DNA of 64,000 nucleotides from Burkholderia sp. GAS332 (GTDB lineage Bacteria > Pseudomonadota > Gammaproteobacteria > Burkholderiales > Burkholderiaceae): contig FSRV01000001.1 in the NCBI GenBank assembly GCA_900142905.1, forward strand, positions 2,356,001-2,420,000, read 5' to 3'. The translations under genes and the position numbers were made by a program. The notes beneath the pieces are model-generated. The model was given only the letters and a program-made list of their open reading frames with translations. It was not told where the DNA came from and did no database searches. Below, piece by piece: positions 1 through 64,000 of this stretch; the stretch's first letter is position 1; each line of letters begins with the position of its first letter.

Positions 1-263
1 AGCCCACCTGCCGATTCGAGCAGTTGCCGCGCGTCGCGCTCGCAACTGAGCATCTGCCGCGTCACGCTAAAGAGACGCAGGCCGAGTTCGGTGGTTTCGA
101 CGCCGCGTGGGCCGCGTTCGAACAATTTGACGCCGTAATCCTGCTCGAGCCGCTTCACGTGATCCGACACCGCCGGCTGCGTGAGCGACAGCGCCTGCGC
201 CGCTTTGGAGAACCCGCCATGTTCCGCGACCGCATGAAACGCCCGCAATTGCGCGTATTGCAC
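1..263 (-). CDS. LysR-family regulator, N-terminal part (runs off the left edge)
   Basis: This is the first ~87 residues of a LysR-type regulator; the rest lies beyond the left edge. The winged-helix DNA-binding domain is clear, with the segments AFHAVAEHGGFSKAAQALSL, TQPAVSDHVKRLE and LFERGPRGVETTELG. The chosen start is GTG at 263, giving MQYAQLRAF, the usual beginning for this family; an in-frame start further upstream cannot be excluded. It is divergent from phnW with an 85-bp gap, so it is probably the activator of the aminoethylphosphonate genes. That role is inferred from position; the effector-binding domain is not visible. Confidence 0.88.
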   Translation of the reverse strand, partial: MQYAQLRAFHAVAEHGGFSKAAQALSLTQPAVSDHVKRLEQDYGVKLFERGPRGVETTELGLRLFSVTRQMLSCERDARQLLESAGG

Positions 264-285
264 GTCTGCCTCATCGAGAGATAAG

Positions 286-325
286 TTTTTACGATACCTG
301 CATCAATTATATCGATTTTACCGAT
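286..325. promoter_or_regulatory. Candidate LysR binding sites between the regulator and phnW
   Basis: The short divergent gap is A/T-rich and holds TTTTTACGAT (about 286-294) and TTTTACCGAT (316-325), two near copies about 30 bp apart. The second sits in ATCGATTTTACCGAT (311-325), which has the T-N11-A dyad form of LysR sites. Placement between a LysR gene and phnW suits an operator. No footprint or alignment supports it. Confidence 0.4.
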
Positions 326-348
326 GGACGGCCTTTCTGTACTGTGTC

Positions 349-1611
349 ATGACCGAAACAGCGATGCCGGAGATTCCGACCATGGAAAGCGCGATCGATA
401 GCTCCTCAACAGTGTCCGCCATGCCTTTAGCAGTGAAGTGTGCCGCGCCGGCGAAAGGCGAGCCGTATCTGCTGACACCTGGACCGCTGACCACGGCGTT
501 CTCGACCAAGGAAGCGATGCTGCGCGACTGGGGCTCGTGGGACGGCGACTTCCGCGCCATGACTGCCCAACTGCGCCGCAGCCTGCTGGAGATTGCCGGC
601 GACACCGCCGGCGAGTACGACTGCGTGCCGCTCCAGGGCAGCGGCAGCTATTGCGTCGAAGCGATGCTCGGCAGCCTGATTCCGCGCGATGGCCACGCCC
701 TCGTGCTGGCCAACGGCGCCTATGGCAAGCGCATTGCGACCACCCTCGGTTATCTCGGCCGCGCCTCTACGGTGCTCGACAAGGGCGACTACCTGCCGCC
801 GCGCGGCGCCGAAGTCGAAAGCATGCTGGACGCTGATCCGCGCATCACGCACGTGGTCGCGGTGCACTGTGAAACGAGCTCCGGCATTCTCAATCCGATC
901 GAAGAAATCGCCGCCGCCACCGCTAAAAAAGGCCGCAAGCTGCTGATCGATTCGATGAGCGCGTTCGGCGCGGTGCCGCTCGATGTGCGGCAGATTCCGT
1001 GCGAGGCCTTTGTCTCGTCGGCGAACAAATGCATCGAGGGCGTGCCCGGCTTCGGCTTTGTGATCGCCCGCAAGGACGCGTTGCAGGCAGCCAAGGGCCG
1101 TAGCCACTCGCTCTCGCTCGACGTGTACGACCAGTGGGACGTGATGAACCGCACCGGCCAATGGCGCTTCACGCCGCCCACACACACGGTGGCTGCGTTT
1201 ATCGAGGCGTTGCGTCTGCATAAGCTCGAAGGCGGGCAGGCCGGGCGTCTCGCGCGTTACGCGAACAACCGCGACGTGCTGGTCGCGGGCATGCGTGAAC
1301 TCGGCTTCGAACCGCTGCTGAACGCGCGTTGGCGCTCGCCGATCATCGTGACGTTTTTCTCGCCGGCGCATCCGTCGTTCAAGTTCGAGCGTTTCTATGA
1401 ATTGATGAAGGAGCAGGGTTTCATCATCTATCCGGGCAAGCTGACGGTGGTGGACAGCTTCCGCATCGGCTGCATCGGCCAGGTGGATGAGCGCGTGATG
1501 CACCGCGTGGTGCAGGCGTGTGCGCAATCCCTCCAGGCTATGGGTGTCGGGCACGCCGCGCCGCCGGCGGTGGCGATTGAAGAACGCAAGACGCTGGCCG
1601 AAGCGGCCTGA
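349..1611 (+). CDS. phnW: 2-aminoethylphosphonate--pyruvate aminotransferase
   Basis: PhnW is a PLP-dependent class V aminotransferase that moves the amino group of 2-aminoethylphosphonate to pyruvate, giving phosphonoacetaldehyde and alanine. The family hallmark YLLTPGPLTT lies at residues 40-49, and the PLP lysine is K227 in SSANKCIEGVPGFGF. The core is family-typical, but the protein carries about 35 extra N-terminal residues if translation starts at 349. An ATG at 382 with GGAG nine bases upstream, or one at 421, may be the true start. phnX follows on the same strand, so the two steps of the phosphonatase route are adjacent and probably co-transcribed. Cytoplasmic. Confidence 0.93.
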   Translation: MTETAMPEIPTMESAIDSSSTVSAMPLAVKCAAPAKGEPYLLTPGPLTTAFSTKEAMLRDWGSWDGDFRAMTAQLRRSLLEIAGDTAGEYDCVPLQGSGSYCVEAMLGSLIPRDGHALVLANGAYGKRIATTLGYLGRASTVLDKGDYLPPRGAEVESMLDADPRITHVVAVHCETSSGILNPIEEIAAATAKKGRKLLIDSMSAFGAVPLDVRQIPCEAFVSSANKCIEGVPGFGFVIARKDALQAAKGRSHSLSLDVYDQWDVMNRTGQWRFTPPTHTVAAFIEALRLHKLEGGQAGRLARYANNRDVLVAGMRELGFEPLLNARWRSPIIVTFFSPAHPSFKFERFYELMKEQGFIIYPGKLTVVDSFRIGCIGQVDERVMHRVVQACAQSLQAMGVGHAAPPAVAIEERKTLAEAA

Positions 1612-1762
1612 GCAGGACGGCCCTGGCGCGACGCTCGCGAGCCGCGCGTCTCGCATCAGTGATGCACGGGTCATGGATCAGCTAGACAAGCAGTCGTACA
1701 CACGGTCATACCAACGTGCGGCACGCCGCGCGAGCTTTACAACCTTCTAAGAATTGAAGCAA

Positions 1763-2566
1763 ATGAAACACGTAAAAGCAGTGATTTTCGACTGGGCCGG
1801 CACGGTGGTCGACTATGGTTCGTTGGCGCCGATGGGCGCGTTTGTCGAGACGTTCGAGCAGTTCGGCGTGTCGATCACGATCGACGAAGCGCGCGGCCCG
1901 ATGGGCATGGCCAAGCGCCCGCACATTGCGGCGTTGATGGCATTGCCGCGCGTGTCGCAGGCATGGGCCGACAAGTATGGCCGCACGCCAGGCGAAGCGG
2001 ACATCGATGCCGTGTACGACGTCTTCGTGCCGAAGAACATCGCGGTGGCCGCGAGCTACAGTTCGGTGATTCCGGGTGTGGCGGAAGTGGCGAGCGCGCT
2101 GCGTAGCGACGACATCAGGATCGGCACGACCACCGGCTATACGCGCGAAATCATGGCCGAGATCCTGCCTGGCGCGGCGGCCCAGGGTTTCTCGCCGGAT
2201 AGTCTGGTGTGTACCGGTGACACGCCGGAGGGGCGTCCGTCGCCCTACATGATCTACAAGACGTTGCCGGAGCTGGGTGTGTGGCGCGCGAAGGATGCCA
2301 TCAAGGTGGACGACACCGAGGTCGGCATCGAGGAAGGGATCAATGGCGGCACGTGGGCGGTGGGTGTTGCGGTGAGCGGCAATGCTTTTGGTATGGCCGA
2401 GGACGATGTGAAGGCGTTGGCGCCGGATGAGTTTGCATGGCGACGCAAGGCGGCGATTCAGAAGTTGCAGGCCGCCGGGGCGCATTATGTGATTGATAGC
2501 GTGGCGGATCTGATGCCTGTCGTGCGCGAGATTGATGCGCGCCTGGCGCGAGGTGAGCGGCCTTAA
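1763..2566 (+). CDS. phnX: Phosphonoacetaldehyde hydrolase (phosphonatase)
   Basis: PhnX hydrolyses phosphonoacetaldehyde to acetaldehyde and phosphate, cleaving the C-P bond through a Schiff base. It is a HAD-superfamily enzyme: the motif FDWAGTVVDYGS carries the nucleophile D10 and the phosphonatase-specific A12 in place of the usual second Asp. K51 in MGMAKRPH is the expected Schiff-base lysine, and KVDDTEVGIEEG is the acidic HAD motif. The length, 267 aa, is normal. The ATG at 1763 is preferred over an in-frame TTG at 1754 because family members begin with MKHVKAVIFDW. It follows phnW by about 150 bp, so an internal promoter is possible. Confidence 0.94.
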   Translation: MKHVKAVIFDWAGTVVDYGSLAPMGAFVETFEQFGVSITIDEARGPMGMAKRPHIAALMALPRVSQAWADKYGRTPGEADIDAVYDVFVPKNIAVAASYSSVIPGVAEVASALRSDDIRIGTTTGYTREIMAEILPGAAAQGFSPDSLVCTGDTPEGRPSPYMIYKTLPELGVWRAKDAIKVDDTEVGIEEGINGGTWAVGVAVSGNAFGMAEDDVKALAPDEFAWRRKAAIQKLQAAGAHYVIDSVADLMPVVREIDARLARGERP

Positions 2567-2570
2567 AAAG

Positions 2571-2600
2571 CAACAAACCCGGCAAGAGCCGGGTTTGTTG
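2571..2600. terminator. Rho-independent terminator hairpin; T-run on the minus strand
   Basis: A perfect 13-bp stem, CAACAAACCCGGC (2571-2583) and its complement (2588-2600), encloses the loop AAGA. It lies just past the phnX stop codon. On the plus strand the hairpin is followed by a poor T-tract, whereas on the minus strand it is followed by CTTTTTAA. It may therefore work in both directions, and best for a minus-strand transcript arriving from about 2700. Confidence 0.8.
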
Positions 2601-2614
2601 TATCTGGAGCAAGA

Positions 2615-2662
2615 TCAGTTGATGCGAAGGCCGCCGCGCTGTTTGATCTGCTTCTGCGTCAT
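2615..2662 (-). CDS. Possible 15-residue peptide with strong Shine-Dalgarno
   Basis: The minus strand carries CAGGGAGGCCT directly before an ATG at 2662 that opens the 15-codon frame MTQKQIKQRGGLRIN. The frame stops 15 bp before a strong hairpin with a minus-strand T-run (2571-2600). The set of ribosome site, short frame and terminator looks like a tiny transcription unit or a small RNA. I do not recognise the peptide. It is basic and rich in Gln and Lys, with no membrane segment. Chance occurrence is quite possible. Confidence 0.28.
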   Translation of the reverse strand: MTQKQIKQRGGLRIN

Positions 2663-2806
2663 AGGCCTCCCTGCGATCGTAGAGTCATGACAGTGGGCCG
2701 TGAGCACGCACGGAAGATTTATTTTGTCTACGCCGCTGCCGAAGATATGCTCGATTCGTTTGAACAGAACAATCTCCCTTTCACATCGTTCGAGGACCGC
2801 CAATCG

Positions 2807-3604
2807 ATGACCTGCATCGCGCAGATTTCTGACATCCACGTCCGGCCGAAGGGCTCGTTATATCAGGACATGGTCGACTCGAACGCCATGCTCGCGCGGG
2901 CGATCGCCGCGCTGAACGACGTGAGACCGGCTCCGGATCTTGTCATCATTACGGGCGATCTTGTCGACGAAGGCGGCCCCGCTGAATACGCGATGGTGCG
3001 CGAACTGCTCGCCGCGCTGACGCTTCCCTACATCGTGATGCCCGGCAATCACGATAACCGCGACCATCTGCGCGAAGCGTTCGCCGATCATCCCTGGCTG
3101 CCTCGCAGCGGCCCCCTGCATTTCGCACGCGACGTCGGCGTGGTGCGATTGATCGCGCTCGATACCTCCGTGCCCGACGAGCATCACGGCGAACTGAACC
3201 GCGGCGATCTGGCGTGGCTCGATGCGCAACTGAGCGCCTGTCGGGACCGCACGGCCGTGATCGCGATGCATCATCCGCCGTTCGTTACCGGCATACCGTA
3301 TCTCGATCTGTATGGACTGCGCGATGCGGAACCGTTCGCGGCGTTGATTGCTTCACACCCGCACGTCGATCGCGTGATCGCGGGGCACGTCCATCGGTCG
3401 ATGCAGACGAGGCTCGGCCCTGTGCCGGTGCTGACCTGTCCGAGTACGACGACGCAGATTGCCTTGCGCGTCGAGGCCGATGCGCAACCGGCGTCGTATC
3501 TGGAGCCGCCTGCTTTCATGCTGCATCGTTGGGTGCAGGGCAAGCCGGCCGTTTCACATCTGAGTTATATCGGCCGGTTCGAGGGGCCGTTGCCGTTTGC
3601 GTGA
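2807..3604 (+). CDS. GpdQ-like calcineurin-type phosphodiesterase
   Basis: This 265-aa binuclear metallophosphoesterase has all five metal motifs: ISDIHV, GDLVDEGG, GNHDNR, MHHPP and GHVHRS. The N-terminal stretch IAQISDIHVRPKG and the tail FMLHRW resemble Enterobacter GpdQ, which hydrolyses phosphodiesters and some phosphonate monoesters. CpdA-type cAMP phosphodiesterases are the main alternative. The ATG at 2807 is chosen because GAGGA lies ten bases upstream and the protein then starts MTCIAQISDIH. Its position after phnWX suggests scavenging of phosphorus from organophosphorus esters. There is no signal peptide, so it is cytoplasmic. Confidence 0.85.
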   Translation: MTCIAQISDIHVRPKGSLYQDMVDSNAMLARAIAALNDVRPAPDLVIITGDLVDEGGPAEYAMVRELLAALTLPYIVMPGNHDNRDHLREAFADHPWLPRSGPLHFARDVGVVRLIALDTSVPDEHHGELNRGDLAWLDAQLSACRDRTAVIAMHHPPFVTGIPYLDLYGLRDAEPFAALIASHPHVDRVIAGHVHRSMQTRLGPVPVLTCPSTTTQIALRVEADAQPASYLEPPAFMLHRWVQGKPAVSHLSYIGRFEGPLPFA

Positions 3605-3646
3605 AAGCGTGACGTGGGCCGATCAGAATTGGGAACGAGTCGAGTA

Positions 3647-3678
3647 GGGCCGCCTGAATACACCCAGATTGGCGGCCC
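3647..3678. terminator. Hairpin between convergent genes
   Basis: GGGCCGCC (3647-3654) pairs with GGCGGCCC (3671-3678) across a 16-base loop. It lies between the phosphodiesterase gene and the oppositely oriented gene ending at 3709. There is no T-run, so termination is only suggested. Confidence 0.3.
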
Positions 3679-3708
3679 CACCGTCACATCAGCGGAGAAA
3701 CAACTGCT

Positions 3709-4269
3709 TCACGCGATCTTCTGCATCGGTACATCATCCCACACCGATGCGTCCGAACCTTCTGCAGGAAGCGCGACGTTCAACACGGCGCGAAGCTGCG
3801 CCGTGTGCTCAGCGCCCGCATCCAGCATCACCAGATCGCCCGCAAACGCCGTATCGATCGACAGCCGCCGATCGAGTACGGCCCGCAACGTCGTCTCCGA
3901 TGTCACGAATACGATATCGCGGTCGGCCTGATTGTCCGACGTGACATCGGGCGCTTCGGGCGTGATGTCCGGATCGAAGCCGTTCTCGGTAGCGTGAAAA
4001 AATCCCCACGTACCGATCTCGATCAGCAGCACGTAAAAGTCCGGCAGCGCCTGCAACTCGCTGGCGGACTTCGATGCTTCGAGCCGGGCCGTCAAGCCCT
4101 TCAATGCATCGATCGCGGCCATGCGCATCTTCACATTGCTCAACGCACCATCCATCAGGCTCTCGGGCAATGTTCCGGAGTCGATTGCTGCTCGCGTTGC
4201 AACCGCCACCGAGAGCGCCAGTGGATGGCCGATGTTGAACTCGATCTTCAAATCACAGATAGCGCACAT
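3709..4269 (-). CDS. Unknown protein, downstream partner of the alkylsulfatase gene
   Basis: I do not recognise this 186-aa protein. It begins MCAICDLKIEFNIGHPLALSV with an N-terminal CxxC pair. It has no signal peptide or membrane segment and an acidic middle (residues ~95-125, rich in Asp, Glu and Pro). It starts 36 bp after the alkylsulfatase stop codon on the same strand and has no visible promoter of its own, so it is probably co-transcribed with it. A role linked to sulfate-ester use, or in assembly of the exported enzyme, would be a guess. Confidence 0.72.
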   Translation of the reverse strand: MCAICDLKIEFNIGHPLALSVAVATRAAIDSGTLPESLMDGALSNVKMRMAAIDALKGLTARLEASKSASELQALPDFYVLLIEIGTWGFFHATENGFDPDITPEAPDVTSDNQADRDIVFVTSETTLRAVLDRRLSIDTAFAGDLVMLDAGAEHTAQLRAVLNVALPAEGSDASVWDDVPMQKIA

Positions 4270-4305
4270 CGTCTGTTCCGTCCTTAGTCAGATGTTGCGT
4301 GAGGT

Positions 4306-6357
4306 TCAGGGCGTGACGATGTTGAACCAGAAGTCGAAGTTGTCGAGCCACGACACAAACTCGCCGAGTTTTTTGGTGTCGCCGGTGAGCTTTGCCTTGC
4401 CGCTCATGACGAGTTTTTCCATCGACGTGTTGCCCATCATGACGTCGTTAAGATCCGTGCGTGTCATCGTGACGGTGGCGTCCGCGGTACTCGACGTCAT
4501 GTCTTTCGAATAGTGAAGCGCGGAATTTTCGACGCCGACCACGTAGTTTTCCTTCGTATCGGTCATCACGAAGTTAAACGAAATGGTCTTGCCGGCAGCG
4601 CGCTCCGCGTTCAAACGGACACCCTGATAATCCAGGAACATCTCGAGCGGCATTGCCCTGATCGTGTCCGGGCTCTGTGAACTGCCGAACGGCACCTTAT
4701 GCACGCCGTTACGCAACTCCATTGCGCCGGTCAGATAGAAGTTGCGCCAGCTCGCCGATTCAGCCTGGTAGCCCAATTGCTCATAGGCGTCCGCCAACAT
4801 ATGCTTGGCGGCTACATTCTGCGGATCCGCGAACACCACGTGATTCACGACTTCGGCGACCCACCGGTATTCGCCCTTGTCGTAGTACTGCTGCGCCTTG
4901 TGCAGGACAGCGGCGGAGCCACCCATGAACTCGACATAACGCTTGCCGTTTTCGACCGGCGGCAAACGATGCAGATTGGCCGGTACGCCGTCAAAGAAGC
5001 CGAGCCGCAAGTTGTATTGCGCGACGAGATCGTGGAACACGGTGCCGTAGTAGCTGCGGCAAAACCATTGCTTGGCGAGCGAATCGGGCAGCCGCACCGA
5101 TTCCGCGATTTCCAGCGGCGTGTAACCGGTGTTCGCGAGACGCATGGTCTGGTCATGCAAATACCGGTACATGTCGCGCTGTGCCTTCAGGAAGGCGATG
5201 ATGCGGTCGTTGCCCCAGGTCGGCCAGTAGTGCGACGCGAACAGCACCTGCATATCGCTGCCGAACATGTCGATCGCGGCCTGCAGATACTTTGACCACA
5301 ACAGCGCATCGCGCACTTTCGCGCCGCGCAGCGTGTAGAGATTGTGCAGCGTATGGGTCGCGTCTTCGGAGGCGCAGAACGCCTTGTACTTCGGAATGTA
5401 GAACATGAACTCGGACGGCGCCTCGGACTCCGGCGCCATGATGACTGTCATCTCGACGCCATCGAGCATCAGCTTCTGTCCGGTCGTGGTCGCGAAGTCT
5501 GTCGGCACGAGCAGCGTAATCGCGCCGATCGACGTGGTCTTGCCGAGGCCGCCGTCCACTACGCCGGCCGGTCCGCGCGGCAGCAGATTGCCGTACATGT
5601 AGGCCGCGCGGCGGCTCATCGCATTGCCGGCGATCACGTTTTCGCCCACCGCGGCTTCCGTGAAGCCGGCTGGTGCGTAGATCTTCACCTTGCCCGACTT
5701 CAGATCGGCTTCGTCGATAATGCCGCGGATGCCGCCGTAGTGGTCGGCGTGGCTATGCGTGTAGATCACATGGGTGATCGGTTTGTCGCCGAGATGCGGA
5801 ATGACTAATTGTTTCCACACCACGGTCGATACGTCCGCTGTCATCAGCGGGTCGATCACGATCCAGCCTGTGTCGCCGCGGATGATGCTCATGACCGAGA
5901 GATCGTAGCCTCGCACCTGCCAGACGCCGTCGACCACTTCGAACAGACCGTGATTCATGTTCAGCTTGGCGTTGCGCCACAAGCTGGGGTTCACGGAGTC
6001 GGGGGCGTTGTTTTCCGGGCCGCCTTTGATGAAGGAAAACTGGCCCAGGTCCCAGGCAACGCCGCCCTTTGAACTCGGAATGATGCCGTCGGGCAAGGTC
6101 GCGATCAGCCCGCGGCTGGCGTCCTGGAAGTCTTGTGTGTCGTTGAAAGCTAGCTGATTCGCATAAACCGCGTTGGCCTCTTTGGTGGCCTTCGTGGGTG
6201 GCTTGGCGCTGATGCCGGTGGCCATTGGGCTGGCTGCGGTTTGTGCCAATGCATCTCCGGCGACGGTGCCAATCCCGCTTGCAATACCTACCGAAACAAC
6301 ACCTTTTAGAAAACCTCTACGGTTTGATGCGGAAGCCGGATTATTTTCGTCGGACAT
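4306..6357 (-). CDS. Tat-exported metallo-beta-lactamase-fold alkyl/aryl sulfatase
   Basis: This 683-aa protein matches the SdsA1/BDS1 class of alkylsulfatases, which hydrolyse primary alkyl sulfates such as SDS to alcohol and sulfate in the periplasm. A twin-arginine signal (NRRGFLKGV, residues 12-20) precedes a hydrophobic stretch and ALAQTAA. The zinc motif THSHADHYGG carries H201, H203, D205 and H206. An ASEDATHTLHNL motif, the central alkylsulfatase dimerisation region and a C-terminal SCP2-like domain (about 555-683) follow in the expected order. Length is close to SdsA1. The 36-bp gap to the downstream unknown gene suggests an operon. Confidence 0.9.
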   Translation of the reverse strand: MSDENNPASASNRRGFLKGVVSVGIASGIGTVAGDALAQTAASPMATGISAKPPTKATKEANAVYANQLAFNDTQDFQDASRGLIATLPDGIIPSSKGGVAWDLGQFSFIKGGPENNAPDSVNPSLWRNAKLNMNHGLFEVVDGVWQVRGYDLSVMSIIRGDTGWIVIDPLMTADVSTVVWKQLVIPHLGDKPITHVIYTHSHADHYGGIRGIIDEADLKSGKVKIYAPAGFTEAAVGENVIAGNAMSRRAAYMYGNLLPRGPAGVVDGGLGKTTSIGAITLLVPTDFATTTGQKLMLDGVEMTVIMAPESEAPSEFMFYIPKYKAFCASEDATHTLHNLYTLRGAKVRDALLWSKYLQAAIDMFGSDMQVLFASHYWPTWGNDRIIAFLKAQRDMYRYLHDQTMRLANTGYTPLEIAESVRLPDSLAKQWFCRSYYGTVFHDLVAQYNLRLGFFDGVPANLHRLPPVENGKRYVEFMGGSAAVLHKAQQYYDKGEYRWVAEVVNHVVFADPQNVAAKHMLADAYEQLGYQAESASWRNFYLTGAMELRNGVHKVPFGSSQSPDTIRAMPLEMFLDYQGVRLNAERAAGKTISFNFVMTDTKENYVVGVENSALHYSKDMTSSTADATVTMTRTDLNDVMMGNTSMEKLVMSGKAKLTGDTKKLGEFVSWLDNFDFWFNIVTP

Positions 6358-6560
6358 AGAACACCCTCCATGTTTCCCAGACGTCCCATTGGCGTTTCGC
6401 CTTGGGGGCTTTAATCTTTACTCTCCGCGAGCGCTTGGATCGCGCGAACAATCGTAGTCAATGTGGTGATAGCGCGCAATGCTCTTATGAAAATATTACC
6501 GGGGCGCGAAACCGCATTTAGGTTTTCGATTCCGCTGACCGGATCTTTACTTTTGTAATT

Positions 6561-7469
6561 TCAATTGAAATAGCCGACGGCGAGATCGATAAATTCGCGG
6601 ATCTTGCGCGGCACAAACTCGCGGCTTGGATAAACGAGTGAGACCGCGACGTCGCCATTGAGTACGGTGTAGTCGTTGAGGATTTGCATGAGCGTACCGG
6701 CACGCAATTCATCGGTGACCATTTCGAGCGGCAGTAACGCGATGCCCATTGCGCCGAGCGCCGCCTGCTTCTGCATGATCATGCTATTGACCGTGAACGA
6801 CGGATCGAGCGTGATGCTTTCTTCGCCGCCGTCGCCATTGCTGCCGTTGTTGCTGAATACCCAGGTTTGCGGACTGCTGTCGAGCGGCGCGGCGATCACC
6901 CGATGTCGCGCGAGATCGGCCGGGGTTGCTGGATAGCCGGCCTCGGCCAGATAGGCGGCCGCCGCCACCGGCACCGCGTGCGAGTTGATGAGGCGGCGCG
7001 CGACCAGCGATTCCGAACGGATCATGTGCTCGGTCACGATACCCACGTCGAAGCCGCCTTCGAGCAGATCGACGCGTTTCTCTGTGAGTGTGACGCGCAG
7101 ATTCACGTGCGGGAATTTTGCCTGGTACTCCGCAAAAAGCGGTGTGAGCCGGAACAGCGAGAAGCTACCCAATGCCACGATCCGCAGATCGCCCGCGACT
7201 TCTTTCGAGGTGGTGGTCGCGCGTGATTCGACCTCTTCGAGTTCCGCCAGCAGAACGCGGCAACCGTCGGCATAATCGGCGCCGGCTTCGGTCAGCACGA
7301 CCTTGCGCGTGGTGCGCTGGAACAGCCGGATGCCGAGGTGCTTCTCGAGGCTCGACACGTGGCGCGTCACGACGGAGGTCGAGACGTTGAGTTGCAGCGC
7401 GGCCTGCGCGAAGCTGCCCGCGTCGGCGACCTTGACGAAAGCCTGCATGGCCTGAAAAAGATTGATCAT
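6561..7469 (-). CDS. LysR-family regulator
   Basis: This 302-aa LysR regulator has the HTH at residues ~5-62 (FVKVADAGSFAQAALQLNVS, then TRHVSSLEKHLG) and a substrate-binding fold after about residue 90. The start ATG at 7469 gives MINLFQAMQAFVKV; an ATG at 7574 would add 35 residues of unlikely, shifted composition. It is transcribed toward the sulfatase gene and lies 203 bp upstream of it; the A/T-rich gap (TTTACTTTTGTAATTTCAAT near 6545) may carry the sulfatase promoter. It may regulate the sulfatase genes, or the divergent cyclase, but neither is shown. Confidence 0.88.
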   Translation of the reverse strand: MINLFQAMQAFVKVADAGSFAQAALQLNVSTSVVTRHVSSLEKHLGIRLFQRTTRKVVLTEAGADYADGCRVLLAELEEVESRATTTSKEVAGDLRIVALGSFSLFRLTPLFAEYQAKFPHVNLRVTLTEKRVDLLEGGFDVGIVTEHMIRSESLVARRLINSHAVPVAAAAYLAEAGYPATPADLARHRVIAAPLDSSPQTWVFSNNGSNGDGGEESITLDPSFTVNSMIMQKQAALGAMGIALLPLEMVTDELRAGTLMQILNDYTVLNGDVAVSLVYPSREFVPRKIREFIDLAVGYFN

Positions 7470-7784
7470 GGTAGTGCGAAATGCGTGTTCGTTGAGGCGA
7501 GTGGCGAGAAGAATAGGGCTTGACGGTTGCGCAGTTGAGCGTGCGAGATTCAGATTGCGCTTGAACGGATGCAATTGTCTGTTGATTGGGCACGCCGCCT
7601 GATTTTGAGAGAAAACGCAGGCGGCGCGCGGCTGGCGCGTGAATTGTACTTCGCGAGGCCACGAGGCGATTGTCCCGGCTGGATCGCACGCGGCGCTGAG
7701 GATCCGCGCACCGCGCGCGTTTGGCGCTCAAGTTTCGGGTGCATATGCCGTTGACATAAGCTAATCACACCCGGGAACCCAGCC
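7470..7784. other. Divergent intergenic region, LysR / diguanylate cyclase
   Basis: This 315-bp gap should hold both promoters. A TTGACA lies at 7751-7756, but no convincing -10 follows at the right spacing, and it is only 29 bp from the GTG start of the cyclase gene. I see no palindrome or repeat of note. Confidence 0.4.
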
Positions 7785-8816
7785 GTGCAACTCGCTTACA
7801 GTAACGACCGTCTGTCCAGCCGGATGTCAGTTGATCCGTGCGCCACCGGTGAACCCGAGGTGGAATCATCGGTCATTGACTGGCTGTTACATGACGATCA
7901 GGTGATGCGCGAATGCTTCACCCACGCGGCAGAAATCCTGAAGAGCGTGACCGGCGCGGCGATCACCGCGATCACGCTGCTCGATGCGGAGAACCAGCAC
8001 TACCGGGCCGAAGTCGGCATGGCGATGCCGCTCATCACCCGCGCGCACTCGCTGGCCGATTATGCGGTGCGCGACGCCGAGCTGTTCGTCATCGAGGACG
8101 CGCACGACGATGCCCGTTTCGGCGAATGTCTGTTGGTGCAGCGCCATCCCTTCGTTCGTTTTTACGCCGCGATTGCACTGCGCGCGCCGAACGGCGAGAT
8201 CGTCGGCGCGCTGTGCGCGATGGACCCCGCACCCGGCCACCTCGACGCCTCGCAAAGAGGCGTGTTTTACCACCTGCGCGCGATGATCGAAAACGATCTG
8301 AAAATGCGCACGGCGACCGCGATCGATCCGCTCACCCAGTTGTATAACCGCCGTTTCCTGCTGGAAAGCATCGCGCACAAGTGGAAAGAGGCGCGCGACG
8401 GCGAGATGATGGGTTCGGTGGTGGTCGACGTCGACTGGTTCAAGCAATACAACGACACCTATGGCCACCAGGCGGGCGATCATTGTTTGCGCAAGGTGGC
8501 TTCGGTGATGCAGGCGGCCGCCGACGGCGAGCGCATCGTCGCCGGGCGCATGGGTGGCGAGGAATTCGGCCTGCTGGTGCTGCAAGCGCAGCCGGCGGCG
8601 CTCGAAGACACGCTCGACGCATTGAGGCAGGGCGTGGAGGATCTGGCGATCGAACATCGCGCCTCGCCGCTCGGCATGGTGACGGTGAGTGTCGGCGCCG
8701 CGTTGACGCGGATGAACGAGGCGTCCCGGCTGGCACACCGCGAGGGCTTCGCGAGCGCGGATCGGGCTCTGTATCGCTCGAAACACGGCGGCAGAAACCG
8801 GGTGACGATGGCGTAG
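7785..8816 (+). CDS. GAF-GGDEF diguanylate cyclase
   Basis: The protein (343 aa) has a GAF-type sensor domain at residues ~25-165 and a GGDEF domain from about 182 to the end, opening with IDPLTQLYNRRF. The active-site loop is GRMGGEEF, an active-type variant, so it should make cyclic di-GMP from two GTP. The allosteric RxxD site expected just before the loop is absent (GERI instead), so product inhibition may be lost. There is no membrane segment, so it is cytoplasmic. The start used is GTG at 7785; ATG at 7824 is an alternative that leaves all domains intact. It is convergent with the Hsp70 operon. Confidence 0.9.
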   Translation: MQLAYSNDRLSSRMSVDPCATGEPEVESSVIDWLLHDDQVMRECFTHAAEILKSVTGAAITAITLLDAENQHYRAEVGMAMPLITRAHSLADYAVRDAELFVIEDAHDDARFGECLLVQRHPFVRFYAAIALRAPNGEIVGALCAMDPAPGHLDASQRGVFYHLRAMIENDLKMRTATAIDPLTQLYNRRFLLESIAHKWKEARDGEMMGSVVVDVDWFKQYNDTYGHQAGDHCLRKVASVMQAAADGERIVAGRMGGEEFGLLVLQAQPAALEDTLDALRQGVEDLAIEHRASPLGMVTVSVGAALTRMNEASRLAHREGFASADRALYRSKHGGRNRVTMA

Positions 8817-8949
8817 GGCGAGCTGTCGGGGAATAAGGCCTGCCTGTACGGAAGCCAGCTGACCACCGCGCGATTGTCGCGTGATCATGTGGGCCGCTGC
8901 AGTTTGTCGACTGAAGTTCGTATCTTGACGCCCGCTACGCAACGGGCCG

Positions 8950-11844
8950 CTATTGCGAAGCTGCTGGCGTTGCCGCGATCAGCTTCAGCCCCGCGGGCAG
9001 CGATTCGCCGAACACGCGACCCTCGTCGGCGTTATCGAGCTCCACGGTCTCGCTGACCATGGTGATCCACGCGCGCGGCGCATTGGCCGCTTCGAGCCTG
9101 CGTACAACGGCGTGGCGCAAGTCTTCGGGCAAGTCGCGCGAGCGGTCGCCGGTCATGCGGGCGATCTGCACGGCGGCGAATGCCGCGGGGTCGACCTTCT
9201 TCCAGTCGAGCGCGAGGATCGTGTTCAGCCAACGCGCTGCGATGTCCGGCGGCACGACGCTATGCGCGCTGCCATAGAACGGCCGCCGTGCACCGATGCG
9301 GCCGACCGCCCACCAGCTCTGATGGTTTTCCGCCGGCTTCTTCAGCCGCGTGAGCACCGACTCGCCGAGTTCGATCTTGCGTTCGACCGGAATGCGTTCG
9401 AGCGATGCACTCAGCCGGACCATGTCGGTGAAGCCGGTTTTCGACACGTCGAACGGCAGCCTATGGCGCGATTGCGCGGCCGTTTGCAGATAGGCCATGG
9501 CGTCGAGCACGCGCAGTTGCGCGCCTTCGTCGAGGCCGCCCGACGCGCGGCGCCATAGCGTCCACCATTCCGACCAGACCTGGCTATCGTTGACGTACTG
9601 GATGCCGTCGTCGAAGAGCGACCAGAGTTGTTCCACGCGCCATTCGTCGAGCGGATAGCCGAAGCCCGGCCGTACGCAGTAGCCGGCCAGATTCAGCCAC
9701 ATCCGCTCGTGATCCGCCGAGCGCCGACGGCGGCGCGCGCGTTCCCACAGCGCACCGAACAGTTCGCGCAGCAGCGCGCTGTTCCAAGCCTCGCGCGGCC
9801 CGAGCAACTGTTCGAGTTGCGAGCGCAGGCGTTTGACTTCCTTGGGGTCGACGTTTTGCGTGCGTGAGCCGAAGCAGCGGTCGATCTGCTCGATCGCTTT
9901 GTCGAGCGCGGGGTGCCGGGCTTGTGCCGGATCCGCCGACAGGTCCACTTGGGCACTCACCTGGCCGTCTGCGCGGCGCAACTGGAATTCGAGCAGCCAG
10001 CGTTGCGCAGGATTGTCGAGCTCGATGCAGTGGACTTCGAGCGTGCCCACTTCAGTGAGGGAGGTGGCGATTTGTACCGCGGTTTCGCCGCGCGCCGTGC
10101 TCGCGCCGCGTGGTTGCACGATCGTCGCGATGGGGGGCAGCCGAACGAAATCGCCTTGCGCGAGATCAGCTAGCTCGCCGGGTCGATAGACCGTATCCGC
10201 GCTTGAAGAGGCCAGGTGAAAACGCACCGGGTGCCCGAGGCGCAGCGCAAATGTGTGGTCTTCGATCCGGATCTCGTGGCCTTCTTCGGTGCCGCGCGGC
10301 AGCAGGCATAGGCCGCGTTGCACCGGTTCGGTGCCGCTTTCGCCGCCACCGGTTTCGTCGAGCACGAGGAAGTAACTGCGCGCCGAGCCGCCACCGATTT
10401 TCGGCGCCTGACCTGTGCGGGCGAGGGCATAAGCGACCGCGCCGCGCGCCACGGCCACGTCGGGATTGTCGTTGTGCAGCACGTTGAGCGGTGCGCCGCG
10501 CCATGTGCCCAAGGTGCTGGACAGGCGCTGCGAGAGCGCCTCAGCGCGAAACACGCCGCCGTTTAGCAGCAGCGTGTCCGGTACGGGCAACGGTTCGTCT
10601 TGACCTTGACCAGCGTCAGATGAACCTGAAGATGCGCCCAGCGCCTTGCGCGACTGCGTCGCGAAACGGCTTAGAAACGCCGCGATATGACGCGTGACCG
10701 CTGCATCGGTGGCATAGGGCAGGCCGAACTCGACGATCGCGCCACGCGGCCTGCCGGGGCGTTCGTTCGATGCCACCGCCGGAAAGAATCCGTCGACGAT
10801 GATCTGCTCGACTTCCTCACGCGTCACCTGCACCGTGCGCGCGCCGCCGATCAGCTTCGAGCCCGCGCCGAGCAGCGTGATCGAAGCCGACTCAGGCGCG
10901 TGCGGGCCGAGCAGTTGCTCCTTCGCGCCGCGGCAACGCTCGACCAGTTGCGACAGACTCGCCGCCGACAAACGCGTGCGCTCGGTGCCCGCTTGAGGCA
11001 AGCGCGCTTCGACCCGATGCGCGAGCGCGAGGTCCATGTTGTCGCCGCCGAGCATCAGATGGTTGCCCACACCGATGCGGGTGAGCGCCGGCTCGCCGTC
11101 GCGCATCTGGACTTCGATCAGCGTGAGGTCGGTGGTGCCGCCGCCCACGTCGCAGATCAGCACGAGCCGTGTATCCGACAGTTCAGTCGCCAGACGCTCG
11201 CGATGATGAAACAGCCAGTCGTAGAACGCGGCTTGTGGCTCTTCCAGCAACCTTAACGTGGGGAGGCCCGCCATCCGCGCCGCTTCTACCGTCAGCGCTC
11301 GCGCGCCTTCGTCGAAAGAAGCGGGCACCGTCAGCACGACGTTCTGCGCTTCGAGCGGCGCGTCCGGAAAGCGTTGATTCCAGGCCGCTCGCACGTGCGC
11401 CAGATAACTCGCGCTGGCTTCGACCGGCGAAACCTTGCGGACATCGTCCGCAGCGCCCCACGGCAGAATCGGCGCGACCCGGTCCACCGACGCGTGCGAC
11501 AGCCAGCTCTTCGCACTGGCCACCAACCGTCCTGGTACCTGCCCGCCGAGCGCACGCGCGAGCCTGCCGATCACCACCGGCTGATCCTGCTGACTTCCAC
11601 CCGCGCTACCAGTCGAACTGTCAGTCGCGCTCCACGGTAATTGCAGATCGCCCGCGCTCAGCTCGCCCGGCGCCGCGTGATACCGCACCGACGGCAGCAG
11701 CGGTCGCGCGGCGATTTCACCGAGACTCACCAACTGATCGATCTCGAAGACGCGAATCTCCTGCGACCCCGCCGCGGCATAAGCCAGCACCGTGTTGCTG
11801 GTGCCGAGATCAATGCCGACGCTGTAGCGCTTCATCTCAGTCAT
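8950..11844 (-). CDS. Large Hsp70-family protein with long C-terminal extension
   Basis: This 964-aa protein has an N-terminal Hsp70/actin-like ATPase: GIDLGTSNTVLAYA (phosphate 1), CDVGGGTTDLTLIE (phosphate 2) and LLLNGGVFRAEAL (adenosine). After the nucleotide-binding domain, substrate-domain features are weak. The last ~270 residues are Trp- and Arg-rich (ERMWLNLAGYCVRPGFGYPLDEWR) and are not a normal DnaK lid; I associate this tail with DUF3731 from memory. The ATG overlaps the stop of the upstream Hsp70 gene (ATGA, 11841-11844), so the two are translationally coupled. The partner proteins and clients are unknown. Confidence 0.9.
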   Translation of the reverse strand: MTEMKRYSVGIDLGTSNTVLAYAAAGSQEIRVFEIDQLVSLGEIAARPLLPSVRYHAAPGELSAGDLQLPWSATDSSTGSAGGSQQDQPVVIGRLARALGGQVPGRLVASAKSWLSHASVDRVAPILPWGAADDVRKVSPVEASASYLAHVRAAWNQRFPDAPLEAQNVVLTVPASFDEGARALTVEAARMAGLPTLRLLEEPQAAFYDWLFHHRERLATELSDTRLVLICDVGGGTTDLTLIEVQMRDGEPALTRIGVGNHLMLGGDNMDLALAHRVEARLPQAGTERTRLSAASLSQLVERCRGAKEQLLGPHAPESASITLLGAGSKLIGGARTVQVTREEVEQIIVDGFFPAVASNERPGRPRGAIVEFGLPYATDAAVTRHIAAFLSRFATQSRKALGASSGSSDAGQGQDEPLPVPDTLLLNGGVFRAEALSQRLSSTLGTWRGAPLNVLHNDNPDVAVARGAVAYALARTGQAPKIGGGSARSYFLVLDETGGGESGTEPVQRGLCLLPRGTEEGHEIRIEDHTFALRLGHPVRFHLASSSADTVYRPGELADLAQGDFVRLPPIATIVQPRGASTARGETAVQIATSLTEVGTLEVHCIELDNPAQRWLLEFQLRRADGQVSAQVDLSADPAQARHPALDKAIEQIDRCFGSRTQNVDPKEVKRLRSQLEQLLGPREAWNSALLRELFGALWERARRRRRSADHERMWLNLAGYCVRPGFGYPLDEWRVEQLWSLFDDGIQYVNDSQVWSEWWTLWRRASGGLDEGAQLRVLDAMAYLQTAAQSRHRLPFDVSKTGFTDMVRLSASLERIPVERKIELGESVLTRLKKPAENHQSWWAVGRIGARRPFYGSAHSVVPPDIAARWLNTILALDWKKVDPAAFAAVQIARMTGDRSRDLPEDLRHAVVRRLEAANAPRAWITMVSETVELDNADEGRVFGESLPAGLKLIAATPAASQ

Positions 11845-13691
11845 GCATTGGCGCTGCCGCGCACGTCGAACTCGACCTTCCAGCGCTCGTCGGTGCCGCG
11901 CGGCACGGCTTCGAGTTCCAGCGTGCCGGCTTCCGTCACGCGCGCATGGAGCTTCACCGGCACGACTTCACCGGCGGTGCGGCCGGCGGACGGCAGCGTT
12001 GCCTGGATTTCTTCCAGTTCCTGCAATTCGTCGGGGCCCCAGAAGTCGAGCAGCGTGCCGACCTGATCCTGACGACGCACCGACGATCCGAAGAAGCGGA
12101 AGTGCACCGGCTCGCCGACGACCAGCCCGAACTCCTGCGCCGGCAATTCGGCGTCCGTGCCTTCCTCCATGCCGAACGGCGCGACGCACAGCGCCTGGAT
12201 GGGCGGCTCGAGACCGGGGACGGCGGGCATCGCCGATTCGATTGCGATGTAGTACGCGCGTGCCGTGCCGCCACGAATGCGCACGCCCTGGCCGCGCCGT
12301 ACATAGCCGTAATAGGCCGCGCCGCGCGCGACGGCGAGATCGAGATCCGCGCCTTCGAGCAGGCGCGCTGGCGGCGCAGCTTCGGCGGCGAGCCAGCCAT
12401 TGAGCGTGCCCATGATCCGTTCGACCAGCAACGGCGACTTGAACACGCCGCCGTTGAACAGCACGGCGGTGGGGTGCAGGAAGCTCGCGCCTTCCGCGGT
12501 GGCGATATCGCGCAAACCTTCGAGTTCGGCGAGCGCGCCGACCTGACGGCCGAGGAAGGCCGCCAGATGCCGCGTGATGCCCGCGTCCTGCGCATACGGC
12601 AGGCCGAGTTGCGTCAGACCGGCACGCGCGCGGCTCACCGGACGCGCCGCGCTCTCCACCTGCGGGAAGAAGCCTTCGAGGATCGTTTGGGTCAACTCCG
12701 CGCGCGTGAGCTCGGTGCGGATCGAACCGCCGATCAGCTTCGAACCGCGGCTCGGCACGACGAGCGGCACGGTGTCGGTCGACGGATCGCTGAGCAGCGT
12801 TTCCTTCGCCGAGCGGCAGGCATAGGTAAGGGCGCGCAATTGCCACGCGTCGGCCTGGGTGCCTTGTGCAGCAAGCTTGCGTGCAACCACGTGAGCCAGC
12901 GCGAGGTCCATGTTGTCGCCGCCCAGCAGAATGTGCTCGCCGACCGCGACACGATGCAGTTCGAGATTGCCTTCGCGCTCGATCACGGCGATCAGCGAGA
13001 GGTCGGTTGTCCCGCCGCCCACGTCGACCACGAGAATGATGTCGCCAACCTTGACCTGCTTGCGCCACTGGCCGCCGCTCTTCTGAATCCAGCTATACAG
13101 CGCGGCTTGCGGTTCTTCGAGCAACGTCATGCGGCCGTAGCCGGCGGCTTCCGCAGCTTCAGCGGTCAGCTCGCGCGCGGCCGGATCGAACGACGCAGGG
13201 ATTGTCACCGTGATGTCCTGCTGGCTGAACGGTGCGTCCGGATGCGCGTGGTCCCACGCTTCGCGCAGGTGCGTCAGATAGCGCACCGAGCTTTCGAGCG
13301 GCGACACGCGTGCGACTTCAGGTGGTGCGTCGTTCGGCAGAATGGCCGCGCGACGATCGACGCCAGGATGGCACAGCCAGCTCTTGGCGCTCGACACGAG
13401 CCGGATCGGCGTGGCCGCGCCGCGGTTGCGGGCAAACTCGCCGACCGCGAATTCGCGCTGACCGGTCCACGGCAGGTACAGGTCGCCCGAGGCGAGTTCG
13501 TCCGGATGCGGCAGGTAGAGGAACGAGGGCAGCAGATCGAGGTTGTCGATCGCGCCGGGGCCTGTGAGTTGCGCGATCGGCAGCACGCCCTGGGCGGTCT
13601 TTTCGCCGTCGCTGGCGGTCGTGTCCACGTAGGACAGGGCGCAGTGCGTGGTGCCCAGGTCGATACCGATTGAGAAGCGTGCGTCGCTCAT
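11841..13691 (-). CDS. Second Hsp70-family protein
   Basis: The 616-aa protein carries a complete Hsp70 ATPase: GIDLGTTHCALSYV near the N-terminus, LVVDVGGGTTDLSLI and VLFNGGVFKSPLL. It ends in a beta-rich segment (KLHARVTEAGTLELEAV) that resembles a substrate-binding beta domain without a long helical lid. The start overlaps the stop of the DUF2760 gene by ATGA (13688-13691). It is clearly paralogous to the downstream 964-aa protein, with the same internal order, yet well diverged. No dnaJ or grpE gene is nearby, so the nucleotide exchange and J-protein partners must be encoded elsewhere or be absent. Confidence 0.92.
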   Translation of the reverse strand: MSDARFSIGIDLGTTHCALSYVDTTASDGEKTAQGVLPIAQLTGPGAIDNLDLLPSFLYLPHPDELASGDLYLPWTGQREFAVGEFARNRGAATPIRLVSSAKSWLCHPGVDRRAAILPNDAPPEVARVSPLESSVRYLTHLREAWDHAHPDAPFSQQDITVTIPASFDPAARELTAEAAEAAGYGRMTLLEEPQAALYSWIQKSGGQWRKQVKVGDIILVVDVGGGTTDLSLIAVIEREGNLELHRVAVGEHILLGGDNMDLALAHVVARKLAAQGTQADAWQLRALTYACRSAKETLLSDPSTDTVPLVVPSRGSKLIGGSIRTELTRAELTQTILEGFFPQVESAARPVSRARAGLTQLGLPYAQDAGITRHLAAFLGRQVGALAELEGLRDIATAEGASFLHPTAVLFNGGVFKSPLLVERIMGTLNGWLAAEAAPPARLLEGADLDLAVARGAAYYGYVRRGQGVRIRGGTARAYYIAIESAMPAVPGLEPPIQALCVAPFGMEEGTDAELPAQEFGLVVGEPVHFRFFGSSVRRQDQVGTLLDFWGPDELQELEEIQATLPSAGRTAGEVVPVKLHARVTEAGTLELEAVPRGTDERWKVEFDVRGSANA

Positions 13692-14296
13692 AGTTCCACC
13701 TCGGCCGGTGCGATCACCTTGGCGTTATGGCTGCCGGTCAGCTTCGGCAGACGCACGTCGTCGACAAGCCAGCCGCGGTGGCTGATGCTGCCATTAAACG
13801 GCGCCTTGCCGACGACATTGCCGGTCAGGCGAACCGAGGTGGCGTCGAAACCTTCGGCCAGCGTCACGCGGCTGCCTTCGGCTTCGTCGCGCACCGGACG
13901 GATCGTGAAATGCTCGCGCAGCGTCGCGCGGCAGCCCTCGTGCACGAGACGGGCGGCGGCGCCGATGTCGGCGTCGCTATAGCCCTTGATGTCTTCTTCG
14001 ACGAAATCGATGAAGCGCGCGTCGCGTTGCAGCAGGCCGAGCAGTTGGAGTGCCGCGTCCGGGCTGGCTTCCTTCAGCGTGGGCGCCTGCGGTGCGGGAG
14101 CCGGTGCAGCGGCGGGAGCGGGGGAAGGAACGGGGGCAGCAGGTGCAGATGCGGCGTTCGCGGCAGCGGCGCCACCTGCGCCACCCTTACGCAGGCGCAG
14201 CACCCCGGCGGCGAATTCGCCATCGCCGAGGATGCTGAAAAACGTACTGACGGCAAGTGAAATCCTGCCGAGGAAAGACGGGTTCGAATCGGTCAT
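13688..14296 (-). CDS. DUF2760-type protein, first gene of the Hsp70 pair operon
   Basis: This 202-aa protein begins MTDSNPSFLGRISLAVSTFF. It has one hydrophobic or amphipathic N-terminal stretch, then an Ala/Pro-rich linker (about 45-75) and a conserved C-terminal domain (LLGLLQRDARFIDFVEEDI, then GRATLREHF-like and VRLTGNV segments). I recognise it as DUF2760, a family that commonly precedes Hsp70 pairs in beta-proteobacteria. It probably acts as a dedicated co-chaperone or client-recruiting factor, which is inference from gene order. The 295 bp upstream, to the next gene, hold the palindrome TTTGCGCGCGCAAA near 14462 but no recognisable heat-shock promoter. Confidence 0.82.
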   Translation of the reverse strand: MTDSNPSFLGRISLAVSTFFSILGDGEFAAGVLRLRKGGAGGAAAANAASAPAAPVPSPAPAAAPAPAPQAPTLKEASPDAALQLLGLLQRDARFIDFVEEDIKGYSDADIGAAARLVHEGCRATLREHFTIRPVRDEAEGSRVTLAEGFDATSVRLTGNVVGKAPFNGSISHRGWLVDDVRLPKLTGSHNAKVIAPAEVEL

Positions 14297-14591
14297 GAAT
14301 GCTCCTGAGGGGCTCTGTTAAAGGACGAGCTGTCCTGGCTGCGCCGCAGGCGACGGTCCAGAGGCCAGATTGGCTTGCTGGGCCGTTGTCATGCGTCTTT
14401 GCGAGGGTCGGCGGCAACAAGCATGCCGCCGAGGTCTGATTCATCCGGTCTTGCGGCGCGTTTTGCGCGCGCAAACCCGTATTTTGCCTTGTCGCGCGCC
14501 CGAAGCGGGCAAAGCCGGCAATTCTAGCGGTCAATGGGTGGAGATTGGCGGGCGGCGAAGGGTGCCTGCAAGGTTTGCCAGGCTGCTCATT

Positions 14592-15488
14592 TCACGCGGC
14601 GTGCGGCCCGAATTCGGCCACCACCTGGTCGATAAAGGCACGCAATTTCGGCGTGACGCGGCTGGCCGGGAACACCAGATGCATGGGGCGCACGGGCGCG
14701 TCGTAGCCCTTCAGCAAGCGCACCAGCCGCCCTGCGGCGAGTTCGTCTTTTACCGCCTCTTCCGGCGCGAGTATCACGCCGCCGCCATGGAGGGCGGCGG
14801 CCAGCAGCGCTTTCACGTCGTTGGCCTGAAAGCGGCCTGAGATCGGCACCACGTGTTCGCCTTGTGTATCGGTGAAACGCCATTCGGTCGGAACCGGCAC
14901 GCTCGTATAGACGAAGCTCAGACACTCGTGCTCCGCCAGCGCTTGCGGTGTGGGCGGCTCGCCGCGCTCAACCAGGTAGCCGGGCGACGCGCATGCGATC
15001 AGCCGGTACGGCATCAACGGCCGCGCGATCAACGACGAATCCGACAGCGCGCCGAGACGGATCGCGGCTTCATACCCTTCGTCGATCAGATCGACGAAGC
15101 GGTCGTTCAGCGTCAATTCGACCCGCACCTCGGGATGGGCCCGCAGATAGCGCGTGATCATCGGCGCGAGACAGCAGGCGCCGAAGGTAACTGGCGCGTT
15201 GATGCGCAGACGCCCGCGTGGCGAGGCCGACAGTTCCTGCGCGACCGATTCGGCCGCCTCGGCATCCGCCAGCAGCGTCTTGCAGCGCTCGTAGAAAATC
15301 TGGCCGATCTCGGTGAGGCTCTGGCGGCGCGTGGTCCGGTTGAGCAAACGCGCGCCGACGCGCTCCTCCAGCGTGCTGACATGCTTGCCGGCCATCTGCG
15401 AGGAGATGCCGAAGGCGAGCGCGGCCGCGGCGAACGAGCCGCTGTCGGCCGTTTTCACGAACACGGCCATGCTGGTCAAACGGTCCAT
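14592..15488 (-). CDS. LysR-family regulator
   Basis: This 298-aa regulator starts MDRLTSMAVFVKTADSGSFA with the HTH in residues 1-60, followed by FNRTTRRQSLTEIG-like wing residues (LLNRTTRRQSLTE) and a typical co-inducer domain. It belongs to the common CrgA/DsdC-like LysR group. It is divergent from the NADP-oxidoreductase gene at 15620 with 131 bp between, so that gene is the likely target. The effector is unknown. Confidence 0.9.
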   Translation of the reverse strand: MDRLTSMAVFVKTADSGSFAAAALAFGISSQMAGKHVSTLEERVGARLLNRTTRRQSLTEIGQIFYERCKTLLADAEAAESVAQELSASPRGRLRINAPVTFGACCLAPMITRYLRAHPEVRVELTLNDRFVDLIDEGYEAAIRLGALSDSSLIARPLMPYRLIACASPGYLVERGEPPTPQALAEHECLSFVYTSVPVPTEWRFTDTQGEHVVPISGRFQANDVKALLAAALHGGGVILAPEEAVKDELAAGRLVRLLKGYDAPVRPMHLVFPASRVTPKLRAFIDQVVAEFGPHAA

Positions 15489-15619
15489 GATTCCCCACTG
15501 GTGATTTCGACAGTCGCAAAATTATGCCCGTTTATCCGATTGACGTTTTGAATCATAGTGTTTCTCACCGATGGACGTGCTCAACCGAGCGATCCTCAGA
15601 ACGACATGGAGTGTGAAAC

Positions 15620-16279
15620 GTGAAAATAGGCATTCTCGGCGCCGGCTTTATCGGCCGCGCAATGGCGACGCTCGCCATGAACGGTGGTCACGAAGTCATG
15701 ATCAGTAACTCCCGTGATCCGCAGACTTTGACCAGCACGGCCTCGGCGATCGGCTGCGCGCTCGGTACGGCGGAACAGGCGGCGAAGTTCGGCGATGTGG
15801 TGATCGTGGCCGTGCCGTTCAGTAGCATCGATGCGCTGCCGGTCGCGGCGCTCGACGGCAAGATCGTGATCGACACGGGCAACTACTATCCCGAACGCGA
15901 TGGCCAGATTGCAGTGCTTGATCGTCGCTCGACGACCACCAGTCAGATGCTGGCCGCCGCGTTGCCGGGCGCCAAAGTGGTCAAGGCCTTCAACGCGATT
16001 CTGGCGAAAGACCTGGAAACGGACGGCAAGCCGGCCGGTACCCCGAACCGTCGGGCGCTGCCGTTCGCCGGCGACGACGCGCAGGCCAAACACATCGTGA
16101 GCGGGCTTCTCGATCAGTTCGGCTTCGACCCGGTCGACGCCGGGGCGCTCGCCGACAGTTGGCGCTTCGAGCGTGCGAAGCCGGTCTACTGCATTGCGCT
16201 GGATCGCGCGGGCATCGTCGAAGGATTGGCCGCGGCGAAGCGGGATGTCGAGTTGCCGCATGGGTCGTGGCGGCGTTGA
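15620..16279 (+). CDS. NADPH-binding F420-type oxidoreductase-like protein
   Basis: The 219-aa protein opens with a Rossmann motif (KIGILGAGFIGRAMATLAMNG) and keeps the NSRDP segment that reads the 2'-phosphate of NADP. It continues with VIVAVPFSSID and VIDTGNYYPERDG. This is the pattern of the NADP oxidoreductase coenzyme-F420-dependent family, a group whose bacterial members usually use NADPH with an unknown partner substrate. It keeps only the N-terminal and a short C-terminal part, as is common for the ~210-aa subgroup. The start has TGTGAAACGTG rather than a strong ribosome site. The neighbouring LysR gene probably controls it. Confidence 0.82.
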   Translation: MKIGILGAGFIGRAMATLAMNGGHEVMISNSRDPQTLTSTASAIGCALGTAEQAAKFGDVVIVAVPFSSIDALPVAALDGKIVIDTGNYYPERDGQIAVLDRRSTTTSQMLAAALPGAKVVKAFNAILAKDLETDGKPAGTPNRRALPFAGDDAQAKHIVSGLLDQFGFDPVDAGALADSWRFERAKPVYCIALDRAGIVEGLAAAKRDVELPHGSWRR

Positions 16280-16326
16280 ATCGGGTTGCCTATGCTTATC
16301 ATCATGACGACAAGGTAGTCCGTTCC

Positions 16327-16358
16327 TGTCACGCGACGCATCCGTGCGTATCGTGACA
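16327..16358. promoter_or_regulatory. 32-bp inverted repeat upstream of the DUF190 genes
   Basis: TGTCACG (16327-16333) and CGTGACA (16352-16358) flank an inner stem ACGCA/TGCGT around TCCG, with a 2x2 mismatch between the stems. It lies 56 bp before the first DUF190 gene and 48 bp after the oxidoreductase gene. No T-run follows, so an operator or mRNA structure is more likely than a terminator. Confidence 0.4.
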
Positions 16359-16413
16359 CGTCTACCACGCAGCGACGGTTCATGCATTCTTCTGGAACCC
16401 ACCGGAGGGCCTC

Positions 16414-16752
16414 ATGAAAGGCAGTCAATTGACGGTGTTTGCAGCCAATCAGAGCCACCGCAAGAGTCACATGACCGTCGTCGAATGGATTCTGGACCAG
16501 GCGAAAAAAACCGGCATTCAGGGCGCAACCGTGATCGAAGTGAGTGAATGCATCGACGCGCATGGCAAGTACCACGCGGCGCGCTTTTTTGAATTGGTTG
16601 ACCAGCCCGTCGTGGTCACGGTGGCCGCGGAGGATGGTCGCGTCGATGCATTGCTCGATAGCCTCCGGCACGGCGGTGTTCAACTCTTCTACACGCGCTG
16701 TCCGATCGAATATGAAGTGCTTGGCGCCGGCGCGGAAGAGGGCGGCGAGTAG
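16414..16752 (+). CDS. DUF190 (PII-like) protein, first copy
   Basis: The 112-aa protein shows the DUF190 pattern: SQLTVFAANQSHRKSHMTVV at the N-terminus, GIQGATVIEVSECIDAHGKY in the middle and LFYTRCPIEYEV at the end. DUF190 proteins fold like PII signal proteins and probably bind a small ligand. They often sit beside fluoride, potassium or other ion transporters, but none is adjacent here. A strong ribosome site (CCGGAGGGCCTC) decides the start. A second copy follows 184 bp later. Confidence 0.82.
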   Translation: MKGSQLTVFAANQSHRKSHMTVVEWILDQAKKTGIQGATVIEVSECIDAHGKYHAARFFELVDQPVVVTVAAEDGRVDALLDSLRHGGVQLFYTRCPIEYEVLGAGAEEGGE

Positions 16753-16848
16753 CGGACGGGTCCCTTGCTGCAAGGCACAATCATGTGTCGCCGCGGGTGT
16801 GAACTAGAATGAATCAAGCGGTGGATGACTTGGCCTGCCTCGGTCGAG

Positions 16849-16876
16849 CCACCCGGTGTGTTACTCCGGGTAGTGG
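16849..16876. repeat. Hairpin between the two DUF190 genes
   Basis: CCACCCGG (16849-16856) pairs with CCGGGTAGTGG (16866-16876) with a 2-base bulge around a 9-base loop. It lies in the 184-bp leader of the second DUF190 gene. It could be a leader structure; it does not match the fluoride riboswitch consensus that I know. Confidence 0.25.
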
Positions 16877-16936
16877 ACGCAGCCACGTGCGTGCCGCTCA
16901 GCGCCGCAAGGACCCGTTGGGCGGCGGAGATCCACG

Positions 16937-17305
16937 ATGAACGGCTATCAACTGACGTTCTATACAGAGCAGAACAGGAAGCACGGCCACCAGACCGTAT
17001 GCGAATGGCTGCTGCATGAGGTTCACCGACTCGGTATCGGTGGTGCGACCGTGATTAATTGCGCCGAAGGCATCGGCCATGCGGGTTCGCACCATGCGGC
17101 CCACATGCTCAGGCTCGACGATCAGCCGGTGCAGATCATTCTTGCCGTGACTGAACAGGAAGCTGGGCAGATCCTGGATCTCGTGCGTGCCGAAAACGTA
17201 CACGTTTTCTACATGCGCTTTCCCATCGAGTTCGGCGTCATCGGCGAGGATGTGCCGCACAAATCATCGAAGCATTTTTCCCTGTTTGGCCGGTCAACGG
17301 GGTAA
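16937..17305 (+). CDS. DUF190 (PII-like) protein, second copy
   Basis: This 122-aa protein is a second DUF190 member: MNGYQLTFYTEQNRKHGHQT, GIGGATVINCAEGIGHAGSH and FYMRFPIEFGVIG. It aligns along its length with the copy at 16414 but is clearly diverged, so the pair is an old duplication or two separate subfamilies. GGCGGCGGAG lies six to nine bases before the ATG. The C-terminal tail (KSSKHFSLFGRSTG) is extra. No transport gene is next to it. Confidence 0.84.
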   Translation: MNGYQLTFYTEQNRKHGHQTVCEWLLHEVHRLGIGGATVINCAEGIGHAGSHHAAHMLRLDDQPVQIILAVTEQEAGQILDLVRAENVHVFYMRFPIEFGVIGEDVPHKSSKHFSLFGRSTG

Positions 17306-17350
17306 GCCGCACGTGCAAGCCCGTCGCCCGCCTATCCGATCTGAGCGCTA

Positions 17351-18211
17351 TCAAGCGGAGAAATCAGTCGATGCCGACAACGCCTTCCAGGTTTCGGTCT
17401 CCTGCGTGACATAGGCGTTCTTCTCAGCGATGGCCTTGAGCGTGTCGGTGCCAAGCGGCAAGCGTAGCGGTGGCGTGGGTGCGTCGACCAGTTCGATCAT
17501 GGCGGCCGCGAGCTTCTCCGGGTTGCCCGGCTGGTTGTGATTCAGGCTGGCAGCGACCCGGCGAACGTTTCCTGACGTCTCGTCGTAGTCCGCGATCACG
17601 TTGCCGGCAACCACCAGCGATGACGCATCCAGGAAGTCCGTACGGAAGTATCCCGGCTCCACAACCGTCGCGTGAATCCCGAGCGGCTTCAGTTCGCCTC
17701 GCAATGCCTCGGTCAAGGCTTCGACGGCAAACTTGGTCGAACTGTAGGCGCCGAATCCGGGTGCTGACCGATAGCCGCCGATCGACGACATATTGATGAC
17801 GTGACCGGCCCGCTGCGCGCGCATCACCGGCAGAACGGCGCGCGTGATATTCAGTAAACCGAATACGTTCGTGTCGTACATGCGGCGCACGTCGGCGTCG
17901 CTGGACTCCTCGATGGCGCCAAGCAAACCGAAGCCCGCGTTGTTGACCAGAACGTCGATTCGGCCGAAGTGTTCGACTGCGGCCTGAACCGCGGCTTTCG
18001 CCTGAGCTTCGTTTGTCACGTCCAGCGCCACGGGGAGGAGTGCCGGCGAGTGACCGAAGCGCTCGGCGATCGCTGCGGCATTGCGGCCGGTCGCAACGAC
18101 CGCGTTACCGTCGGCCAAAGCCGCCTGGGCGATCAGGGCGCCGAGGCCGCGCGATGCACCAGTGATGAACCAGACGCGCTTGAAACCGTTGTTGTTTGTG
18201 TTGTTGGCCAT
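17351..18211 (-). CDS. Short-chain dehydrogenase/reductase
   Basis: This classical SDR (286 aa) has TGASRGLG for cofactor binding, VLVNNAGFG, INMSSIGG and the catalytic YSSTK. The ATGRN segment after the second strand favours NADP(H). The tail (PTPPLRLPLGTDTLKAIAEK) is typical of the large 'oxidoreductase, SDR family' group of ~280 aa found in Burkholderia. A closely similar protein is encoded at 44789-45619. It is divergent from the LysR gene at 18328 with a 116-bp A/T-rich gap, so it is probably that regulator's target. The substrate is unknown. Confidence 0.9.
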   Translation of the reverse strand: MANNTNNNGFKRVWFITGASRGLGALIAQAALADGNAVVATGRNAAAIAERFGHSPALLPVALDVTNEAQAKAAVQAAVEHFGRIDVLVNNAGFGLLGAIEESSDADVRRMYDTNVFGLLNITRAVLPVMRAQRAGHVINMSSIGGYRSAPGFGAYSSTKFAVEALTEALRGELKPLGIHATVVEPGYFRTDFLDASSLVVAGNVIADYDETSGNVRRVAASLNHNQPGNPEKLAAAMIELVDAPTPPLRLPLGTDTLKAIAEKNAYVTQETETWKALSASTDFSA

Positions 18212-18327
18212 GATGTTTCCCCTGCGTTTCGAGTGAAAGTGAACAAATAGTAGTAGGAGTCATTGGCACAAACTAGGCACCGATTGGTAGACTGATAATC
18301 AACTTTTATTTGCTAATCCGGGTGGCC

Positions 18328-19263
18328 ATGAACGAAGTTCGCGCGATCACCATATTTGTCCGGGCCGCGGCGCTGGGAAGCCTGCGCAAGGCAGCCGTGG
18401 ATCAGGGCATCTCGCCGCAGGCCGCGAGCCACGCGGTGATGCAACTGGAAAAGGAACTGGGTGTCCGGCTCTTCCATCGAACCACCCGCAAGCTGAGTTT
18501 GACTGAGGAGGGGCAGGGGCTTCTGGACAGCGTGAGACCTGCGTTGGCCGTCCTGTCGTCGGCGCTCGACGACGCGCGGCGCTCGAAAGACGAGATTGCG
18601 GGGCCGTTGCGGGTGAGCGCGCCAAGAGCGATGGGGCACACCGTGCTGTGGCCATATTTCCTGGCATTCGCCGAATTGCATCCGAATGTGCAACTGGATG
18701 TTCAGTTCGACGACCACTTCACCGACCTCGTCAGCGATCGCGCCGACGTTGGCTTTCGGGGTGGCTCGCCGCCCGCGGGCGGCACGATCGCGCGCCGGCT
18801 CTTGCCGATTCAACTGATCGTCTGCGCATCGCCCGGCTATATCGAACGTCATGGCGCGCCGCGAACCATCGACGAGCTCGACGGGCACCGTTGCACCGGC
18901 TATCGACGGGCGAATACAGGCAAGCAGGCGCCGTGGGAATTCCTGATTGGTGACGAGATCGTCTATCGAGACGTCGCGACAAGCTTATGCGTCAATGACA
19001 CGGACGCGGAGACCCAAGCCGTGCTGGCTGGACTCGCAATCGGTCAACTCGGCAGCTTTTCGGCGACCCTGCCTATCCGGCATGGCCAACTCGTTCCGCT
19101 GCTCGTTAAACATGTCACCCAGCGTGAAGCTATCTACATCTACTATCGTCATCGAACCGAGCAGCCGCTGCGAGTGAGGACGTTCATCGACTTCATGGTT
19201 GCGCGCCTCGCGGAGAATACGAATTTCTATCTTGAGCCATCCGAGCTTCGAGCTGCACGTTGA
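18328..19263 (+). CDS. LysR-family regulator
   Basis: This 311-aa regulator starts MNEVRAITIFVRAAALGSLR, with recognition helix ISPQAASHAVMQLEKELG and wing LFHRTTRKLSLTEEG. The ATG at 18328 fits the family start; an ATG-like start at 18310 adds only MLIRVA. The co-inducer domain is complete. It is divergent from the SDR gene at 17351. The shared gap holds TAGTAGTAGG and an A/T-rich ATAATCAACTTTTATTTGC stretch near its own start. Confidence 0.9.
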   Translation: MNEVRAITIFVRAAALGSLRKAAVDQGISPQAASHAVMQLEKELGVRLFHRTTRKLSLTEEGQGLLDSVRPALAVLSSALDDARRSKDEIAGPLRVSAPRAMGHTVLWPYFLAFAELHPNVQLDVQFDDHFTDLVSDRADVGFRGGSPPAGGTIARRLLPIQLIVCASPGYIERHGAPRTIDELDGHRCTGYRRANTGKQAPWEFLIGDEIVYRDVATSLCVNDTDAETQAVLAGLAIGQLGSFSATLPIRHGQLVPLLVKHVTQREAIYIYYRHRTEQPLRVRTFIDFMVARLAENTNFYLEPSELRAAR

Positions 19264-19310
19264 GCGCGTCTGGTTCGAGCAGGGACACGACATGTTTTGG
19301 AGGTTGCGCG

Positions 19311-19559
19311 ATGTCACCCACGCATGAATACTGGTTCCCGGCAAAACGCTATGGTTGGGGGTGGGGGTTTCCCGTGCGCTGGCAAGGATGGGCGACGCTG
19401 ATCGCCTACTTCTTGTTGCTTGGTGCAGTCGTTCTACTTTTTCAACCTGCGCGTCATCCGTTCACTTTCGCCTTGCTGGTCATGCTGTTGAGTCTTGCCC
19501 TTGTGGCCGTGTGCTGGCTGAAGGGAGAGCCGCCTCGCTGGCGATGGGGTAAAGACTAA
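19311..19559 (+). CDS. Small two-helix membrane protein
   Basis: This 82-aa protein starts MSPTHEYWFPAKRYGWGWGF and has two predicted membrane helices (about 25-42, WATLIAYFLLLGAVVLLF, and 47-64), with an Arg/Trp/Lys-rich end (RWRWGKD). TTGGAGG before the ATG at 19311 decides the start; a longer frame from 19260 would begin with TTG. I associate the WFPAKRYGWGWG pattern with a widespread small inner-membrane family of unknown role. It follows the LysR gene by 47 bp and is convergent with the pstS-like gene. Confidence 0.7.
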   Translation: MSPTHEYWFPAKRYGWGWGFPVRWQGWATLIAYFLLLGAVVLLFQPARHPFTFALLVMLLSLALVAVCWLKGEPPRWRWGKD

Positions 19560-19611
19560 GGACTAAGCGTGGCGACGTACCCGTGTTGTCGGGCACGCCG
19601 CCAACAGCAGG

Positions 19612-20703
19612 CTATTTGATCGACTGAATCTGCGCCTGGCTCAGCTCCCACGTATGCGGCGGCAGTGGAATGAAGTGCACCGTATCGAGGTAGGCCTCGT
19701 TTGTCTCCGAGGGCACGATGGTCCAGAGCAGGAACCTGCGCAGCGCCGCGGCAGACGCAGCGTCGGGCTGCTTCGTCGACACCACCGCATACTCGTAATT
19801 GACGAGCGGATAAGCGCCCGATGCCGGCGCGAACACGAGGCTCAGACGTTCGTCAGGTGGCGTGCGCGGGCCGAGCGAGGCGGCGCCTGCCGTGATCGTG
19901 TCCTTGTTGGGCAGGACAAATTCGCCTGCGCCATTCTTGAGCGCCGCGGTGCCGAGTTTCGCCGCGGCGGCTTTGTCGGTAAAGCTGATGCCGACGTAAC
20001 CGATCGACCAGGGCGTTGTCTGCAGCGCCTGCACCATGCCGGCATTGCCTACCGCGCTTGCGCTACCCGCCACGGCTGGCCACGCGATGGTTGTGCCGTA
20101 CCCCTTATCGTTTTCCCAGGCCGGTGTCGAGAACGAGAGGAACTGTGTGAAGACGAACGTATCGCCGGAACCTTCGGCCCGATGGATGGGCACAATCGCC
20201 TGGTGAGGCAAGGCCACGCCCGGGTTGAGCGCCGCGATCTGCGGTGCGTCCCAGTTGCGAATTGCGCCCGTGTAGATCCCTGCGAGCACCGGGCCGTCCA
20301 GCTTGAGATGCGTCGCGTTGAGGCCGGGCAGATTGTAGTTGACCGTCTGCGCCGCGATAGCGAGCGGGATGTTGATGATCTGCGGGTGCTGCCGCATATC
20401 GGCATCGGACATATAGGCGTCGGACGCACCGATCTGCACCTTGCCCGTCAGCGCCTGCTGGATACCGGCTTCCGAGCCGGTCGCGCCGGTGTTCACCCGG
20501 ATGCCCGGGTGCGACTTGATATACGCATCCACCCAGGTCGTGAACAGCGGGTACAGCAAGGTCGAGCCGGTTTCGTTCAGTGTGAGGTCCTGCGCACTGG
20601 CCCACGCACCTGTCATCAGGGTGAGCGCTGCGACGCACAGCGGCGCAGCAGCGAGTTGCCGCCAGCGCGACCGCAGGGCCGGGTTCTTAGGTTGCTCAGT
20701 CAT
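19612..20703 (-). CDS. pstS: PstS-like periplasmic phosphate-binding protein
   Basis: The protein (363 aa) has a signal peptide (LAAAPLCVAALTLMTGAWASAQ) and then LNETGSTLLYPLFTTWVDAY, the phosphate-binding motif of PstS, with TGATGSEAG and GASDAYMSD further on. It should bind inorganic phosphate or a related oxyanion in the periplasm. The ATG at 20703 has ACGGAGA upstream. No pstC, pstA or pstB gene is adjacent; instead an MFS carrier gene lies 68 bp upstream on the same strand. It is therefore a solo PstS paralogue, or one repurposed to feed or sense for the MFS protein. Confidence 0.82.
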   Translation of the reverse strand: MTEQPKNPALRSRWRQLAAAPLCVAALTLMTGAWASAQDLTLNETGSTLLYPLFTTWVDAYIKSHPGIRVNTGATGSEAGIQQALTGKVQIGASDAYMSDADMRQHPQIINIPLAIAAQTVNYNLPGLNATHLKLDGPVLAGIYTGAIRNWDAPQIAALNPGVALPHQAIVPIHRAEGSGDTFVFTQFLSFSTPAWENDKGYGTTIAWPAVAGSASAVGNAGMVQALQTTPWSIGYVGISFTDKAAAAKLGTAALKNGAGEFVLPNKDTITAGAASLGPRTPPDERLSLVFAPASGAYPLVNYEYAVVSTKQPDAASAAALRRFLLWTIVPSETNEAYLDTVHFIPLPPHTWELSQAQIQSIK

Positions 20704-20771
20704 GCATGTCTCCGTCGCGATACGGGGAATCCGTCGGTTGTGTGCAAGCGTCATGGCAGGGTGTGAACGCG

Positions 20772-22259
20772 TTAGCGTCCGATCTCGTCAAGGCTCACGC
20801 CGTTTGTTTCGATGCGGAAGATCCATGTCACCACGGCGCCGAGAATCGACGTGCCCACGAGAATGTAGAGTAGCGGTCCCGTGCCGATGCCTGTGAGCAG
20901 AATCGGGAACAGGAACGCGGTGGCCACCGCGCCGATCTTGCCGACTGCGGCGGCGAACCCTGCACCTGTGCCGCGAATGGCGGTCGGGAACACTTCGCCT
21001 GCCAGCAGATAGGTCTGCGCATTAGGCCCCAGGTTGGTCATGAAGTTGAACAGCATGAAGCCGGCAAAAATCACCACCGTCTTGGTGGAGCCTTCAAAAC
21101 CATCGGAGAACGAAGCGAGTAGCAGACCTGCGGCACAGCCGATAAAACCGATCACTTGCAGCCAGATTCGCCCGACCCGGTCTGCGAGGATGACCGCGAA
21201 AATAATGCCGACGATCAGCAGCATCGTAATCAGGGCCGCGCCTTTGGCCGCGAGGATGTCGTTGAGGATCAGGTCGGTGATGCTGCGCACATGGTCAGGT
21301 TTGCTGCCGAATGCTGCGGCGAGGATGGTGGGCGTGAAGATGCCGATCCCATAGGTGCCGAGATCCTGCAGGAACCACGGGATCGAGGCAAGAATCGTGG
21401 CGCGCAGGTTGCGCTTCGCGAACAGCGCAAGAAAACTTTGCTTGCCGCCGTGGCCGCTGGCGGCATCATCGATGTCGCGCGACAGCGCGATGCTGGTCGG
21501 ATACTGCGGCGTACGCACGAGCAGGCGCTTCGCCGCGGCTTCCGCGCGATCGACCGCGCCGCGAATATGCAACCAGCTCGGGCTTTCGGTGATGAAGAAG
21601 CGGCCGATGGTCACCGCCAGTGCCGGGATGATCGCGGTGCCGTACATCCAGCGCCACGCGTCGAGGGTCGGGATCGTCGACAGGACCAGAAAGCCCACCG
21701 CCGTTCCGCCCAGCGCGCCCAACGCCTGGAAGCCGAACGCCGCCAGCACCAGTTTGCCGCGGGCACTGCTGGGGATGCTTTCGGAGATGATCATGTGCGC
21801 GGTCGGGTAGTCGCAGCCGAGCGCCACACCGAGTCCGAACAGGCAGATCACGAGCGAGGTGAAGTTGGTGCAAAGCACCAGCAGCACCAGAAACGCGACG
21901 AAGATGATCATCTCGACAATGAACATCCGCTTGCGCCCGAAGTAGTCGGACATGCCGCCCAGACCCACTGCGCCGACCAGGATGCCCATCAGGCTGGCGG
22001 CGCTGATGAGGCCGTTCTGTGCCGCACCGATGCCGAACTCGCGGGAGATCAGCGGCAGCGCCACGCCTGTCATAAAGACAACAAATCCTTCGAAGAACTT
22101 ACCGGCTGCCGCGAGCGCCCAGATGCGCCATTGCATGCCCGTCATCGGTACCGTCGGAAGATGGGTTCCGTCCGGCCACATTGGGCGTTCGTCAATGTAC
22201 TGCTGGACTGACTTCACATTGGCGCGCCGCAAGCCCTCGGAATCTGCCACATCATGCAT
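20772..22259 (-). CDS. MFS transporter resembling phosphate:H+ symporters
   Basis: This 495-aa carrier has 12 predicted helices with a long hydrophilic N-terminus. The segment GVALGCDYPTAHMIISE is close to the GxxxGGDYPLSxxxxSE signature of the phosphate:H+ symporter group (Pho84-like), followed by ARGKLVLAAFGFQALG. The MFS loop motif GGMSDYFGRKRMF is intact. The ATG at 22259 is decided by AAGGAGCAGG. It is upstream of the pstS-like gene, probably in one operon. The pairing suggests phosphate or phosphate-like anion uptake; sugar or organic acid transport remains possible. Confidence 0.8.
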   Translation of the reverse strand: MHDVADSEGLRRANVKSVQQYIDERPMWPDGTHLPTVPMTGMQWRIWALAAAGKFFEGFVVFMTGVALPLISREFGIGAAQNGLISAASLMGILVGAVGLGGMSDYFGRKRMFIVEMIIFVAFLVLLVLCTNFTSLVICLFGLGVALGCDYPTAHMIISESIPSSARGKLVLAAFGFQALGALGGTAVGFLVLSTIPTLDAWRWMYGTAIIPALAVTIGRFFITESPSWLHIRGAVDRAEAAAKRLLVRTPQYPTSIALSRDIDDAASGHGGKQSFLALFAKRNLRATILASIPWFLQDLGTYGIGIFTPTILAAAFGSKPDHVRSITDLILNDILAAKGAALITMLLIVGIIFAVILADRVGRIWLQVIGFIGCAAGLLLASFSDGFEGSTKTVVIFAGFMLFNFMTNLGPNAQTYLLAGEVFPTAIRGTGAGFAAAVGKIGAVATAFLFPILLTGIGTGPLLYILVGTSILGAVVTWIFRIETNGVSLDEIGR

Positions 22260-22621
22260 AACCTGCTCCTTGTGGAACTGCTGCAATAGCACGGGCGATT
22301 GAAAGCATGTCGTCAGCTTGTCGGGCCACACACTCGTGTTTCGCCGCGCGTCATGCGCCTCTCAGTAGCGCGCGAGTCTGGAATCGAGAATCTGGCTAAC
22401 GCAAGGCAGGCGGGAAGTGGGGTGAATCGACGCCGTCTCGACGCCGTGGCAGCCAGGCTGACATGGTGCAGCCCGCGGGTGTCGTACAGATGACACAAAC
22501 CGGTCACAGGTCATTCGGCGCAATTTCGTGTGTTGCGGACTTTTTCGCAACGATGGCAATTGACCGCCACGAACGCACAAAAGTAGCGGGCAGGCGAGAC
22601 CTGCCACTATCTCTGGCGCTG
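22260..22621. other. 362-bp gap upstream of the MFS gene
   Basis: This gap should hold the promoter of the MFS-pstS pair. It contains a direct repeat TCGACGCCGT twice (about 22429-22446). GTGTCATCTGT on the minus strand near 22500 only loosely recalls a Pho box half-site. I see no convincing gene. Confidence 0.4.
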
Positions 22622-23268
22622 TTAAAGCCACGGTGGTTTCGCGAATATCCCGGCAATCCATTCGACGAACGCACGTGTCTTTGCCGGCTCATGTTTGATC
22701 GACGCGCGTACCACACTCACGCCCGTCTCCCCCTGAACCTGCCAGTCGGGCAGAACATGGACGAGTCGGCCTTCCGCGAGTTCACGTCCAACCAGCCAGT
22801 CAGTCGCCATGATCACGCCGGAGCCGGCGAGCGCCGCCTGAACGACGGCTTGCGCGTCATCCATCTCGAGCCGGCTGTTGACCTTGAGCGCGCGGCTGCG
22901 GCCGTCGCGATGCAAATGCCAGACCGGGTGGGTGGCAAGCCGCGTAAAACAGGTGCATTCGTGTTGCAGCAGATCGTCGGCCTCGGTTAGCGCTGGCCGC
23001 GCTTCAAGATAGGCGGGCGCGGCACAGAGCAATCGCCGGGTCGTCGCGAGGCGGCGGCCTACCAGACGGCTGTCTTGCATTTCGCCGATTCGTACGCCGG
23101 CGTCGAACCCTTCAGCGATGAGATCGACGTATCGGTCCGCGTAACTCACGTCGAGCCGAATCCCCGGGTAGCGGGCCAGAAATTCCGGGAGTCTTGGTGC
23201 AACCCATATCCGGCCGAACGCGACGGGCAAACTGAGCCGCAAGTGCCCGGAAGGCAAGGACGACATCG
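22622..23268 (-). pseudogene. LysR regulator remnant lacking its DNA-binding domain
   Basis: The last ~215 residues of a LysR regulator are intact (PSGHLRLSLPVAFGRIWVAP, YADRYVDLIAEGFDAGVRIG, down to FVEWIAGIFAKP). The ~85-residue HTH and linker that should precede them are missing. The open frame continues upstream to 23428, but there it reads antisense through the end of an alcohol dehydrogenase gene on the other strand. The fragment therefore ends at about 23260-23285, where an internal deletion has joined two genes. A protein starting at the internal ATG near 23266 could still be made but could not bind DNA. Confidence 0.8.
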
Positions 23269-23272
23269 CGCG

Positions 23273-23431
23273 GACCGCTTCTTCGCTGACGCGGTTCGCG
23301 CGATCAACGTGGCCGGAATCAAGCCCGTCATCGACCGGACTTTCAGCTTCGAAGACACTCAGGCGGCCTACCGCTTTCTGGAGAGCGGGTCTCACTTCGG
23401 CAAAATCGCCATAGACCTGGATCCACAATAA
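23273..23431 (+). pseudogene. C-terminal remnant of a zinc-type alcohol dehydrogenase
   Basis: The plus-strand frame reads FFADAVRAINVAGIKPVIDR, then TFSFEDTQAAYRFLESGSHF, then GKIAIDLDPQ and a stop at 23429-23431. This is the standard C-terminal end of medium-chain zinc-binding alcohol dehydrogenase or quinone-reductase-like proteins. Everything before it, about 280 residues, is missing and is replaced by the antisense of a LysR gene. The two pieces point away from each other, as in a divergent regulator/target pair whose centre has been deleted. Confidence 0.75.
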
Positions 23432-23477
23432 CGCTTCGTGTGCGTCATGATCTCGCCGTCGCCATCGAACTACTTCG

Positions 23478-24383
23478 TCACGGCTCGAAATGCGGTTGCA
23501 TGAGGGCTTTGAACCAGTCGATGAACGTGACCAGCCGGCGCGACCGCTGCCTGCGATGCGGGTAGAGCGCTGAGACAGCCATGGGCGCTGCCCTGAACTC
23601 AGGCATGATTTCCACCAATGTGCCGGCGTTCAGCAGATGCTGCACATCGAAACGCGGAATTTGAATGAGCCCGATGCCCGCACAGCAGCAGGAGATGTAA
23701 TTCTCCGCGTTGTTGACGATCATCCGGCTGCTGACCGATATCTGCGCCTGCTGCCCTGCGATCAGGTAGTCCCAGAGTAGCTCGCGCCCCGTCGTCGGCG
23801 AGGCATAGCCGACGCACACATGTCCGTCGGCCAGTTCATCGGGATGTTCGGGGACGCCGTGTTCGCGCAGATAGTCTGGACTGGCGCAGTTGATCATGGC
23901 GATGTGGCCCAGCGGCTGCGCGACCAGATTGCTGTTGGGCAGCTCGCCGACGCGGATGGTGCAGTCCACGCCCTCTTGTACCAGATCGATCGCGCGATCC
24001 GTCGAGCCCAACGCGAGCCGCAGGGCAGGGTGGCTGCGCAGCAAACCCGGCAGAGCCGGCACGACAAGACGGCGAGCAATACGGCTGGGCATATCGACTT
24101 TCAATTGCCCGGAAACCTGCCGTTGTCGGACCTGAAATAACTGATCGATCTCCTCTACGTCGGTCAGCAACAATCGGACTCGCTCCAGCAATTGCGCGCC
24201 GTCCGCCGTGAGTTGGACGTGGCGTGTGGTGCGATGTAATAGCCGTACGCCGACGCTGGCCTCCAATTGCTGGACGGCGGCCGACACCGACGCACGCGGC
24301 AATTCCAGCGCGTGCGCGGCTTTGATGAAGCTGCCCATATCGGCAACCTGGATGAAGACACGGTATTGATCAAGTTTATCCAT
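23478..24383 (-). CDS. LysR-family regulator
   Basis: This 301-aa regulator starts MDKLDQYRVFIQVADMGSFI with recognition helix LPRASVSAAVQQLEASVG and wing LLHRTTRHVQLTADG. The effector domain is full length and contains an unusual run of three cysteines (YISCCCAGIGLIQ) where many relatives have one. It lies downstream of the SDR gene at 24502 on the same strand with 118 bp between. It may control that gene or the deleted alcohol dehydrogenase locus next to it. Confidence 0.88.
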   Translation of the reverse strand: MDKLDQYRVFIQVADMGSFIKAAHALELPRASVSAAVQQLEASVGVRLLHRTTRHVQLTADGAQLLERVRLLLTDVEEIDQLFQVRQRQVSGQLKVDMPSRIARRLVVPALPGLLRSHPALRLALGSTDRAIDLVQEGVDCTIRVGELPNSNLVAQPLGHIAMINCASPDYLREHGVPEHPDELADGHVCVGYASPTTGRELLWDYLIAGQQAQISVSSRMIVNNAENYISCCCAGIGLIQIPRFDVQHLLNAGTLVEIMPEFRAAPMAVSALYPHRRQRSRRLVTFIDWFKALMQPHFEP

Positions 24384-24501
24384 TGAATGTTATTGCCTTG
24401 ATACGCCGCTTTCTTTCGCCCTCAACCTTCATCGCAGGCACACTGCATTGCGGTAGTTGCCGAATCGGCCGGCGACAGGCTGCCGGCCGTCGCAAGCACC
24501 G

Positions 24502-25275
24502 TCACTTCGTCGTATAGCCCCCATTGATGAGAATGGTCTGGCCGGTGATCCACCATCCGTCACTGACCAGATGACGGATAAACGGTACCACGTCATGGAT
24601 GTCGGTCAGGCCCGTTTTGGAAAACGAGGATAGCGCCGCAGCGGTCTTATGGTATGCGACCGCGTCTTCGCCTTCGGCCGGATAGAAGAACGGCGTGTCC
24701 ATCGGTCCCGGGCCTACCGCGGTGACCGAAATGCCGCGCGTGCCAAATTCCTTTGCGGCTGCACGCGTGTAATGCTCGACAGGAGCCTTGGTGCCCGCGT
24801 ACGCGGCATAGAACGGCGTGAATGCGCCCAGAAGCGACGTGACAAGCGTGACGATCTTGCCGTTGTCGTTGACATGCTTGCCCGCTTCCTTGAGAAAGAA
24901 GAACGCAGCTTTCGAATTGACCGCGGTCATCTCGTCATACTCGGCCTCGCTGATCTCAGCGAACGGTTTTTTCAGCACCTTGCCGACGGTGTTGATGGCG
25001 ATGTCCGGCTTGCCGACCGCGGCCACCACATCGGCAAACATTTTCTCGACCGCGCTGGCGCGGGTCAAGTCTGCCTGAAAAGCCACCGCCTCGGCGCCCG
25101 CAGACCGGATCGCGTCGACCGTGGCATCGGCTTGAGCCTGACTGCCGGCACTGTTGTAGTGAATCGCAATAGCCTTGGCGCCTTGGGCTGCGAGATCGCG
25201 GGCGATCAGGCCGCCCAGGTTTTTCGCGCCACCTGCGATGAGCACAACCTTGCCTTTGATGGAATGGTCTGCCAT
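24502..25275 (-). CDS. Short-chain dehydrogenase/reductase
   Basis: This 257-aa SDR has a modified cofactor loop (IAGGAKNLGG), an HYNS segment after strand two, INTVGKVLKK in place of NNAG, and the active-site pair in YAAYAGTKAPVEHY. It ends ITGQTILINGGYTTK, a common end for 3-oxoacyl-ACP-reductase-like SDRs. The ATG at 25275 is preferred over 25305 because GAGGA lies seven to eight bases before it. The first gene of a possible two-gene unit with the downstream LysR gene. The substrate is unknown. Confidence 0.88.
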   Translation of the reverse strand: MADHSIKGKVVLIAGGAKNLGGLIARDLAAQGAKAIAIHYNSAGSQAQADATVDAIRSAGAEAVAFQADLTRASAVEKMFADVVAAVGKPDIAINTVGKVLKKPFAEISEAEYDEMTAVNSKAAFFFLKEAGKHVNDNGKIVTLVTSLLGAFTPFYAAYAGTKAPVEHYTRAAAKEFGTRGISVTAVGPGPMDTPFFYPAEGEDAVAYHKTAAALSSFSKTGLTDIHDVVPFIRHLVSDGWWITGQTILINGGYTTK

Positions 25276-25689
25276 GGGAATGTCCTCGATGTTCGGGGAA
25301 TTCAAGTCTACGCGGCATCTGGCGCAGAATAAGCGCCCGCGCCTTGGATGGATTATCCAGAGAATGAGTCCAATCGCCTGGGGAGTGTTTCATGCCCTTG
25401 CCGCTGGCAAGCAGCGCGGGTGACAATAGACTGCGGGGAAGGTGCCGTGCGGTGCTCGACACTCGAGAAGTCTTGCGCACCGCTGGATGATGCGAGCGGG
25501 GTGTTTATCGACCAGCTGAAAACCTTTTTATCCCATTCGCGTACTATGACGGAAAGGCTGCGCAAGTTTGCACTGTTCATGCAAAGACCCTTGTACTATA
25601 CGGTTCAGCGGGAATCGGCCCGGGAGCCAGCGTGAGAGAGGCCGGCGTGTCAGCCGGCGCAAGGCGCGCCACACATTCCACGTAAAAAC
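25276..25689. other. 414-bp gap upstream of the two-component genes
   Basis: The gap separates divergent SDR and response-regulator genes. It holds TTGTACTATAC near 25590, a plausible -10 region for the response-regulator gene, and no clear repeat. Open frames here have unlikely composition, and I call no gene. The response-regulator ATG at 25690 lacks a strong ribosome site (CGTAAAAAC precedes it). Confidence 0.4.
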
Positions 25690-26661
25690 ATGAACAAATT
25701 TATTCGCCCCCCTGTTTTCTATCCGACCTCTGTCGTTTTCGTGGACGACAACGACAGCTATCTTGACGCGTTACGCAGATTCTTTCCGGATATTTCAACG
25801 AATCTGTTCTTCACGCGGCCTCAAACCGCACTCGCGTTCATCCGTAAACATGCCCGCGAGAATTCGCTGGAGTTCGCGCCGGCGTCGGCCTGTCTGAGCG
25901 AGACCGGCCTGGAGCGGTTTGTTGAAAGCTCAGCGGAGCGAGACATCCTGGCCCGGGATTCCCGATTCGCGGAGGTGGCCGCGGTTGTCGTCGATTACGA
26001 CATGCCCGGGCTAAGCGGCGTCGAATTCCTTGCGTCCATATCCGATTTGCGTTGCACGAAGGTGCTGCTGACCGGCGTCGCGGATGAGACTGTCGCGGTC
26101 AAGGCCTTCAATGCCGGAATCGTCGATCTGTATCTGAGAAAAACGGACGCGGATTCAGCCAGCAGACTGGTTCATTTTCTGAAAGACGCCAAAAGCAGGC
26201 ACTGTTCGGAGGCAGGCTGGTTGGGCTTGGGCGAAAACGGCACGACCTATTGCGATCCGCGAACGAGGAAGGTCATCGACGCGGTGGTGGCCGCCGAAGG
26301 CATCGTCGAGTACTACTGGCGTCCGGAGCAGAATGCCATCCTGATGTTCGACCGCGCGGGCCATCCGAGCGTTTTCCTTGCGTGGGCTGAGAACGACTGG
26401 ATCTCCCAGGCGGAGATCGTGGCCGATGAGACTGGGCCGGTGGATCTGTTGAGGCAAATGGCGGTGCGTGAGTCGATGCCGGTTTTCTGGCCGCACCTGG
26501 CCTTTCGTCCCGATACGCACTTCAGGACAGTCAAGCCGCAAACCATCCCGGACTGGGAGGATGCTTTCTATTGCTGGACCCGAATCGATCCGGCCGACGT
26601 GGGTTTGAGCACACAGACGTTTGCGCAATGGCGGAGTGACCGGAATCAGCCTCGCGGATAA
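25690..26661 (+). CDS. LqsR-like response regulator with unknown output domain
   Basis: The 323-aa protein has a receiver domain: the acidic pair in VVFVDDNDSYL, a phospho-acceptor Asp in AVVVDYDMPGLSG, Thr in LLTGVADE and Lys in YLRKTD. The receiver is interrupted by a ~40-residue insertion after the first helices. The C-terminal ~150 residues (EAGWLGLGENGTTYCDPRTR, then EYYWRPEQNAILMFDRAGHP) are not a DNA-binding fold that I know. The opening YPTSVVFVDDN and the architecture recall Legionella LqsR and relatives. It is followed 73 bp later by a histidine kinase gene that is its probable partner. Confidence 0.78.
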   Translation: MNKFIRPPVFYPTSVVFVDDNDSYLDALRRFFPDISTNLFFTRPQTALAFIRKHARENSLEFAPASACLSETGLERFVESSAERDILARDSRFAEVAAVVVDYDMPGLSGVEFLASISDLRCTKVLLTGVADETVAVKAFNAGIVDLYLRKTDADSASRLVHFLKDAKSRHCSEAGWLGLGENGTTYCDPRTRKVIDAVVAAEGIVEYYWRPEQNAILMFDRAGHPSVFLAWAENDWISQAEIVADETGPVDLLRQMAVRESMPVFWPHLAFRPDTHFRTVKPQTIPDWEDAFYCWTRIDPADVGLSTQTFAQWRSDRNQPRG

Positions 26662-26734
26662 CGGGTCGGCCCCTTCGCGTACGCCACTATAACAATGCCG
26701 GAATAGACCAAGGTTTGCAGACACATTGAGCCAC

Positions 26735-28171
26735 ATGTACGCGATTCCGACTGCCTTTGTGTCTGCGCTGTTCGTGGTGTTCGGCCTTTACGTACTTATC
26801 ACACAAGGCGTGACGCGCCTGTCCGCGCCATTCCTTTTGATGTGCGCGACCACATTTGCGTGGCAGGGCACGTGGACGTTGCTGTTCCAGACGGACGAGC
26901 CCCACATTGCGAGCGTGCTGGTCCGGGTCGGTTATCTGTTCATTCTCTTCCTGCCGACCACGTTCTATCACTTCGTCACGGAGGTGGCGGGGAGGCGCCG
27001 CGAGCGGCCGCTATTGCTCGCGTCTTACGGCATGTGTCTTGTGCTGGCCGCGCTGCTGCCCGGCGACGAAGTGGTCGCCGGCTACCGGCACTACTTCTTC
27101 GGCTACTATCCGAGCGCCGGGCCGCTGCATCCTTTGCACGTCGTGCAGACCGTGTTGCTTGCCGCCCGCAGCGGTCAGCTTCTGCTCGCGGCACGCAAGC
27201 AGCGTGGCGGCGAGGCGCGCAGGCGCCTCGATCTCTGCTTGGCCGTCCTTTGCCTATACTCGTTCGCGGCAGTCGACTACGCGGTCAACTATGGCTACGC
27301 GTTCTATCCGCCGGGTGTGCTGTTCATTGCGCTCAGCCTGGGGCTTCTTGCGATCACGATTGTCCGCTATCACCTGACTTACCCCTATGCGCTCGCGGCG
27401 ACCATTGCGCACGAAATCGCGACGCCGCTGGCGACGATTGCCATGCACGCCGACGAAATCGCCAGCGTGTGGGCTAAGGTATTCAAAGGGTACCGGCTGG
27501 CCGTCACGCATGGGCTTTACGACGAGCAAGTGCATAGCGGGCAGTCCGAACGCGTCAGCCAGCTCGCCACAGCGATCAGACGGGAGGTAACGGGCACGAG
27601 CGCGATGGTCGAAATGGCGCTCGCCTCTTTCACGCCGGATCGTCTGGACCGCACCCGCTTTAGCCCTCATTCCATGCAGCACTGTGTGGCGTCGGCGCTG
27701 GAGCGCTATCCGTTCCGTGGCGACGAGCGGGCACGCGTGAGCGTGGCGCCGATTGACGCGGCGCTGTGCTTTTCGGGCTCGGACACGCTGGCGGTTCTGG
27801 TCCTGTTCAATCTGCTGAAAAACGCGTTGTACGCTATTCACGTGAGCGGTGAGGGCGAGATCGTCATCAGCGCGGTTCAGGAGCACGGTTTCTGCGTACT
27901 GCGATTCCGCGACACGGGGCCGGGTATCGCGCCCGACGTGCTGCCGTATATCTTCGACGCCTTCTTCTCGACCAAGCGGCACGGCAGCGGCGCGGGAATG
28001 GGGCTCGCATTTTGCCGCCGCGCGGCAGAGCTTCTGGGCGGCAGTATCGAATGCACTTCGATGCGCGGCGCGCATACCACTTTCACCGTGCGCTTGCCGG
28101 TACCCGGCTCGCCGGCGGACCGCGCACTGAGCCCATCGCCGGCGCGTTCCTGGCGCCGGCGTCAGGAGTGA
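26735..28171 (+). CDS. Multi-spanning sensor histidine kinase (Lqs/Cqs-like)
   Basis: The N-terminal ~220 residues form six or seven membrane helices (FVSALFVVFGLYVLI onward, with LPTTFYHFVTEVAG), as in 7TM-type or CqsS/LqsS kinases. The H-box TIAHEIATPLATIAMHADEI follows. The next helix keeps the FKGYRLAVTHGL pattern that I associate with kinases paired with LqsR-type regulators. The N-box (LFNLLKNALYAI), G1 (RDTGPGIAPDVLPYIFDAFF) and G2 (GAGMGLAFCRR) boxes are intact. The ATG at 26735 is used; TTG at 26726 is possible. No autoinducer synthase gene (cqsA/lqsA) is in the window, so the ligand is unknown. Confidence 0.82.
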   Translation: MYAIPTAFVSALFVVFGLYVLITQGVTRLSAPFLLMCATTFAWQGTWTLLFQTDEPHIASVLVRVGYLFILFLPTTFYHFVTEVAGRRRERPLLLASYGMCLVLAALLPGDEVVAGYRHYFFGYYPSAGPLHPLHVVQTVLLAARSGQLLLAARKQRGGEARRRLDLCLAVLCLYSFAAVDYAVNYGYAFYPPGVLFIALSLGLLAITIVRYHLTYPYALAATIAHEIATPLATIAMHADEIASVWAKVFKGYRLAVTHGLYDEQVHSGQSERVSQLATAIRREVTGTSAMVEMALASFTPDRLDRTRFSPHSMQHCVASALERYPFRGDERARVSVAPIDAALCFSGSDTLAVLVLFNLLKNALYAIHVSGEGEIVISAVQEHGFCVLRFRDTGPGIAPDVLPYIFDAFFSTKRHGSGAGMGLAFCRRAAELLGGSIECTSMRGAHTTFTVRLPVPGSPADRALSPSPARSWRRRQE

Positions 28172-28199
28172 AAGTATTCCTGGTCCGAGGGGAGTGCGC

Positions 28200-28610
28200 T
28201 CATGCATCACCGCTAGCATGCGCGAGTCGTTGAAGGGCTAACGTCTGTGCCGCCTCCTTTGACGCAACGATCTCCATTGCCACGCCGAATGCCTTTGCCG
28301 CCAGCGCGGACTGCGCCTTTAAGGCGGTTCGTTTGATGGCATCCGGCTCAATGGCGACCACGGCCTTGCACAGGCCGCCGAGTCCATGCTTGTTGCGCTT
28401 GAGCCAGAGGCCCCTTGTCTTCCTGTCGTCGTGTGTTTCATCCGGTTGGCCCTCCTCAAAAATGATCACAAATGGCTGTTCGCCCTTGAGCAGCGCGTCC
28501 ATTTCGTTTTCCCATTGCGCCGCGTAGCCGGGTTTGATGGCTGACCGGCGTGACCATACGACCGGGAAGCTTTCCAGGTCATGCACGATGAAACGGTTGA
28601 CTGATTCCAT
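28200..28610 (-). CDS. Conserved hypothetical protein divergent from an AraC gene
   Basis: This 136-aa protein starts MESVNRFIVHDLESFPVVWS, preceded by AGGAAGAACC, which decides the ATG at 28610 over longer frames. It has the segments YAAQWENEMDALLKGEQPFV, TRGLWLKRNKHGLGGLCKAV and IEPDAIKRTALKAQ, and no signal or membrane helix. The fold pattern (alternating strands and helices) recalls SpoIIAA/STAS-like proteins, but I do not recognise a function. It is convergent with the kinase gene (28 bp apart) and divergent from the AraC-type gene at 28824, which may control it. Confidence 0.72.
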   Translation of the reverse strand: MESVNRFIVHDLESFPVVWSRRSAIKPGYAAQWENEMDALLKGEQPFVIIFEEGQPDETHDDRKTRGLWLKRNKHGLGGLCKAVVAIEPDAIKRTALKAQSALAAKAFGVAMEIVASKEAAQTLALQRLAHASGDA

Positions 28611-28735
28611 GGTTCTTCCTTTCATGCTTCGTGAATGGTGGCCCAGCCGCGCACCGATAATCGAAACATGCGCATGCTGCATCCGTCCTCCCAGTTGGAT
28701 CAGGAGCGGCCATTCCACTCCTCGGATGCGCTCAA

Positions 28736-28759
28736 GGTTAACCGTCAACCGTGGTAACC
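28736..28759. promoter_or_regulatory. Candidate operator between hypothetical gene and AraC gene
   Basis: GGTTAACCGTCAACCGTGGT (28736-28755) and the following AACC form an imperfect inverted repeat (GGTTA...TAACC) with ACCGT repeated directly at 28741 and 28748. It sits in the 213-bp divergent gap, 65 bp before the AraC-type gene. Direct repeats of this kind suit an AraC-family regulator. Confidence 0.35.
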
Positions 28760-28823
28760 TGATAATGACAGTGGGACGGAAAACAATGAAAAATGGCCAA
28801 TTTCGAACGGGGGTAGTGAGCGC

Positions 28824-29657
28824 ATGTCAGATCAGAGCGATCATCCGGACGGCCCGGCGCTTTTTGCTTTCTGGGGCACGGATGAGCCCGAAAACGAGTT
28901 CCAGCTTGGAACGCGGGAATACGATTGGCACCGCCACGTGCGCGGTCAACTCTTCTGCATCGAGAGCGGCCTGGTCCGCGTTCGCACCGCGCAAGGGTCG
29001 TGGCTGCTGCCGCCACATCGCGCCGGCTGGATTCCGCCCGGCGTCGATCACAAGGCGAGCGTGAGCGGGGCGTTGAGCGGTTGGGGCGTGATGCTAAGAC
29101 CGGACGTGACCGCCGGTTTGCCGGAAGAGCCATGCGTCATCGGTGTCAGCGAGATGCTGCGCGCGCTTGTGCGCCGGGCGGCAAGCTGGACCAGCCGGGA
29201 CCCTCTGCAGCCTGAGCAGGAACGCCTCGTTGCGGTGCTGCTCGACGAAATTCGTCTCTCTCGACACGAAGTGCTCCATCTGCCGATGCCGGCCGAGCGG
29301 CGGCTCCTCGCGATAGCGAACCAGTTGATTGAGCATCCGGAGGACGAGAGAACGTTTGCCGAGCTTGCGTTGTGGGCCGGCCTCTCGGCGCGAAGCGCGC
29401 GCCGCCACTTCGTTACGCAGACGGGTATGAGTTTCGTGCAATGGCGCCAACAGGCCCGCCTCGCGCTGGCGCTCGAACGGCTCGCAAACGGGGAGGCCGT
29501 TGCGGGCGTAGCCGAGGCACTCGGCTACGCGACACCGAGCAATTTCATTGCGATGTTCCGCAAGGCGTTTGGCGAGTCACCCGGCCGCTATTTCGCGAGG
29601 CGTAGCAATCTGGATAGGGGCGTGAGCGTGCAAGGGAAAAGCAAACTCCTCGGCTAG
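28824..29657 (+). CDS. AraC-family regulator with cupin domain
   Basis: The 277-aa regulator has an N-terminal cupin-like domain (EYDWHRHVRGQLFCIESGLV, WLLPPHRAGWIPPGVDHKAS) and a C-terminal double helix-turn-helix. The first HTH is FAELALWAGLSARSARRHFV; the second, VAGVAEALGYATPSNFIAMF, ends in the AraC hallmark FRKAFGESPGRYF. It belongs to the group that often controls drug-efflux or catabolic genes. Its closest likely target is the divergent hypothetical gene at 28200. The effector is unknown. Confidence 0.9.
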   Translation: MSDQSDHPDGPALFAFWGTDEPENEFQLGTREYDWHRHVRGQLFCIESGLVRVRTAQGSWLLPPHRAGWIPPGVDHKASVSGALSGWGVMLRPDVTAGLPEEPCVIGVSEMLRALVRRAASWTSRDPLQPEQERLVAVLLDEIRLSRHEVLHLPMPAERRLLAIANQLIEHPEDERTFAELALWAGLSARSARRHFVTQTGMSFVQWRQQARLALALERLANGEAVAGVAEALGYATPSNFIAMFRKAFGESPGRYFARRSNLDRGVSVQGKSKLLG

Positions 29658-29745
29658 CCGCTCATGTCGGACGTTGACCGGCTACCGAATGACTGTGCAA
29701 CAGATCACACGATGATCATCTTGCCGGCGATGCCCGATCGCATTG

Positions 29746-30204
29746 TCAGTTAGCATGGCAAAGTGATTTCAAGTGGGAAAAGCCGGCCGCTTCCGCGAAG
29801 TCTGGCAGGCGCCAGATTGCGCCGTTGACGCCCCATGAGCCCTCGGTGACATCGTGCACGATCACAGACGTAACCAGCCGGCGTTGGTCCGCTGGGGGTA
29901 AAGCCTGCCTGAAGGCATCGTGGACCAGGCTGACGTAGTGGGCACGGGTGGCTGCGTCAAGTACGCCGGCGGGTAGATAAATCATTGCAATGCACGGCAA
30001 AAGTTGTGCCGTCATATCGATGCCACCGCATGTCCAGAATCCCGGTGCGACTTCGTCGATCACGACCCAGCATAGGCTGCGTTTCCTCGGGTCGTCGGGA
30101 ATCTGTTCTGCACTGGCAGCCGCATCATTAAGCAGGCGTACTAGCGTCTCGCGATGCGGGCCGGGAAAGGAAGCCTTGGGGAGTTTGACGAGAATGTTGG
30201 GCAA
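29746..30204 (-). CDS. Tautomerase-superfamily protein
   Basis: This 152-aa protein begins M-Pro (MPNILVKLPKASFPGPHRET), and Pro after removal of Met is the catalytic base in 4-oxalocrotonate-tautomerase-like enzymes. It is longer than the 62-aa single-domain form and matches the ~130-150-aa tautomerase-like group (PRKRSLCWVVIDEVAPGFWT, then HYVSLVHDAFRQAL). Its reaction is not predictable from sequence; it could be a tautomerase or a dehalogenase. It is divergent from the GlxA-type regulator at 30287 with an 82-bp gap and may be its target. Confidence 0.8.
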   Translation of the reverse strand: MPNILVKLPKASFPGPHRETLVRLLNDAAASAEQIPDDPRKRSLCWVVIDEVAPGFWTCGGIDMTAQLLPCIAMIYLPAGVLDAATRAHYVSLVHDAFRQALPPADQRRLVTSVIVHDVTEGSWGVNGAIWRLPDFAEAAGFSHLKSLCHAN

Positions 30205-30286
30205 CTGAACCTCTTCACTTGTGTGCAGGAGCTTGCATTAGAGCGCGGGGATGCGCAGAATCCGAGTGTCTGCGGGGACATCTTTC

Positions 30287-31282
30287 ATGCGTATCCAGCC
30301 ATTCTGTGATTTCACGATTCTCGTTCTTGACGGCGCCTATCCCTCGAGCGTCGCGCTAACGCTCGACATCCTGTCGGCTGCCGCGTCGGTGGCCGCACGT
30401 GTCGGCGTCGCGGCCCCTCGATGGCGTGTCTACTCGACTGCCGGCAACAGGGTGCAACTCGGGCATGGCCTCGCAATCGACGCGAAGCCTTTGCCGACGA
30501 GCATGCGCGCCGATGGCTCGATCTGGATCGTGCCGGGGCTGGGGTTGGAAAGTCCGCTCGATATTCCGGGCCGTTTGGAACAAGACGATGCGCTTACGGC
30601 AATTAAGGCTTTACGGGCTCATGCGCGGCGTGGCGGCACCGTCGCGGCGTCCTGTTCTGCTGTTTTCCTGCTACAGGCGGCGGGTCTGCTAGCCGGTCGC
30701 CGGGCGACAACGTCGTGGTGGCTCGCGCCGTTACTTCAACGTTTGGATAAGAACTGCACCGTCGATGCAGACCGCATGGTGATTGAAGACGGCCAAGTCG
30801 TGACAGCAGGCGCAGCACTCGCGCAAACCGATTTGCTGATGTATTTGCTCCGTGTCAGGTTCGGTCCGGCGCTAGCAGATACCTTATCTCGTGTGCTTCT
30901 TGTCGACGCGCGGCAGGCGCAGGCACCGTTCATCTCTCCGTCTCTGCTCGCGAGCGGGAGCGAGCTCATCGGCAAGATCATCGCGTATGCAGAGGCCTCG
31001 CTGCCTGAGCTGCCTGGTTTGGCGGAGCTGGCCGCGCAGTTTTGCATGTCGGAACGAACGTTCACGCGGCACGTGCGGGCCGCCACGGGTCGTAGCGCGC
31101 AGGATTTGTTGCAAAGCGTTCGGCTTGGCAGGGCGCGCATGCTGCTTGCCACGAGTCGAATGACAGTCGAGCAGATCGCTGAACAAGTAGGCTACAGCGA
31201 CGCAACGGCCCTAAGAAGAATGATGCGTAAGCTTGTCGGCGCAACCCCGAGGCAGTTCAGGCCGAACGCGTATGAAGCGTGA
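30287..31282 (+). CDS. GlxA-family regulator (DJ-1/PfpI + AraC HTH)
   Basis: The protein (331 aa) combines an N-terminal DJ-1/PfpI-like domain (DFTILVLDGAYPSSVALTLD; nucleophile-elbow-like VAASCSAVFLLQAAGLL) with a C-terminal AraC HTH (LAAQFCMSERTFTRHVRAAT, MTVEQIAEQVGYSDATALRR, ending KLVGATPRQFR). Such regulators control catabolic genes such as carnitine or amidase loci. The ATG at 30287 is chosen because GGGGA lies eight bases before it; an ATG at 30251 adds 12 residues. The likely targets are the divergent tautomerase gene or the GMC/aldehyde dehydrogenase pair. Confidence 0.9.
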   Translation: MRIQPFCDFTILVLDGAYPSSVALTLDILSAAASVAARVGVAAPRWRVYSTAGNRVQLGHGLAIDAKPLPTSMRADGSIWIVPGLGLESPLDIPGRLEQDDALTAIKALRAHARRGGTVAASCSAVFLLQAAGLLAGRRATTSWWLAPLLQRLDKNCTVDADRMVIEDGQVVTAGAALAQTDLLMYLLRVRFGPALADTLSRVLLVDARQAQAPFISPSLLASGSELIGKIIAYAEASLPELPGLAELAAQFCMSERTFTRHVRAATGRSAQDLLQSVRLGRARMLLATSRMTVEQIAEQVGYSDATALRRMMRKLVGATPRQFRPNAYEA

Positions 31283-31394
31283 CGGTGTCGATCGGGTATC
31301 GACAGGTTCGACAGTTTGCTTCGCGCTTTCGCAAATGGCAGCATCGGGTCTGAAGACGCGGGCGCCGCGTGTACGTCGTCCGCGCGTGCCCGGA

Positions 31395-32867
31395 TCAGAA
31401 CGGATAGGCGGGAAGCCGCGACCGGGTCGTGATCCACTGCCACTCGCTGAACTGATCGGCGTTGGTCAGCGTGCTGTGGTTGAAGCCGTTGCCCGATGCG
31501 CCGACTCCACCGATCGGGCCATACACCTCGTGCAGCACGGTCTGATCGTTGATGTGGATGACACCGGTGTGAAGCCGGTCGGCGATGCTTTGCGCGCGGG
31601 CGAGATTGGCCGAGGCGACGGCCGCGACGAGACCGTACTCAGTCGCATTGGCGAGCTCGACCGCCTCGTCGTCGGTCCGGAACGTGGTGATCGGCGCGAC
31701 GGGGCCAAAGATCTCCTCGTCGAACGCGGCCATGCCGCGTGTCACGCCCGTGAGCACAGTCGGTTCGAAAAAGAGTCCGTTACGCGAACCGCCGGTCAAT
31801 GCCTTCGCGCCTTTGGCGAGCGTCTCGGCGACAATGCGCTCGACATTGGCGGCCTGACGTTCATTGATGATGGGGCCGAGTTGAACCTGCTCGTCAAAGG
31901 GATCGCCGACGATCAGCGCCTTGGCTTTTCTCGCCAGCACTTGCGCGTATTGATCCGCGATGTCTTCATGCACGAGATGGCGCCCGGCGGTGAGGCAAAT
32001 CTGTCCCTGATGGAAGAACGCGCCCCACGCGCCGGCGCTCGCCGCCGCCTCGATATCAGCGTCGTCCAGCACGATATAGGGATTGTTGCCGCCGAGTTCC
32101 AGCGAGACGCGCTTGAGCTGTCCGCCGGCGATCGAGCCGATCTGCCGGCCCACGTGGGTCGACCCCGTGAAGCTGATCATATCGACGAGCGGTTCCTGGA
32201 CCAGTGCGGCACCCGTGTCGGCGCCGCCGGGCAGAACATGGAAGAGTCCGGCCGGCAGGCCGGCTTCTTCGAACAGGCGCGCGAAACTCACGCCGCCCGC
32301 CACCGGTGTTTGCGAATCGGGCTTCAGTATCACCGCGTTGCCCATCGCGAGGGCCGGGCCGATGGCTCGCGAGCCCAGAATGAATGGCGAGTTCCAGGGT
32401 GTGATGACGCCGATGACGCCCACTGGGATGCGCCTCGCTATGCTCTGGCGACCTGCCTCGGCGGTGGACGTGAGCACGCCCATTGGCTGACTACCGAGCG
32501 CCGCGGCTTCCAGAACCTCGCGGGCGGACATCTGGACTTCCCACCATGCTTTCGCCCTGATCGAGCCTGTTTCCCTGACGATCTGATCGGCAAGTTCATC
32601 GGCGTGCGCCAGCACCAGGCGGGAAAATTCCCTGAGTACGTCGCCGCGCAGCGGGCCCGGTGTTTTCGTCCAGTCCTTCTGTGCCTCGCGTGCGATTGCG
32701 GCCGCTAGGGATACATCCTCCGGCGACGCGATACCGATTTCCCCGAGCGTCGCGCCCGTTGCCTTCTCGATCACACGCTCGGTGCCGAGACCGGAGGTCT
32801 TCCATCCGTTACTGTAGATTTTCGCGCTCCAGACTTCTGTCGGCGTGAGCAATGCTTGGGTCGTCAT
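31395..32867 (-). CDS. NAD(P)-dependent aldehyde dehydrogenase, benzaldehyde type
   Basis: This 490-aa ALDH-superfamily protein has all catalytic residues: N159 in TPWNSP, E257 in LELGGNNP and C291 in GQICLTAGR, with FTGSTHVG for cofactor binding. Overall pattern (VLTSTAEAGRQSIARRIPVG, GAFFHQGQICL) resembles benzaldehyde and vanillin dehydrogenases. It would oxidise an aromatic or related aldehyde to the acid. The ATG at 32867 (GGAAAA upstream) is preferred over 32915. It lies 44 bp after the GMC oxidoreductase gene on the same strand, giving a two-step alcohol-to-acid unit. Confidence 0.9.
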   Translation of the reverse strand: MTTQALLTPTEVWSAKIYSNGWKTSGLGTERVIEKATGATLGEIGIASPEDVSLAAAIAREAQKDWTKTPGPLRGDVLREFSRLVLAHADELADQIVRETGSIRAKAWWEVQMSAREVLEAAALGSQPMGVLTSTAEAGRQSIARRIPVGVIGVITPWNSPFILGSRAIGPALAMGNAVILKPDSQTPVAGGVSFARLFEEAGLPAGLFHVLPGGADTGAALVQEPLVDMISFTGSTHVGRQIGSIAGGQLKRVSLELGGNNPYIVLDDADIEAAASAGAWGAFFHQGQICLTAGRHLVHEDIADQYAQVLARKAKALIVGDPFDEQVQLGPIINERQAANVERIVAETLAKGAKALTGGSRNGLFFEPTVLTGVTRGMAAFDEEIFGPVAPITTFRTDDEAVELANATEYGLVAAVASANLARAQSIADRLHTGVIHINDQTVLHEVYGPIGGVGASGNGFNHSTLTNADQFSEWQWITTRSRLPAYPF

Positions 32868-32911
32868 GTTCTGTTTTCCAAAATGCTGAAATTGTTGGAA
32901 TCCGCGCTGAT

Positions 32912-34558
32912 TCACGTGGACAATTTTGCGGCGATGCGCTCGGCCACCATGATGGTCGTGACGTTCGTCGGAGCCGACGGGATGTCGGGAATAATCGATG
33001 CGTCGACGACCCGCAGCGCTTCGACGCCGCGTACCTTGCCCCAGGCGTCGACCACCGCGGAGGGATCCGAGTCGGCGCCCATCGGCACGGTCGAAGTAGG
33101 GTGCAGATACGCAGCGACATTCGAAACGATGTTCGCCCTGAGCGCTTTGCCGTCGTCCACCGTGTTGCCCGGCGCCATTTCGTGATCGATCACATCCAGG
33201 AATGGTGCGGTTCGGCCGATCTGCCGGGACAACTGCACGGCTTCGACCAGCCGGTCGAGATCATTCGGGTCATCGAAGAAGTTGTAGCGAATGTCCGGTG
33301 CGGCGCGTGGATCGCGGCTCGAGAGCCGCAATTGACCGATCGACTTCGGCAGTGTCACCGCGCATGCCAGGACAATCGCGCCGCCGGTGGGGCTGAGCTT
33401 CGGGTCGATCAGATGCGTGCCCGAGATATGCAGGTCGAGATCGCCGGGTGCCGCGCTCTGAGAGCGTGTCCACACTAGCGCGCCGGAGGCGGGCTTCATC
33501 GCGTTTGCTTCGCGCTTGAGGGCGTAGACGTTGTAGAAAAACGGATGATCCTGCAGTCGATTCCCTACCGGCAGGTCGGCGACGGTTGCGATGCCGAAGT
33601 CGGCGAGATGCGCGGTAGGCCCAATACCCGAGCGCATGAGAATTGCGGGGCTGCCGAACGCCCCCGACGCGAGAATGACTTCACCCGCGGACAGGACCTG
33701 GCCGTCGACCAGCTTGACGCCCACGGCACGCTTGCCTTCGAAGACCACACGATCCACTTCGGCACCGCCCTGGATCGTGAGATTCGGCCGCGCACGCACG
33801 GCGGCGCTCAGATAGGCCATGCCCGTATTGATGCGCACGCCATTGACGACATTGAGCGTGTAGGGCCCGGCACCGTGTTGGTCCGCACCGTTGAAGTCCG
33901 AGACGTGGTTCAGGCCCAGCGCTTCTGCGCCGTCAACGAAGGCTCGCATCGACGGCGTGTTTTCCGCCGCTGTACGCTGCCGGATCGGAAATGGGCCGGT
34001 ACGTCCGTGCCACTCGTGATCGCCGGAGGGCGTATTTTCCATCGACTTGTAGGCGGCCAGCACGTCCTCCCACGACCATCCTTCAATGCCGCGTTTGGCC
34101 CAGCGGTCGAAATCGGCCGGGCGAGCGCGTATTGCGACGGCGGCATTGACTGCCGAGCTGCCGCCGACCACACGGCCTCTGGGCACGGGGATGTCGTGGC
34201 CGAGACTGGCGGCGTCATCGGTGTGGTAGTGCCAGTCATAGGCCGGCGAGCCCGCGACGATATTGGCGTCTTTCAATACCTGAGGGTAGTCGTTAGGCGC
34301 GAAGTTCGGTCCGGCTTCCAGCAACAGAACGCGGCGGCGCGAGTCCGCGCTCAGTCGTGTCGCGAGAACGGCGCCGGCCGATCCACCTCCGACTATAAGG
34401 ATATCGAAATGTTTGACTGACTTTAGCGATCGACTGGCTTCGGTGCTGCCGGATTGTTTTTCCACCCCTACGGCGGCTGCGGTACCGGTAACCGTACCGA
34501 CTGCGGCAACTGCCGCTGCCGCACCTGTAATGAGGACTTCACGTCTGGACATCTTCAT
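32912..34558 (-). CDS. Tat-exported GMC-family alcohol oxidase/dehydrogenase
   Basis: This 548-aa FAD enzyme has a Tat-type leader (SRREVLITGAAAAVAAVG), the Rossmann motif ILIVGGGSAGAVLATRL and the GMC signature GRVVGGSSAVNAAVAIR. The C-terminal catalytic region ends YLHPTSTVPMGADSDPSAVV and APTNVTTIMVAERIA. The Tat signal is odd, since most GMC enzymes of this type are cytoplasmic; it implies oxidation of an alcohol in the periplasm. The ATG at 34558 is decided by GGAG eight bases before it. It is the first gene of the unit with the aldehyde dehydrogenase, suggesting alcohol to aldehyde to acid. Confidence 0.88.
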   Translation of the reverse strand: MKMSRREVLITGAAAAVAAVGTVTGTAAAVGVEKQSGSTEASRSLKSVKHFDILIVGGGSAGAVLATRLSADSRRRVLLLEAGPNFAPNDYPQVLKDANIVAGSPAYDWHYHTDDAASLGHDIPVPRGRVVGGSSAVNAAVAIRARPADFDRWAKRGIEGWSWEDVLAAYKSMENTPSGDHEWHGRTGPFPIRQRTAAENTPSMRAFVDGAEALGLNHVSDFNGADQHGAGPYTLNVVNGVRINTGMAYLSAAVRARPNLTIQGGAEVDRVVFEGKRAVGVKLVDGQVLSAGEVILASGAFGSPAILMRSGIGPTAHLADFGIATVADLPVGNRLQDHPFFYNVYALKREANAMKPASGALVWTRSQSAAPGDLDLHISGTHLIDPKLSPTGGAIVLACAVTLPKSIGQLRLSSRDPRAAPDIRYNFFDDPNDLDRLVEAVQLSRQIGRTAPFLDVIDHEMAPGNTVDDGKALRANIVSNVAAYLHPTSTVPMGADSDPSAVVDAWGKVRGVEALRVVDASIIPDIPSAPTNVTTIMVAERIAAKLST

Positions 34559-34709
34559 TGTTGTACTCCTGAACACATTGGCGGCGCTTCAAGCGCTCGA
34601 TGAACCGATCGATCGATGTCGACACGGCTGTGTGCTCAGAATGGGCCCGCTTCAGGGAGACAACAAGATGGCTTGCCTGGAACTCATGTCCAATGAGATG
34701 GACGATGCG

Positions 34710-35615
34710 TCATGACGCGACGACCAGTGGAATGCGCTCGACCAGAAAGTCCAGGAATGCGCGAACGGAGGGCAGCATGCCATGGCGAAACGGGATGACC
34801 GCCGTGATACTGGCTTCGCCGGCCAACCAGTCCGGCAAGACCCGCTGGAGTGCGCCGGATCGCATGTCTTCGCTGCAGACGTAGGCGGGCAGGGCAACGA
34901 TGCCGAGGCCATCTTGCGCAGCCTGCTTGAGGGTCACGATGTCATTGCCGGCCAGCCGAGGTTTGAGCGGCAGCACCCTTTCTCCGTGCATTGGGTGCTT
35001 GAGCTTCCAGGCCATTGGACTGTTGTGTCTCAACATGACCAATGTGTCGTGTCCGGCGAGGTTCTCCGGCGCGAGCGGCATACCGTAGCGCTCGATGTAG
35101 CGGGGCGCGGCGAACAGAAACCACGGTGCCGGAGCCAGCGTGCGCTGCACCAGGGTCGAGTCAGACAATGGACCGGTGTGCGAGCGCAGCGCGAGGTCGT
35201 AGTTGCCGCCCGCAATGTCGACCTGCTCGTCGCTGATGTGCTGGATCACATTGACCTTCGGATAGCGTTGAATGAAATCCGGAATGATCTGCCGCATGGC
35301 GAACAGCGAGGTCGCCACCGCGGTGGTGAAGCGGATCGTGCCGCTCGGCTCGGCAAGGCGTTCGCGCACGGCGCTTTCGGCGAAGTCGGCGCGTTCCAGC
35401 ATCGCGACCGCATGCCGGTAGAACACGTCGCCTGCATCGGTCATGCTGAGCCTGCGTGAGGTCCGGTTGACGAGTCGAACGCCGAGCGCTGTTTCAAGTT
35501 GCTGAAGACGATGACTTACCGTCGACTTTGGCACGTTCAGATTGCGGCTCGCGGCGGTGAGTCCGCCGCACTCCACGATGCGAACGAAATAGCGGAAGTC
35601 GTTGAGATCCAGCAT
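34710..35615 (-). CDS. LysR-family regulator
   Basis: This 301-aa regulator starts MLDLNDFRYFVRIVECGGLT, with recognition helix VPKSTVSHRLQQLETALG and wing LVNRTSRRLSMTDAG. The ATG at 35615 fits the family start better than a frame from 35690. It sits upstream of the GMC gene on the same strand (151 bp) and is divergent from the aromatic operon at 35863, so either could be its target. A TetR-type operator is better placed to control the operon. Confidence 0.9.
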   Translation of the reverse strand: MLDLNDFRYFVRIVECGGLTAASRNLNVPKSTVSHRLQQLETALGVRLVNRTSRRLSMTDAGDVFYRHAVAMLERADFAESAVRERLAEPSGTIRFTTAVATSLFAMRQIIPDFIQRYPKVNVIQHISDEQVDIAGGNYDLALRSHTGPLSDSTLVQRTLAPAPWFLFAAPRYIERYGMPLAPENLAGHDTLVMLRHNSPMAWKLKHPMHGERVLPLKPRLAGNDIVTLKQAAQDGLGIVALPAYVCSEDMRSGALQRVLPDWLAGEASITAVIPFRHGMLPSVRAFLDFLVERIPLVVAS

Positions 35616-35806
35616 GGGAGCACCTTGCGAGTCCAGTGTGATAGACGGCGCCACTTTATACCGTTTGCCGATCCGTTGGATTTTTATCAAATCGGCTGGT
35701 TAGGAGACACCGCCCCTCGCCGACGTGTAGCAGTCGACGCTCGGGACGCCCATCGAGGCGACACTCAAGGTGACACTCAAGGCGAGGCCAGATTTTTTGT
35801 CAGTAA

Positions 35807-35835
35807 TTTGACGAATACGTCAAAAAAGCTATACT
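35807..35835 (+). promoter_or_regulatory. Promoter and palindromic operator of the first aromatic operon
   Basis: The perfect palindrome TTTGACG-AATA-CGTCAAA spans 35807-35824. It overlaps a promoter with -35 TTGACG (35808-35813), a 16-bp spacer and -10 TATACT (35830-35835), 28 bp before the first gene. A near copy lies at 41868-41885 before the MFS gene. The layout is that of a repressor operator, and the TetR gene at 43583 is the best candidate for its reader. Confidence 0.7.
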
Positions 35836-35862
35836 AACGTCAACGAATACGGAGACATTGAT

Positions 35863-37122
35863 ATGAGCAATATGCCAGCCGGAGCGGTTCTCGAACGTCC
35901 TCACGCGTTGATGATTGACTGGTTTCCCGATGCGCTGCCGCATGCCACACAACAGACCAGCGCGACGCTGCGCACCGAAGACGGCGCGGCCACCTGCGGT
36001 GTTCTGTACCGGGGCGCATCGACGAAAACAGTCGTTTGCCTGATGCATCCGCGCGAGAACTTCACGTTCCACTATCTGATTCCCGGATTGCTGCGCGCGG
36101 GGGCGTCGGTCTGGGCTCAAGCGGCTCGTTCGGTCGGCAACGACCTTCGGCTCGAGCATGAACTTGCCTTGCACGATGTCGCGGCCGGCTTGCGCTACCT
36201 GCGCGAGGCAGGCTTCGAACGCATCGTGTTGCTCGGCAATTCAGGCGGTTCCGGGCTCTATAGTTTTTACATCCAGCAATCCGCGCTTTCCGCGCAGGAC
36301 CGGATCACCAGGACACCGGGTGGTCGCGCCACCCATCTGGCGAGCGCGACCATGCCGATGGTGGACGGCATGATTTATCTGGCGCCGCATCCGGGGCAGG
36401 GCCGCTTATTGATGGGGTGCATCGATCCTTCCGTGACCGACGAAGGCGATGCGTTATCGATCGACGATACGCTGAACCCGTTCAACGCCGAGAACGGCTA
36501 CTCCCGCGAACCCGGCGCGACGCGCTATGGCACTGAGTTCGTCGCCCGCTATCGTGCTGCGCAGCGGGACCGCGTAGCGCGCCTTGACCAGATGGCCCGG
36601 CAATTGATCGCCGTGCGCCAGGGCGCGCGGCAAGCCGTGAAGGACAAGCTTGCGACTCGCCGGCAGAAGCTCGAGGCCAACCACACGCCGGTCATGACCG
36701 TATGGCGGACGGACGCCGACCTACGTTGTCTGGACCCGTCGCTCGATCCGTCCGACCGCAAGCCCGGTTCGCTGTGGTCGCCGAATCCGGTCGTCTCGAA
36801 CTATGGTTCGGTCGGGTTTGGACGCTTGTGTTCTCCGGAGTCCTGGCTTTCGACATGGTCCGGTCTGTCGTCGAATGCGGCGCTGGAAGCAACCGCGCCC
36901 TCGGTCACCGTGCCCTCGTTGCTGCTCGAATACACCGGTGATCAAACTACTTTTCCATTAGCCATTACCGACATTTTTGCCGCTATCGGCTCGAACGATA
37001 AGACCCACATTCGCGTGCGTGGCGATCATCACGGCAGACCGCTGGATGACGGGGATGAACCCGGCCGGGCAGTCGCCGCGCGAGCGGTCGGCGCATGGCT
37101 GCATGAACGGTCTTTCTTGTAA
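35863..37122 (+). CDS. Alpha/beta hydrolase, first gene of aromatic operon
   Basis: This 419-aa protein has a nucleophile elbow GNSGGSGLYSFY and an HP-RENF oxyanion-side motif near residue 60. The late acid and His are probably in GDQTTFP and GDHHGRPLDD. It has no signal peptide. It is paralogous to the hydrolase at 51288 (GNSGGAALCSFY; both share the LGNSGG elbow and the long insertion after it), which sits in a second module with a VOC protein. It may hydrolyse an ester, thioester or C-C bond in a ring-fission product; the substrate is unknown. GGAGA precedes the ATG. Confidence 0.82.
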   Translation: MSNMPAGAVLERPHALMIDWFPDALPHATQQTSATLRTEDGAATCGVLYRGASTKTVVCLMHPRENFTFHYLIPGLLRAGASVWAQAARSVGNDLRLEHELALHDVAAGLRYLREAGFERIVLLGNSGGSGLYSFYIQQSALSAQDRITRTPGGRATHLASATMPMVDGMIYLAPHPGQGRLLMGCIDPSVTDEGDALSIDDTLNPFNAENGYSREPGATRYGTEFVARYRAAQRDRVARLDQMARQLIAVRQGARQAVKDKLATRRQKLEANHTPVMTVWRTDADLRCLDPSLDPSDRKPGSLWSPNPVVSNYGSVGFGRLCSPESWLSTWSGLSSNAALEATAPSVTVPSLLLEYTGDQTTFPLAITDIFAAIGSNDKTHIRVRGDHHGRPLDDGDEPGRAVAARAVGAWLHERSFL

Positions 37123-37137
37123 CTCGGGAGTTGACGA

Positions 37138-38001
37138 ATGAATCAATCAGTACCGCTTAGGCTGTCGGGCGTCGATCACACGGCGCGCCCGACGTGGAAG
37201 CTGCGCGAAACCATCGAGTTCTATCGCGACACGTTGGGTCTGCCGCTCGTCCATACGATCTCCGCGCGAGGCTGGGGTCCGGAGAGCCACCCGGACTTTC
37301 TTCATTTCTTCTTCGATAGCGGCAACGGCAGCACGATCGCCTTTTTCTACTATCTGGGCGAACCACGGCCGCAAGAGCGTCCCTTGATGCCGCCGACGCC
37401 AGACGACCATGTATTCGATGCGACGCACACCGCGTGGCTCACCGACAGTGCCGAACAGTTACTGGCCTGGAAGGAGATGCTCGAGGCCAAGGGCGTCGAG
37501 GTCTCATCGACAACGCAGCACGAAGTCATCGAATCGATCTACTTTCGCGACCCGAACGGCTATTTCATCGAGATCACAGTCAAGCTGCGCGAACTGCAAT
37601 CGCTGGACGCGCGGGACGCAGCGCTCACGCTGGAGGCCGCAATCATGGCGGAACAGGCTGCGAGCAGTCACGAGGGGCAAGTCCGGAAGATTGACGTGGT
37701 ATGGCAGGAAAAGGGCAGACTACTGAGTGGGCAATGCGGCATAAAGAGCGAAGGCCCCAGCATTTTCGTGCCGGCGCTGGCGGAGTTCGCGAGCGTAGTT
37801 GATGCAGCACGGCGCAATCCGGGTTATCGCGTATCACAGCCGGCGCCGGGCTACTTTCTGATTGAATCGAAAGAGGCACTCGAGTTCAATCGTAAGGAGC
37901 TAGGTTTGAAACCGGCCGTCTGGTATGGATTGTTCACCGGCGGGTTGTGCGGGCGTATCGATACGTTTGACAAAGACCGCGTTCGCATCGTCGAACAATA
38001 A
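37138..38001 (+). CDS. VOC-family (glyoxalase/extradiol-dioxygenase fold) protein
   Basis: The first ~150 residues form a vicinal-oxygen-chelate domain: LSGVDHTARPTWKLRETIEF, FYRDTLGLPLVH, HFFFDSGNGSTIAFF and ending YFRDPNGYFIEITVKLREL. His at the start and Glu in the last strand are the expected metal ligands. The C-terminal ~120 residues (FVPALAEFASVVDAARRNPG, GYFLIESKEALEFNRKELGL) are an added domain that I do not recognise. A shorter VOC paralogue without this tail lies at 50746. A ring-cleaving or lyase role is possible but not shown. It starts 15 bp after the hydrolase gene. Confidence 0.8.
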   Translation: MNQSVPLRLSGVDHTARPTWKLRETIEFYRDTLGLPLVHTISARGWGPESHPDFLHFFFDSGNGSTIAFFYYLGEPRPQERPLMPPTPDDHVFDATHTAWLTDSAEQLLAWKEMLEAKGVEVSSTTQHEVIESIYFRDPNGYFIEITVKLRELQSLDARDAALTLEAAIMAEQAASSHEGQVRKIDVVWQEKGRLLSGQCGIKSEGPSIFVPALAEFASVVDAARRNPGYRVSQPAPGYFLIESKEALEFNRKELGLKPAVWYGLFTGGLCGRIDTFDKDRVRIVEQ

Positions 38002-38027
38002 GAACGGGTCGACTGGAGAAGACAGAC

Positions 38028-39719
38028 ATGGCAGGTATCCATTATCCGCTCGAAGGCGTCGCGTATTGCGAGCCGTCGGTCGCTCAGCACTATTTTCAGG
38101 TCGGCGCGTGGGTCGACAAGACGTTCGGCCAGGCGCTCGCAGAGACGGCACAACGTCTTCCCGACAAACTGGCTTTGATCAGCGACGAGCGCAGCATCAC
38201 GTTCCGCGCGCTGGATGAACAAAGCGACCGTCTGGCCGCGGCCTTGCTCAAACTCGGACTCGAACCCGGAGCACGCGCCGTGTTCCAGATGGGGACGACG
38301 ATCGACACCGCACTGGCTTTGTGTGCCTGTTACAAGAGCGGCATTGTTCCGGTCTGTGCGCTGCCGCAGTACCGCGAGGTCGAAATCGGCAAGCTGGCGA
38401 GCCTGTCGTTGCCGCAAGCGTATTTCGTCCAGGCCGACGTGGGACAGTTCGACCTGGTCGGCTTTGCGCAGAAGATGTGCGTCGAGCATCCGTCGTTCAA
38501 ACGCCTGGTTGTTGCGCGCGGCGACGCACCGGCGGGGGCGCAATCGATGTTCGCATTGTTGGAGTCGATCTCGCTGGCGGACGCCAGGGCCGTTCTGAGC
38601 GGTGTGCATATCGGCTCGGAAGACGTCTTGAGCTTCCAGCTCTCTGGCGGCACGACCGGGGTGCCCAAGATCATCCCGCGTTTTCACGCCGAATATCTCG
38701 CGCATGCGGAAGCCTGGTCCAGGCACGTGGAGGCGGGCGAACACGCCACGCTGATCTGGTCACTGCCCTTGCTTCACAACGCGGCGCATCTGTATGCGCT
38801 GGTGCCCACGATATCCCTCGGGCAAACCACGGTGTTGATGCCGAAGGTCGATATCGTGCGGATGGCGGAACTGATCGAGCAGCATCGTGTAACGCATGCC
38901 GTTTCGATCGGACCGGTCGCGCCGCAGATCATGGCGTGCCCCGAAGTGCTCGACTACGACCTGTCGTCGCTCAAGCTGTTCTTTTGTCTGACTCGAGCCG
39001 ATGGGCTCGAAGCGTTTCTCGGCGTGACCAGTTCGAATATGTACGGCACAACCGAAGGATTGCTGATCGGTTCGGGACCGGCTGCCGGCGAGTTCGTGCG
39101 TCATCACACGCATGGGCGATCAGGTTGCGAACATGACGAACTCGTTCTGCTCCATGCCGACAATGAATCGCCCGTCGCGTTAGGCGAAGTGGGTGAACTG
39201 TGTTTTCGTGGTCCGTCCAGCCTGAGAGGCTACTACAACGCGCCTGAGGCCAATGCCACAGCCTTTACGTCGAAGGGTTTCTTCCGGACCGGGGACATGA
39301 TGCGCGCCCATGTCATCGATGGGGTGACTTACTTTTCATTTGAAGGACGCCTGCGCGACAACATCAATCGCGGTGGCGAAAAAATCGGTGCCGAGGAAGT
39401 CGAAGCGTTGATGAGCCACCACCCGGCGGTACTGGACGCAAAACTCGTGGCGATGCCCGATCCGTTCTACGGAGAAAAGGGCTGTGCGTTTCTGATCATC
39501 CGCGAAGGCCATGACGCGCCCGATATCCCCCAGATGATCGACTTCCTCTCGTCACAGGGACTCGCGAAGTTCAAATGTCCGGAGCGGATCGAAATCGTGG
39601 ATGAGTTTCCGGTCACGCGGGTCGGCAAAGTCGACAAACCCGCCATGCGCCGGATCATCGCGCAGACCATCGAATCCGAAGCTGCGGCGAATGTTTCACC
39701 TTCCAGACAGGATCATTGA
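38028..39719 (+). CDS. Aryl-AMP/CoA ligase (2,3-dihydroxybenzoate/salicylate type)
   Basis: This 563-aa ANL-superfamily enzyme has the P-loop SGGTTGVPK, YGTTEG, the FRTGDMMR motif and the C-terminal lysine in TRVGKVDKPAMR. It resembles EntE/DhbE-type adenylating enzymes and the salicylyl-CoA ligases of salicylate degradation (sdgA type). It would activate an aromatic acid with ATP. No siderophore genes are near, while a salicyloyl-CoA-hydroxylase-like flavoprotein follows, so CoA activation for catabolism fits best. It starts 26 bp after the VOC gene; GGAGAAGACAG precedes the ATG. Confidence 0.85.
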   Translation: MAGIHYPLEGVAYCEPSVAQHYFQVGAWVDKTFGQALAETAQRLPDKLALISDERSITFRALDEQSDRLAAALLKLGLEPGARAVFQMGTTIDTALALCACYKSGIVPVCALPQYREVEIGKLASLSLPQAYFVQADVGQFDLVGFAQKMCVEHPSFKRLVVARGDAPAGAQSMFALLESISLADARAVLSGVHIGSEDVLSFQLSGGTTGVPKIIPRFHAEYLAHAEAWSRHVEAGEHATLIWSLPLLHNAAHLYALVPTISLGQTTVLMPKVDIVRMAELIEQHRVTHAVSIGPVAPQIMACPEVLDYDLSSLKLFFCLTRADGLEAFLGVTSSNMYGTTEGLLIGSGPAAGEFVRHHTHGRSGCEHDELVLLHADNESPVALGEVGELCFRGPSSLRGYYNAPEANATAFTSKGFFRTGDMMRAHVIDGVTYFSFEGRLRDNINRGGEKIGAEEVEALMSHHPAVLDAKLVAMPDPFYGEKGCAFLIIREGHDAPDIPQMIDFLSSQGLAKFKCPERIEIVDEFPVTRVGKVDKPAMRRIIAQTIESEAAANVSPSRQDH

Positions 39720-39720
39720 C

Positions 39721-40503
39721 ATGAGTAAGATCGCCTACCGGATCGGCCAGATCGTGCCGAGTTCCAACACGACGATGGAAACCGAAGTGCCCGCCTTGTT
39801 GCGCCTCCGTGAAACGCTGGCGCCGGAACGCTTCACGTTTCATTCGAGCCGCATGCGTATGCACAAGGTGACGAAGGAAGAACTCGTCGCCATGAACAAG
39901 GAAGGCTTGCGATGCGCCGCGGAACTCGCTGACGCCCGCATGGACGTGATGAGCACCGCCTGTCTTGTCGCGATCATGGCCATGGGGCCGGGCTATCACC
40001 GTACGGTGGAAAGGGAGTTGGCCGAGGTGGTCAAAGCCAATCAGTGCGATGCGGCGGTGATGACTTCAGCGGGAGCGCTCATAGAAGGTCTGAAGATCAT
40101 GGGTGCCCGCAGAATTTCATTGATGGCGCCCTACATGAAGCCGCTGACCAAACTGGTGGTGGAATACATCGAGAGCGAGGGGATCGAGGTGGTCGACGCG
40201 CTTTCATTCGAGATTCCCGATAACCTGGACGTGGGACGGCGTGACCCCATGCAGCTTCTGCAAGATGTGGGGATGCTTAATGTGGCGAATGTCGATGTCG
40301 TCGTCGCGTCGGCCTGTGTGCAGATGCAATCGCTGCCGGCTATCGACGCGATCCAGGCGCGGCTCGGCATTCCGGTGACGTCGACCGCGGTATGCACGAC
40401 GCGGCGGATGCTCGACAAGCTGGGACTCGACGCGAAGATTCCTGGCGGAGGTGCGTTGCTGACTGAGACGTTTGCGACGCCAGTCGCGCCGGCCGAGGCC
40501 TGA
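39721..40503 (+). CDS. maiA: Maleate cis-trans isomerase
   Basis: The 260-aa protein starts MSKIAYRIGQIVPSSNTTME and continues FTFHSSRMRMHKVTKEELVA, the pattern of maleate isomerases (MaiA/NicE) in the Asp/Glu racemase superfamily. The two catalytic cysteines are expected in STACLVAIM and VASACVQMQSLP, and both are present. It turns maleate into fumarate, feeding the TCA cycle. This implies a pathway through maleate, such as 2,5-dihydroxypyridine or a gentisate/maleylpyruvate-hydrolase route. The ATG at 39721 is one base past the ligase stop; a longer frame inside the ligase gene is not credible. Confidence 0.9.
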   Translation: MSKIAYRIGQIVPSSNTTMETEVPALLRLRETLAPERFTFHSSRMRMHKVTKEELVAMNKEGLRCAAELADARMDVMSTACLVAIMAMGPGYHRTVERELAEVVKANQCDAAVMTSAGALIEGLKIMGARRISLMAPYMKPLTKLVVEYIESEGIEVVDALSFEIPDNLDVGRRDPMQLLQDVGMLNVANVDVVVASACVQMQSLPAIDAIQARLGIPVTSTAVCTTRRMLDKLGLDAKIPGGGALLTETFATPVAPAEA

Positions 40504-40504
40504 C

Positions 40505-40687
40505 ATGACCGCCTTCGAGGGTGTCGACATAGCCCCGTCAGTGAGCGTATTTGCGTCGGTGACGCTGAGTCCAATCTGCATAGCCTGGCCCGAACGTCGT
40601 TCGATCGCCATACCCGTGGAATTTCGCAACCGTTTGATGGAAGTCGCCGCGCAGCGCACGGCGCTCGAGTCAGACGCAGGAGACTGA
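40505..40687 (+). CDS. Small frame filling the gap before the flavoprotein gene
   Basis: A 60-codon frame starts one base after the maleate isomerase stop (TGACATG) and ends two bases before the next ATG. It reads MTAFEGVDIAPSVSVFASVT and ends PVEFRNRLMEVAAQRTALES-DAGD. The middle, PERRSIAIPVEFRNRL, resembles the C-terminal end of hotdog-fold acyl-CoA thioesterases. It could be a remnant of a thioesterase gene, which this pathway would need, or a small protein of its own. The exact fit in the operon is the main support. Confidence 0.4.
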   Translation: MTAFEGVDIAPSVSVFASVTLSPICIAWPERRSIAIPVEFRNRLMEVAAQRTALESDAGD

Positions 40688-40689
40688 GG

Positions 40690-41829
40690 ATGAACATCAA
40701 TATCGTAGGAGGAGGGCCCGGCGGGCTGTTTCTCTCGTATCTGGTCAAACGACGCTTTCCGGAGTGGACGGTTCGCGTCTTCGAACAGAATGACGCCAGC
40801 GCCACTTACGGTTGGGGTGTGGTGTTCTCGGATGTCGCACTATCGTTTCTCGAGAAATCGGATCCTGAGTTCTTCCGTCGGTTTACGGCCGGCCACGTGC
40901 GTTCGGAGCATATGGAAATCGTTCACCGCGGCGTGCACGTGCCAATACATGGCAACTGCTTTTCGCGGGTCGCGCGCATTGCGTTGCTGCAGTTTCTGCA
41001 TGCCGAATGCAGATCGGCGGGCGTCGATCTGCAGTTCAATGCTCGCGTGGATGATCTGGGTGCATTGCGTCAGGCAGATCTCGTGGTGGTGGCAGACGGC
41101 GTGAACAGCCGGACTCGCGCACAACATGCGGATGCGTTCAAACCGTCGTTCGTGCAGCGTCGCAACAAATTTGCCTGGTACGGGACCAGCAAAACGTTTC
41201 ATGCTGTCTCGCTGATCTTTCGCGAAACCGAGTTTGGTGTTTTCATCGCCCATAGTTACGAGTACGCCGACGGGATGAGTACGTTTCTGATCGAAACGGA
41301 TCCGCAGGCGTGGGCACGCGCCGGATTGGCCGAGATGAGCGATGCGGACAGCCGCGCCTTCTGCGAGCAGGTTTTCGCCGACGACCTGGACGGACACGGT
41401 CTGCTGTCGAACAAGTCCACATGGTTTGAAGCCGTGACCGTCAAGAACGAGAACTGGCATCACGAGAACATGATTCTGATCGGGGACGCGCTACGTTCGG
41501 TGCATTTCTCGCTCGGCTCCGGTACGCGTATGGCGATGGAAGATTCGATCGCGCTATACGAAGGTTTGTGTGCTCATGGGACAGATCTCAACGCTGTGTT
41601 CGAGTATTTCGAGGCGTTGCGCCGTTCCGCTTCAGATCGATTCCAGCTCGCTGCGGCAAAGAGTCTTGAGTGGTATGAAAACGTCGGCGACAAGCTGCAT
41701 CTCGATCCGGTCAGCTTCACTTACGACTACATGCGTCGTACCGGACGTGTCACGCATGATGATTTGCGCAAGCGCGCCCCCGAATTCGTTCGGCAATACG
41801 AGTTGCTTCACGGTGAGGCGGTGGACTGA
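40690..41829 (+). CDS. FAD monooxygenase, salicyloyl/anthraniloyl-CoA hydroxylase-like
   Basis: This 379-aa flavoprotein has NIVGGGPGGLFLSYLVKRRF (FAD Rossmann), then NDASATYGWGVVFSDVALSF, whose GWGVVFSD core is typical of the N-terminal domain of anthraniloyl-CoA monooxygenase/reductase and of salicyloyl-CoA 5-hydroxylase. The second FAD motif is NMILIGDALRSVHFSLGSGT. It lacks the Old Yellow Enzyme domain of the fused anthraniloyl enzymes, so a simple CoA-ester hydroxylase is the best reading. With the aryl-CoA ligase it could make a gentisyl-CoA-like product. AGGAGACTGAGG precedes the ATG. Confidence 0.82.
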   Translation: MNINIVGGGPGGLFLSYLVKRRFPEWTVRVFEQNDASATYGWGVVFSDVALSFLEKSDPEFFRRFTAGHVRSEHMEIVHRGVHVPIHGNCFSRVARIALLQFLHAECRSAGVDLQFNARVDDLGALRQADLVVVADGVNSRTRAQHADAFKPSFVQRRNKFAWYGTSKTFHAVSLIFRETEFGVFIAHSYEYADGMSTFLIETDPQAWARAGLAEMSDADSRAFCEQVFADDLDGHGLLSNKSTWFEAVTVKNENWHHENMILIGDALRSVHFSLGSGTRMAMEDSIALYEGLCAHGTDLNAVFEYFEALRRSASDRFQLAAAKSLEWYENVGDKLHLDPVSFTYDYMRRTGRVTHDDLRKRAPEFVRQYELLHGEAVD

Positions 41830-41867
41830 GGCTGCGACTGACGCGCATTCATTTTTTTTGCTAGCCA

Positions 41868-41885
41868 TTTGTCGTTTTCGTCAAA
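41868..41885 (+). promoter_or_regulatory. Second copy of the TTTGACG-type operator
   Basis: TTTGTCG-TTTT-CGTCAAA (41868-41885) has the same 7-4-7 layout as the perfect palindrome at 35807-35824, with one base changed in the left arm. It lies between the flavoprotein gene and the MFS gene and is followed at similar spacing by GATATGAA, a weak -10. It suggests separate control of the transporter by the same repressor. Confidence 0.65.
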
Positions 41886-41989
41886 TAAAAGATATGAAAG
41901 TGAGTTGAATGACAGATAAGCGGTGCGGTGGCGACGCGTCCGTTTGCGCGAATCCGCACCGACTAAAGCAATCAGGTTGGGAGACATTC

Positions 41990-43381
41990 ATGGCATCGCC
42001 AGGTGAAGAAACCGCATTTTCGCTGTTCGACGGCCGGCCTGTTACCGCCATGCAGTGGCGCGTGCTCGGCCTATGCGCGTTGTGCATGGTGATCGACGGC
42101 TTTGATGTTCAGGCGATGGCTTATGCCGCTCCGGCCTTGATCAAAACCTGGGGTGCCAGCCGCTCCGTGCTGGGGCCGGTGTTCGCGGCCGGATTGCTGG
42201 GCATGTTCGCCGGATCGCTGGTGCTCGCGGGATTTGCTGACACGATCGGCCGCCGTCCGATGCTGATCGCGGCGACCGCCTGGATCGCGCTTTGCATGGC
42301 GCTTACACCCTTTGCCAACTCGATCGGCGCACTGATCGGCATTCGTTTTGCCGCTGGTATCGGCATGGGCGCGATCGTTCCAAATGCGATGGCGCTGGCG
42401 GGCGAATACAGTCCGGCACGCATCCGCGTGAGCCTGATGATGGCGGTATCGTCGGGCTACATCGTCGGCGGTGTGGTAGGGGGCGGAATAGCGGTTTTGG
42501 TGATCGCGCCATTCGGCTGGGGCGGCGTTTTTTACGCGGGTGCCTTGCTCACCGCGCTGTTGTGCCTTGCAATGTTCGCGGCGCTTCCCGAATCGCTGCA
42601 ATTTTGCCTGCTGCGCCACCCGCAAACGCCACGTACCTTGCTACTGCTGCACCGGGTGGCGCCCGATGCCGCCATGCCCACATTGCCACCCGCGAACAGG
42701 GTAGTCAGCGGCAACACACTGGCGATGCTGCTGGGCGAAGGCCGTCGAATCGTCACACCGCTGCTCTGGGCTGCGAACTTCGCCAACATGCTTTGCGCGT
42801 ACTTTCTCGCCGCATGGATTCCCGTGTTGATGAGCGGTGCAGGCTATTCGTCCAATCGAGCGGTGTTGGCGGGCACGGCACTGTGGCTTGGCGGGTTGCT
42901 GGGCAACTTCGCGCTCGGCATGTTGATCGATCGGCGCGGCTTTGCGGCGGTGTTGTTTGCCAATTTTGCCCTCGGTGGCATCGCCATCGTCGGCATCAGC
43001 TACTTTCATACCGTGCCGCTGGCCGACGTTTTGTGTATCGCATTCGCCGGATTCTGCATTCTGGGCGGCCAATCCGGCCTGAATGCACTGGCGGTCACGA
43101 TCTATCCGACCAGGGCGCGTGCTACCGGCGCGGGCTGGGCGCTCGGTTTCGGCAGGCTCGGCGCCGTGCTTGGGCCGCTGGCCGGCGGGCAGTTGATGGC
43201 GCTCGCGTGGAGCGTCGATCGAACCTTGCTCGTGTCAGCGGTGCCGACCGTGTTGGCGGCGGTGGCTGTCGGCAGTCTTGGCCGTCTGCGTGAGCGGCAC
43301 GTGAAGCTGATCCCGGTTTCCGAGGAGCAGGTGCCAGTCCGACATAGCACGTCCAATCCGCTGGACAACAAACGGGCTTAG
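41990..43381 (+). CDS. AAHS-family aromatic-acid MFS transporter
   Basis: This 463-aa carrier has 12 predicted helices and the DGFD motif in helix 1 (CMVIDGFDVQAMAYAAPALI), typical of the aromatic acid:H+ symporter family (PcaK, BenK, MhpT). The loop motif GFADTIGRRPML is intact. It probably imports the aromatic acid used by the upstream operon. The ATG at 41990 is chosen because GGGAGA precedes it; an ATG at 41909 would add 27 hydrophilic residues (MTDKRCGGDASVCANPHRLK...). It is preceded by its own operator copy. Confidence 0.88.
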   Translation: MASPGEETAFSLFDGRPVTAMQWRVLGLCALCMVIDGFDVQAMAYAAPALIKTWGASRSVLGPVFAAGLLGMFAGSLVLAGFADTIGRRPMLIAATAWIALCMALTPFANSIGALIGIRFAAGIGMGAIVPNAMALAGEYSPARIRVSLMMAVSSGYIVGGVVGGGIAVLVIAPFGWGGVFYAGALLTALLCLAMFAALPESLQFCLLRHPQTPRTLLLLHRVAPDAAMPTLPPANRVVSGNTLAMLLGEGRRIVTPLLWAANFANMLCAYFLAAWIPVLMSGAGYSSNRAVLAGTALWLGGLLGNFALGMLIDRRGFAAVLFANFALGGIAIVGISYFHTVPLADVLCIAFAGFCILGGQSGLNALAVTIYPTRARATGAGWALGFGRLGAVLGPLAGGQLMALAWSVDRTLLVSAVPTVLAAVAVGSLGRLRERHVKLIPVSEEQVPVRHSTSNPLDNKRA

Positions 43382-43582
43382 CCGACCACAGAGCGGCCCG
43401 CTGAATATGAGCGTTTCGTGACCGTTTTGATTCAATACGCGCACAGCGACGCATGACGCCGGCGCATGGGCCAGGACAGGCTGCGAGGGGTTGAACGGGG
43501 TGGCCTGAGCGTTACAATCACGCAAACACAACACTACGGTAAGACGGCGTTCTGGCCGTCGACCGCTATCAGGAGTGGTTTC

Positions 43583-44278
43583 GTGGCAAAGGTGAATGCT
43601 GAGGGACAAAAAGAACAGATCCTGAACGCCGCGGCCGCGCTCTTCATCGAGAAGGGTTTCGGCGGTGCGTCGATGCAGGAAATCGCCGAGGCGCTGGGCG
43701 TGACGCGTACCGCGGTCTATTACTACTTCAAGAACAAGGACGAGATACTTACGGCGTTGGTCGAGGAGGTCACGTTAAGAGCGAGGCGGCTGTCAAGCCA
43801 GGCAGTTGCCGAACCGGATGCGGATCCGAAAGAACGCCTGCGTCTGCTGGTTCATCAGCACACGATGCTGATTCTGAGCCACTACAACGAATTTCGCGTG
43901 ATTCATCGCACCGAGCAGCAGTTGCCCGAACGCGCGTATCGCGCGAACGAAGATGCCAAGCGGGCGGTGTTGAACAACTTTACTTCGGCAATCGAAGCAG
44001 GGGTCAGCGCCGGGGTGTTCCGTGTCGTCGACGCCAAGGTCACGGCGTTCACGCTCATCGGCATGTGCAGCTGGCCCGCGTTCTGGTACAAGCCGGAGGG
44101 GGCAAGCAGCGCGATCGAGATTGCCGACACGATCGCGGAACTCGCTGTGCAATCGGTCGTGCGGCCCGCCAAGCGGCAATTGAAAGGCAACAGCGCCGTA
44201 AGCGAAGCGTTGGCGCTGCTGCGCGAGGATCTCGATCATCTGTCGCTGATGATCGACAAAACGCCGAAGGCAGGCTAG
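43583..44278 (+). CDS. TetR-family regulator, probable repressor of the aromatic operon
   Basis: The 231-aa regulator has a TetR HTH at residues ~8-55 (ILNAAAALFIEKGFGGASMQ, AEALGVTRTAVYYYFKNKDE) and a ligand domain with no recognised signature. The start is GTG at 43583, decided by AGGAG seven bases upstream; an ATG at 43466 would add 39 residues of poor composition. It lies just after the transporter gene. Two matching 18-bp palindromes before the operon and before the transporter suit a TetR dimer. Its own promoter region shows no third copy. Confidence 0.88.
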   Translation: MAKVNAEGQKEQILNAAAALFIEKGFGGASMQEIAEALGVTRTAVYYYFKNKDEILTALVEEVTLRARRLSSQAVAEPDADPKERLRLLVHQHTMLILSHYNEFRVIHRTEQQLPERAYRANEDAKRAVLNNFTSAIEAGVSAGVFRVVDAKVTAFTLIGMCSWPAFWYKPEGASSAIEIADTIAELAVQSVVRPAKRQLKGNSAVSEALALLREDLDHLSLMIDKTPKAG

Positions 44279-44296
44279 TTTTTTATCTGCCTACGG
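44264..44296. terminator. Hairpin with T-run between convergent genes
   Basis: CCGAAGGCAG (44264-44273) pairs with CTGCCTACGG (44287-44296) with one A-A mismatch; the loop contains TTTTTT. It overlaps the end of the TetR gene and the end of the convergent gene at 44291. It may act as a shared terminator. Confidence 0.35.
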
Positions 44297-44764
44297 TTTG
44301 ACGCTCTCGCTGCCTATAACCGGTTTCCAGTTGGCGAGCGGTGTGAGGAAATGAAGGTCGAAACGGCGTTCGACGAACGCCCAGCGACCGTCGCGACGTT
44401 CAAAGCGGTCGTGGTAGAGGCCGCTGATTTGCACCGGACCCATCTCGACATGGGTGCACAGGCAGTCGACGGCTGCCCGGCCGGTCGCTGTATCGCCGTC
44501 GATATCGATCAACGGATTGGCCATCCAGTGATGCATGTGGGGCATTTTTTCCCAGTTTGATCGGGCCGATTCGAGAATTGCCTCGACGCCTTCGAAATTG
44601 CCGAACGCGTCGCCGAGTGCCAGCGTGGCGCCTTCATGCCAAATGCTGTGCAGAAGAGTTTCATCATGGCTATCGAAGGCCTGCGCATACTCGGCAATCA
44701 ATCGTTCAAGAGCGAAGCGGCTTTCCAGCGCATCGAGCCGTGAGTCCAGCGTTTGACCATTCAT
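44291..44764 (-). CDS. SnoaL/NTF2-like protein
   Basis: This 157-aa protein has an NTF2/SnoaL fold pattern: RLDALESRFALERLIAEYAQ, FDSHDETLLHSIWHEGATLA, HMHHWMANPLIDIDGDTATG and HDRFERRDGRWAFVERRFDL. This is the scytalone-dehydratase-like SnoaL_4 type often found with SDR genes in catabolism of steroids or aromatic compounds. Its reaction is unknown. It is the last gene of a minus-strand group (46963 to 44291) with an SDR gene 24 bp upstream. AGGACATATTCC precedes its ATG. Confidence 0.78.
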   Translation of the reverse strand: MNGQTLDSRLDALESRFALERLIAEYAQAFDSHDETLLHSIWHEGATLALGDAFGNFEGVEAILESARSNWEKMPHMHHWMANPLIDIDGDTATGRAAVDCLCTHVEMGPVQISGLYHDRFERRDGRWAFVERRFDLHFLTPLANWKPVIGSESVKP

Positions 44765-44788
44765 GGAATATGTCCTGTGATGGATGAT

Positions 44789-45619
44789 TTAAAAGTCGGT
44801 GGATCGGGACAATTCGCGCCAGCGTGCGACTTCACGGGCAACGTATTCCAGCTTGTCGTCCACGACCTTGAGCGCGTCTGCGCCGGCGACGAAGCGCAGC
44901 GGCGGGTTCGTTTCGTTAGCGAGTTGAACTAGCGCACGGCCAAGTTTGTCGGGGTCGCCGACCTGGTCGTGATTGCGGGCTTCGAACACCGCGTTGGCCT
45001 TGGCCCGGAAATCGGCATAGTCATCCAGATCGTGCGTGCCGCGTTTCAGCGAACGGTCGTCGAGAAAGTCGGTACGGAAGGCGCCCGGCTCGACGATGGT
45101 GAGCTTCAGACCGAAGTCCGCGATTTCCTGCGCGAGAGCCTCGGAGAATCCTTCGATGGCGAACTTGGTGGACGAATACATTGAGGCCCCTCGAACACCC
45201 TTGAATCCGCCATTGGAAGACATGTTGATGACGAGCCCTGCACGTTGCCGGCGCATCACCGGCAAGACTGCTCGGGTGACGTTAAACGTGCCGAATACGT
45301 TGGTGGCGAATTGGCGTTCGATCGCTTCGGGCTCGATTTCCTCGAAGGGCCCAAATTGACCATAGCCCGCGTTGTTGACCAGCACGTCGATGCGGCCAAA
45401 ACGGGCGAGGGCGGCGTCCACCGCAGCCTCGGCCTGCGCCGCGTCGCGAATATCCAGTTGCGCTGTCAGAACGTGCGCTGCGCTCGCCGCATAAACCTGC
45501 TGCAGCCGTTCAGGATCGAGATCGGTGGCGACCACGAGGTCTCCCGCAGTCAGCGCTGCCCGGGCAATGCCGGCGCCGATGCCGCCGGCGCTTCCAGTGA
45601 TAAACCAGACTTTGCTCAT
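44789..45619 (-). CDS. Short-chain dehydrogenase/reductase
   Basis: The protein (276 aa) is a classical SDR: ITGSAGGIGAGIARAAL, VLVNNAGYG, INMSSNGG and the catalytic YSSTK. Cofactor-loop residues ATDLDPERL favour NAD(H). It resembles the SDR at 17351 along its length, including the tail PPLRFVAGADALKVVDDKLE. Its ATG overlaps the stop of the epimerase gene (ATGA, 45616-45619), so the two are translated together. Substrate unknown. Confidence 0.9.
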   Translation of the reverse strand: MSKVWFITGSAGGIGAGIARAALTAGDLVVATDLDPERLQQVYAASAAHVLTAQLDIRDAAQAEAAVDAALARFGRIDVLVNNAGYGQFGPFEEIEPEAIERQFATNVFGTFNVTRAVLPVMRRQRAGLVINMSSNGGFKGVRGASMYSSTKFAIEGFSEALAQEIADFGLKLTIVEPGAFRTDFLDDRSLKRGTHDLDDYADFRAKANAVFEARNHDQVGDPDKLGRALVQLANETNPPLRFVAGADALKVVDDKLEYVAREVARWRELSRSTDF

Positions 45620-46515
45620 AGCGGCATGTCCTCTTCAATCCAGCGCAGCGCCGACGTGTGGCGCGGCGTCCAGCCGAGTTCCTTGCGAGCACGCTTTGCG
45701 CGGACACGGCTGTTTGAGCCGAAGGTATAGTGGGCGTGGACCGCACCCCAACGCTCGGTAGCTTGCTCAACGGTCCAGGATTGAACCGGTGCAAGCTTTA
45801 GACGCCGTGCGATAGCATCGCCAATTTCACCGAACGACGCTTCGCCGTTCTCGATGAAATAGAACGCACCAGCCGGTGCTTTCTCCAACGCGAGCAGATA
45901 GAGCTCGGCCACATCTTCAATATGGACATTCGACCAGCGATTGACGCCGCGTCCAACAATGTGCACCACGCCGCCTTTGCGCGCATCGTCGACCAGAAAC
46001 GGGATCTGCACGCTGCGCGGATTGAGACCTGTGCCGCTGCCGTAGATGTTGCTGGGGCAGATCACCACGGCGCGTACACCCTCGGCGGATGCGGCGAGTA
46101 CTCGCAGTTCAATGTCGCGACGGGGTTGCTTGACGGGCTCTACGATCATTGGCGTCTCTTCGTCGTAGATCGCTTCAGAAACATGATTGCCCAGCGCGTC
46201 ATCACCGATCACACTCGAACCGCTCGTGTGCAGCAATGGCTTGCCGGAGTCGCGCAGGCCCACGATAAGGGCTTCGATTGCTGGCCGATGGTCACTGTCG
46301 GCAGCATGAATCACGCCGTCCGATTGCTGGGCCTCGCGCGTCAGCAGGCTGCTGTCTTCGAGGCTGCCGATCACGGGTTCGATACCGAGTGCTTTCAATG
46401 ATTCGGCTTTGCTTGCGTCGCGTATCAATCCACGCACGCTGTGGCCCGCGGCGAGCAGGCGACGGGCGACCGTGCCGCCGACGAAACCGCTGGCGCCGGT
46501 AACGAAAATGTTCAC
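45616..46515 (-). CDS. NAD-dependent epimerase/dehydratase-family protein
   Basis: This 299-aa extended SDR starts MNIFVTGASGFVGGTVARRL and has LRDASKAESLKALGIEPVIG, the IYGSGTGL segment and WSNVHIEDVAELYLLAL. The C-terminal ERWGAVHAHYTFGSNSRVRA...RHTSALRWIEEDMP is common to putative sugar-epimerase-like or dihydroflavonol-reductase-like proteins of Burkholderia. The true substrate is not predictable. It lies 37 bp after the NTF2-like gene and overlaps the SDR gene downstream. Confidence 0.87.
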   Translation of the reverse strand: MNIFVTGASGFVGGTVARRLLAAGHSVRGLIRDASKAESLKALGIEPVIGSLEDSSLLTREAQQSDGVIHAADSDHRPAIEALIVGLRDSGKPLLHTSGSSVIGDDALGNHVSEAIYDEETPMIVEPVKQPRRDIELRVLAASAEGVRAVVICPSNIYGSGTGLNPRSVQIPFLVDDARKGGVVHIVGRGVNRWSNVHIEDVAELYLLALEKAPAGAFYFIENGEASFGEIGDAIARRLKLAPVQSWTVEQATERWGAVHAHYTFGSNSRVRAKRARKELGWTPRHTSALRWIEEDMPL

Positions 46516-46552
46516 GATTTGTTCCTTTAGATGACTTGGTTCGGTAACGTAT

Positions 46553-46963
46553 TTACGTAACTTGATTAGCTGTCGAAGCAGCTAGCAGGGTGGTCTGGTG
46601 CGCAACAAGCCGCCATGTTTCCTGCTCGCGGCGCCAGACCACCATGAAGAACGATTGGATATTCCGTTCTGTTCCGCGCACGGTTGCCTCCATCTTCAGG
46701 ACACCGCTTGCAACGAACGACTGATCGCCAAGGGGCACGGCTGTCTCGATGCGGCTATTGGCGTTTCGGTAGATCACCGTACCTGTCCGGACGGCGTCGA
46801 GGTAAGTCGTCTTGTCGTCTTTCAGGCCGCTTGAATGCACAAAATTCAGCTCGTCGGAAAGAAGATCGGTTAGCGCGCCGACATCGGCATTCAGCAGTCG
46901 CTGCCATCGTGTGTCCTCGAGCTTGCGCGCGAGATCGAAAAGGTCTGGTCTGGTTGTCATCAT
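46553..46963 (-). CDS. NTF2-like (DUF4440-type) protein
   Basis: The 136-aa protein has an NTF2-like fold (LEDTRWQRLLNADVGALTDL, HSSGLKDDKTTYLDAVRTGT, FFMVVWRREQETWRLVAHQT). It matches the DUF4440/SnoaL-like group and has no assigned reaction. The ATG at 46963 is favoured by AGGAACTC; starts at 46981 or 46999 would overlap that ribosome site. It is the first gene of the minus-strand group and faces the LysR gene at 47156 across a gap with two palindromes. Confidence 0.8.
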   Translation of the reverse strand: MMTTRPDLFDLARKLEDTRWQRLLNADVGALTDLLSDELNFVHSSGLKDDKTTYLDAVRTGTVIYRNANSRIETAVPLGDQSFVASGVLKMEATVRGTERNIQSFFMVVWRREQETWRLVAHQTTLLAASTANQVT

Positions 46964-47023
46964 GAGTTCCTGTTCAGGCATGGGTTTGCCGCTGCACATT
47001 CAATACCGCGGGAATAGAGACCG

Positions 47024-47041
47024 TTGTCTCCTGCGAGACAA
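47024..47041. promoter_or_regulatory. Perfect palindrome TTGTCTC-CTGC-GAGACAA
   Basis: The 7-4-7 palindrome lies 61 bp before the NTF2-like gene (minus strand). A second arm GAGAC at 47017-47021 can also pair with the first half. It could be an operator or an mRNA hairpin in the leader of the minus-strand group. Confidence 0.35.
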
Positions 47042-47118
47042 AGAGTTCGTGTCTTCTCCACACCGCAAAAGTAACGGCTTTTCGGGCGTGAACTAAGTAG
47101 GGTAGAGTTCCCGATAGA

Positions 47119-47135
47119 GCGGACAATGTGTCCGC
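47119..47135. promoter_or_regulatory. Operator-like palindrome GCGGACA-ATG-TGTCCGC (site A)
   Basis: This perfect 7-3-7 palindrome lies 20 bp before the LysR start and in the gap shared with the divergent NTF2-like gene. Two near copies lie at 49025-49041 and 49094-49110 upstream of the SDR gene at 48123. Three copies around one regulator and its neighbours point to a shared operator, either for this LysR protein or for a regulator elsewhere. It lacks an obvious T-N11-A form. Confidence 0.6.
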
Positions 47136-47155
47136 GTAACGGATGCTGCAAGACT

Positions 47156-48052
47156 ATGGATAGCGTTGCGCTTAATGTTTTTGTTCAGGCCGCCGAGACC
47201 CGCAGCTTTGTCGCTGCCGGTCGCATCCTGGGCATTTCCGCTTCTGGCGTGGGCAAAAGCGTGACGCGTCTCGAGCAGAGCCTCGGCGTCAGGTTGTTTC
47301 ATCGAAGCACGCGCAGCGTGACGCTGACGGCCGAGGGCGAGATGTTTTTCGAACGCGCGCGCCGCATTCTGGCGGAGTTCGACGCGGCTCAAGCAGAGTT
47401 ATCCGAAGCATCAGCCGTCCCCAAAGGGCGTTTGCGCATAGGGTTGCCCATGATCGGCGAGCCCTTTCTTCCTGTTCTTGCCAAGTTTCGGCAGCGTTAT
47501 CCCGAGATCGAACTGGATCTCGATTTCGACAACCGGAAGGTCGATGTGATCGAGGAGGGCTACGATGCTGTCGTGCGTAGCGGCGACGTTGAGGATTCCC
47601 GTTTGACCTCACGGCGATTGGGTTACTTCCGGATGCTGCTCGTCGGCGCGCCGGACTATTTCGAGCGTTGCGGAAAACCGGCGCACCCGAGAGAACTTGC
47701 CGAACACACTGGCATTCAATTCCGCATGCCGAACACGGGAAAGCTGCAGGTCTGGCAATTGCGGCGCGATGCCGACGAACCCGAGGCACAACTCGCCACA
47801 GCGGTGACATGCAATACCAATGAGGCGCGCTTGTGTTTTGCGCTTGAAGGTCTCGGTATTGCCTACATATCCGATTTCACGGTACGCGATGCCCTCCGTG
47901 ACGGCAGGCTGGTGACGGTTCTCGATGAATACACGACCGACCACAACACGTTCCAACTGTTGTGGCCGTCCGGCAGGCATATCACGCCGAAGCTACGAGC
48001 GTTCATCGATTTCATCAGCGAGCATGTCCCGCTCGAGAAGGCGCGTCAGTAA
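47156..48052 (+). CDS. LysR-family regulator
   Basis: This 298-aa regulator starts MDSVALNVFVQAAETRSFVA, with recognition helix ISASGVGKSVTRLEQSLG and wing LFHRSTRSVTLTAEG. The ATG at 47156 fits the family; an ATG at 47126 lies inside the palindromic site and is unlikely. The co-inducer domain is complete (LDLDFDNRKVDVIEEGYDAV). It is convergent with the SDR gene at 48123 and divergent from the NTF2-like group; it probably governs both and itself. Confidence 0.9.
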   Translation: MDSVALNVFVQAAETRSFVAAGRILGISASGVGKSVTRLEQSLGVRLFHRSTRSVTLTAEGEMFFERARRILAEFDAAQAELSEASAVPKGRLRIGLPMIGEPFLPVLAKFRQRYPEIELDLDFDNRKVDVIEEGYDAVVRSGDVEDSRLTSRRLGYFRMLLVGAPDYFERCGKPAHPRELAEHTGIQFRMPNTGKLQVWQLRRDADEPEAQLATAVTCNTNEARLCFALEGLGIAYISDFTVRDALRDGRLVTVLDEYTTDHNTFQLLWPSGRHITPKLRAFIDFISEHVPLEKARQ

Positions 48053-48122
48053 GGGATGAACAGTGCATACCGCAACGGCGGCTTGACGTCGAGCGTTCCC
48101 CCGACGTCGATCTCCCGGCGAT

Positions 48123-48890
48123 TTACCAGACCGAATCACCGCGGATCACTGCATCCGCGCCACCGTCGATGAAAATGGTCTGGCCGGTCATATGGCCGTT
48201 CTTTTCGCTAGCGAGCCAGGCAAGGAACTCGGCTGCTGCTGCGGGCTCGTACGGACCGCCGAGCGGCATGGGAGTGCCGGCGCTGACGGCGCGCTTCTTA
48301 TCGGGGTCCTCAAAAAGTCGCGCTAGCAATTCGGTCTTGACGAGTCCTGGCGCAAGCGCATTCAGCGGTATGCCTGACTCGGCCCAGTCCGCATTGATGG
48401 CGTTGCGACGGATCCATCGTGAAAGCGCTCTCTTCGATGTCGCATAGACGTAACTCGCATCTCGTGCCCGTTCCAATGCCTGTTCTTCAGTACCGTTGAG
48501 CAGCATGTTCAGGAGTTGCTCATCGTAGGGATGGACGGAGGTAATGGACGAGACGGCTACGGCACGAGGGGCCGACGACTTCAGCAGCAGCGGCCGGAGC
48601 CCCTGCAGCGTCGCCACGGCGCCGTAATAGTTGATCGCTACGGTGGCGGGGCCCGCAATATCGACACCTGCTACGGCGAGAACGCCGTCGATCGAACCAC
48701 CGCTTTTTCTCGTCACCTGCTCGATCAGAGCAGCGCGTCCTTCAGGTGTACCCAGGTCTGCGATGACTTCGGCGTTGCGAATATCGGTGCCAATCACATG
48801 ATGGCCCTGCGCCTCGAGTAACTGCCTGGTTGCCAAGCCAATGCCGGATCCTGCACCTGTAATGACGTAAGTTCTGCGCGTATTGGACAT
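48123..48890 (-). CDS. SDR, 3-alpha-hydroxysteroid-dehydrogenase-like
   Basis: This 255-aa SDR has ITGAGSGIGLATRQLLEAQG, a D-R cofactor switch (GTDIRNAEV) for NAD(H), AVAGVDI in place of NNAG, and the active-site tyrosine and lysine in YVYATSKRALSRW. The short second half (IDGVLAVAGVD, GLRPLLLKSSAPRAVAVSSI) recalls the 3-alpha-HSD/carbonyl reductase type of Comamonas. A steroid or cyclic ketone substrate is possible but unproven. The ATG at 48890 gives MSNTRRTYVITGAG. Two operator-like palindromes lie 135-220 bp upstream. Confidence 0.88.
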   Translation of the reverse strand: MSNTRRTYVITGAGSGIGLATRQLLEAQGHHVIGTDIRNAEVIADLGTPEGRAALIEQVTRKSGGSIDGVLAVAGVDIAGPATVAINYYGAVATLQGLRPLLLKSSAPRAVAVSSITSVHPYDEQLLNMLLNGTEEQALERARDASYVYATSKRALSRWIRRNAINADWAESGIPLNALAPGLVKTELLARLFEDPDKKRAVSAGTPMPLGGPYEPAAAAEFLAWLASEKNGHMTGQTIFIDGGADAVIRGDSVW

Positions 48891-49358
48891 ATTAAGTTTT
48901 CCATTTAAGACGGGCCGCAAGGGCAAACCAGCTCATCCCCAGGCGCGTGGCCAGGGAGGGCTTGCGTGTCGAAAAGGTAGCGGTTCTACTGCGAAAGATG
49001 AAGAAGGCTGCGGCTCCCGACAGTGCGGACAAGTTGTCCGTACCTAGGCGTCCTTTGGCAATTTGAATGTCTTGGATTCGTTCCAACGGGTTTGCGGACA
49101 ATCAGTCCGCTCAACCGGGACATTCGGCCTGCTTAATGCCTTCCAGTCAGCGACGATATGATTTTGTGAAAGCACAACGGGCCCAACGCCGGCTTTAGCG
49201 AACGCTGGACTTCTATCTGGCTCGCCGGTTGGCCTTCAGACCGGCAACACGCTGTATGTCGGATAGTTTATGGGCGATCGCTTGCTCAAGAACGATCTTT
49301 CCGGGCGTCGCTAGCAGCGTAGTCTGGCGGACCACGCGAGTTCGGCGCGCGGGACAGG
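48891..49358. promoter_or_regulatory. 468-bp gap with two operator-like palindromes (sites B and C)
   Basis: Site B, GCGGACA-AGT-TGTCCGT (49025-49041), and site C, GCGGACA-ATC-AGTCCGC (49094-49110), match site A at 47119 in sequence and 7-3-7 spacing. They are 69 bp apart, close to a whole number of half-turns, as used for DNA looping. They lie upstream of the SDR gene at 48123. The remainder of the gap shows no convincing gene; a 69-codon minus-strand frame (48892-49101) would run through the palindrome and is not called. Confidence 0.6.
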
Positions 49359-49580
49359 TCAGCGGGTTGCCGTCAGCATCAAAATGTAGGTAATTGTCGA
49401 GACAATGATGACGCCAACACCGATAAGGACCTTCGTGTTGTTGAACTCGACGAGGCCAAATACGCAAATGGCGATGCCGAAAACCGCCATCAAGGTGCCG
49501 ATCGCCGCAAGCACGACGCACACTTTGCTCCCCGTTGTTTCCTCCGGGTTTGCAGGTGCTTCCAACTGGTCAGGTTTCAT
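49359..49580 (-). CDS. Small two-helix membrane protein
   Basis: This 73-aa protein starts MKPDQLEAPANPEETTGSKV and has two membrane helices (about 19-42, VCVVLAAIGTLMAVFGIAIC..., and 49-69, VLIGVGVIIVSTITYILML) joined by the short loop LVEFNNTK. AAGGACTCAAC decides the ATG at 49580 over a longer frame from 49709. I do not recognise the family. It stands alone, with no co-directional neighbour within 400 bp. Confidence 0.6.
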   Translation of the reverse strand: MKPDQLEAPANPEETTGSKVCVVLAAIGTLMAVFGIAICVFGLVEFNNTKVLIGVGVIIVSTITYILMLTATR

Positions 49581-49848
49581 GTTGAGTCCTTCCGCGATAC
49601 GAGCGCGCAGCCTCGAGCCATCAACGACCGGCGGGGGAGATTGTGCGGGCAATCCGGGGCCCCCTGCGCGCTGGTATTTCCATTGTAGGAAGTCTGCCTT
49701 ACACATCAATACGCGTGGCGCCCGCCGTGAACCGGCTTGCGGAATTCCCCCGGCTGCACCGTTCTGAAGCCGGGTTCAGCGGAGCCTGTGCCACGCACCC
49801 GATCCGGCGATGGCGGGTACGATCGCATTTTGTAATAAGCTACACAGC

Positions 49849-50622
49849 ATGCAAAGCGATCATTCCGTCCCCGCCGTCAATGCCATGGTGTTTGCCGAAA
49901 GTCTTCGGGAAGCCGGTACGGATGCGTTCTCGAGCGCCGTACTCGCGGCGCTGAACACGTTCGTCTCCGTGGATCACTGCACGCTGGTCAATGTGGCCGG
50001 TCAAACTGCGACGATGGCGGGTGCCGCCAGTCGCGATTCGCAGCCCGATGCGCTCAGGCTTACGGAAGCGTACGTCGGCGGATACTTCCTGCAGGACCCG
50101 CTCGTGCGTGAGGAAACCTCGTCGACCGTACCGCGGCGCGCTGATCCAACGGTCCGGTCGGTGAAAATCGACGAAGCGTCCAATGCGGAATATTTCGAGC
50201 GCTTTTTCGCGAGACCGGCGATTTCGGACAAGCTTTCCGTCGTCGTGCCCGGGGCGGGCGCCATCTCGTTCCTCAATCTGTACAAGTCGACCCGGCAAGG
50301 ACGTTTCGACGCGCGCGAGAAAGCGGCCATCTCGTCGATTGGCGATTTTCTGGCGGCGCTGACCGACACGCATAACCGCCTGGCGGCGACTTTGGCTAAG
50401 CCCGCCGTGGCCCCGGAACTTTGGCAGCGCTGGCAGACGCTGCTATCCGATCGGGAAAAATCCGTCGCGCGGATGTTAGGGCGCGGCGAAACGGCCAAAA
50501 CCGTCGCCGCGGCGCTCAACCTGTCACCCACCAGCGTCATTACTTACAAGAAGCGCGCGTTCGCCAAGCTGGGCATCGCAAAGCAAAGCGAACTCGTCGC
50601 GCTCGTCACACTATTAGGGTAA
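49849..50622 (+). CDS. LuxR-family regulator of the second aromatic module
   Basis: This 257-aa protein has a ~180-residue N-terminal domain of GAF-like character (FVSVDHCTLVNVAGQTATMA, AYVGGYFLQDPLVREE) and a C-terminal LuxR HTH (LSDREKSVARMLGRGETAKT, AALNLSPTSVITYKKRAFAK, LGIAKQSELVALV). The N-terminal part lacks the acyl-homoserine-lactone signature, so it probably senses another ligand. The ATG at 49849 is used; 49810 and 49885 are alternatives. It lies 123 bp upstream of the VOC-hydrolase-monooxygenase operon on the same strand and is its likely activator. Confidence 0.86.
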   Translation: MQSDHSVPAVNAMVFAESLREAGTDAFSSAVLAALNTFVSVDHCTLVNVAGQTATMAGAASRDSQPDALRLTEAYVGGYFLQDPLVREETSSTVPRRADPTVRSVKIDEASNAEYFERFFARPAISDKLSVVVPGAGAISFLNLYKSTRQGRFDAREKAAISSIGDFLAALTDTHNRLAATLAKPAVAPELWQRWQTLLSDREKSVARMLGRGETAKTVAAALNLSPTSVITYKKRAFAKLGIAKQSELVALVTLLG

Positions 50623-50745
50623 GCACCGGTCCCGCTAACGGCCTGTGTCCTCTTTCGTGAGGGCAGACGGCCAGCCCGGCACTTTCTAGACTACGTCTTC
50701 AATCAACCGCGCCTCGTTGCCAGGCCGGTGCTTCTGGAGACAGTC

Positions 50746-51291
50746 ATGCCCATCGTCCTTTCAGGCGTCGTTCAAGGCCTGCATCATTTCGCGTGGCGTT
50801 GCCGCGATGCCGAAGAAACGCGGCATTTCTACGAAGACATGCTGGGCCTGCCGCTCGTCCATCTGATTCGCAACGACCATGTACCGAGTACCGGCGAGTA
50901 CTGCCCGTACGTGCACATCTTCTTCGAAATGGCGGACGGTTCGTTCATCGCATTCTTCGACCTCGGCGACGATACCGCTGCCGAGCCTTCGCCCAATACC
51001 CCAGGCTGGGTCAATCACATCGCTTTACGCGTCGATTCGCCTGCCGAGTTGCGGCGGATGAAAGCCCATTTGCAGGAGCAGGGCGTGGAGGTGCTGGGTG
51101 TGACCGATCATCACATCATCGAATCGATCTATTTCTTCGATCCAAACGGTATCCGTCTGGAACTGACGACGCCGACGGTCAGCGAAGCCGTGATGCGGGA
51201 CCACGCGAAAGAAGCACACGCCCAGCTGCGTGCGTGGAGCAGCGAGAAACGACTGCGTACGGAAGGCGCCGCGCAGGGGGCCGCGCAATGA
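50746..51291 (+). CDS. VOC-family protein
   Basis: The 181-aa protein is a single VOC unit: VVQGLHHFAWRCRDAEETRH, FYEDMLGLPLVHLIRNDHVP, HIFFEMADGSFIAFFDLGDD, WVNHIALRVDS and FDPNGIRLELTTP. Metal ligands H15-like, H in HIFF/NHIAL and E in RLELT are in place. It is a short paralogue of the VOC protein at 37138 (same GLPLVH and ESIYF-DPNG segments). GGAGACAGTC decides the start. Its stop overlaps the start of the next gene, so the two are translationally coupled. Confidence 0.85.
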   Translation: MPIVLSGVVQGLHHFAWRCRDAEETRHFYEDMLGLPLVHLIRNDHVPSTGEYCPYVHIFFEMADGSFIAFFDLGDDTAAEPSPNTPGWVNHIALRVDSPAELRRMKAHLQEQGVEVLGVTDHHIIESIYFFDPNGIRLELTTPTVSEAVMRDHAKEAHAQLRAWSSEKRLRTEGAAQGAAQ

Positions 51292-52433
51292 ATCCCTCCG
51301 TTCTCAAACTCGTCACGATCGACGTTCGTCCCGGCGCCGCGATGGAAAGCCAGTCGGGTCTGCAGAATCTGCGGCCCCGCATCTACGGGGCGATGTCCAC
51401 ACCGGCTAACGGCAACCGCAACGTCGCGGCGATCGTCATGCATCCGACCAGCAATTTCATGGGGCATTACCTGCTACAACCGCTTGCTGAGCGTGGCATC
51501 GCCTGTCTCGGCCTCAATTCGCGCTATGCCGGCAACGACGCCATGCTGCTCATGGAGCAGGTGATTCAGGATCTCGGCGCGGGCGTGGCATGGTTGCGCG
51601 AGCAGGGTTACCGGAAAATCGTACTGATCGGCAACTCAGGCGGCGCCGCGCTGTGTAGCTTCTATCAGGCCCAGGCGGAAAATCTCACGGCGACACGATT
51701 TGCCGACGGCTTGCCCACACATCTGGTGCGCGACGACCTGCCGCCGGTGGACGCAATCATGCTATCTGCCGCGCATGCCGGCCGCTCGCGGCTGATCGCG
51801 CAATGGCTGGACCCGTCGGTGATCGATGAAAGCGATCCGCTTGCGACCGATCCGCAGTGGGATCTCTATGGCGGTATAGCGGCGCCGTTCTCGGCGGAGT
51901 TCGTGACGTCGTTTCGTGCGGCGCAACTTGCGCGGCGGGACCGCATTGAGCAATGGGTTCTGCAACGGCTACAGATGTTGCGAGCCACGCCAGGTGCGCC
52001 ACAGGACCAGACCTTCCTTGTCTATCGAACGCATTCCGATCCGCGCTTTCTCGATCTGTCGCTCGACGCGAACGATCGCGCTGCCGGTTCGATCTGGGGC
52101 GACGCGCGCACCGTCAACTACGCGGCGAACGCGATGGGGCGTTTCAACACGTTGCGCTCGTGGCTGTCGCAATGGTCGTCACGCTCGCAGGCCGACGGGC
52201 CGGACAACCTCGCAAAAACCAGCGTGCCGGTGCTGCTCATGACCCACACCGCGGACGGTTCGACGTTCCCGAGCACCGCTCAAGCATGGCGGGATGCCGC
52301 GCGCGAGCGTCTCACGGAAGTGGCCGTACAGGGCGGTAACCATTATCTGGCTGGTCAGCCCGAACTCGTGCGTTTCACCGCCGACACGTTCGAGGACTGG
52401 CTCGGCCAGCAGTCCTTACTGAATACTCGCTGA
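51288..52433 (+). CDS. Alpha/beta hydrolase, paralogue of the 35863 gene
   Basis: This 381-aa hydrolase has an HPTSNFMGHYLL motif, the nucleophile elbow IGNSGGAALCSFYQ and late motifs THTADGSTFP and GGNHYLAGQPE for the acid and His. It shares overall layout with the hydrolase at 35863 (HPRENFTFHYLI, LGNSGGSGLYSFY). The ATG overlaps the VOC stop codon (ATGA, 51288-51291). Placement between a VOC gene and a phenolic hydroxylase gene suggests ring-fission-product hydrolysis or ester cleavage. Confidence 0.85.
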   Translation: MNPSVLKLVTIDVRPGAAMESQSGLQNLRPRIYGAMSTPANGNRNVAAIVMHPTSNFMGHYLLQPLAERGIACLGLNSRYAGNDAMLLMEQVIQDLGAGVAWLREQGYRKIVLIGNSGGAALCSFYQAQAENLTATRFADGLPTHLVRDDLPPVDAIMLSAAHAGRSRLIAQWLDPSVIDESDPLATDPQWDLYGGIAAPFSAEFVTSFRAAQLARRDRIEQWVLQRLQMLRATPGAPQDQTFLVYRTHSDPRFLDLSLDANDRAAGSIWGDARTVNYAANAMGRFNTLRSWLSQWSSRSQADGPDNLAKTSVPVLLMTHTADGSTFPSTAQAWRDAARERLTEVAVQGGNHYLAGQPELVRFTADTFEDWLGQQSLLNTR

Positions 52434-52452
52434 ACACCGGGAGCGTTGAAAA

Positions 52453-54171
52453 ATGGAATCGATCGGACCATTCCGCTACCGGAAGTACGCGTCGCCATTG
52501 CCGTCTCTTGTGGACGGCTGCGAAGTCACGCGGCATCAGGTCGTCATTTGCGGCGGCGGCCCCGTGGGACTCGCAACGGCGCTGGGTCTCGCCCGTTATG
52601 GCGTGCCGTCCGTGGTGCTCGAAGCCGATAACACCGTCTGCGTAGGAAGCCGCGCCGCCTGCGTGTCGCGCCGCAGTCTGCAGATACTCGAGCGTCTCGG
52701 CGTGCTCGACGCAGTGCTGCAAAAGGGCCTCGCATGGACCTCGGGCCGTAGTTTCTACCGGCAAACGGAAGTCTTCAGATTTGACATGCCGTACGACGAA
52801 AACCAGAAGCTGCCGCCAATGGTGAACCTGCAGCAGTACTACATCGAGCAGTTTCTCGTCGACGAAATCACGACGAACTACGCAGACTTGATCGACATCC
52901 GTTGGGGCAGTCAGGTCACCGGACTGACGACGGGCTCTGACGGATCGACTTTGGAGGTCAAGCATCCGGCAGGGACTTACTCGCTCGACGCCGCGTGGCT
53001 GGTTGCCTGTGACGGCGGGCAGAGCTTTGTGCGCAAACGGCTCGGTTTGCCACTGTTGGGTGCGGCCTATGAAGGGAAGTACGTGATCGTCGATATCGAA
53101 CTGGAGAGCCCTGAACCCGCGGAGCGGCGCGCCTGGTTCGATCCGCCGTCCAATCCGGGCTGGACGATGCTGTTGCACAAGCAGCCCGACAATCTCTGGC
53201 GTATCGACTACCAGGTGCCGGACGATACCGACATCGACGCGGCGATCACACCTGAAGCCGTCACGCCTTACGTGCAAAGGCAGCTTGAGTTGATCGGCCA
53301 GGCGCATCTGCCATGGAAGCTCGTGTGGACGAGCGCGTACCGGGCAGGCGCGATGTCGCTCGAGAGCTATCGTCACGGCCGCATTCTGTTCGCCGGCAAT
53401 GCCGCGCATGCCATGCCGATTTTCGGCGTGCGGGGACTCAACTCCGGTTTCGACGATGCGGACAACCTCGCGTGGAAGCTGGCCGCTGTGCTGCAGGGCT
53501 GGGGCGGCGATGCGCTGCTGGACAGTTACAGCGCTGAGCGGGTCCACGCGTTTCGCGTCAACGCAAAGAATGCGATGCGTAGCACGGAATTCATGGCGCC
53601 GCCGTCCCGAGGCTATTCGCTGATGCGCGAGGCGGCGCTGTCGCTGGCCGAACGGCATCGCGACATCGCGAAGCTCGTCAATCCGCGGCAGACGAGTGCG
53701 ATCGACTACACCGATTCGCCGCTGTCGAGCGGGGCGGGCTTGCCGCGCGGCCCACGTCCCGGGCACCTGATTGCCGATGTTCCGGTGACGGGAAGCCGGG
53801 GAGAGCGGTTCCTGTCCGAGGTAGGGGGACAACATTTCACGCTGATCGTGTTCGGACACGGATGCGACGATCTGACGTGTCTGACGCGAGCCGAAGCTGC
53901 GCCGGTGCGTGTGGTGCAGGTGCAGCTCGACGCCACCGCGCCACTGCCTGCATGGTCTGGCACGCGCGTCTTGACGGATTGCACGGGTGCGCTCGCGGCC
54001 ACTCACGGCGCGCGCGACGCCGACGTATGGCTCGTGCGTCCCGACGGTCATCTATGCGCCGCGTGGAACAGTCCGTCCGTTGCGACGGTCCGCATAGCTT
54101 TGCGGCATGCGAGTGGTGATCCGCTCGATGCCCGGTTCACTCAGACGGAGAACCTTCATGCCGATGCTTGA
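52453..54171 (+). CDS. FAD monooxygenase, MhpA/phenolic hydroxylase-like
   Basis: This 572-aa class A flavoprotein has HQVVICGGGPVGLATALGLA (FAD GxGxxG variant), WLVACDGGQSFVRKRLGL (the DG motif) and GRILFAGNAAHAMPIFGVRG (GD-type motif; here GN). A C-terminal thioredoxin-like tail runs from about 440. This order matches 3-(3-hydroxyphenyl)propionate hydroxylase and related phenolic hydroxylases. The D to N change in the third motif (AGNAAH instead of AGDAAH) occurs in some MhpA-like proteins. It would hydroxylate a phenol or aryl acid with NAD(P)H and O2. It lies 19 bp after the hydrolase gene. Confidence 0.87.
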   Translation: MESIGPFRYRKYASPLPSLVDGCEVTRHQVVICGGGPVGLATALGLARYGVPSVVLEADNTVCVGSRAACVSRRSLQILERLGVLDAVLQKGLAWTSGRSFYRQTEVFRFDMPYDENQKLPPMVNLQQYYIEQFLVDEITTNYADLIDIRWGSQVTGLTTGSDGSTLEVKHPAGTYSLDAAWLVACDGGQSFVRKRLGLPLLGAAYEGKYVIVDIELESPEPAERRAWFDPPSNPGWTMLLHKQPDNLWRIDYQVPDDTDIDAAITPEAVTPYVQRQLELIGQAHLPWKLVWTSAYRAGAMSLESYRHGRILFAGNAAHAMPIFGVRGLNSGFDDADNLAWKLAAVLQGWGGDALLDSYSAERVHAFRVNAKNAMRSTEFMAPPSRGYSLMREAALSLAERHRDIAKLVNPRQTSAIDYTDSPLSSGAGLPRGPRPGHLIADVPVTGSRGERFLSEVGGQHFTLIVFGHGCDDLTCLTRAEAAPVRVVQVQLDATAPLPAWSGTRVLTDCTGALAATHGARDADVWLVRPDGHLCAAWNSPSVATVRIALRHASGDPLDARFTQTENLHADA

Positions 54172-54364
54172 AGACAGCGAGCGAGACGAGCTTTACACGG
54201 CGTGCTGCGAGGCGATCAGTTCGGTCGGGCGTGAGCGCGAGAGTCTGATGCTCGCACGGCTGGCGCTACTGCTGATGGAAGAAGTCGGCGATATCGGCCG
54301 GTGCAGACAGGCGATCCGGGCCGCGACCGAGTCGGTTCCGCTGCCCAGTTTGTCGAAACATTAG
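54158..54364 (+). CDS. DUF2783-type small protein
   Basis: This 68-aa protein (MPMLEDSERDELYTACCEAI, LMLARLALLLMEEVGDIGRC) matches the DUF2783 pattern, a family of ~60-70-aa proteins encoded directly after class A flavin monooxygenases in beta-proteobacteria. The start overlaps the end of the monooxygenase gene by 14 bp and has GGAG about eight bases upstream. Its role is unknown; constant linkage suggests it helps the flavoprotein. Confidence 0.78.
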   Translation: MPMLEDSERDELYTACCEAISSVGRERESLMLARLALLLMEEVGDIGRCRQAIRAATESVPLPSLSKH

Positions 54365-54409
54365 AACAGGTCCGAAGAGACTTCCACGAGGCAAGACAGG
54401 AGACAGAAC

Positions 54410-55729
54410 ATGCAAACTCAACCGGCATTTCCCACGCCCGACGCGGAGCAAAAGCTCTACCGCAAGGTCGCTTTACGTATCGTGCCGTACCTGTTCGTCG
54501 CCTATGTCGTGGCGTTTCTCGATCGCGTCAACATTGGCTTTGCGCAGCTCCAGATGAAAGGTGATCTGGGTTTCAGTGACGCCGTGTACGGACTCGGCGC
54601 CGGCGTATTTTTCCTCGGCTATTTTCTCTTCGAGGTGCCGAGCAATCTTGTGTTGCAACGCATCGGAGCACGTCGCACGTTTGTGCGCATTATGGCGTGC
54701 TGGGGTCTGGTGTCAGCTTGCATGGCATTCGTGAAGACGCCCTCCATGCTCTACGCGATGCGTTTTTTGCTCGGCGCATTTGAAGCGGGTTTCTTCCCGG
54801 GCATCATCCTGTATCTGACGTTCTGGTTCCCGGCTTCGCGCAGGGCAACCGTAACGTCATGGCTGTTCGTTGCCGTAGCGATCGCCGGTGTACTCGGCGG
54901 CCTCGTGTCCGGCACGATCATGCAATACGCCGGGGGCATGGGCGGACTCGCTGGGTGGCAATGGCTGTTTATCATCGAAGGCGTCCCGGCGATCGGGCTA
55001 GGGGCGCTCGCCTGGTGGGTGCTCGATGATTCGCCTGCAAAGGCGCGGTGGCTCACCGACGATGAGAAGCGTCGTCTGCAGACTGCATTGGATGCGGATG
55101 AGCAAGCGAAGCGTCATGTAGCGTCAGCATCGTTCCGCGAGGCGTTGCGCAACCCGCGTGTTTATCTGCTAGCGGCGGTCTATTTCACGCTGACATGCGG
55201 CACGATGGCCGTGAGCTTCTGGCTGCCCGCGTTGATCAAAGGAGCGGGCGTGACCGATATGCTGCACGTGGGCTTGTACAGCGCGATTCCCTATGGAATC
55301 GGGGCGGTCGGCATCGTGCTGGTGTCGCGCCATTCAGACCGGTATCGCGAACGGCGTGTGCATTACGCGGTATGCGCGATCGGCGGCGGTCTCGCTTTGT
55401 CGATGCTGGCTTTGACCACCGGCAGTCTCGCGTCGCTGATCGGCCTGCTGAGCGTGGCGGTTGTCCTGACATTTTCGGCGCTGCCGATTTTCTGGTCGAT
55501 TCCGCAGGAGTATTTGTCCGGAAGCGGCGCGGCAGGTGGCGTTGCGCTGATCAGCAGCCTCGGGCAACTCGGCAGCTTCTTTAGCCCGACCATGATCGGC
55601 TGGATCAAGACCACGACCGGCAAACTCGACAACGGTCTCTACCTGTTGGCCATGCTCCTGATTGCCGGTGGCGTGACCTTGTACTTTGTACTGGCCGACG
55701 CTCGTCAGCCTGTGCAGGAACCTGCTTAG
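54410..55729 (+). CDS. ACS-family MFS transporter
   Basis: The 439-aa carrier has 12 predicted helices. Helix 1 carries FLDRVNIGFAQLQM and is followed by GLGAGVFFLGYFLFEVPSNL, the hallmark of anion:cation symporters (phthalate, tartrate and 4-hydroxyphenylacetate types). It should import the organic acid used by the upstream enzymes. AGGAGACAGAAC precedes the ATG. It is the last gene of the module that starts at 50746 and has a 45-bp gap to the DUF2783 gene. Confidence 0.88.
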   Translation: MQTQPAFPTPDAEQKLYRKVALRIVPYLFVAYVVAFLDRVNIGFAQLQMKGDLGFSDAVYGLGAGVFFLGYFLFEVPSNLVLQRIGARRTFVRIMACWGLVSACMAFVKTPSMLYAMRFLLGAFEAGFFPGIILYLTFWFPASRRATVTSWLFVAVAIAGVLGGLVSGTIMQYAGGMGGLAGWQWLFIIEGVPAIGLGALAWWVLDDSPAKARWLTDDEKRRLQTALDADEQAKRHVASASFREALRNPRVYLLAAVYFTLTCGTMAVSFWLPALIKGAGVTDMLHVGLYSAIPYGIGAVGIVLVSRHSDRYRERRVHYAVCAIGGGLALSMLALTTGSLASLIGLLSVAVVLTFSALPIFWSIPQEYLSGSGAAGGVALISSLGQLGSFFSPTMIGWIKTTTGKLDNGLYLLAMLLIAGGVTLYFVLADARQPVQEPA

Positions 55730-55750
55730 CCAATGCCGCGCTGAGCCGCG

Positions 55751-55972
55751 TTATCGTGGGGTGATGTGATAACCCGGATGAAAACCCACGACGAGCGTGA
55801 TGTAGACGAGGGCGGCGAAGACGCCGGCCAGCGTGCCGAACACGTCTCTGGCACCCGCGCCGCGTCGGAATTGGATCGGAATGCCCACCAGCAGGTACGC
55901 GATCGAGAACACGATGGCGACCATCAAAGGCGGGGGCGCAAGTGAGACAACGAAGTCGGCCAATGCGCGCAT
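55751..55972 (-). CDS. Small two-helix membrane protein
   Basis: The 73-aa frame starts MRALADFVVSLAPPPLMVAI and has two hydrophobic helices (about 12-30 and 45-63, TLAGVFAALVYITLVVGF). It ends HPGYHITPR. The ribosome site is weak (CCAGGG), and a longer start at 56035 would add 21 residues. I do not recognise it. It is convergent with the MFS gene. Confidence 0.5.
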   Translation of the reverse strand: MRALADFVVSLAPPPLMVAIVFSIAYLLVGIPIQFRRGAGARDVFGTLAGVFAALVYITLVVGFHPGYHITPR

Positions 55973-56099
55973 GCGCAAACCCTGGAGAAGTCCGGAACAG
56001 CCGCTTGCCTCCCGCGGCGAGTTCCGGTGATTCATACGGCGGAGGCACTACGCGCCGGGCAAAGCGCCAGTCCGCGCGATTCTGCGAGCAGGAAACCCT

Positions 56100-56762
56100 T
56101 CAATGAAGCTGGGCGACCAAGGCGTCCGCACCCTTGTCGAGGCCGGTCTTCGCAGCACTCAATGAGCCGAAGGCTGCCGGCAGGTTCATCGCATTGGGAT
56201 ACTGCTTCGAAACGTAGGCCTTCAGCAGTTGGCCGCCGGCGCCGTCATAGACTTCCACGGCGTAGGAAACCGAACCGCTGAACGCCCCCTGGCCGCCTCG
56301 GATTGACTGCACGCCGTTGTAGAGATTGCCCGCAAGGTCGAAATGCATGACCTGTCCAACCAGCATCGTGGTCTTTTCGGCGCCAGTCAGTGTCAGCTTG
56401 ATCCGCAGCGTGTTAGCGCCGGGCTGCTTCGCCACACTGAACCGTGTCGCCAGTTTTTCCGAAAACGTTTTTCCCATGTAATCGGCAAGCGCGGCCCGGT
56501 CGACGTCCTTCATGTCGCCGAACTGGTTGTCATTGCCCTGATAGACGACGACCGGATCCAGCAGCACCTGTGTGTATCGCGACCAGACCACGGGGGCCGC
56601 ATAGGTGTAGGGCACCTTGCCTGAATCCTCACCGCGGTTCTGCGTCAACTGCGTCGAGGAGGAGATGCCCGTATAGGCGACCGGTTGCACACCCGCGCAC
56701 GCAGTCAAGGTCAGCACCGCCGCGGCGGTGAAAAGAAGCGGGACGAGGTTTTTCCTGAGCAT
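56100..56762 (-). CDS. DUF3313-type outer-membrane lipoprotein
   Basis: This 220-aa lipoprotein has a signal peptide with lipobox (LRKNLVPLLFTAAAVLTLTA, then C-AGVQP), so Cys near residue 22 is lipidated. The mature part (TGISSSTQLTQNRGEDSGKV, YTYAAPVVWSRYTQVLLDPV, VSYAVEVYDGAGGQLLKAYV) matches the DUF3313 group. The ATG at 56762 has AAGGAACACAAA upstream. Its promoter carries the same operator as pqiA, with -35 TTTACA and -10 TACTGT. It therefore probably belongs to the envelope-lipid regulon of the adjacent TetR regulator. Confidence 0.85.
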   Translation of the reverse strand: MLRKNLVPLLFTAAAVLTLTACAGVQPVAYTGISSSTQLTQNRGEDSGKVPYTYAAPVVWSRYTQVLLDPVVVYQGNDNQFGDMKDVDRAALADYMGKTFSEKLATRFSVAKQPGANTLRIKLTLTGAEKTTMLVGQVMHFDLAGNLYNGVQSIRGGQGAFSGSVSYAVEVYDGAGGQLLKAYVSKQYPNAMNLPAAFGSLSAAKTGLDKGADALVAQLH

Positions 56763-56830
56763 TTTGTGTTCCTTGAGGGGCAAATTGGGTGTGGGAGCCG
56801 TCCTGTTCCGGACGGGACCGATGAGGCCGA

Positions 56831-56874
56831 ACAGTAGCACCGCCGCTTTTATTTGTAAACCGTCTATCCGGCTT
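56831..56874 (-). promoter_or_regulatory. Operator and promoter of the lipoprotein gene
   Basis: AAACCGTCTATCCGGCTT (56857-56874) matches the operator at 57854-57871 in 16 of 18 positions. On the minus strand it overlaps -35 TTTACA (56854-56859, complement), followed by a 17-bp spacer and -10 TACTGT (56831-56836, complement). Bound repressor would block this promoter. Confidence 0.7.
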
Positions 56875-57054
56875 GTTTATGGGGTATTCGACACGGTACA
56901 ATTCCACTCCTCAGCGCGAACCCTCTTGAGCCGACGGTTGGCGAGCCTGCTCGCAGACCCCGATTCACTGCATCGAATGACTTGCCAAACACCCTGGCTA
57001 CGCGGCAGTTATTGGGCCAGCGCCGCAATCATCGCGATTTCATCAATATCGATA

Positions 57055-57651
57055 ATGGATAACCAGACCCGTTCGGAGATGTCCCGCAGAAGGGCGATTG
57101 AAGCCGCTTTCACCATCCTCACCCGGGAAGGTGTCGGTGGACTGACGTTCGATTCGTTGTCGCGCGAAAGCGGCATTAGTAAAGGCGGACTGCTGCATCA
57201 GTTCCGCACCAAGCAAGGTGTGCTTTGCGCGCTGCTGGAACATCAGCGGCAGCAGTTCGAGCACATGGCGCGCGACTATATGGCGAAGGAAGGTGCGTCG
57301 AAGGCCGAACCGAATCTGGCCTCCCAGATTGCAATTTATCGGGAATCCGTCAATCAGCCGCATTCCGTGGCACGCGCCATTCTCGCAGCGATTGTCGAAA
57401 ATCCGACCCTGCTTGACGACATGAAGACGTCTGACGCGGCGAAAATGAAGGCGTTGCAAGACGAAGCGACCGACCTGGATTTGTCGTTGTTGCGATACTT
57501 TGCTGCCAGCGGACTCGCATTTCACGCTCTGTTGGGATTGTCACCGTTGGGCGATTCAGATCGCAACAGGCTGTTCGACCGTCTCCTCGACGAAGAGAGC
57601 TGGCAGGCTCAGAAGGCGCCGCCAAAACGCCGTAAGCGGTCCGCGGGCTGA
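57055..57651 (+). CDS. TetR-family regulator of the lipoprotein and pqi genes
   Basis: The 198-aa regulator starts MDNQTRSEMSRRRAIEAAFT, with the HTH in TREGVGGLTFDSLSRESGIS and GGLLHQFRTKQGVLCALLEH. It ends in a basic tail (PPKRRKRSAG). The ATG at 57055 gives the usual TetR length; a frame from 56728 would add over 100 residues and cross the operator. It lies between two genes or operons that carry near-identical operators overlapping their -35 elements, so it is the probable repressor of both. The ligand is unknown. Confidence 0.87.
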   Translation: MDNQTRSEMSRRRAIEAAFTILTREGVGGLTFDSLSRESGISKGGLLHQFRTKQGVLCALLEHQRQQFEHMARDYMAKEGASKAEPNLASQIAIYRESVNQPHSVARAILAAIVENPTLLDDMKTSDAAKMKALQDEATDLDLSLLRYFAASGLAFHALLGLSPLGDSDRNRLFDRLLDEESWQAQKAPPKRRKRSAG

Positions 57652-57853
57652 CCCGACGGATCAAGGCCGAAGCGGCCGGCTGGGAACAGGCGATGTTGCG
57701 GTGAGCAGCAGCGCCATTCAGGACGCTCAACGCTGTTGAGCGCCGTGTGCGCTCGAATTTTCGGTGTCCGTAATGAATTCGCCACGCCTGGTGGCGCGAT
57801 CGCGACGGACGGCCCGCTTCAGTAGCAGCGTTTCGCGAGTCCGACTCACAAAC

Positions 57854-57897
57854 AAACCGTCTATCCGGTTTACACATTTGAATTGCAGTGTTAGGCT
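57854..57897 (+). promoter_or_regulatory. Operator and promoter of pqiABC
   Basis: The palindrome AAACCG-TCTATC-CGGTTT (57854-57871) overlaps -35 TTTACA (57869-57874). A 17-bp spacer leads to -10 TAGGCT (57892-57897). The same layout occurs in mirror image before the lipoprotein gene. The 309-bp gap between the TetR gene and pqiA holds nothing else that I can support. Confidence 0.72.
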
Positions 57898-57960
57898 GGC
57901 GCCTCTCGCATGAGTTTTGAATAAGGGCCGCGCGCTTCTGGGTGACGCGCCCGCAAGCGG

Positions 57961-59238
57961 ATGCCGACAATGAATGAAACCGAGTTAATCGCGTGTCACG
58001 AATGTGATTTGCTCCAGTGGAAGGCGCCGCTATTTGAACGCGGTACCGCGCGCTGTGCCCGATGCGGTGCGGCCCTCTACCGAAGCCTGCCGGCCACTTA
58101 CGACCGCGCTCTGGCGTTCAGCCTGGCTGCCGGGATCCTGTTCGTGGTTGCCAACTGTTTTCCGATCGTCGGACTTTGGGTCAAGGGCGCGCTCGTCGAA
58201 ACCACGCTGTTTGGGGCAGTTTCTTCGCTATATGCCGACGGTATGTGGCCCATTGCAGGTCTGGTCTTTGTGACGACGATTCTGATGCCGGCACTGAACA
58301 TCGCCGCGGTGATCTATCTACTCTTGCCGCTGCAGATTCGCGGTTTGCCCCAACGTTCCGAGATCGTGCTGCGTGTGCTGAGGCATGTCGCGCCTTGGGG
58401 AATGATCGAAGTGCTCATGCTTGCCATGCTGGTCGCGCTCGTCAAACTCCAGCACTTTGCGACCGTCGTCCCCGGCGTCGCGATTGGGTCATTTGGCGCG
58501 GTGATGGTGCTGCTCGCGGCAGCGGCTGTGTCGTTCAATCCGCGTGATATCTGGGCGCGTATCGAAAGCGTGCAAGGCGTCGACGTCGCGTCACACGTGC
58601 TAAAGGCAAGTGCCAACGTGGCTACCGCCGCACGCGCCGGTCTGTTCGTTTGTCACGACTGCGGCTTGATGTCAAAGCCGTTCGGCCATGTTCGTGGCGG
58701 GATATGTCCGCGTTGCAGCGCGGTGTTGCACCTGCGCAAGCCCAATAGCCTCGCACGCACCTGGGCATTCCTGTTGGCCGCCATGGTTCTCTATATCCCG
58801 GCTGTCCTCTTGCCAGTCATGGTCACCAGCACCTTGTTCAGCGCGCAATCCGACACGATTCTAAGCGGCGTTGTGTTTCTCTGGACCTCTGGGTCGTGGG
58901 CGCTTGCCACGATCGTTTTCATCGCCAGCATCGTGGTACCCATGCTCAAAATTCTGTCGTTAGGCTATCTCGCCTGGAGCACTCAGTTGCGCTCGTCCCT
59001 CATGCCGCGCAAGCGGACACGTATCTACCGGTGGTTGGAATTAGTCGGCCGTTGGTCGATGCTCGATATCTATGTCATCACCATTCTGGTCGCGCTCGTG
59101 CAGTTCGGTTCGGTTGCAACGATCGACGCAGGTCCCGGGTCGATTGCGTTCGGCGCGGTAGTCGTGCTGACCATGTTCGCGGCGCTGTCGTTCGATCCAC
59201 GGCTCATATGGGACGCAGTGGGGTCGGACAGTGAATGA
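57961..59238 (+). CDS. pqiA: PqiA-type membrane protein
   Basis: This 425-aa inner-membrane protein has two repeats. Each starts with a zinc-ribbon-like Cys pair set (C12/C15 with CARCGA; later CHDCGLMSK with CPRCSA) followed by four predicted helices. This is the PqiA/YebS pattern of the MCE lipid-transport system, where PqiA anchors PqiB at the inner membrane. The start at 57961 (ATG) is used; ATG at 57970 is possible. It overlaps pqiB by 8 bp, so the operon is tightly coupled. A TetR operator covers its promoter. Confidence 0.9.
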   Translation: MPTMNETELIACHECDLLQWKAPLFERGTARCARCGAALYRSLPATYDRALAFSLAAGILFVVANCFPIVGLWVKGALVETTLFGAVSSLYADGMWPIAGLVFVTTILMPALNIAAVIYLLLPLQIRGLPQRSEIVLRVLRHVAPWGMIEVLMLAMLVALVKLQHFATVVPGVAIGSFGAVMVLLAAAAVSFNPRDIWARIESVQGVDVASHVLKASANVATAARAGLFVCHDCGLMSKPFGHVRGGICPRCSAVLHLRKPNSLARTWAFLLAAMVLYIPAVLLPVMVTSTLFSAQSDTILSGVVFLWTSGSWALATIVFIASIVVPMLKILSLGYLAWSTQLRSSLMPRKRTRIYRWLELVGRWSMLDIYVITILVALVQFGSVATIDAGPGSIAFGAVVVLTMFAALSFDPRLIWDAVGSDSE

Positions 59239-60856
59239 GTCGCCCGGGCAGATCGATGAGCAAAGTGCGGCCATCTTCCCAGCAGCCGTTGCCGCCAAAC
59301 AATCGAAGTGGCGCCTGCAGCTGGTGTGGGTGGTGCCGATTGTCGCACTCCTGATAGCCGGCTGGCTGGTCGTGCAATCCGTCATGAAAAATGGCCCAAC
59401 CATCACGATCAGATTTTCGACCGGTGAAGGCATTGAGGCAGGCAAGACGAAGATCAAGTTCAAGAATGTCGATGTCGGTGTGATCAAAAGCGTCGAACTT
59501 TCCGACGATCACAAGACCGTGATTGCGAGCGCCGACATGTCCCGCAACGCTTCCAGCATGCTCGTCGACGATACCCGTTTCTGGGTCGTTCGGCCGCGCA
59601 TCTCCGGAGGAACGGTATCGGGCATCGGGACGTTGCTGTCCGGGTCCCACATCGGCATGGACATCGGGACGGCGCAGAAAGCGCGCAGCGATTTCGTCGG
59701 ACTTGAGTCGCCACCGGTCCTGGCCTCGGGGGCACCCGGACGAGAGTTCGTGCTTAAAAGCGACAACCTGGGCTCGCTCGATGTCGGTTCGCCCGTATTC
59801 TTCCGGCGGCTCCAGGTCGGTCAGATCGTTTCCTTCGCGCTTGATCCTGAGGGTGCGGGCATGATCATCCATGTCTTTGTCAATGCGCCTTACGACCGCT
59901 ACGTGACGAGCGATACCCGCTTCTGGCACGCAAGCGGTGTGGATGTGACGCTGGATACGACCGGTGTAAAGGTCAACACCGAATCGCTGGTGTCAGTCCT
60001 GATTGGCGGCCTTGCATTCGAGAATCCATCTGGCGCGACGAACAGGGTTGAAGCAGACGCGCAGCATCAGTACGACCTTTTCGCAGGGCGAGCTGAGGCA
60101 ATGAAGGAGCATGACGCGATCGTCGACAAGTACGTGCTGAATTTCAAAGAGTCTGTGCGCGGGTTGACTGTCGGGGCGCCCATTGACTTCCGTGGGATAG
60201 TGATCGGCGAGGTCTCGGCGATCAACACGCACTTTGACCCAGCGACAAAGGAATTCAGTATCCCCGTCGAGGTCAGCATTTTTCCTGAACGCCTGATTTC
60301 ACGCGACGACTCCGGAAGCACCATTGCGCCGATACCGTCGAAGCGGAAAGAGTTTGCAGACTACCTGGTGAAAAAGGGGCTGCGGGCCCAGCTGAGGACG
60401 GCGAGTCTGCTGACGGGTCAACTCTATATCGCGATCGATTTCTTTCCTTCGGCGCCGAAGGCAACCGTCGACTGGCGTACAAAGACGCCCCAACTGCCAA
60501 CGGTACCGGGCAACCTGCAGGGCTTACAGGACTCCATCACAAGTCTGGTCGCCAAGCTGAACAAGATCCCGTTTGAAGGAATCGGCAACGACCTGCGCAA
60601 AACGCTCAATGACGCGGATACGCTGATGAATACGATCAATACCGACGTGGCGCCCGAGGCAAAAGCGACGCTGGCCACAGCACGTGAAGCGCTCACGTCA
60701 GCGAATCGCGCGTTGCAAAGCGACTCGCCGTTGCAGCAAAGCACGGCGGACACCATGCGCGAGTTGTCGCGAACAGCCGCCTCGTTCCGCGCGCTGTCGG
60801 AGTATCTCCAACGCCATCCAGAAGCGCTGCTCCGTGGCAAGACCGAGGACAGGTGA
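59231..60856 (+). CDS. pqiB: PqiB-type MCE protein
   Basis: The 541-aa protein has one N-terminal membrane helix (VWVVPIVALLIAGWLVVQSV) and three MCE domains at about 55-145, 165-230 and 295-360 (GIEAGKTKIKFKNVDVGVIK, GSPVFFRRLQVGQIVSF, GAPIDFRGIVIGEVSAI). A C-terminal helical region (LNDADTLMNTINTD, TAREALTSANRALQ) would form the needle-like coiled tube. PqiB spans the periplasm and moves lipids between the two membranes. It starts with GTG inside the end of pqiA and overlaps the start of pqiC by one base. Confidence 0.92.
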   Translation: MNESPGQIDEQSAAIFPAAVAAKQSKWRLQLVWVVPIVALLIAGWLVVQSVMKNGPTITIRFSTGEGIEAGKTKIKFKNVDVGVIKSVELSDDHKTVIASADMSRNASSMLVDDTRFWVVRPRISGGTVSGIGTLLSGSHIGMDIGTAQKARSDFVGLESPPVLASGAPGREFVLKSDNLGSLDVGSPVFFRRLQVGQIVSFALDPEGAGMIIHVFVNAPYDRYVTSDTRFWHASGVDVTLDTTGVKVNTESLVSVLIGGLAFENPSGATNRVEADAQHQYDLFAGRAEAMKEHDAIVDKYVLNFKESVRGLTVGAPIDFRGIVIGEVSAINTHFDPATKEFSIPVEVSIFPERLISRDDSGSTIAPIPSKRKEFADYLVKKGLRAQLRTASLLTGQLYIAIDFFPSAPKATVDWRTKTPQLPTVPGNLQGLQDSITSLVAKLNKIPFEGIGNDLRKTLNDADTLMNTINTDVAPEAKATLATAREALTSANRALQSDSPLQQSTADTMRELSRTAASFRALSEYLQRHPEALLRGKTEDR

Positions 60857-61443
60857 TGCGCCGATATCAAACGTTACTTCTGACGACACTCGTGTTGACG
60901 GTGTTGGCCGGATGCGCAACGTCGCCGGCATCGAGTTTCTACACATTGAGCCCGGTTCCAGCGGTAGGGCAGCCGCAAGGCGCCGATCCGATCCTGATCG
61001 CGATCGATCCGGTGACGGTTCCCGAACTGGTCGATCGACCGCAAATCGTATCCAGGCTGGATGCGAACCGCGTCTCTATCGATGAATTCGCGCGCTGGGC
61101 CGAGCCATTGAAGAATCAGATTTCACGCGTCCTGGCTGCGGACCTCGCGCAACGCATCCCCAGCGCGATCGTCTCCAGTTATCCGCAACGGGCGGACGAA
61201 AACGCCTACCGCGTATCGGTTGACGTGCAGAGCTTCGATTCGTCGACCGACGGCACGGTGATGCTGGCGGTTATCTGGTCGGTGCGTCAGCCGAAACGAA
61301 GGGAGAGAATCAGCGGACGAACGGTTGTACACGAGCCCGTGAGCGGACCTGGCTACGACGCTCTGGTAGAGGCGCACAGCCGAGCCCTTGCGTCCGTGGC
61401 AGGTGATCTCGCCGTAGCGGCGCGCTCGGCTATGCGGCAGTGA
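60856..61443 (+). CDS. pqiC: PqiC-type lipoprotein
   Basis: This 195-aa lipoprotein has a lipobox (LVLTVLAGC, Cys about residue 19) and an ABC-type transport auxiliary (PqiC/YmbA) domain: SFYTLSPVPAV, VTVPELVDRPQIVSRLDANR, FARWAEPLKNQISRVLAADL. PqiC sits in the outer membrane and completes the Pqi bridge. The ATG at 60856 overlaps the pqiB stop (TGATG), with GAGGACAG upstream. It closes the operon; a strong hairpin follows at 61488. Confidence 0.9.
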   Translation: MRRYQTLLLTTLVLTVLAGCATSPASSFYTLSPVPAVGQPQGADPILIAIDPVTVPELVDRPQIVSRLDANRVSIDEFARWAEPLKNQISRVLAADLAQRIPSAIVSSYPQRADENAYRVSVDVQSFDSSTDGTVMLAVIWSVRQPKRRERISGRTVVHEPVSGPGYDALVEAHSRALASVAGDLAVAARSAMRQ

Positions 61444-61487
61444 CACGAGCGATGCGTCGCCCTGTCCGGGTGTCATGCGCGTGGCGG

Positions 61488-61516
61488 CCCCCGCTTGCGC
61501 CAGACGCAAGCGGGGG
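61488..61516 (+). terminator. Hairpin after pqiC
   Basis: CCCCCGCTTGCG (61488-61499) pairs perfectly with CGCAAGCGGGGG (61505-61516) around the loop CCAGA. The 12-bp GC-rich stem lies 45 bp past the pqiC stop. No T-run follows, but stem strength suggests the end of the pqi transcript. Confidence 0.6.
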
Positions 61517-61639
61517 AGGGCTTCATCAGTGTCTCCGAGAAACCTCGGCCTTCAGGCCGGAGAGATAGGGGGACGGTTTTGACGTTGCGTCCGTGCTCCG
61601 CTTGACAGGGTCAAACATATCAATGGTATGGTCTGACAA

Positions 61640-62773
61640 ATGGAAATTAAGCGCGCATACCGGTTCCGGTTCTACCCAACGCCCTGGCAGGAAGTGATTC
61701 TTGCGCGGACGTTTGGATGCGCGCGCTTCGCCTATAACCACATGCTCGGGCAACGCACAGAGGCGTGGACTGAGCGGCAGGAGCGTATGGGTTATCACGA
61801 AACCTCCGCTGCGTTGACGGCGCTCAAAAAGACCGAAGAGCACGCCTGGCTAAACGAAGTAAGTTCGGTTCCCGTCCAGCAGGCGCTTCGGCATCTGCAA
61901 ACTGCGTTCGTCAACTTTTTCGCTGGGCGGGCGAAGTACCCGAATTTCAGGCGCAAGAACGGCCGGCAGTCGGCGGAATACACCGCGAGTGCTTTCAGGT
62001 GGGATGGTGCAGTACTCAGGCTGGCGAAGATGGCTGAACCGCTCGCGATCCGATGGTCACGCGCGATCCCCAAAGGCGCGAAGGTCACGACAGTCACCGT
62101 GTCGAAGGACACGGCGGGCCGATACCACGTCTCCATGCTCTGCGACGACATGGTGAGCGCGCGCCCGGTCACCGGCGGAAAGATCGGCATCGACTTGGGG
62201 CTGACCCATTTCGCGATTCTTTCGAACGGCGAGAAGATTGCCGCGCCGAATGTGTTCCGCAGGAACGAGGCGAAGCTCGCCAGGTTGTCGCGGCGTCTCG
62301 CGAAGAAACAGAGGGGCTCTGCCAATCGCAGGAAGGCAAGGCTCAAAGTTGCACGCCTGCATGCCAGGACAGCAGATTCCCGCAGGGACTTCCTGCACAA
62401 ACTTTCGACCCGGTTGATCAACGAGAACCAGCTGATCGCCATCGAAAGCCTGTCTGTCAGGAACATGCAGAAGAACCGTCGCCTGTCGAAGTCGATCAGC
62501 GATGCAGGCTGGTCCGAGTTCAGGCGGCAACTGGAGTACAAAGCGCAGTGGTATGGGCGCACGCTGATCGGTATCGACCGCTGGTATCCATCCAGCAAGC
62601 GATGCAGTGACTGCGGGCATACCGTCGCCAGGATGTCGTTGAAGGTTCGTGAATGGATGTGCCCGCAATGCGGGTCGATCCACGATCGCGACGTCAACGC
62701 TGCGCGTAATGTTCTGGCCGCCGGGCTGGCGGTGTCAGCCTATGGAGAAAGCGTAAGTCCCATGTCTCTTTGA
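61640..62773 (+). CDS. tnpB: TnpB RNA-guided nuclease (IS605 OrfB family)
   Basis: The 377-aa TnpB has an N-terminal helical domain (RAYRFRFYPTPWQEVILART) and a split RuvC domain with an intact triad: D185 (GIDLGLTHF), E269 (AIESLS) and D351 (HDRDVNAARN). The zinc finger uses C322/C325 and C341/C344. TnpB proteins cut DNA guided by an omega-RNA made from the right end of the element. No frameshift or stop is seen, so it should be functional. TTGACA (61602-61607) and TATGGT (61627-61632) form a possible promoter very close to the ATG. Confidence 0.9.
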   Translation: MEIKRAYRFRFYPTPWQEVILARTFGCARFAYNHMLGQRTEAWTERQERMGYHETSAALTALKKTEEHAWLNEVSSVPVQQALRHLQTAFVNFFAGRAKYPNFRRKNGRQSAEYTASAFRWDGAVLRLAKMAEPLAIRWSRAIPKGAKVTTVTVSKDTAGRYHVSMLCDDMVSARPVTGGKIGIDLGLTHFAILSNGEKIAAPNVFRRNEAKLARLSRRLAKKQRGSANRRKARLKVARLHARTADSRRDFLHKLSTRLINENQLIAIESLSVRNMQKNRRLSKSISDAGWSEFRRQLEYKAQWYGRTLIGIDRWYPSSKRCSDCGHTVARMSLKVREWMCPQCGSIHDRDVNAARNVLAAGLAVSAYGESVSPMSL

Positions 62774-62837
62774 GATGATGTTGGGTAGCATTCGGTGAAG
62801 TGGGAATCCCCTTGATTCAGGTAGGGGAGAATGTCAA
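62700..62837 (+). ncRNA. Probable omega-RNA scaffold region at the element's right end
   Basis: In IS605-type elements the guide RNA scaffold covers the tnpB 3' end and the right-end sequence, and the guide is the flanking DNA just outside. Here this would be about 62700-62837 with a right-end stem TCCCC/GGGGA, and the guide would begin at 62838 (TACGGAATCCCTTCG). This is inferred from the family layout; the 5' end of the RNA cannot be set from sequence alone. Confidence 0.45.
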
Positions 62838-62880
62838 TACGGAATCCCTTCGTTTCGGGCGCGGTGGCGCGGCTGGCCCG

Positions 62881-63546
62881 CTACACCATGATGAACCCGT
62901 GCCGCATGCCCAGCATCACCGCTTCGGTGCGGCTTGTTGCGCCCAGCTTGCCGAAAATGGCGGAGAGGTGGAACTTCACGGTGTTGTCGGAGATGGCGAG
63001 TTGGCGCGCGATCTCCTTGTTGCCGAGCCCTTCGGCGAGCATCGCCAGCACTTCGATTTCGCGTGGCGTCAGGGCCTCGATGTGCACTGAGGACGCCGGC
63101 GGGCGAGGGGGCTTCCGCCCGGCCAGCAGCCTCGCGAGGATCGCCGGCGGCAGCACGCAAAGACCCGCGGCCGCCGCTTCGATCGCCGCGACGATTTCGC
63201 CTGGCGTCGCGTCTCGCGACAGGATCGCCACCACGTTGTCTGGCAATGCCTCATGGATCCAGTCGATGTCGGCCTCGTCGGTCAAGAGGACGAGCGCCAG
63301 TGGCGCTTGAGTTGCGTCGAGCGCTGCGTCGACTCCGGACCTAAGCGCGTCGCTCGCCTCCGGCTCCAGGTCGATGACGATCACATCCGGCAACGAACCG
63401 GCAAAGCAGTCGGCGAGCGTTTCAGCGTCGGATGCACTGCCCACGAACCTGAGTGCCGGCGTCGCGTCGACAAGCGCTTGCAGGGCCGCGCGCACCTGCG
63501 GCGCTGCGGCGATAACGGCGACCCGGACCGGCCTCATTTGTGCCAT
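62881..63546 (-). CDS. NarL/FixJ-type regulator with degenerate receiver
   Basis: This 221-aa protein has a receiver-like domain and a C-terminal LuxR HTH (LTPREIEVLAMLAEGLGNKE, RQLAISDNTVKFHLSAIFGK, ATSRTEAVMLG). The receiver keeps the phospho-acceptor-like Asp in DVIVIDLEPE but has lost the N-terminal acidic pair (VAVIAAAPQVRAAL) and has Arg in place of the conserved Lys (AILSRDAT). Phosphorylation is therefore doubtful. ATG at 63546 is used; 63537 is an alternative. It follows the protease gene by 34 bp on the same strand, so the two may form an operon. Confidence 0.85.
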   Translation of the reverse strand: MAQMRPVRVAVIAAAPQVRAALQALVDATPALRFVGSASDAETLADCFAGSLPDVIVIDLEPEASDALRSGVDAALDATQAPLALVLLTDEADIDWIHEALPDNVVAILSRDATPGEIVAAIEAAAAGLCVLPPAILARLLAGRKPPRPPASSVHIEALTPREIEVLAMLAEGLGNKEIARQLAISDNTVKFHLSAIFGKLGATSRTEAVMLGMRHGFIMV

Positions 63547-63580
63547 CTGCCTACCCGTCACTTGACTGCTTGCCTGAACC

Positions 63581-64000
63581 TTAGCGGCACGAATGGCGTT
63601 GCGGGCGTTCGCCGACGATGACCGCACACTCGTGACGCTCCCCGCCGCGAATCAGCGCGATCTTCAGGGCCTGTCCGATACGCTCGGAACCTAGCGCGTC
63701 GTGCACGTCGTCCATATCGCGGCACGGCTTGCCATCCAGCTCGATCAGCACATCGCCGATCAATACGCCGGCCCTTTCTGCCGGACCGTTCGCCGCGAGC
63801 GAAACGGCCAGCAAGCCGCGATCGGATGACAGCGTCATTTTCTGCATCCATGCTTCGGACAGGTTCACGGGCTGCGTGCCCACGCCGAGGTAGCCGCGCG
63901 ACACGTGTCCTTTGGCCAGCAGTTCGTCGCTGATGCGCGCCACGGTTGTCGCGGGAATCAGGATGCCGGCGCCACGTGCGAGCGCCGATGTGCAGATGCC
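63581..64000 (-). CDS. PDZ-domain serine protease, C-terminal part (runs off right edge)
   Basis: The visible 139 residues carry a PDZ domain: GYLGVGTQPVNLSEAW, GLLAVSLAANGPAERAGVLI and GDVLIELDGKPCRDMDDVHD. They follow GAGILIPATTVARISDELLA, the end of a trypsin-like S1C (DegP/HtrA) protease domain. The catalytic residues lie beyond the right edge. It is probably periplasmic or membrane-bound. The degenerate NarL-type regulator gene follows it directly. Confidence 0.82.
   Translation of the reverse strand, partial: GICTSALARGAGILIPATTVARISDELLAKGHVSRGYLGVGTQPVNLSEAWMQKMTLSSDRGLLAVSLAANGPAERAGVLIGDVLIELDGKPCRDMDDVHDALGSERIGQALKIALIRGGERHECAVIVGERPQRHSCR

Follow-up and report, generated by a model that had tools for sequence, protein, structure and literature searches.

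The locus described here lies in a 64-kb stretch of DNA (the window) from a 10.4-Mb genome in 3 contigs. Taken as a whole, it is best explained by a TetR-family regulator that controls an outer-membrane cap lipoprotein together with a PqiB-type bridge, a reading we consider rather probable. That the regulator acts on AAACCG-N6-CGGTTT sites is very probable, and co-regulation of the lipoprotein with a PqiB-type bridge is only slightly less so; a functional partnership of the lipoprotein with such bridges has somewhat better than even prospects. The sites, their promoter geometry, conservation, co-occurrence and linkage were read from sequence, the fold of the lipoprotein is a prediction, and what we infer is binding and repression by TetR, its autorepression and release by a ligand, the outer-membrane location of the lipoprotein and its physical partnership with PqiB.

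On the minus strand lie a small membrane-protein ORF and a DUF3313 lipoprotein gene, followed on the plus strand by tetR, pqiA, pqiB and pqiC (Table 1). The last three ORFs abut or overlap and so form one gene run, which by its content (PqiA, a PqiB carrying three MCE domains, PqiC) is a PqiABC system. PqiA fell within the NCBIfam subfamily model, and the NCBIfam equivalog or exception cut-offs for the E. coli type were not reached by PqiA (278.4 against 562), PqiB (435.5 against 525) or PqiC (60.5 against 200). A profile built from the window PqiC and 13 related proteins matched the solved E. coli PqiC (8q2c) at E 1.8e-18. Identities to the loci L060, L064 and L065 are uneven over positions 57961-61443 (about 91% for PqiA, 78-80% for PqiB and 68-72% for PqiC), and from these the pqi operon of the window looks as if it were recombinant. 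An IS605-type OrfB/TnpB gene (61640-62773, plus strand) is found just 3' of pqiC.

Table 1. Features of the tetR-pqiABC region, in window coordinates.
Feature	Position	Strand	Details
Small membrane-protein ORF, 73 aa, candidate partner	55751..55972	-	downstream of lipoprotein gene
DUF3313 lipoprotein, 220 aa	56100..56762	-	PF11769, E 2.3e-46; lipobox LTAC, Ala at +2
Lipoprotein promoter	56831..56859	-	-35 TTTACA 56859-56854, 17 bp, -10 TACTGT 56836-56831
Operator 1, AAACCGTCTATCCGGCTT	56857..56874	.	one mismatch
Probable tetR promoter	56873..56902	+	TTGTTT 56873-56878, 18 bp, TACAAT 56897-56902; touches operator 1
TetR-family regulator, 198 aa	57055..57651	+	PF00440 and PF17937 above cut-off
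Operator 2, AAACCGTCTATCCGGTTT	57854..57871	.	perfect half-sites
pqiABC promoter	57869..57897	+	-35 TTTACA 57869-57874, 17 bp, -10 TAGGCT 57892-57897
pqiA	57961..59238	+	PF04403; TIGR00155 above cut-off
pqiB	59231..60856	+	PF02470, three MCE (MlaD) stretches; NF008070 E 3e-130, below equivalog cut-off
pqiC, ABC_trans_aux lipoprotein	60856..61443	+	PF03886

Only one family, PF11769, was found in the lipoprotein (158.4 bits against a cut-off of 26.1), and the residue at +2 of the lipobox was Ala or Ser in 17 aligned lipoproteins. The regulator carries an N-terminal TetR helix-turn-helix (PF00440 with 29.4 bits, cut-off 24; PF17937 with 52.9 bits, cut-off 26.4). It matched CprB at E 4e-5 over residues 2-99, and it is not a gamma-butyrolactone-receptor-like TetR of the ScbR/CprB type by NF041196, which gave 30 bits against 150 and covered the N-terminal part only. 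The 73-aa ORF had no family in the Pfam scan and appears by eye to be a two-helix membrane protein. Its start was set by inference, as orthologues start internally and stop codons occur in the upstream part in L067-L069.

A preliminary description of this DNA had placed two copies of AAACCGTCTATCCGG, at 56857-56871 and 57854-57868, on either side of the tetR gene. Both copies were found there exactly, on the plus strand, with tetR between them, and no further copy within 3 mismatches was present elsewhere in the 64-kb window. Each copy belongs to a longer palindrome of 18 bp, AAACCG-N6-CGGTTT, with the half-sites AAACCG and CGGTTT. The copies had been called mirror images, a loose term: both read in the same direction on the plus strand, the element is itself palindromic, and it is the two promoters that are directed outward. 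The 18-mer occurs at 9 places in the 10.4-Mb genome when up to 3 mismatches are allowed, one with none, one with one, none with two and seven with three; the first and second of these are operators 2 and 1, the only places in the genome within 2 mismatches. The half-site pattern AAACCGN6CGGTTT alone, with up to 2 mismatches, was found at 529 places, versus 423 for the reversed control. Since the half-site alone is not rare, the functional case rests on conservation.

Loci were collected by the lipoprotein alone. A profile made from 17 proteins retrieved 249 stretches from the genome collection, and the best 80 of these 249 were analysed; they come mostly from one family and are therefore not independent, and the closest named relatives of the lipoprotein belong to Paraburkholderia. 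An operator with at most one mismatch preceded the lipoprotein gene by no more than about 400 bp in 73 of the best 80, so that the search for the motif in orthologous loci, proposed earlier as a check, gave the expected outcome. In total, 122 operator places were counted in the 80 loci, whereas 58 palindromes with permuted half-sites gave 2.2 places on average and at most 7; a chance repeat is ruled out by the conservation together with these controls. TetR and operator were found together at 69 of the best 80 loci, TetR only at 2, operator only at 4 and neither at 5. The 73-aa ORF was kept behind the lipoprotein gene in 33 of the same 80. On a symbiont contig (L076/L164) the operators are still recognisable, and the genes for TetR, the lipoprotein and PqiA appear to be disrupted. 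At L093, L095, L161, L162 and L165 the lipoprotein and TetR genes are each present twice, along with several operators; the second lipoprotein lacks, as aligned for L095, the loop near residues 130-160.

Both outward promoters had been described as having a TTTACA -35 element inside the operator arm and a 17-bp spacer to the -10, and this geometry was found at both (Table 1). For comparison across loci, the operator carrying TTTAC was taken where a locus had two, and L164, with its broken lipoprotein gene, was left out of the site table and the lipoprotein tree by the score cut. On the lipoprotein side, TTTAC occupied the same position of the operator arm in 59 of 70 distinct sites. The sequence TA...T followed exactly 17 bp on in all 59, and in none at 12-16 or 18-22 bp. 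Conservation across these sites covers the half-sites, the -35 and some positions of the -10, and most of the spacer varies. Where pqiABC runs opposite in direction to the lipoprotein gene, an operator preceded pqiA in 12 of 12 loci, with the same geometry in 10.

The tetR gene is divergent from the lipoprotein gene in 52 of the 71 loci that have TetR among the best 80 of 249, a layout in which one operator can serve both genes. A promoter-like pair on the tetR side was recognised in 34 of 51 divergent sites, the window included, with spacers of 15-21 bp; for these reasons the evidence for the tetR promoter is weaker than that for the lipoprotein side. Among 17 loci with tetR on the lipoprotein strand, a like operator with promoter stood before tetR in three and an operator was not seen there in 14. 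Autorepression is thus likely in the divergent layout but not general. In TetR-family local autorepressors the regulator gene lies beside its target and a palindromic operator overlies the -35 box; this locus differs in its targets, which would be a DUF3313 lipoprotein and the Pqi bridge.

The association of the operator with this particular TetR was assessed in 77 sampled genomes of the genus. TetR orthologues (E <= 6.7e-39, the next best match being 5.2e-14) were found in 36 of them, and the exact 20-base pattern AAACCGN6CGGTTTAC, which leaves operator 1 of the window uncounted because of its one mismatch, at 35 places in 31 genomes, against 2 for the reversed control. All 31 genomes with the exact pattern had a TetR orthologue, and none of the 41 without an orthologue had the pattern (Fisher p 1e-16, a guide only, given the relatedness of the genomes). 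All 35 places belonged to the TetR/lipoprotein/pqi type of locus: the TetR gene was within 250 bp of 30, four were 735 to 4876 bp from it and close to the lipoprotein gene, and one stood directly before a lipoprotein-pqiABC run on another contig than the TetR of that genome. TetR paralogues, about 57% identical, were seen at L087:7774 and L088:8279, each with a like operator beside a small lipoprotein-like gene, which in L087 has a BamE domain. These paralogues in two genomes, and the four of the best 80 loci that have an operator without TetR in the stretch, could mean that the palindromes are bound by a regulator other than the TetR of the window. Such a case seems very improbable, as the pattern is absent from all 41 genomes without the orthologue, the sites adjoin the TetR gene, and operators stand before tetR itself in the three rearranged loci.

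Over a wider range the pattern is less informative taken alone. In a sample of 200 genomes of the family it occurred at 23 places in 19 genomes, compared with 15 places in 11 other genomes for the reversed control (10 of these from small genomes within a single genus), so that at family width the pattern by itself is unspecific. Nine of the 23 places fell at loci already known. The other 14 were newly fetched and had TetR in 14, the lipoprotein in 13 (all but L210) and PqiB in 9; among the 7 of these outside the earlier lipoprotein-profile set, TetR was present in 7, the lipoprotein in 6 and PqiB in 5. In a phylum sample of 150 genomes, DUF3313 was found in 18 genomes at 26 places, and the control of this search reported the E. 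coli DUF3313 gene. Just one of the 25 loci outside the window, L112, was beside pqiABC, as judged by tblastn with the window proteins, a search that can overlook distant relatives. A general role of DUF3313 in Pqi systems was not supported, the wider family being mostly unlinked to Pqi genes. A TetR homologue with operator was present at L109 and L113; at L113:6957 the operator is flanked by the TetR homologue on one side and, on the other, by an ORF of about 300 residues ahead of the lipoprotein gene, so that a further envelope protein may belong to the regulon.

Linkage to the Pqi genes was the other check proposed in the preliminary description. Among the best 80 of the 249 lipoprotein loci, TetR was present in 71, PqiB in 64, PqiA in 31 and PqiC in 32. 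The complete set PqiA, PqiB and PqiC was found in 30, PqiB alone in 32, a mixed set in 2 and no PqiB above threshold in 16. The scale is given by the window's own genome: with three PqiA genes in 10.4 Mb, a randomly chosen point would be expected to have PqiA no more than 15 kb away in about 1% of cases or fewer. The claim that lipoprotein and pqiABC form one regulon is supported by the conservation of the operator and by this linkage. In the 32 stretches with PqiB alone, neither PqiA nor PqiC was detected at E < 0.1, the contigs L150 and L198 being too short to judge. The 16 loci lacking PqiB above threshold had TetR and operator in 12 and neither in 4; they include L141 and L181, which are cut by contig ends (L181 has a PqiB fragment and PqiC), and six loci from Burkholderia in which a different gene is preceded by a second operator. 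The second operator in these six is perfect and lies in a perfect palindrome of about 42 bp (L142:9011, L144:9016, L145:8945, L146:9036, L148:8975 and L188:8964), with a geometry unlike the TTTACA-17-TA promoters. The gene behind it matches DUF2059 in the two that were scanned, in L145 above and in L142 just below the cut-off.

The PqiB proteins at these loci form two deep groups in a tree from which L198, a partial PqiB, was left out. One group occurs with PqiA and PqiC in 29 of 30 rows, and the other is an orphan in 31 of 34. Mapping the label full set or orphan onto the PqiB tree takes 3 changes, versus 10 to 11 on the lipoprotein tree, of which at least 8 to 9 are forced by well-supported branches. 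This difference suggests that the cassette of lipoprotein, TetR and operator stayed constant and that its PqiB partner was exchanged repeatedly. Because switch, TetR and lipoprotein recur beside two kinds of bridge protein, the lipoprotein is a good candidate for a missing bridge part. The alternative is a shared regulon with no shared machine, in which TetR controls envelope-stress genes that are neighbours by chance and the lipoprotein does a job of its own, never touching PqiB. We regard it as unlikely. It would accommodate the 16 of 80 loci without PqiB above threshold, the six second operators (before a gene matching DUF2059 in the two scanned) and the paralogous TetR genes with operators beside lipoprotein-like genes, one of which carries a BamE domain. 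It fits poorly with a lipoprotein that was retained as its PqiB partner switched between two deep groups, with the presence of PqiA or PqiB no more than 1.5 kb downstream, and on the same strand, in 49 of the best 80 of 249 loci, and with the fold predicted for the lipoprotein, which is of the PqiC class.

This fold, the PelC/PqiC/TraT type, was recognised in a predicted single-chain model of the DUF3313 lipoprotein, which has a flexible loop at residues 134-160. Foldseek TM-scores on model length were low, 0.29-0.44 among the matches listed, and the fold class is also common to lipoproteins with other jobs. Its known outer-membrane members are the PqiC octamer, the PelC dodecamer and the TraT decamer, and the monomers of PelC and PqiC differ distinctly. 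The lipoprotein was rejected as a PqiC homologue by sequence. It does not match PF03886 and resembles PqiC in sequence nowhere beyond the signal peptide; the comparison with the PqiC profile aligned just residues 9-44, the signal peptide and mature start, with probability 22. Sequence search gave no solved relative at a useful E-value.

The lipoprotein had been put forward as a candidate fourth component of the bridge, and this is now one of two readings, the other being replacement of PqiC at loci with orphan PqiB. As 32 of the best 80 of 249 loci have an orphan PqiB and no PqiC seen nearby (two contigs being too short to judge), the lipoprotein with its PqiC-like predicted fold could replace PqiC there. 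That it is purely such a substitute, its place beside a complete pqiABC being a relic of an earlier pairing, appears improbable: in 30 of the same 80 the lipoprotein still accompanies PqiA, PqiB and PqiC, some of them with all four genes in one lipoprotein-pqiABC run. Genes for PqiA and ABC_trans_aux proteins were also present elsewhere in all 14 genomes tested (the window's own and 13 with orphan PqiB), so an orphan PqiB could borrow them.

Co-regulation of the lipoprotein with a PqiB-type bridge would then work as follows. TetR is a putative local repressor that would bind the AAACCG-N6-CGGTTT palindromes. At operator 1, which separates the divergent promoters of the lipoprotein gene and tetR and touches both -35 regions, it would probably limit its own synthesis as well; at operator 2, bound TetR would block the -35 of pqiABC. 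A ligand or envelope stress may release it, upon which the lipoprotein, the 73-aa membrane ORF and the PqiABC bridge would be made together. The lipoprotein would go to the outer membrane and, with its PelC/PqiC/TraT-type predicted fold, could work at the outer-membrane end of the PqiB-type MCE bridge, beside PqiC in the window and possibly instead of it at loci with an orphan PqiB. More tentatively, and with odds we would put below even, the lipoprotein could form a PelC/PqiC-like ring capping PqiB-type needles, carried in a transferable cassette of TetR, operator and cap that repeatedly exchanges its needle. The exchange would be for a complete PqiABC in one lineage and for an orphan PqiB without nearby PqiA or PqiC in another, a form of the proposal we hold just as tentatively.

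The system has partial parallels. E. coli PqiABC is described as three components with uncharacterised interactions (PMC10897342). The window shares its gene order, with PqiA followed by a PqiB of three MCE domains and then PqiC, and differs in the addition of TetR, palindromic operators and a probably co-regulated DUF3313 lipoprotein. The Brucella Mpc system (PMC12436622) is likewise an MCE bridge with an altered partner set that ends in an outer-membrane lipoprotein; Mpc has Mla-type inner-membrane parts and a PqiC homologue, whereas here there is DUF3313 and, at some loci, an orphan PqiB without PqiA nearby. Among the papers listed by searches of the open-licence literature, none linked DUF3313 or a TetR to pqi genes in its title or the opening of its abstract.

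The locus bears on how phospholipids cross the periplasm via MCE bridges. It puts a name to one candidate for an outer-membrane part of Pqi-type bridges, whether additional or alternative. Its relatives, where one lipoprotein meets different types of PqiB, amount to a natural experiment, and the regulator offers a means to switch the system on for study, by deleting it or through its ligand. If the lipoprotein does cap the needle, MCE bridges would have a modular build in which the outer-membrane cap can be replaced without the needle, under the control of a dedicated ligand-responsive switch.
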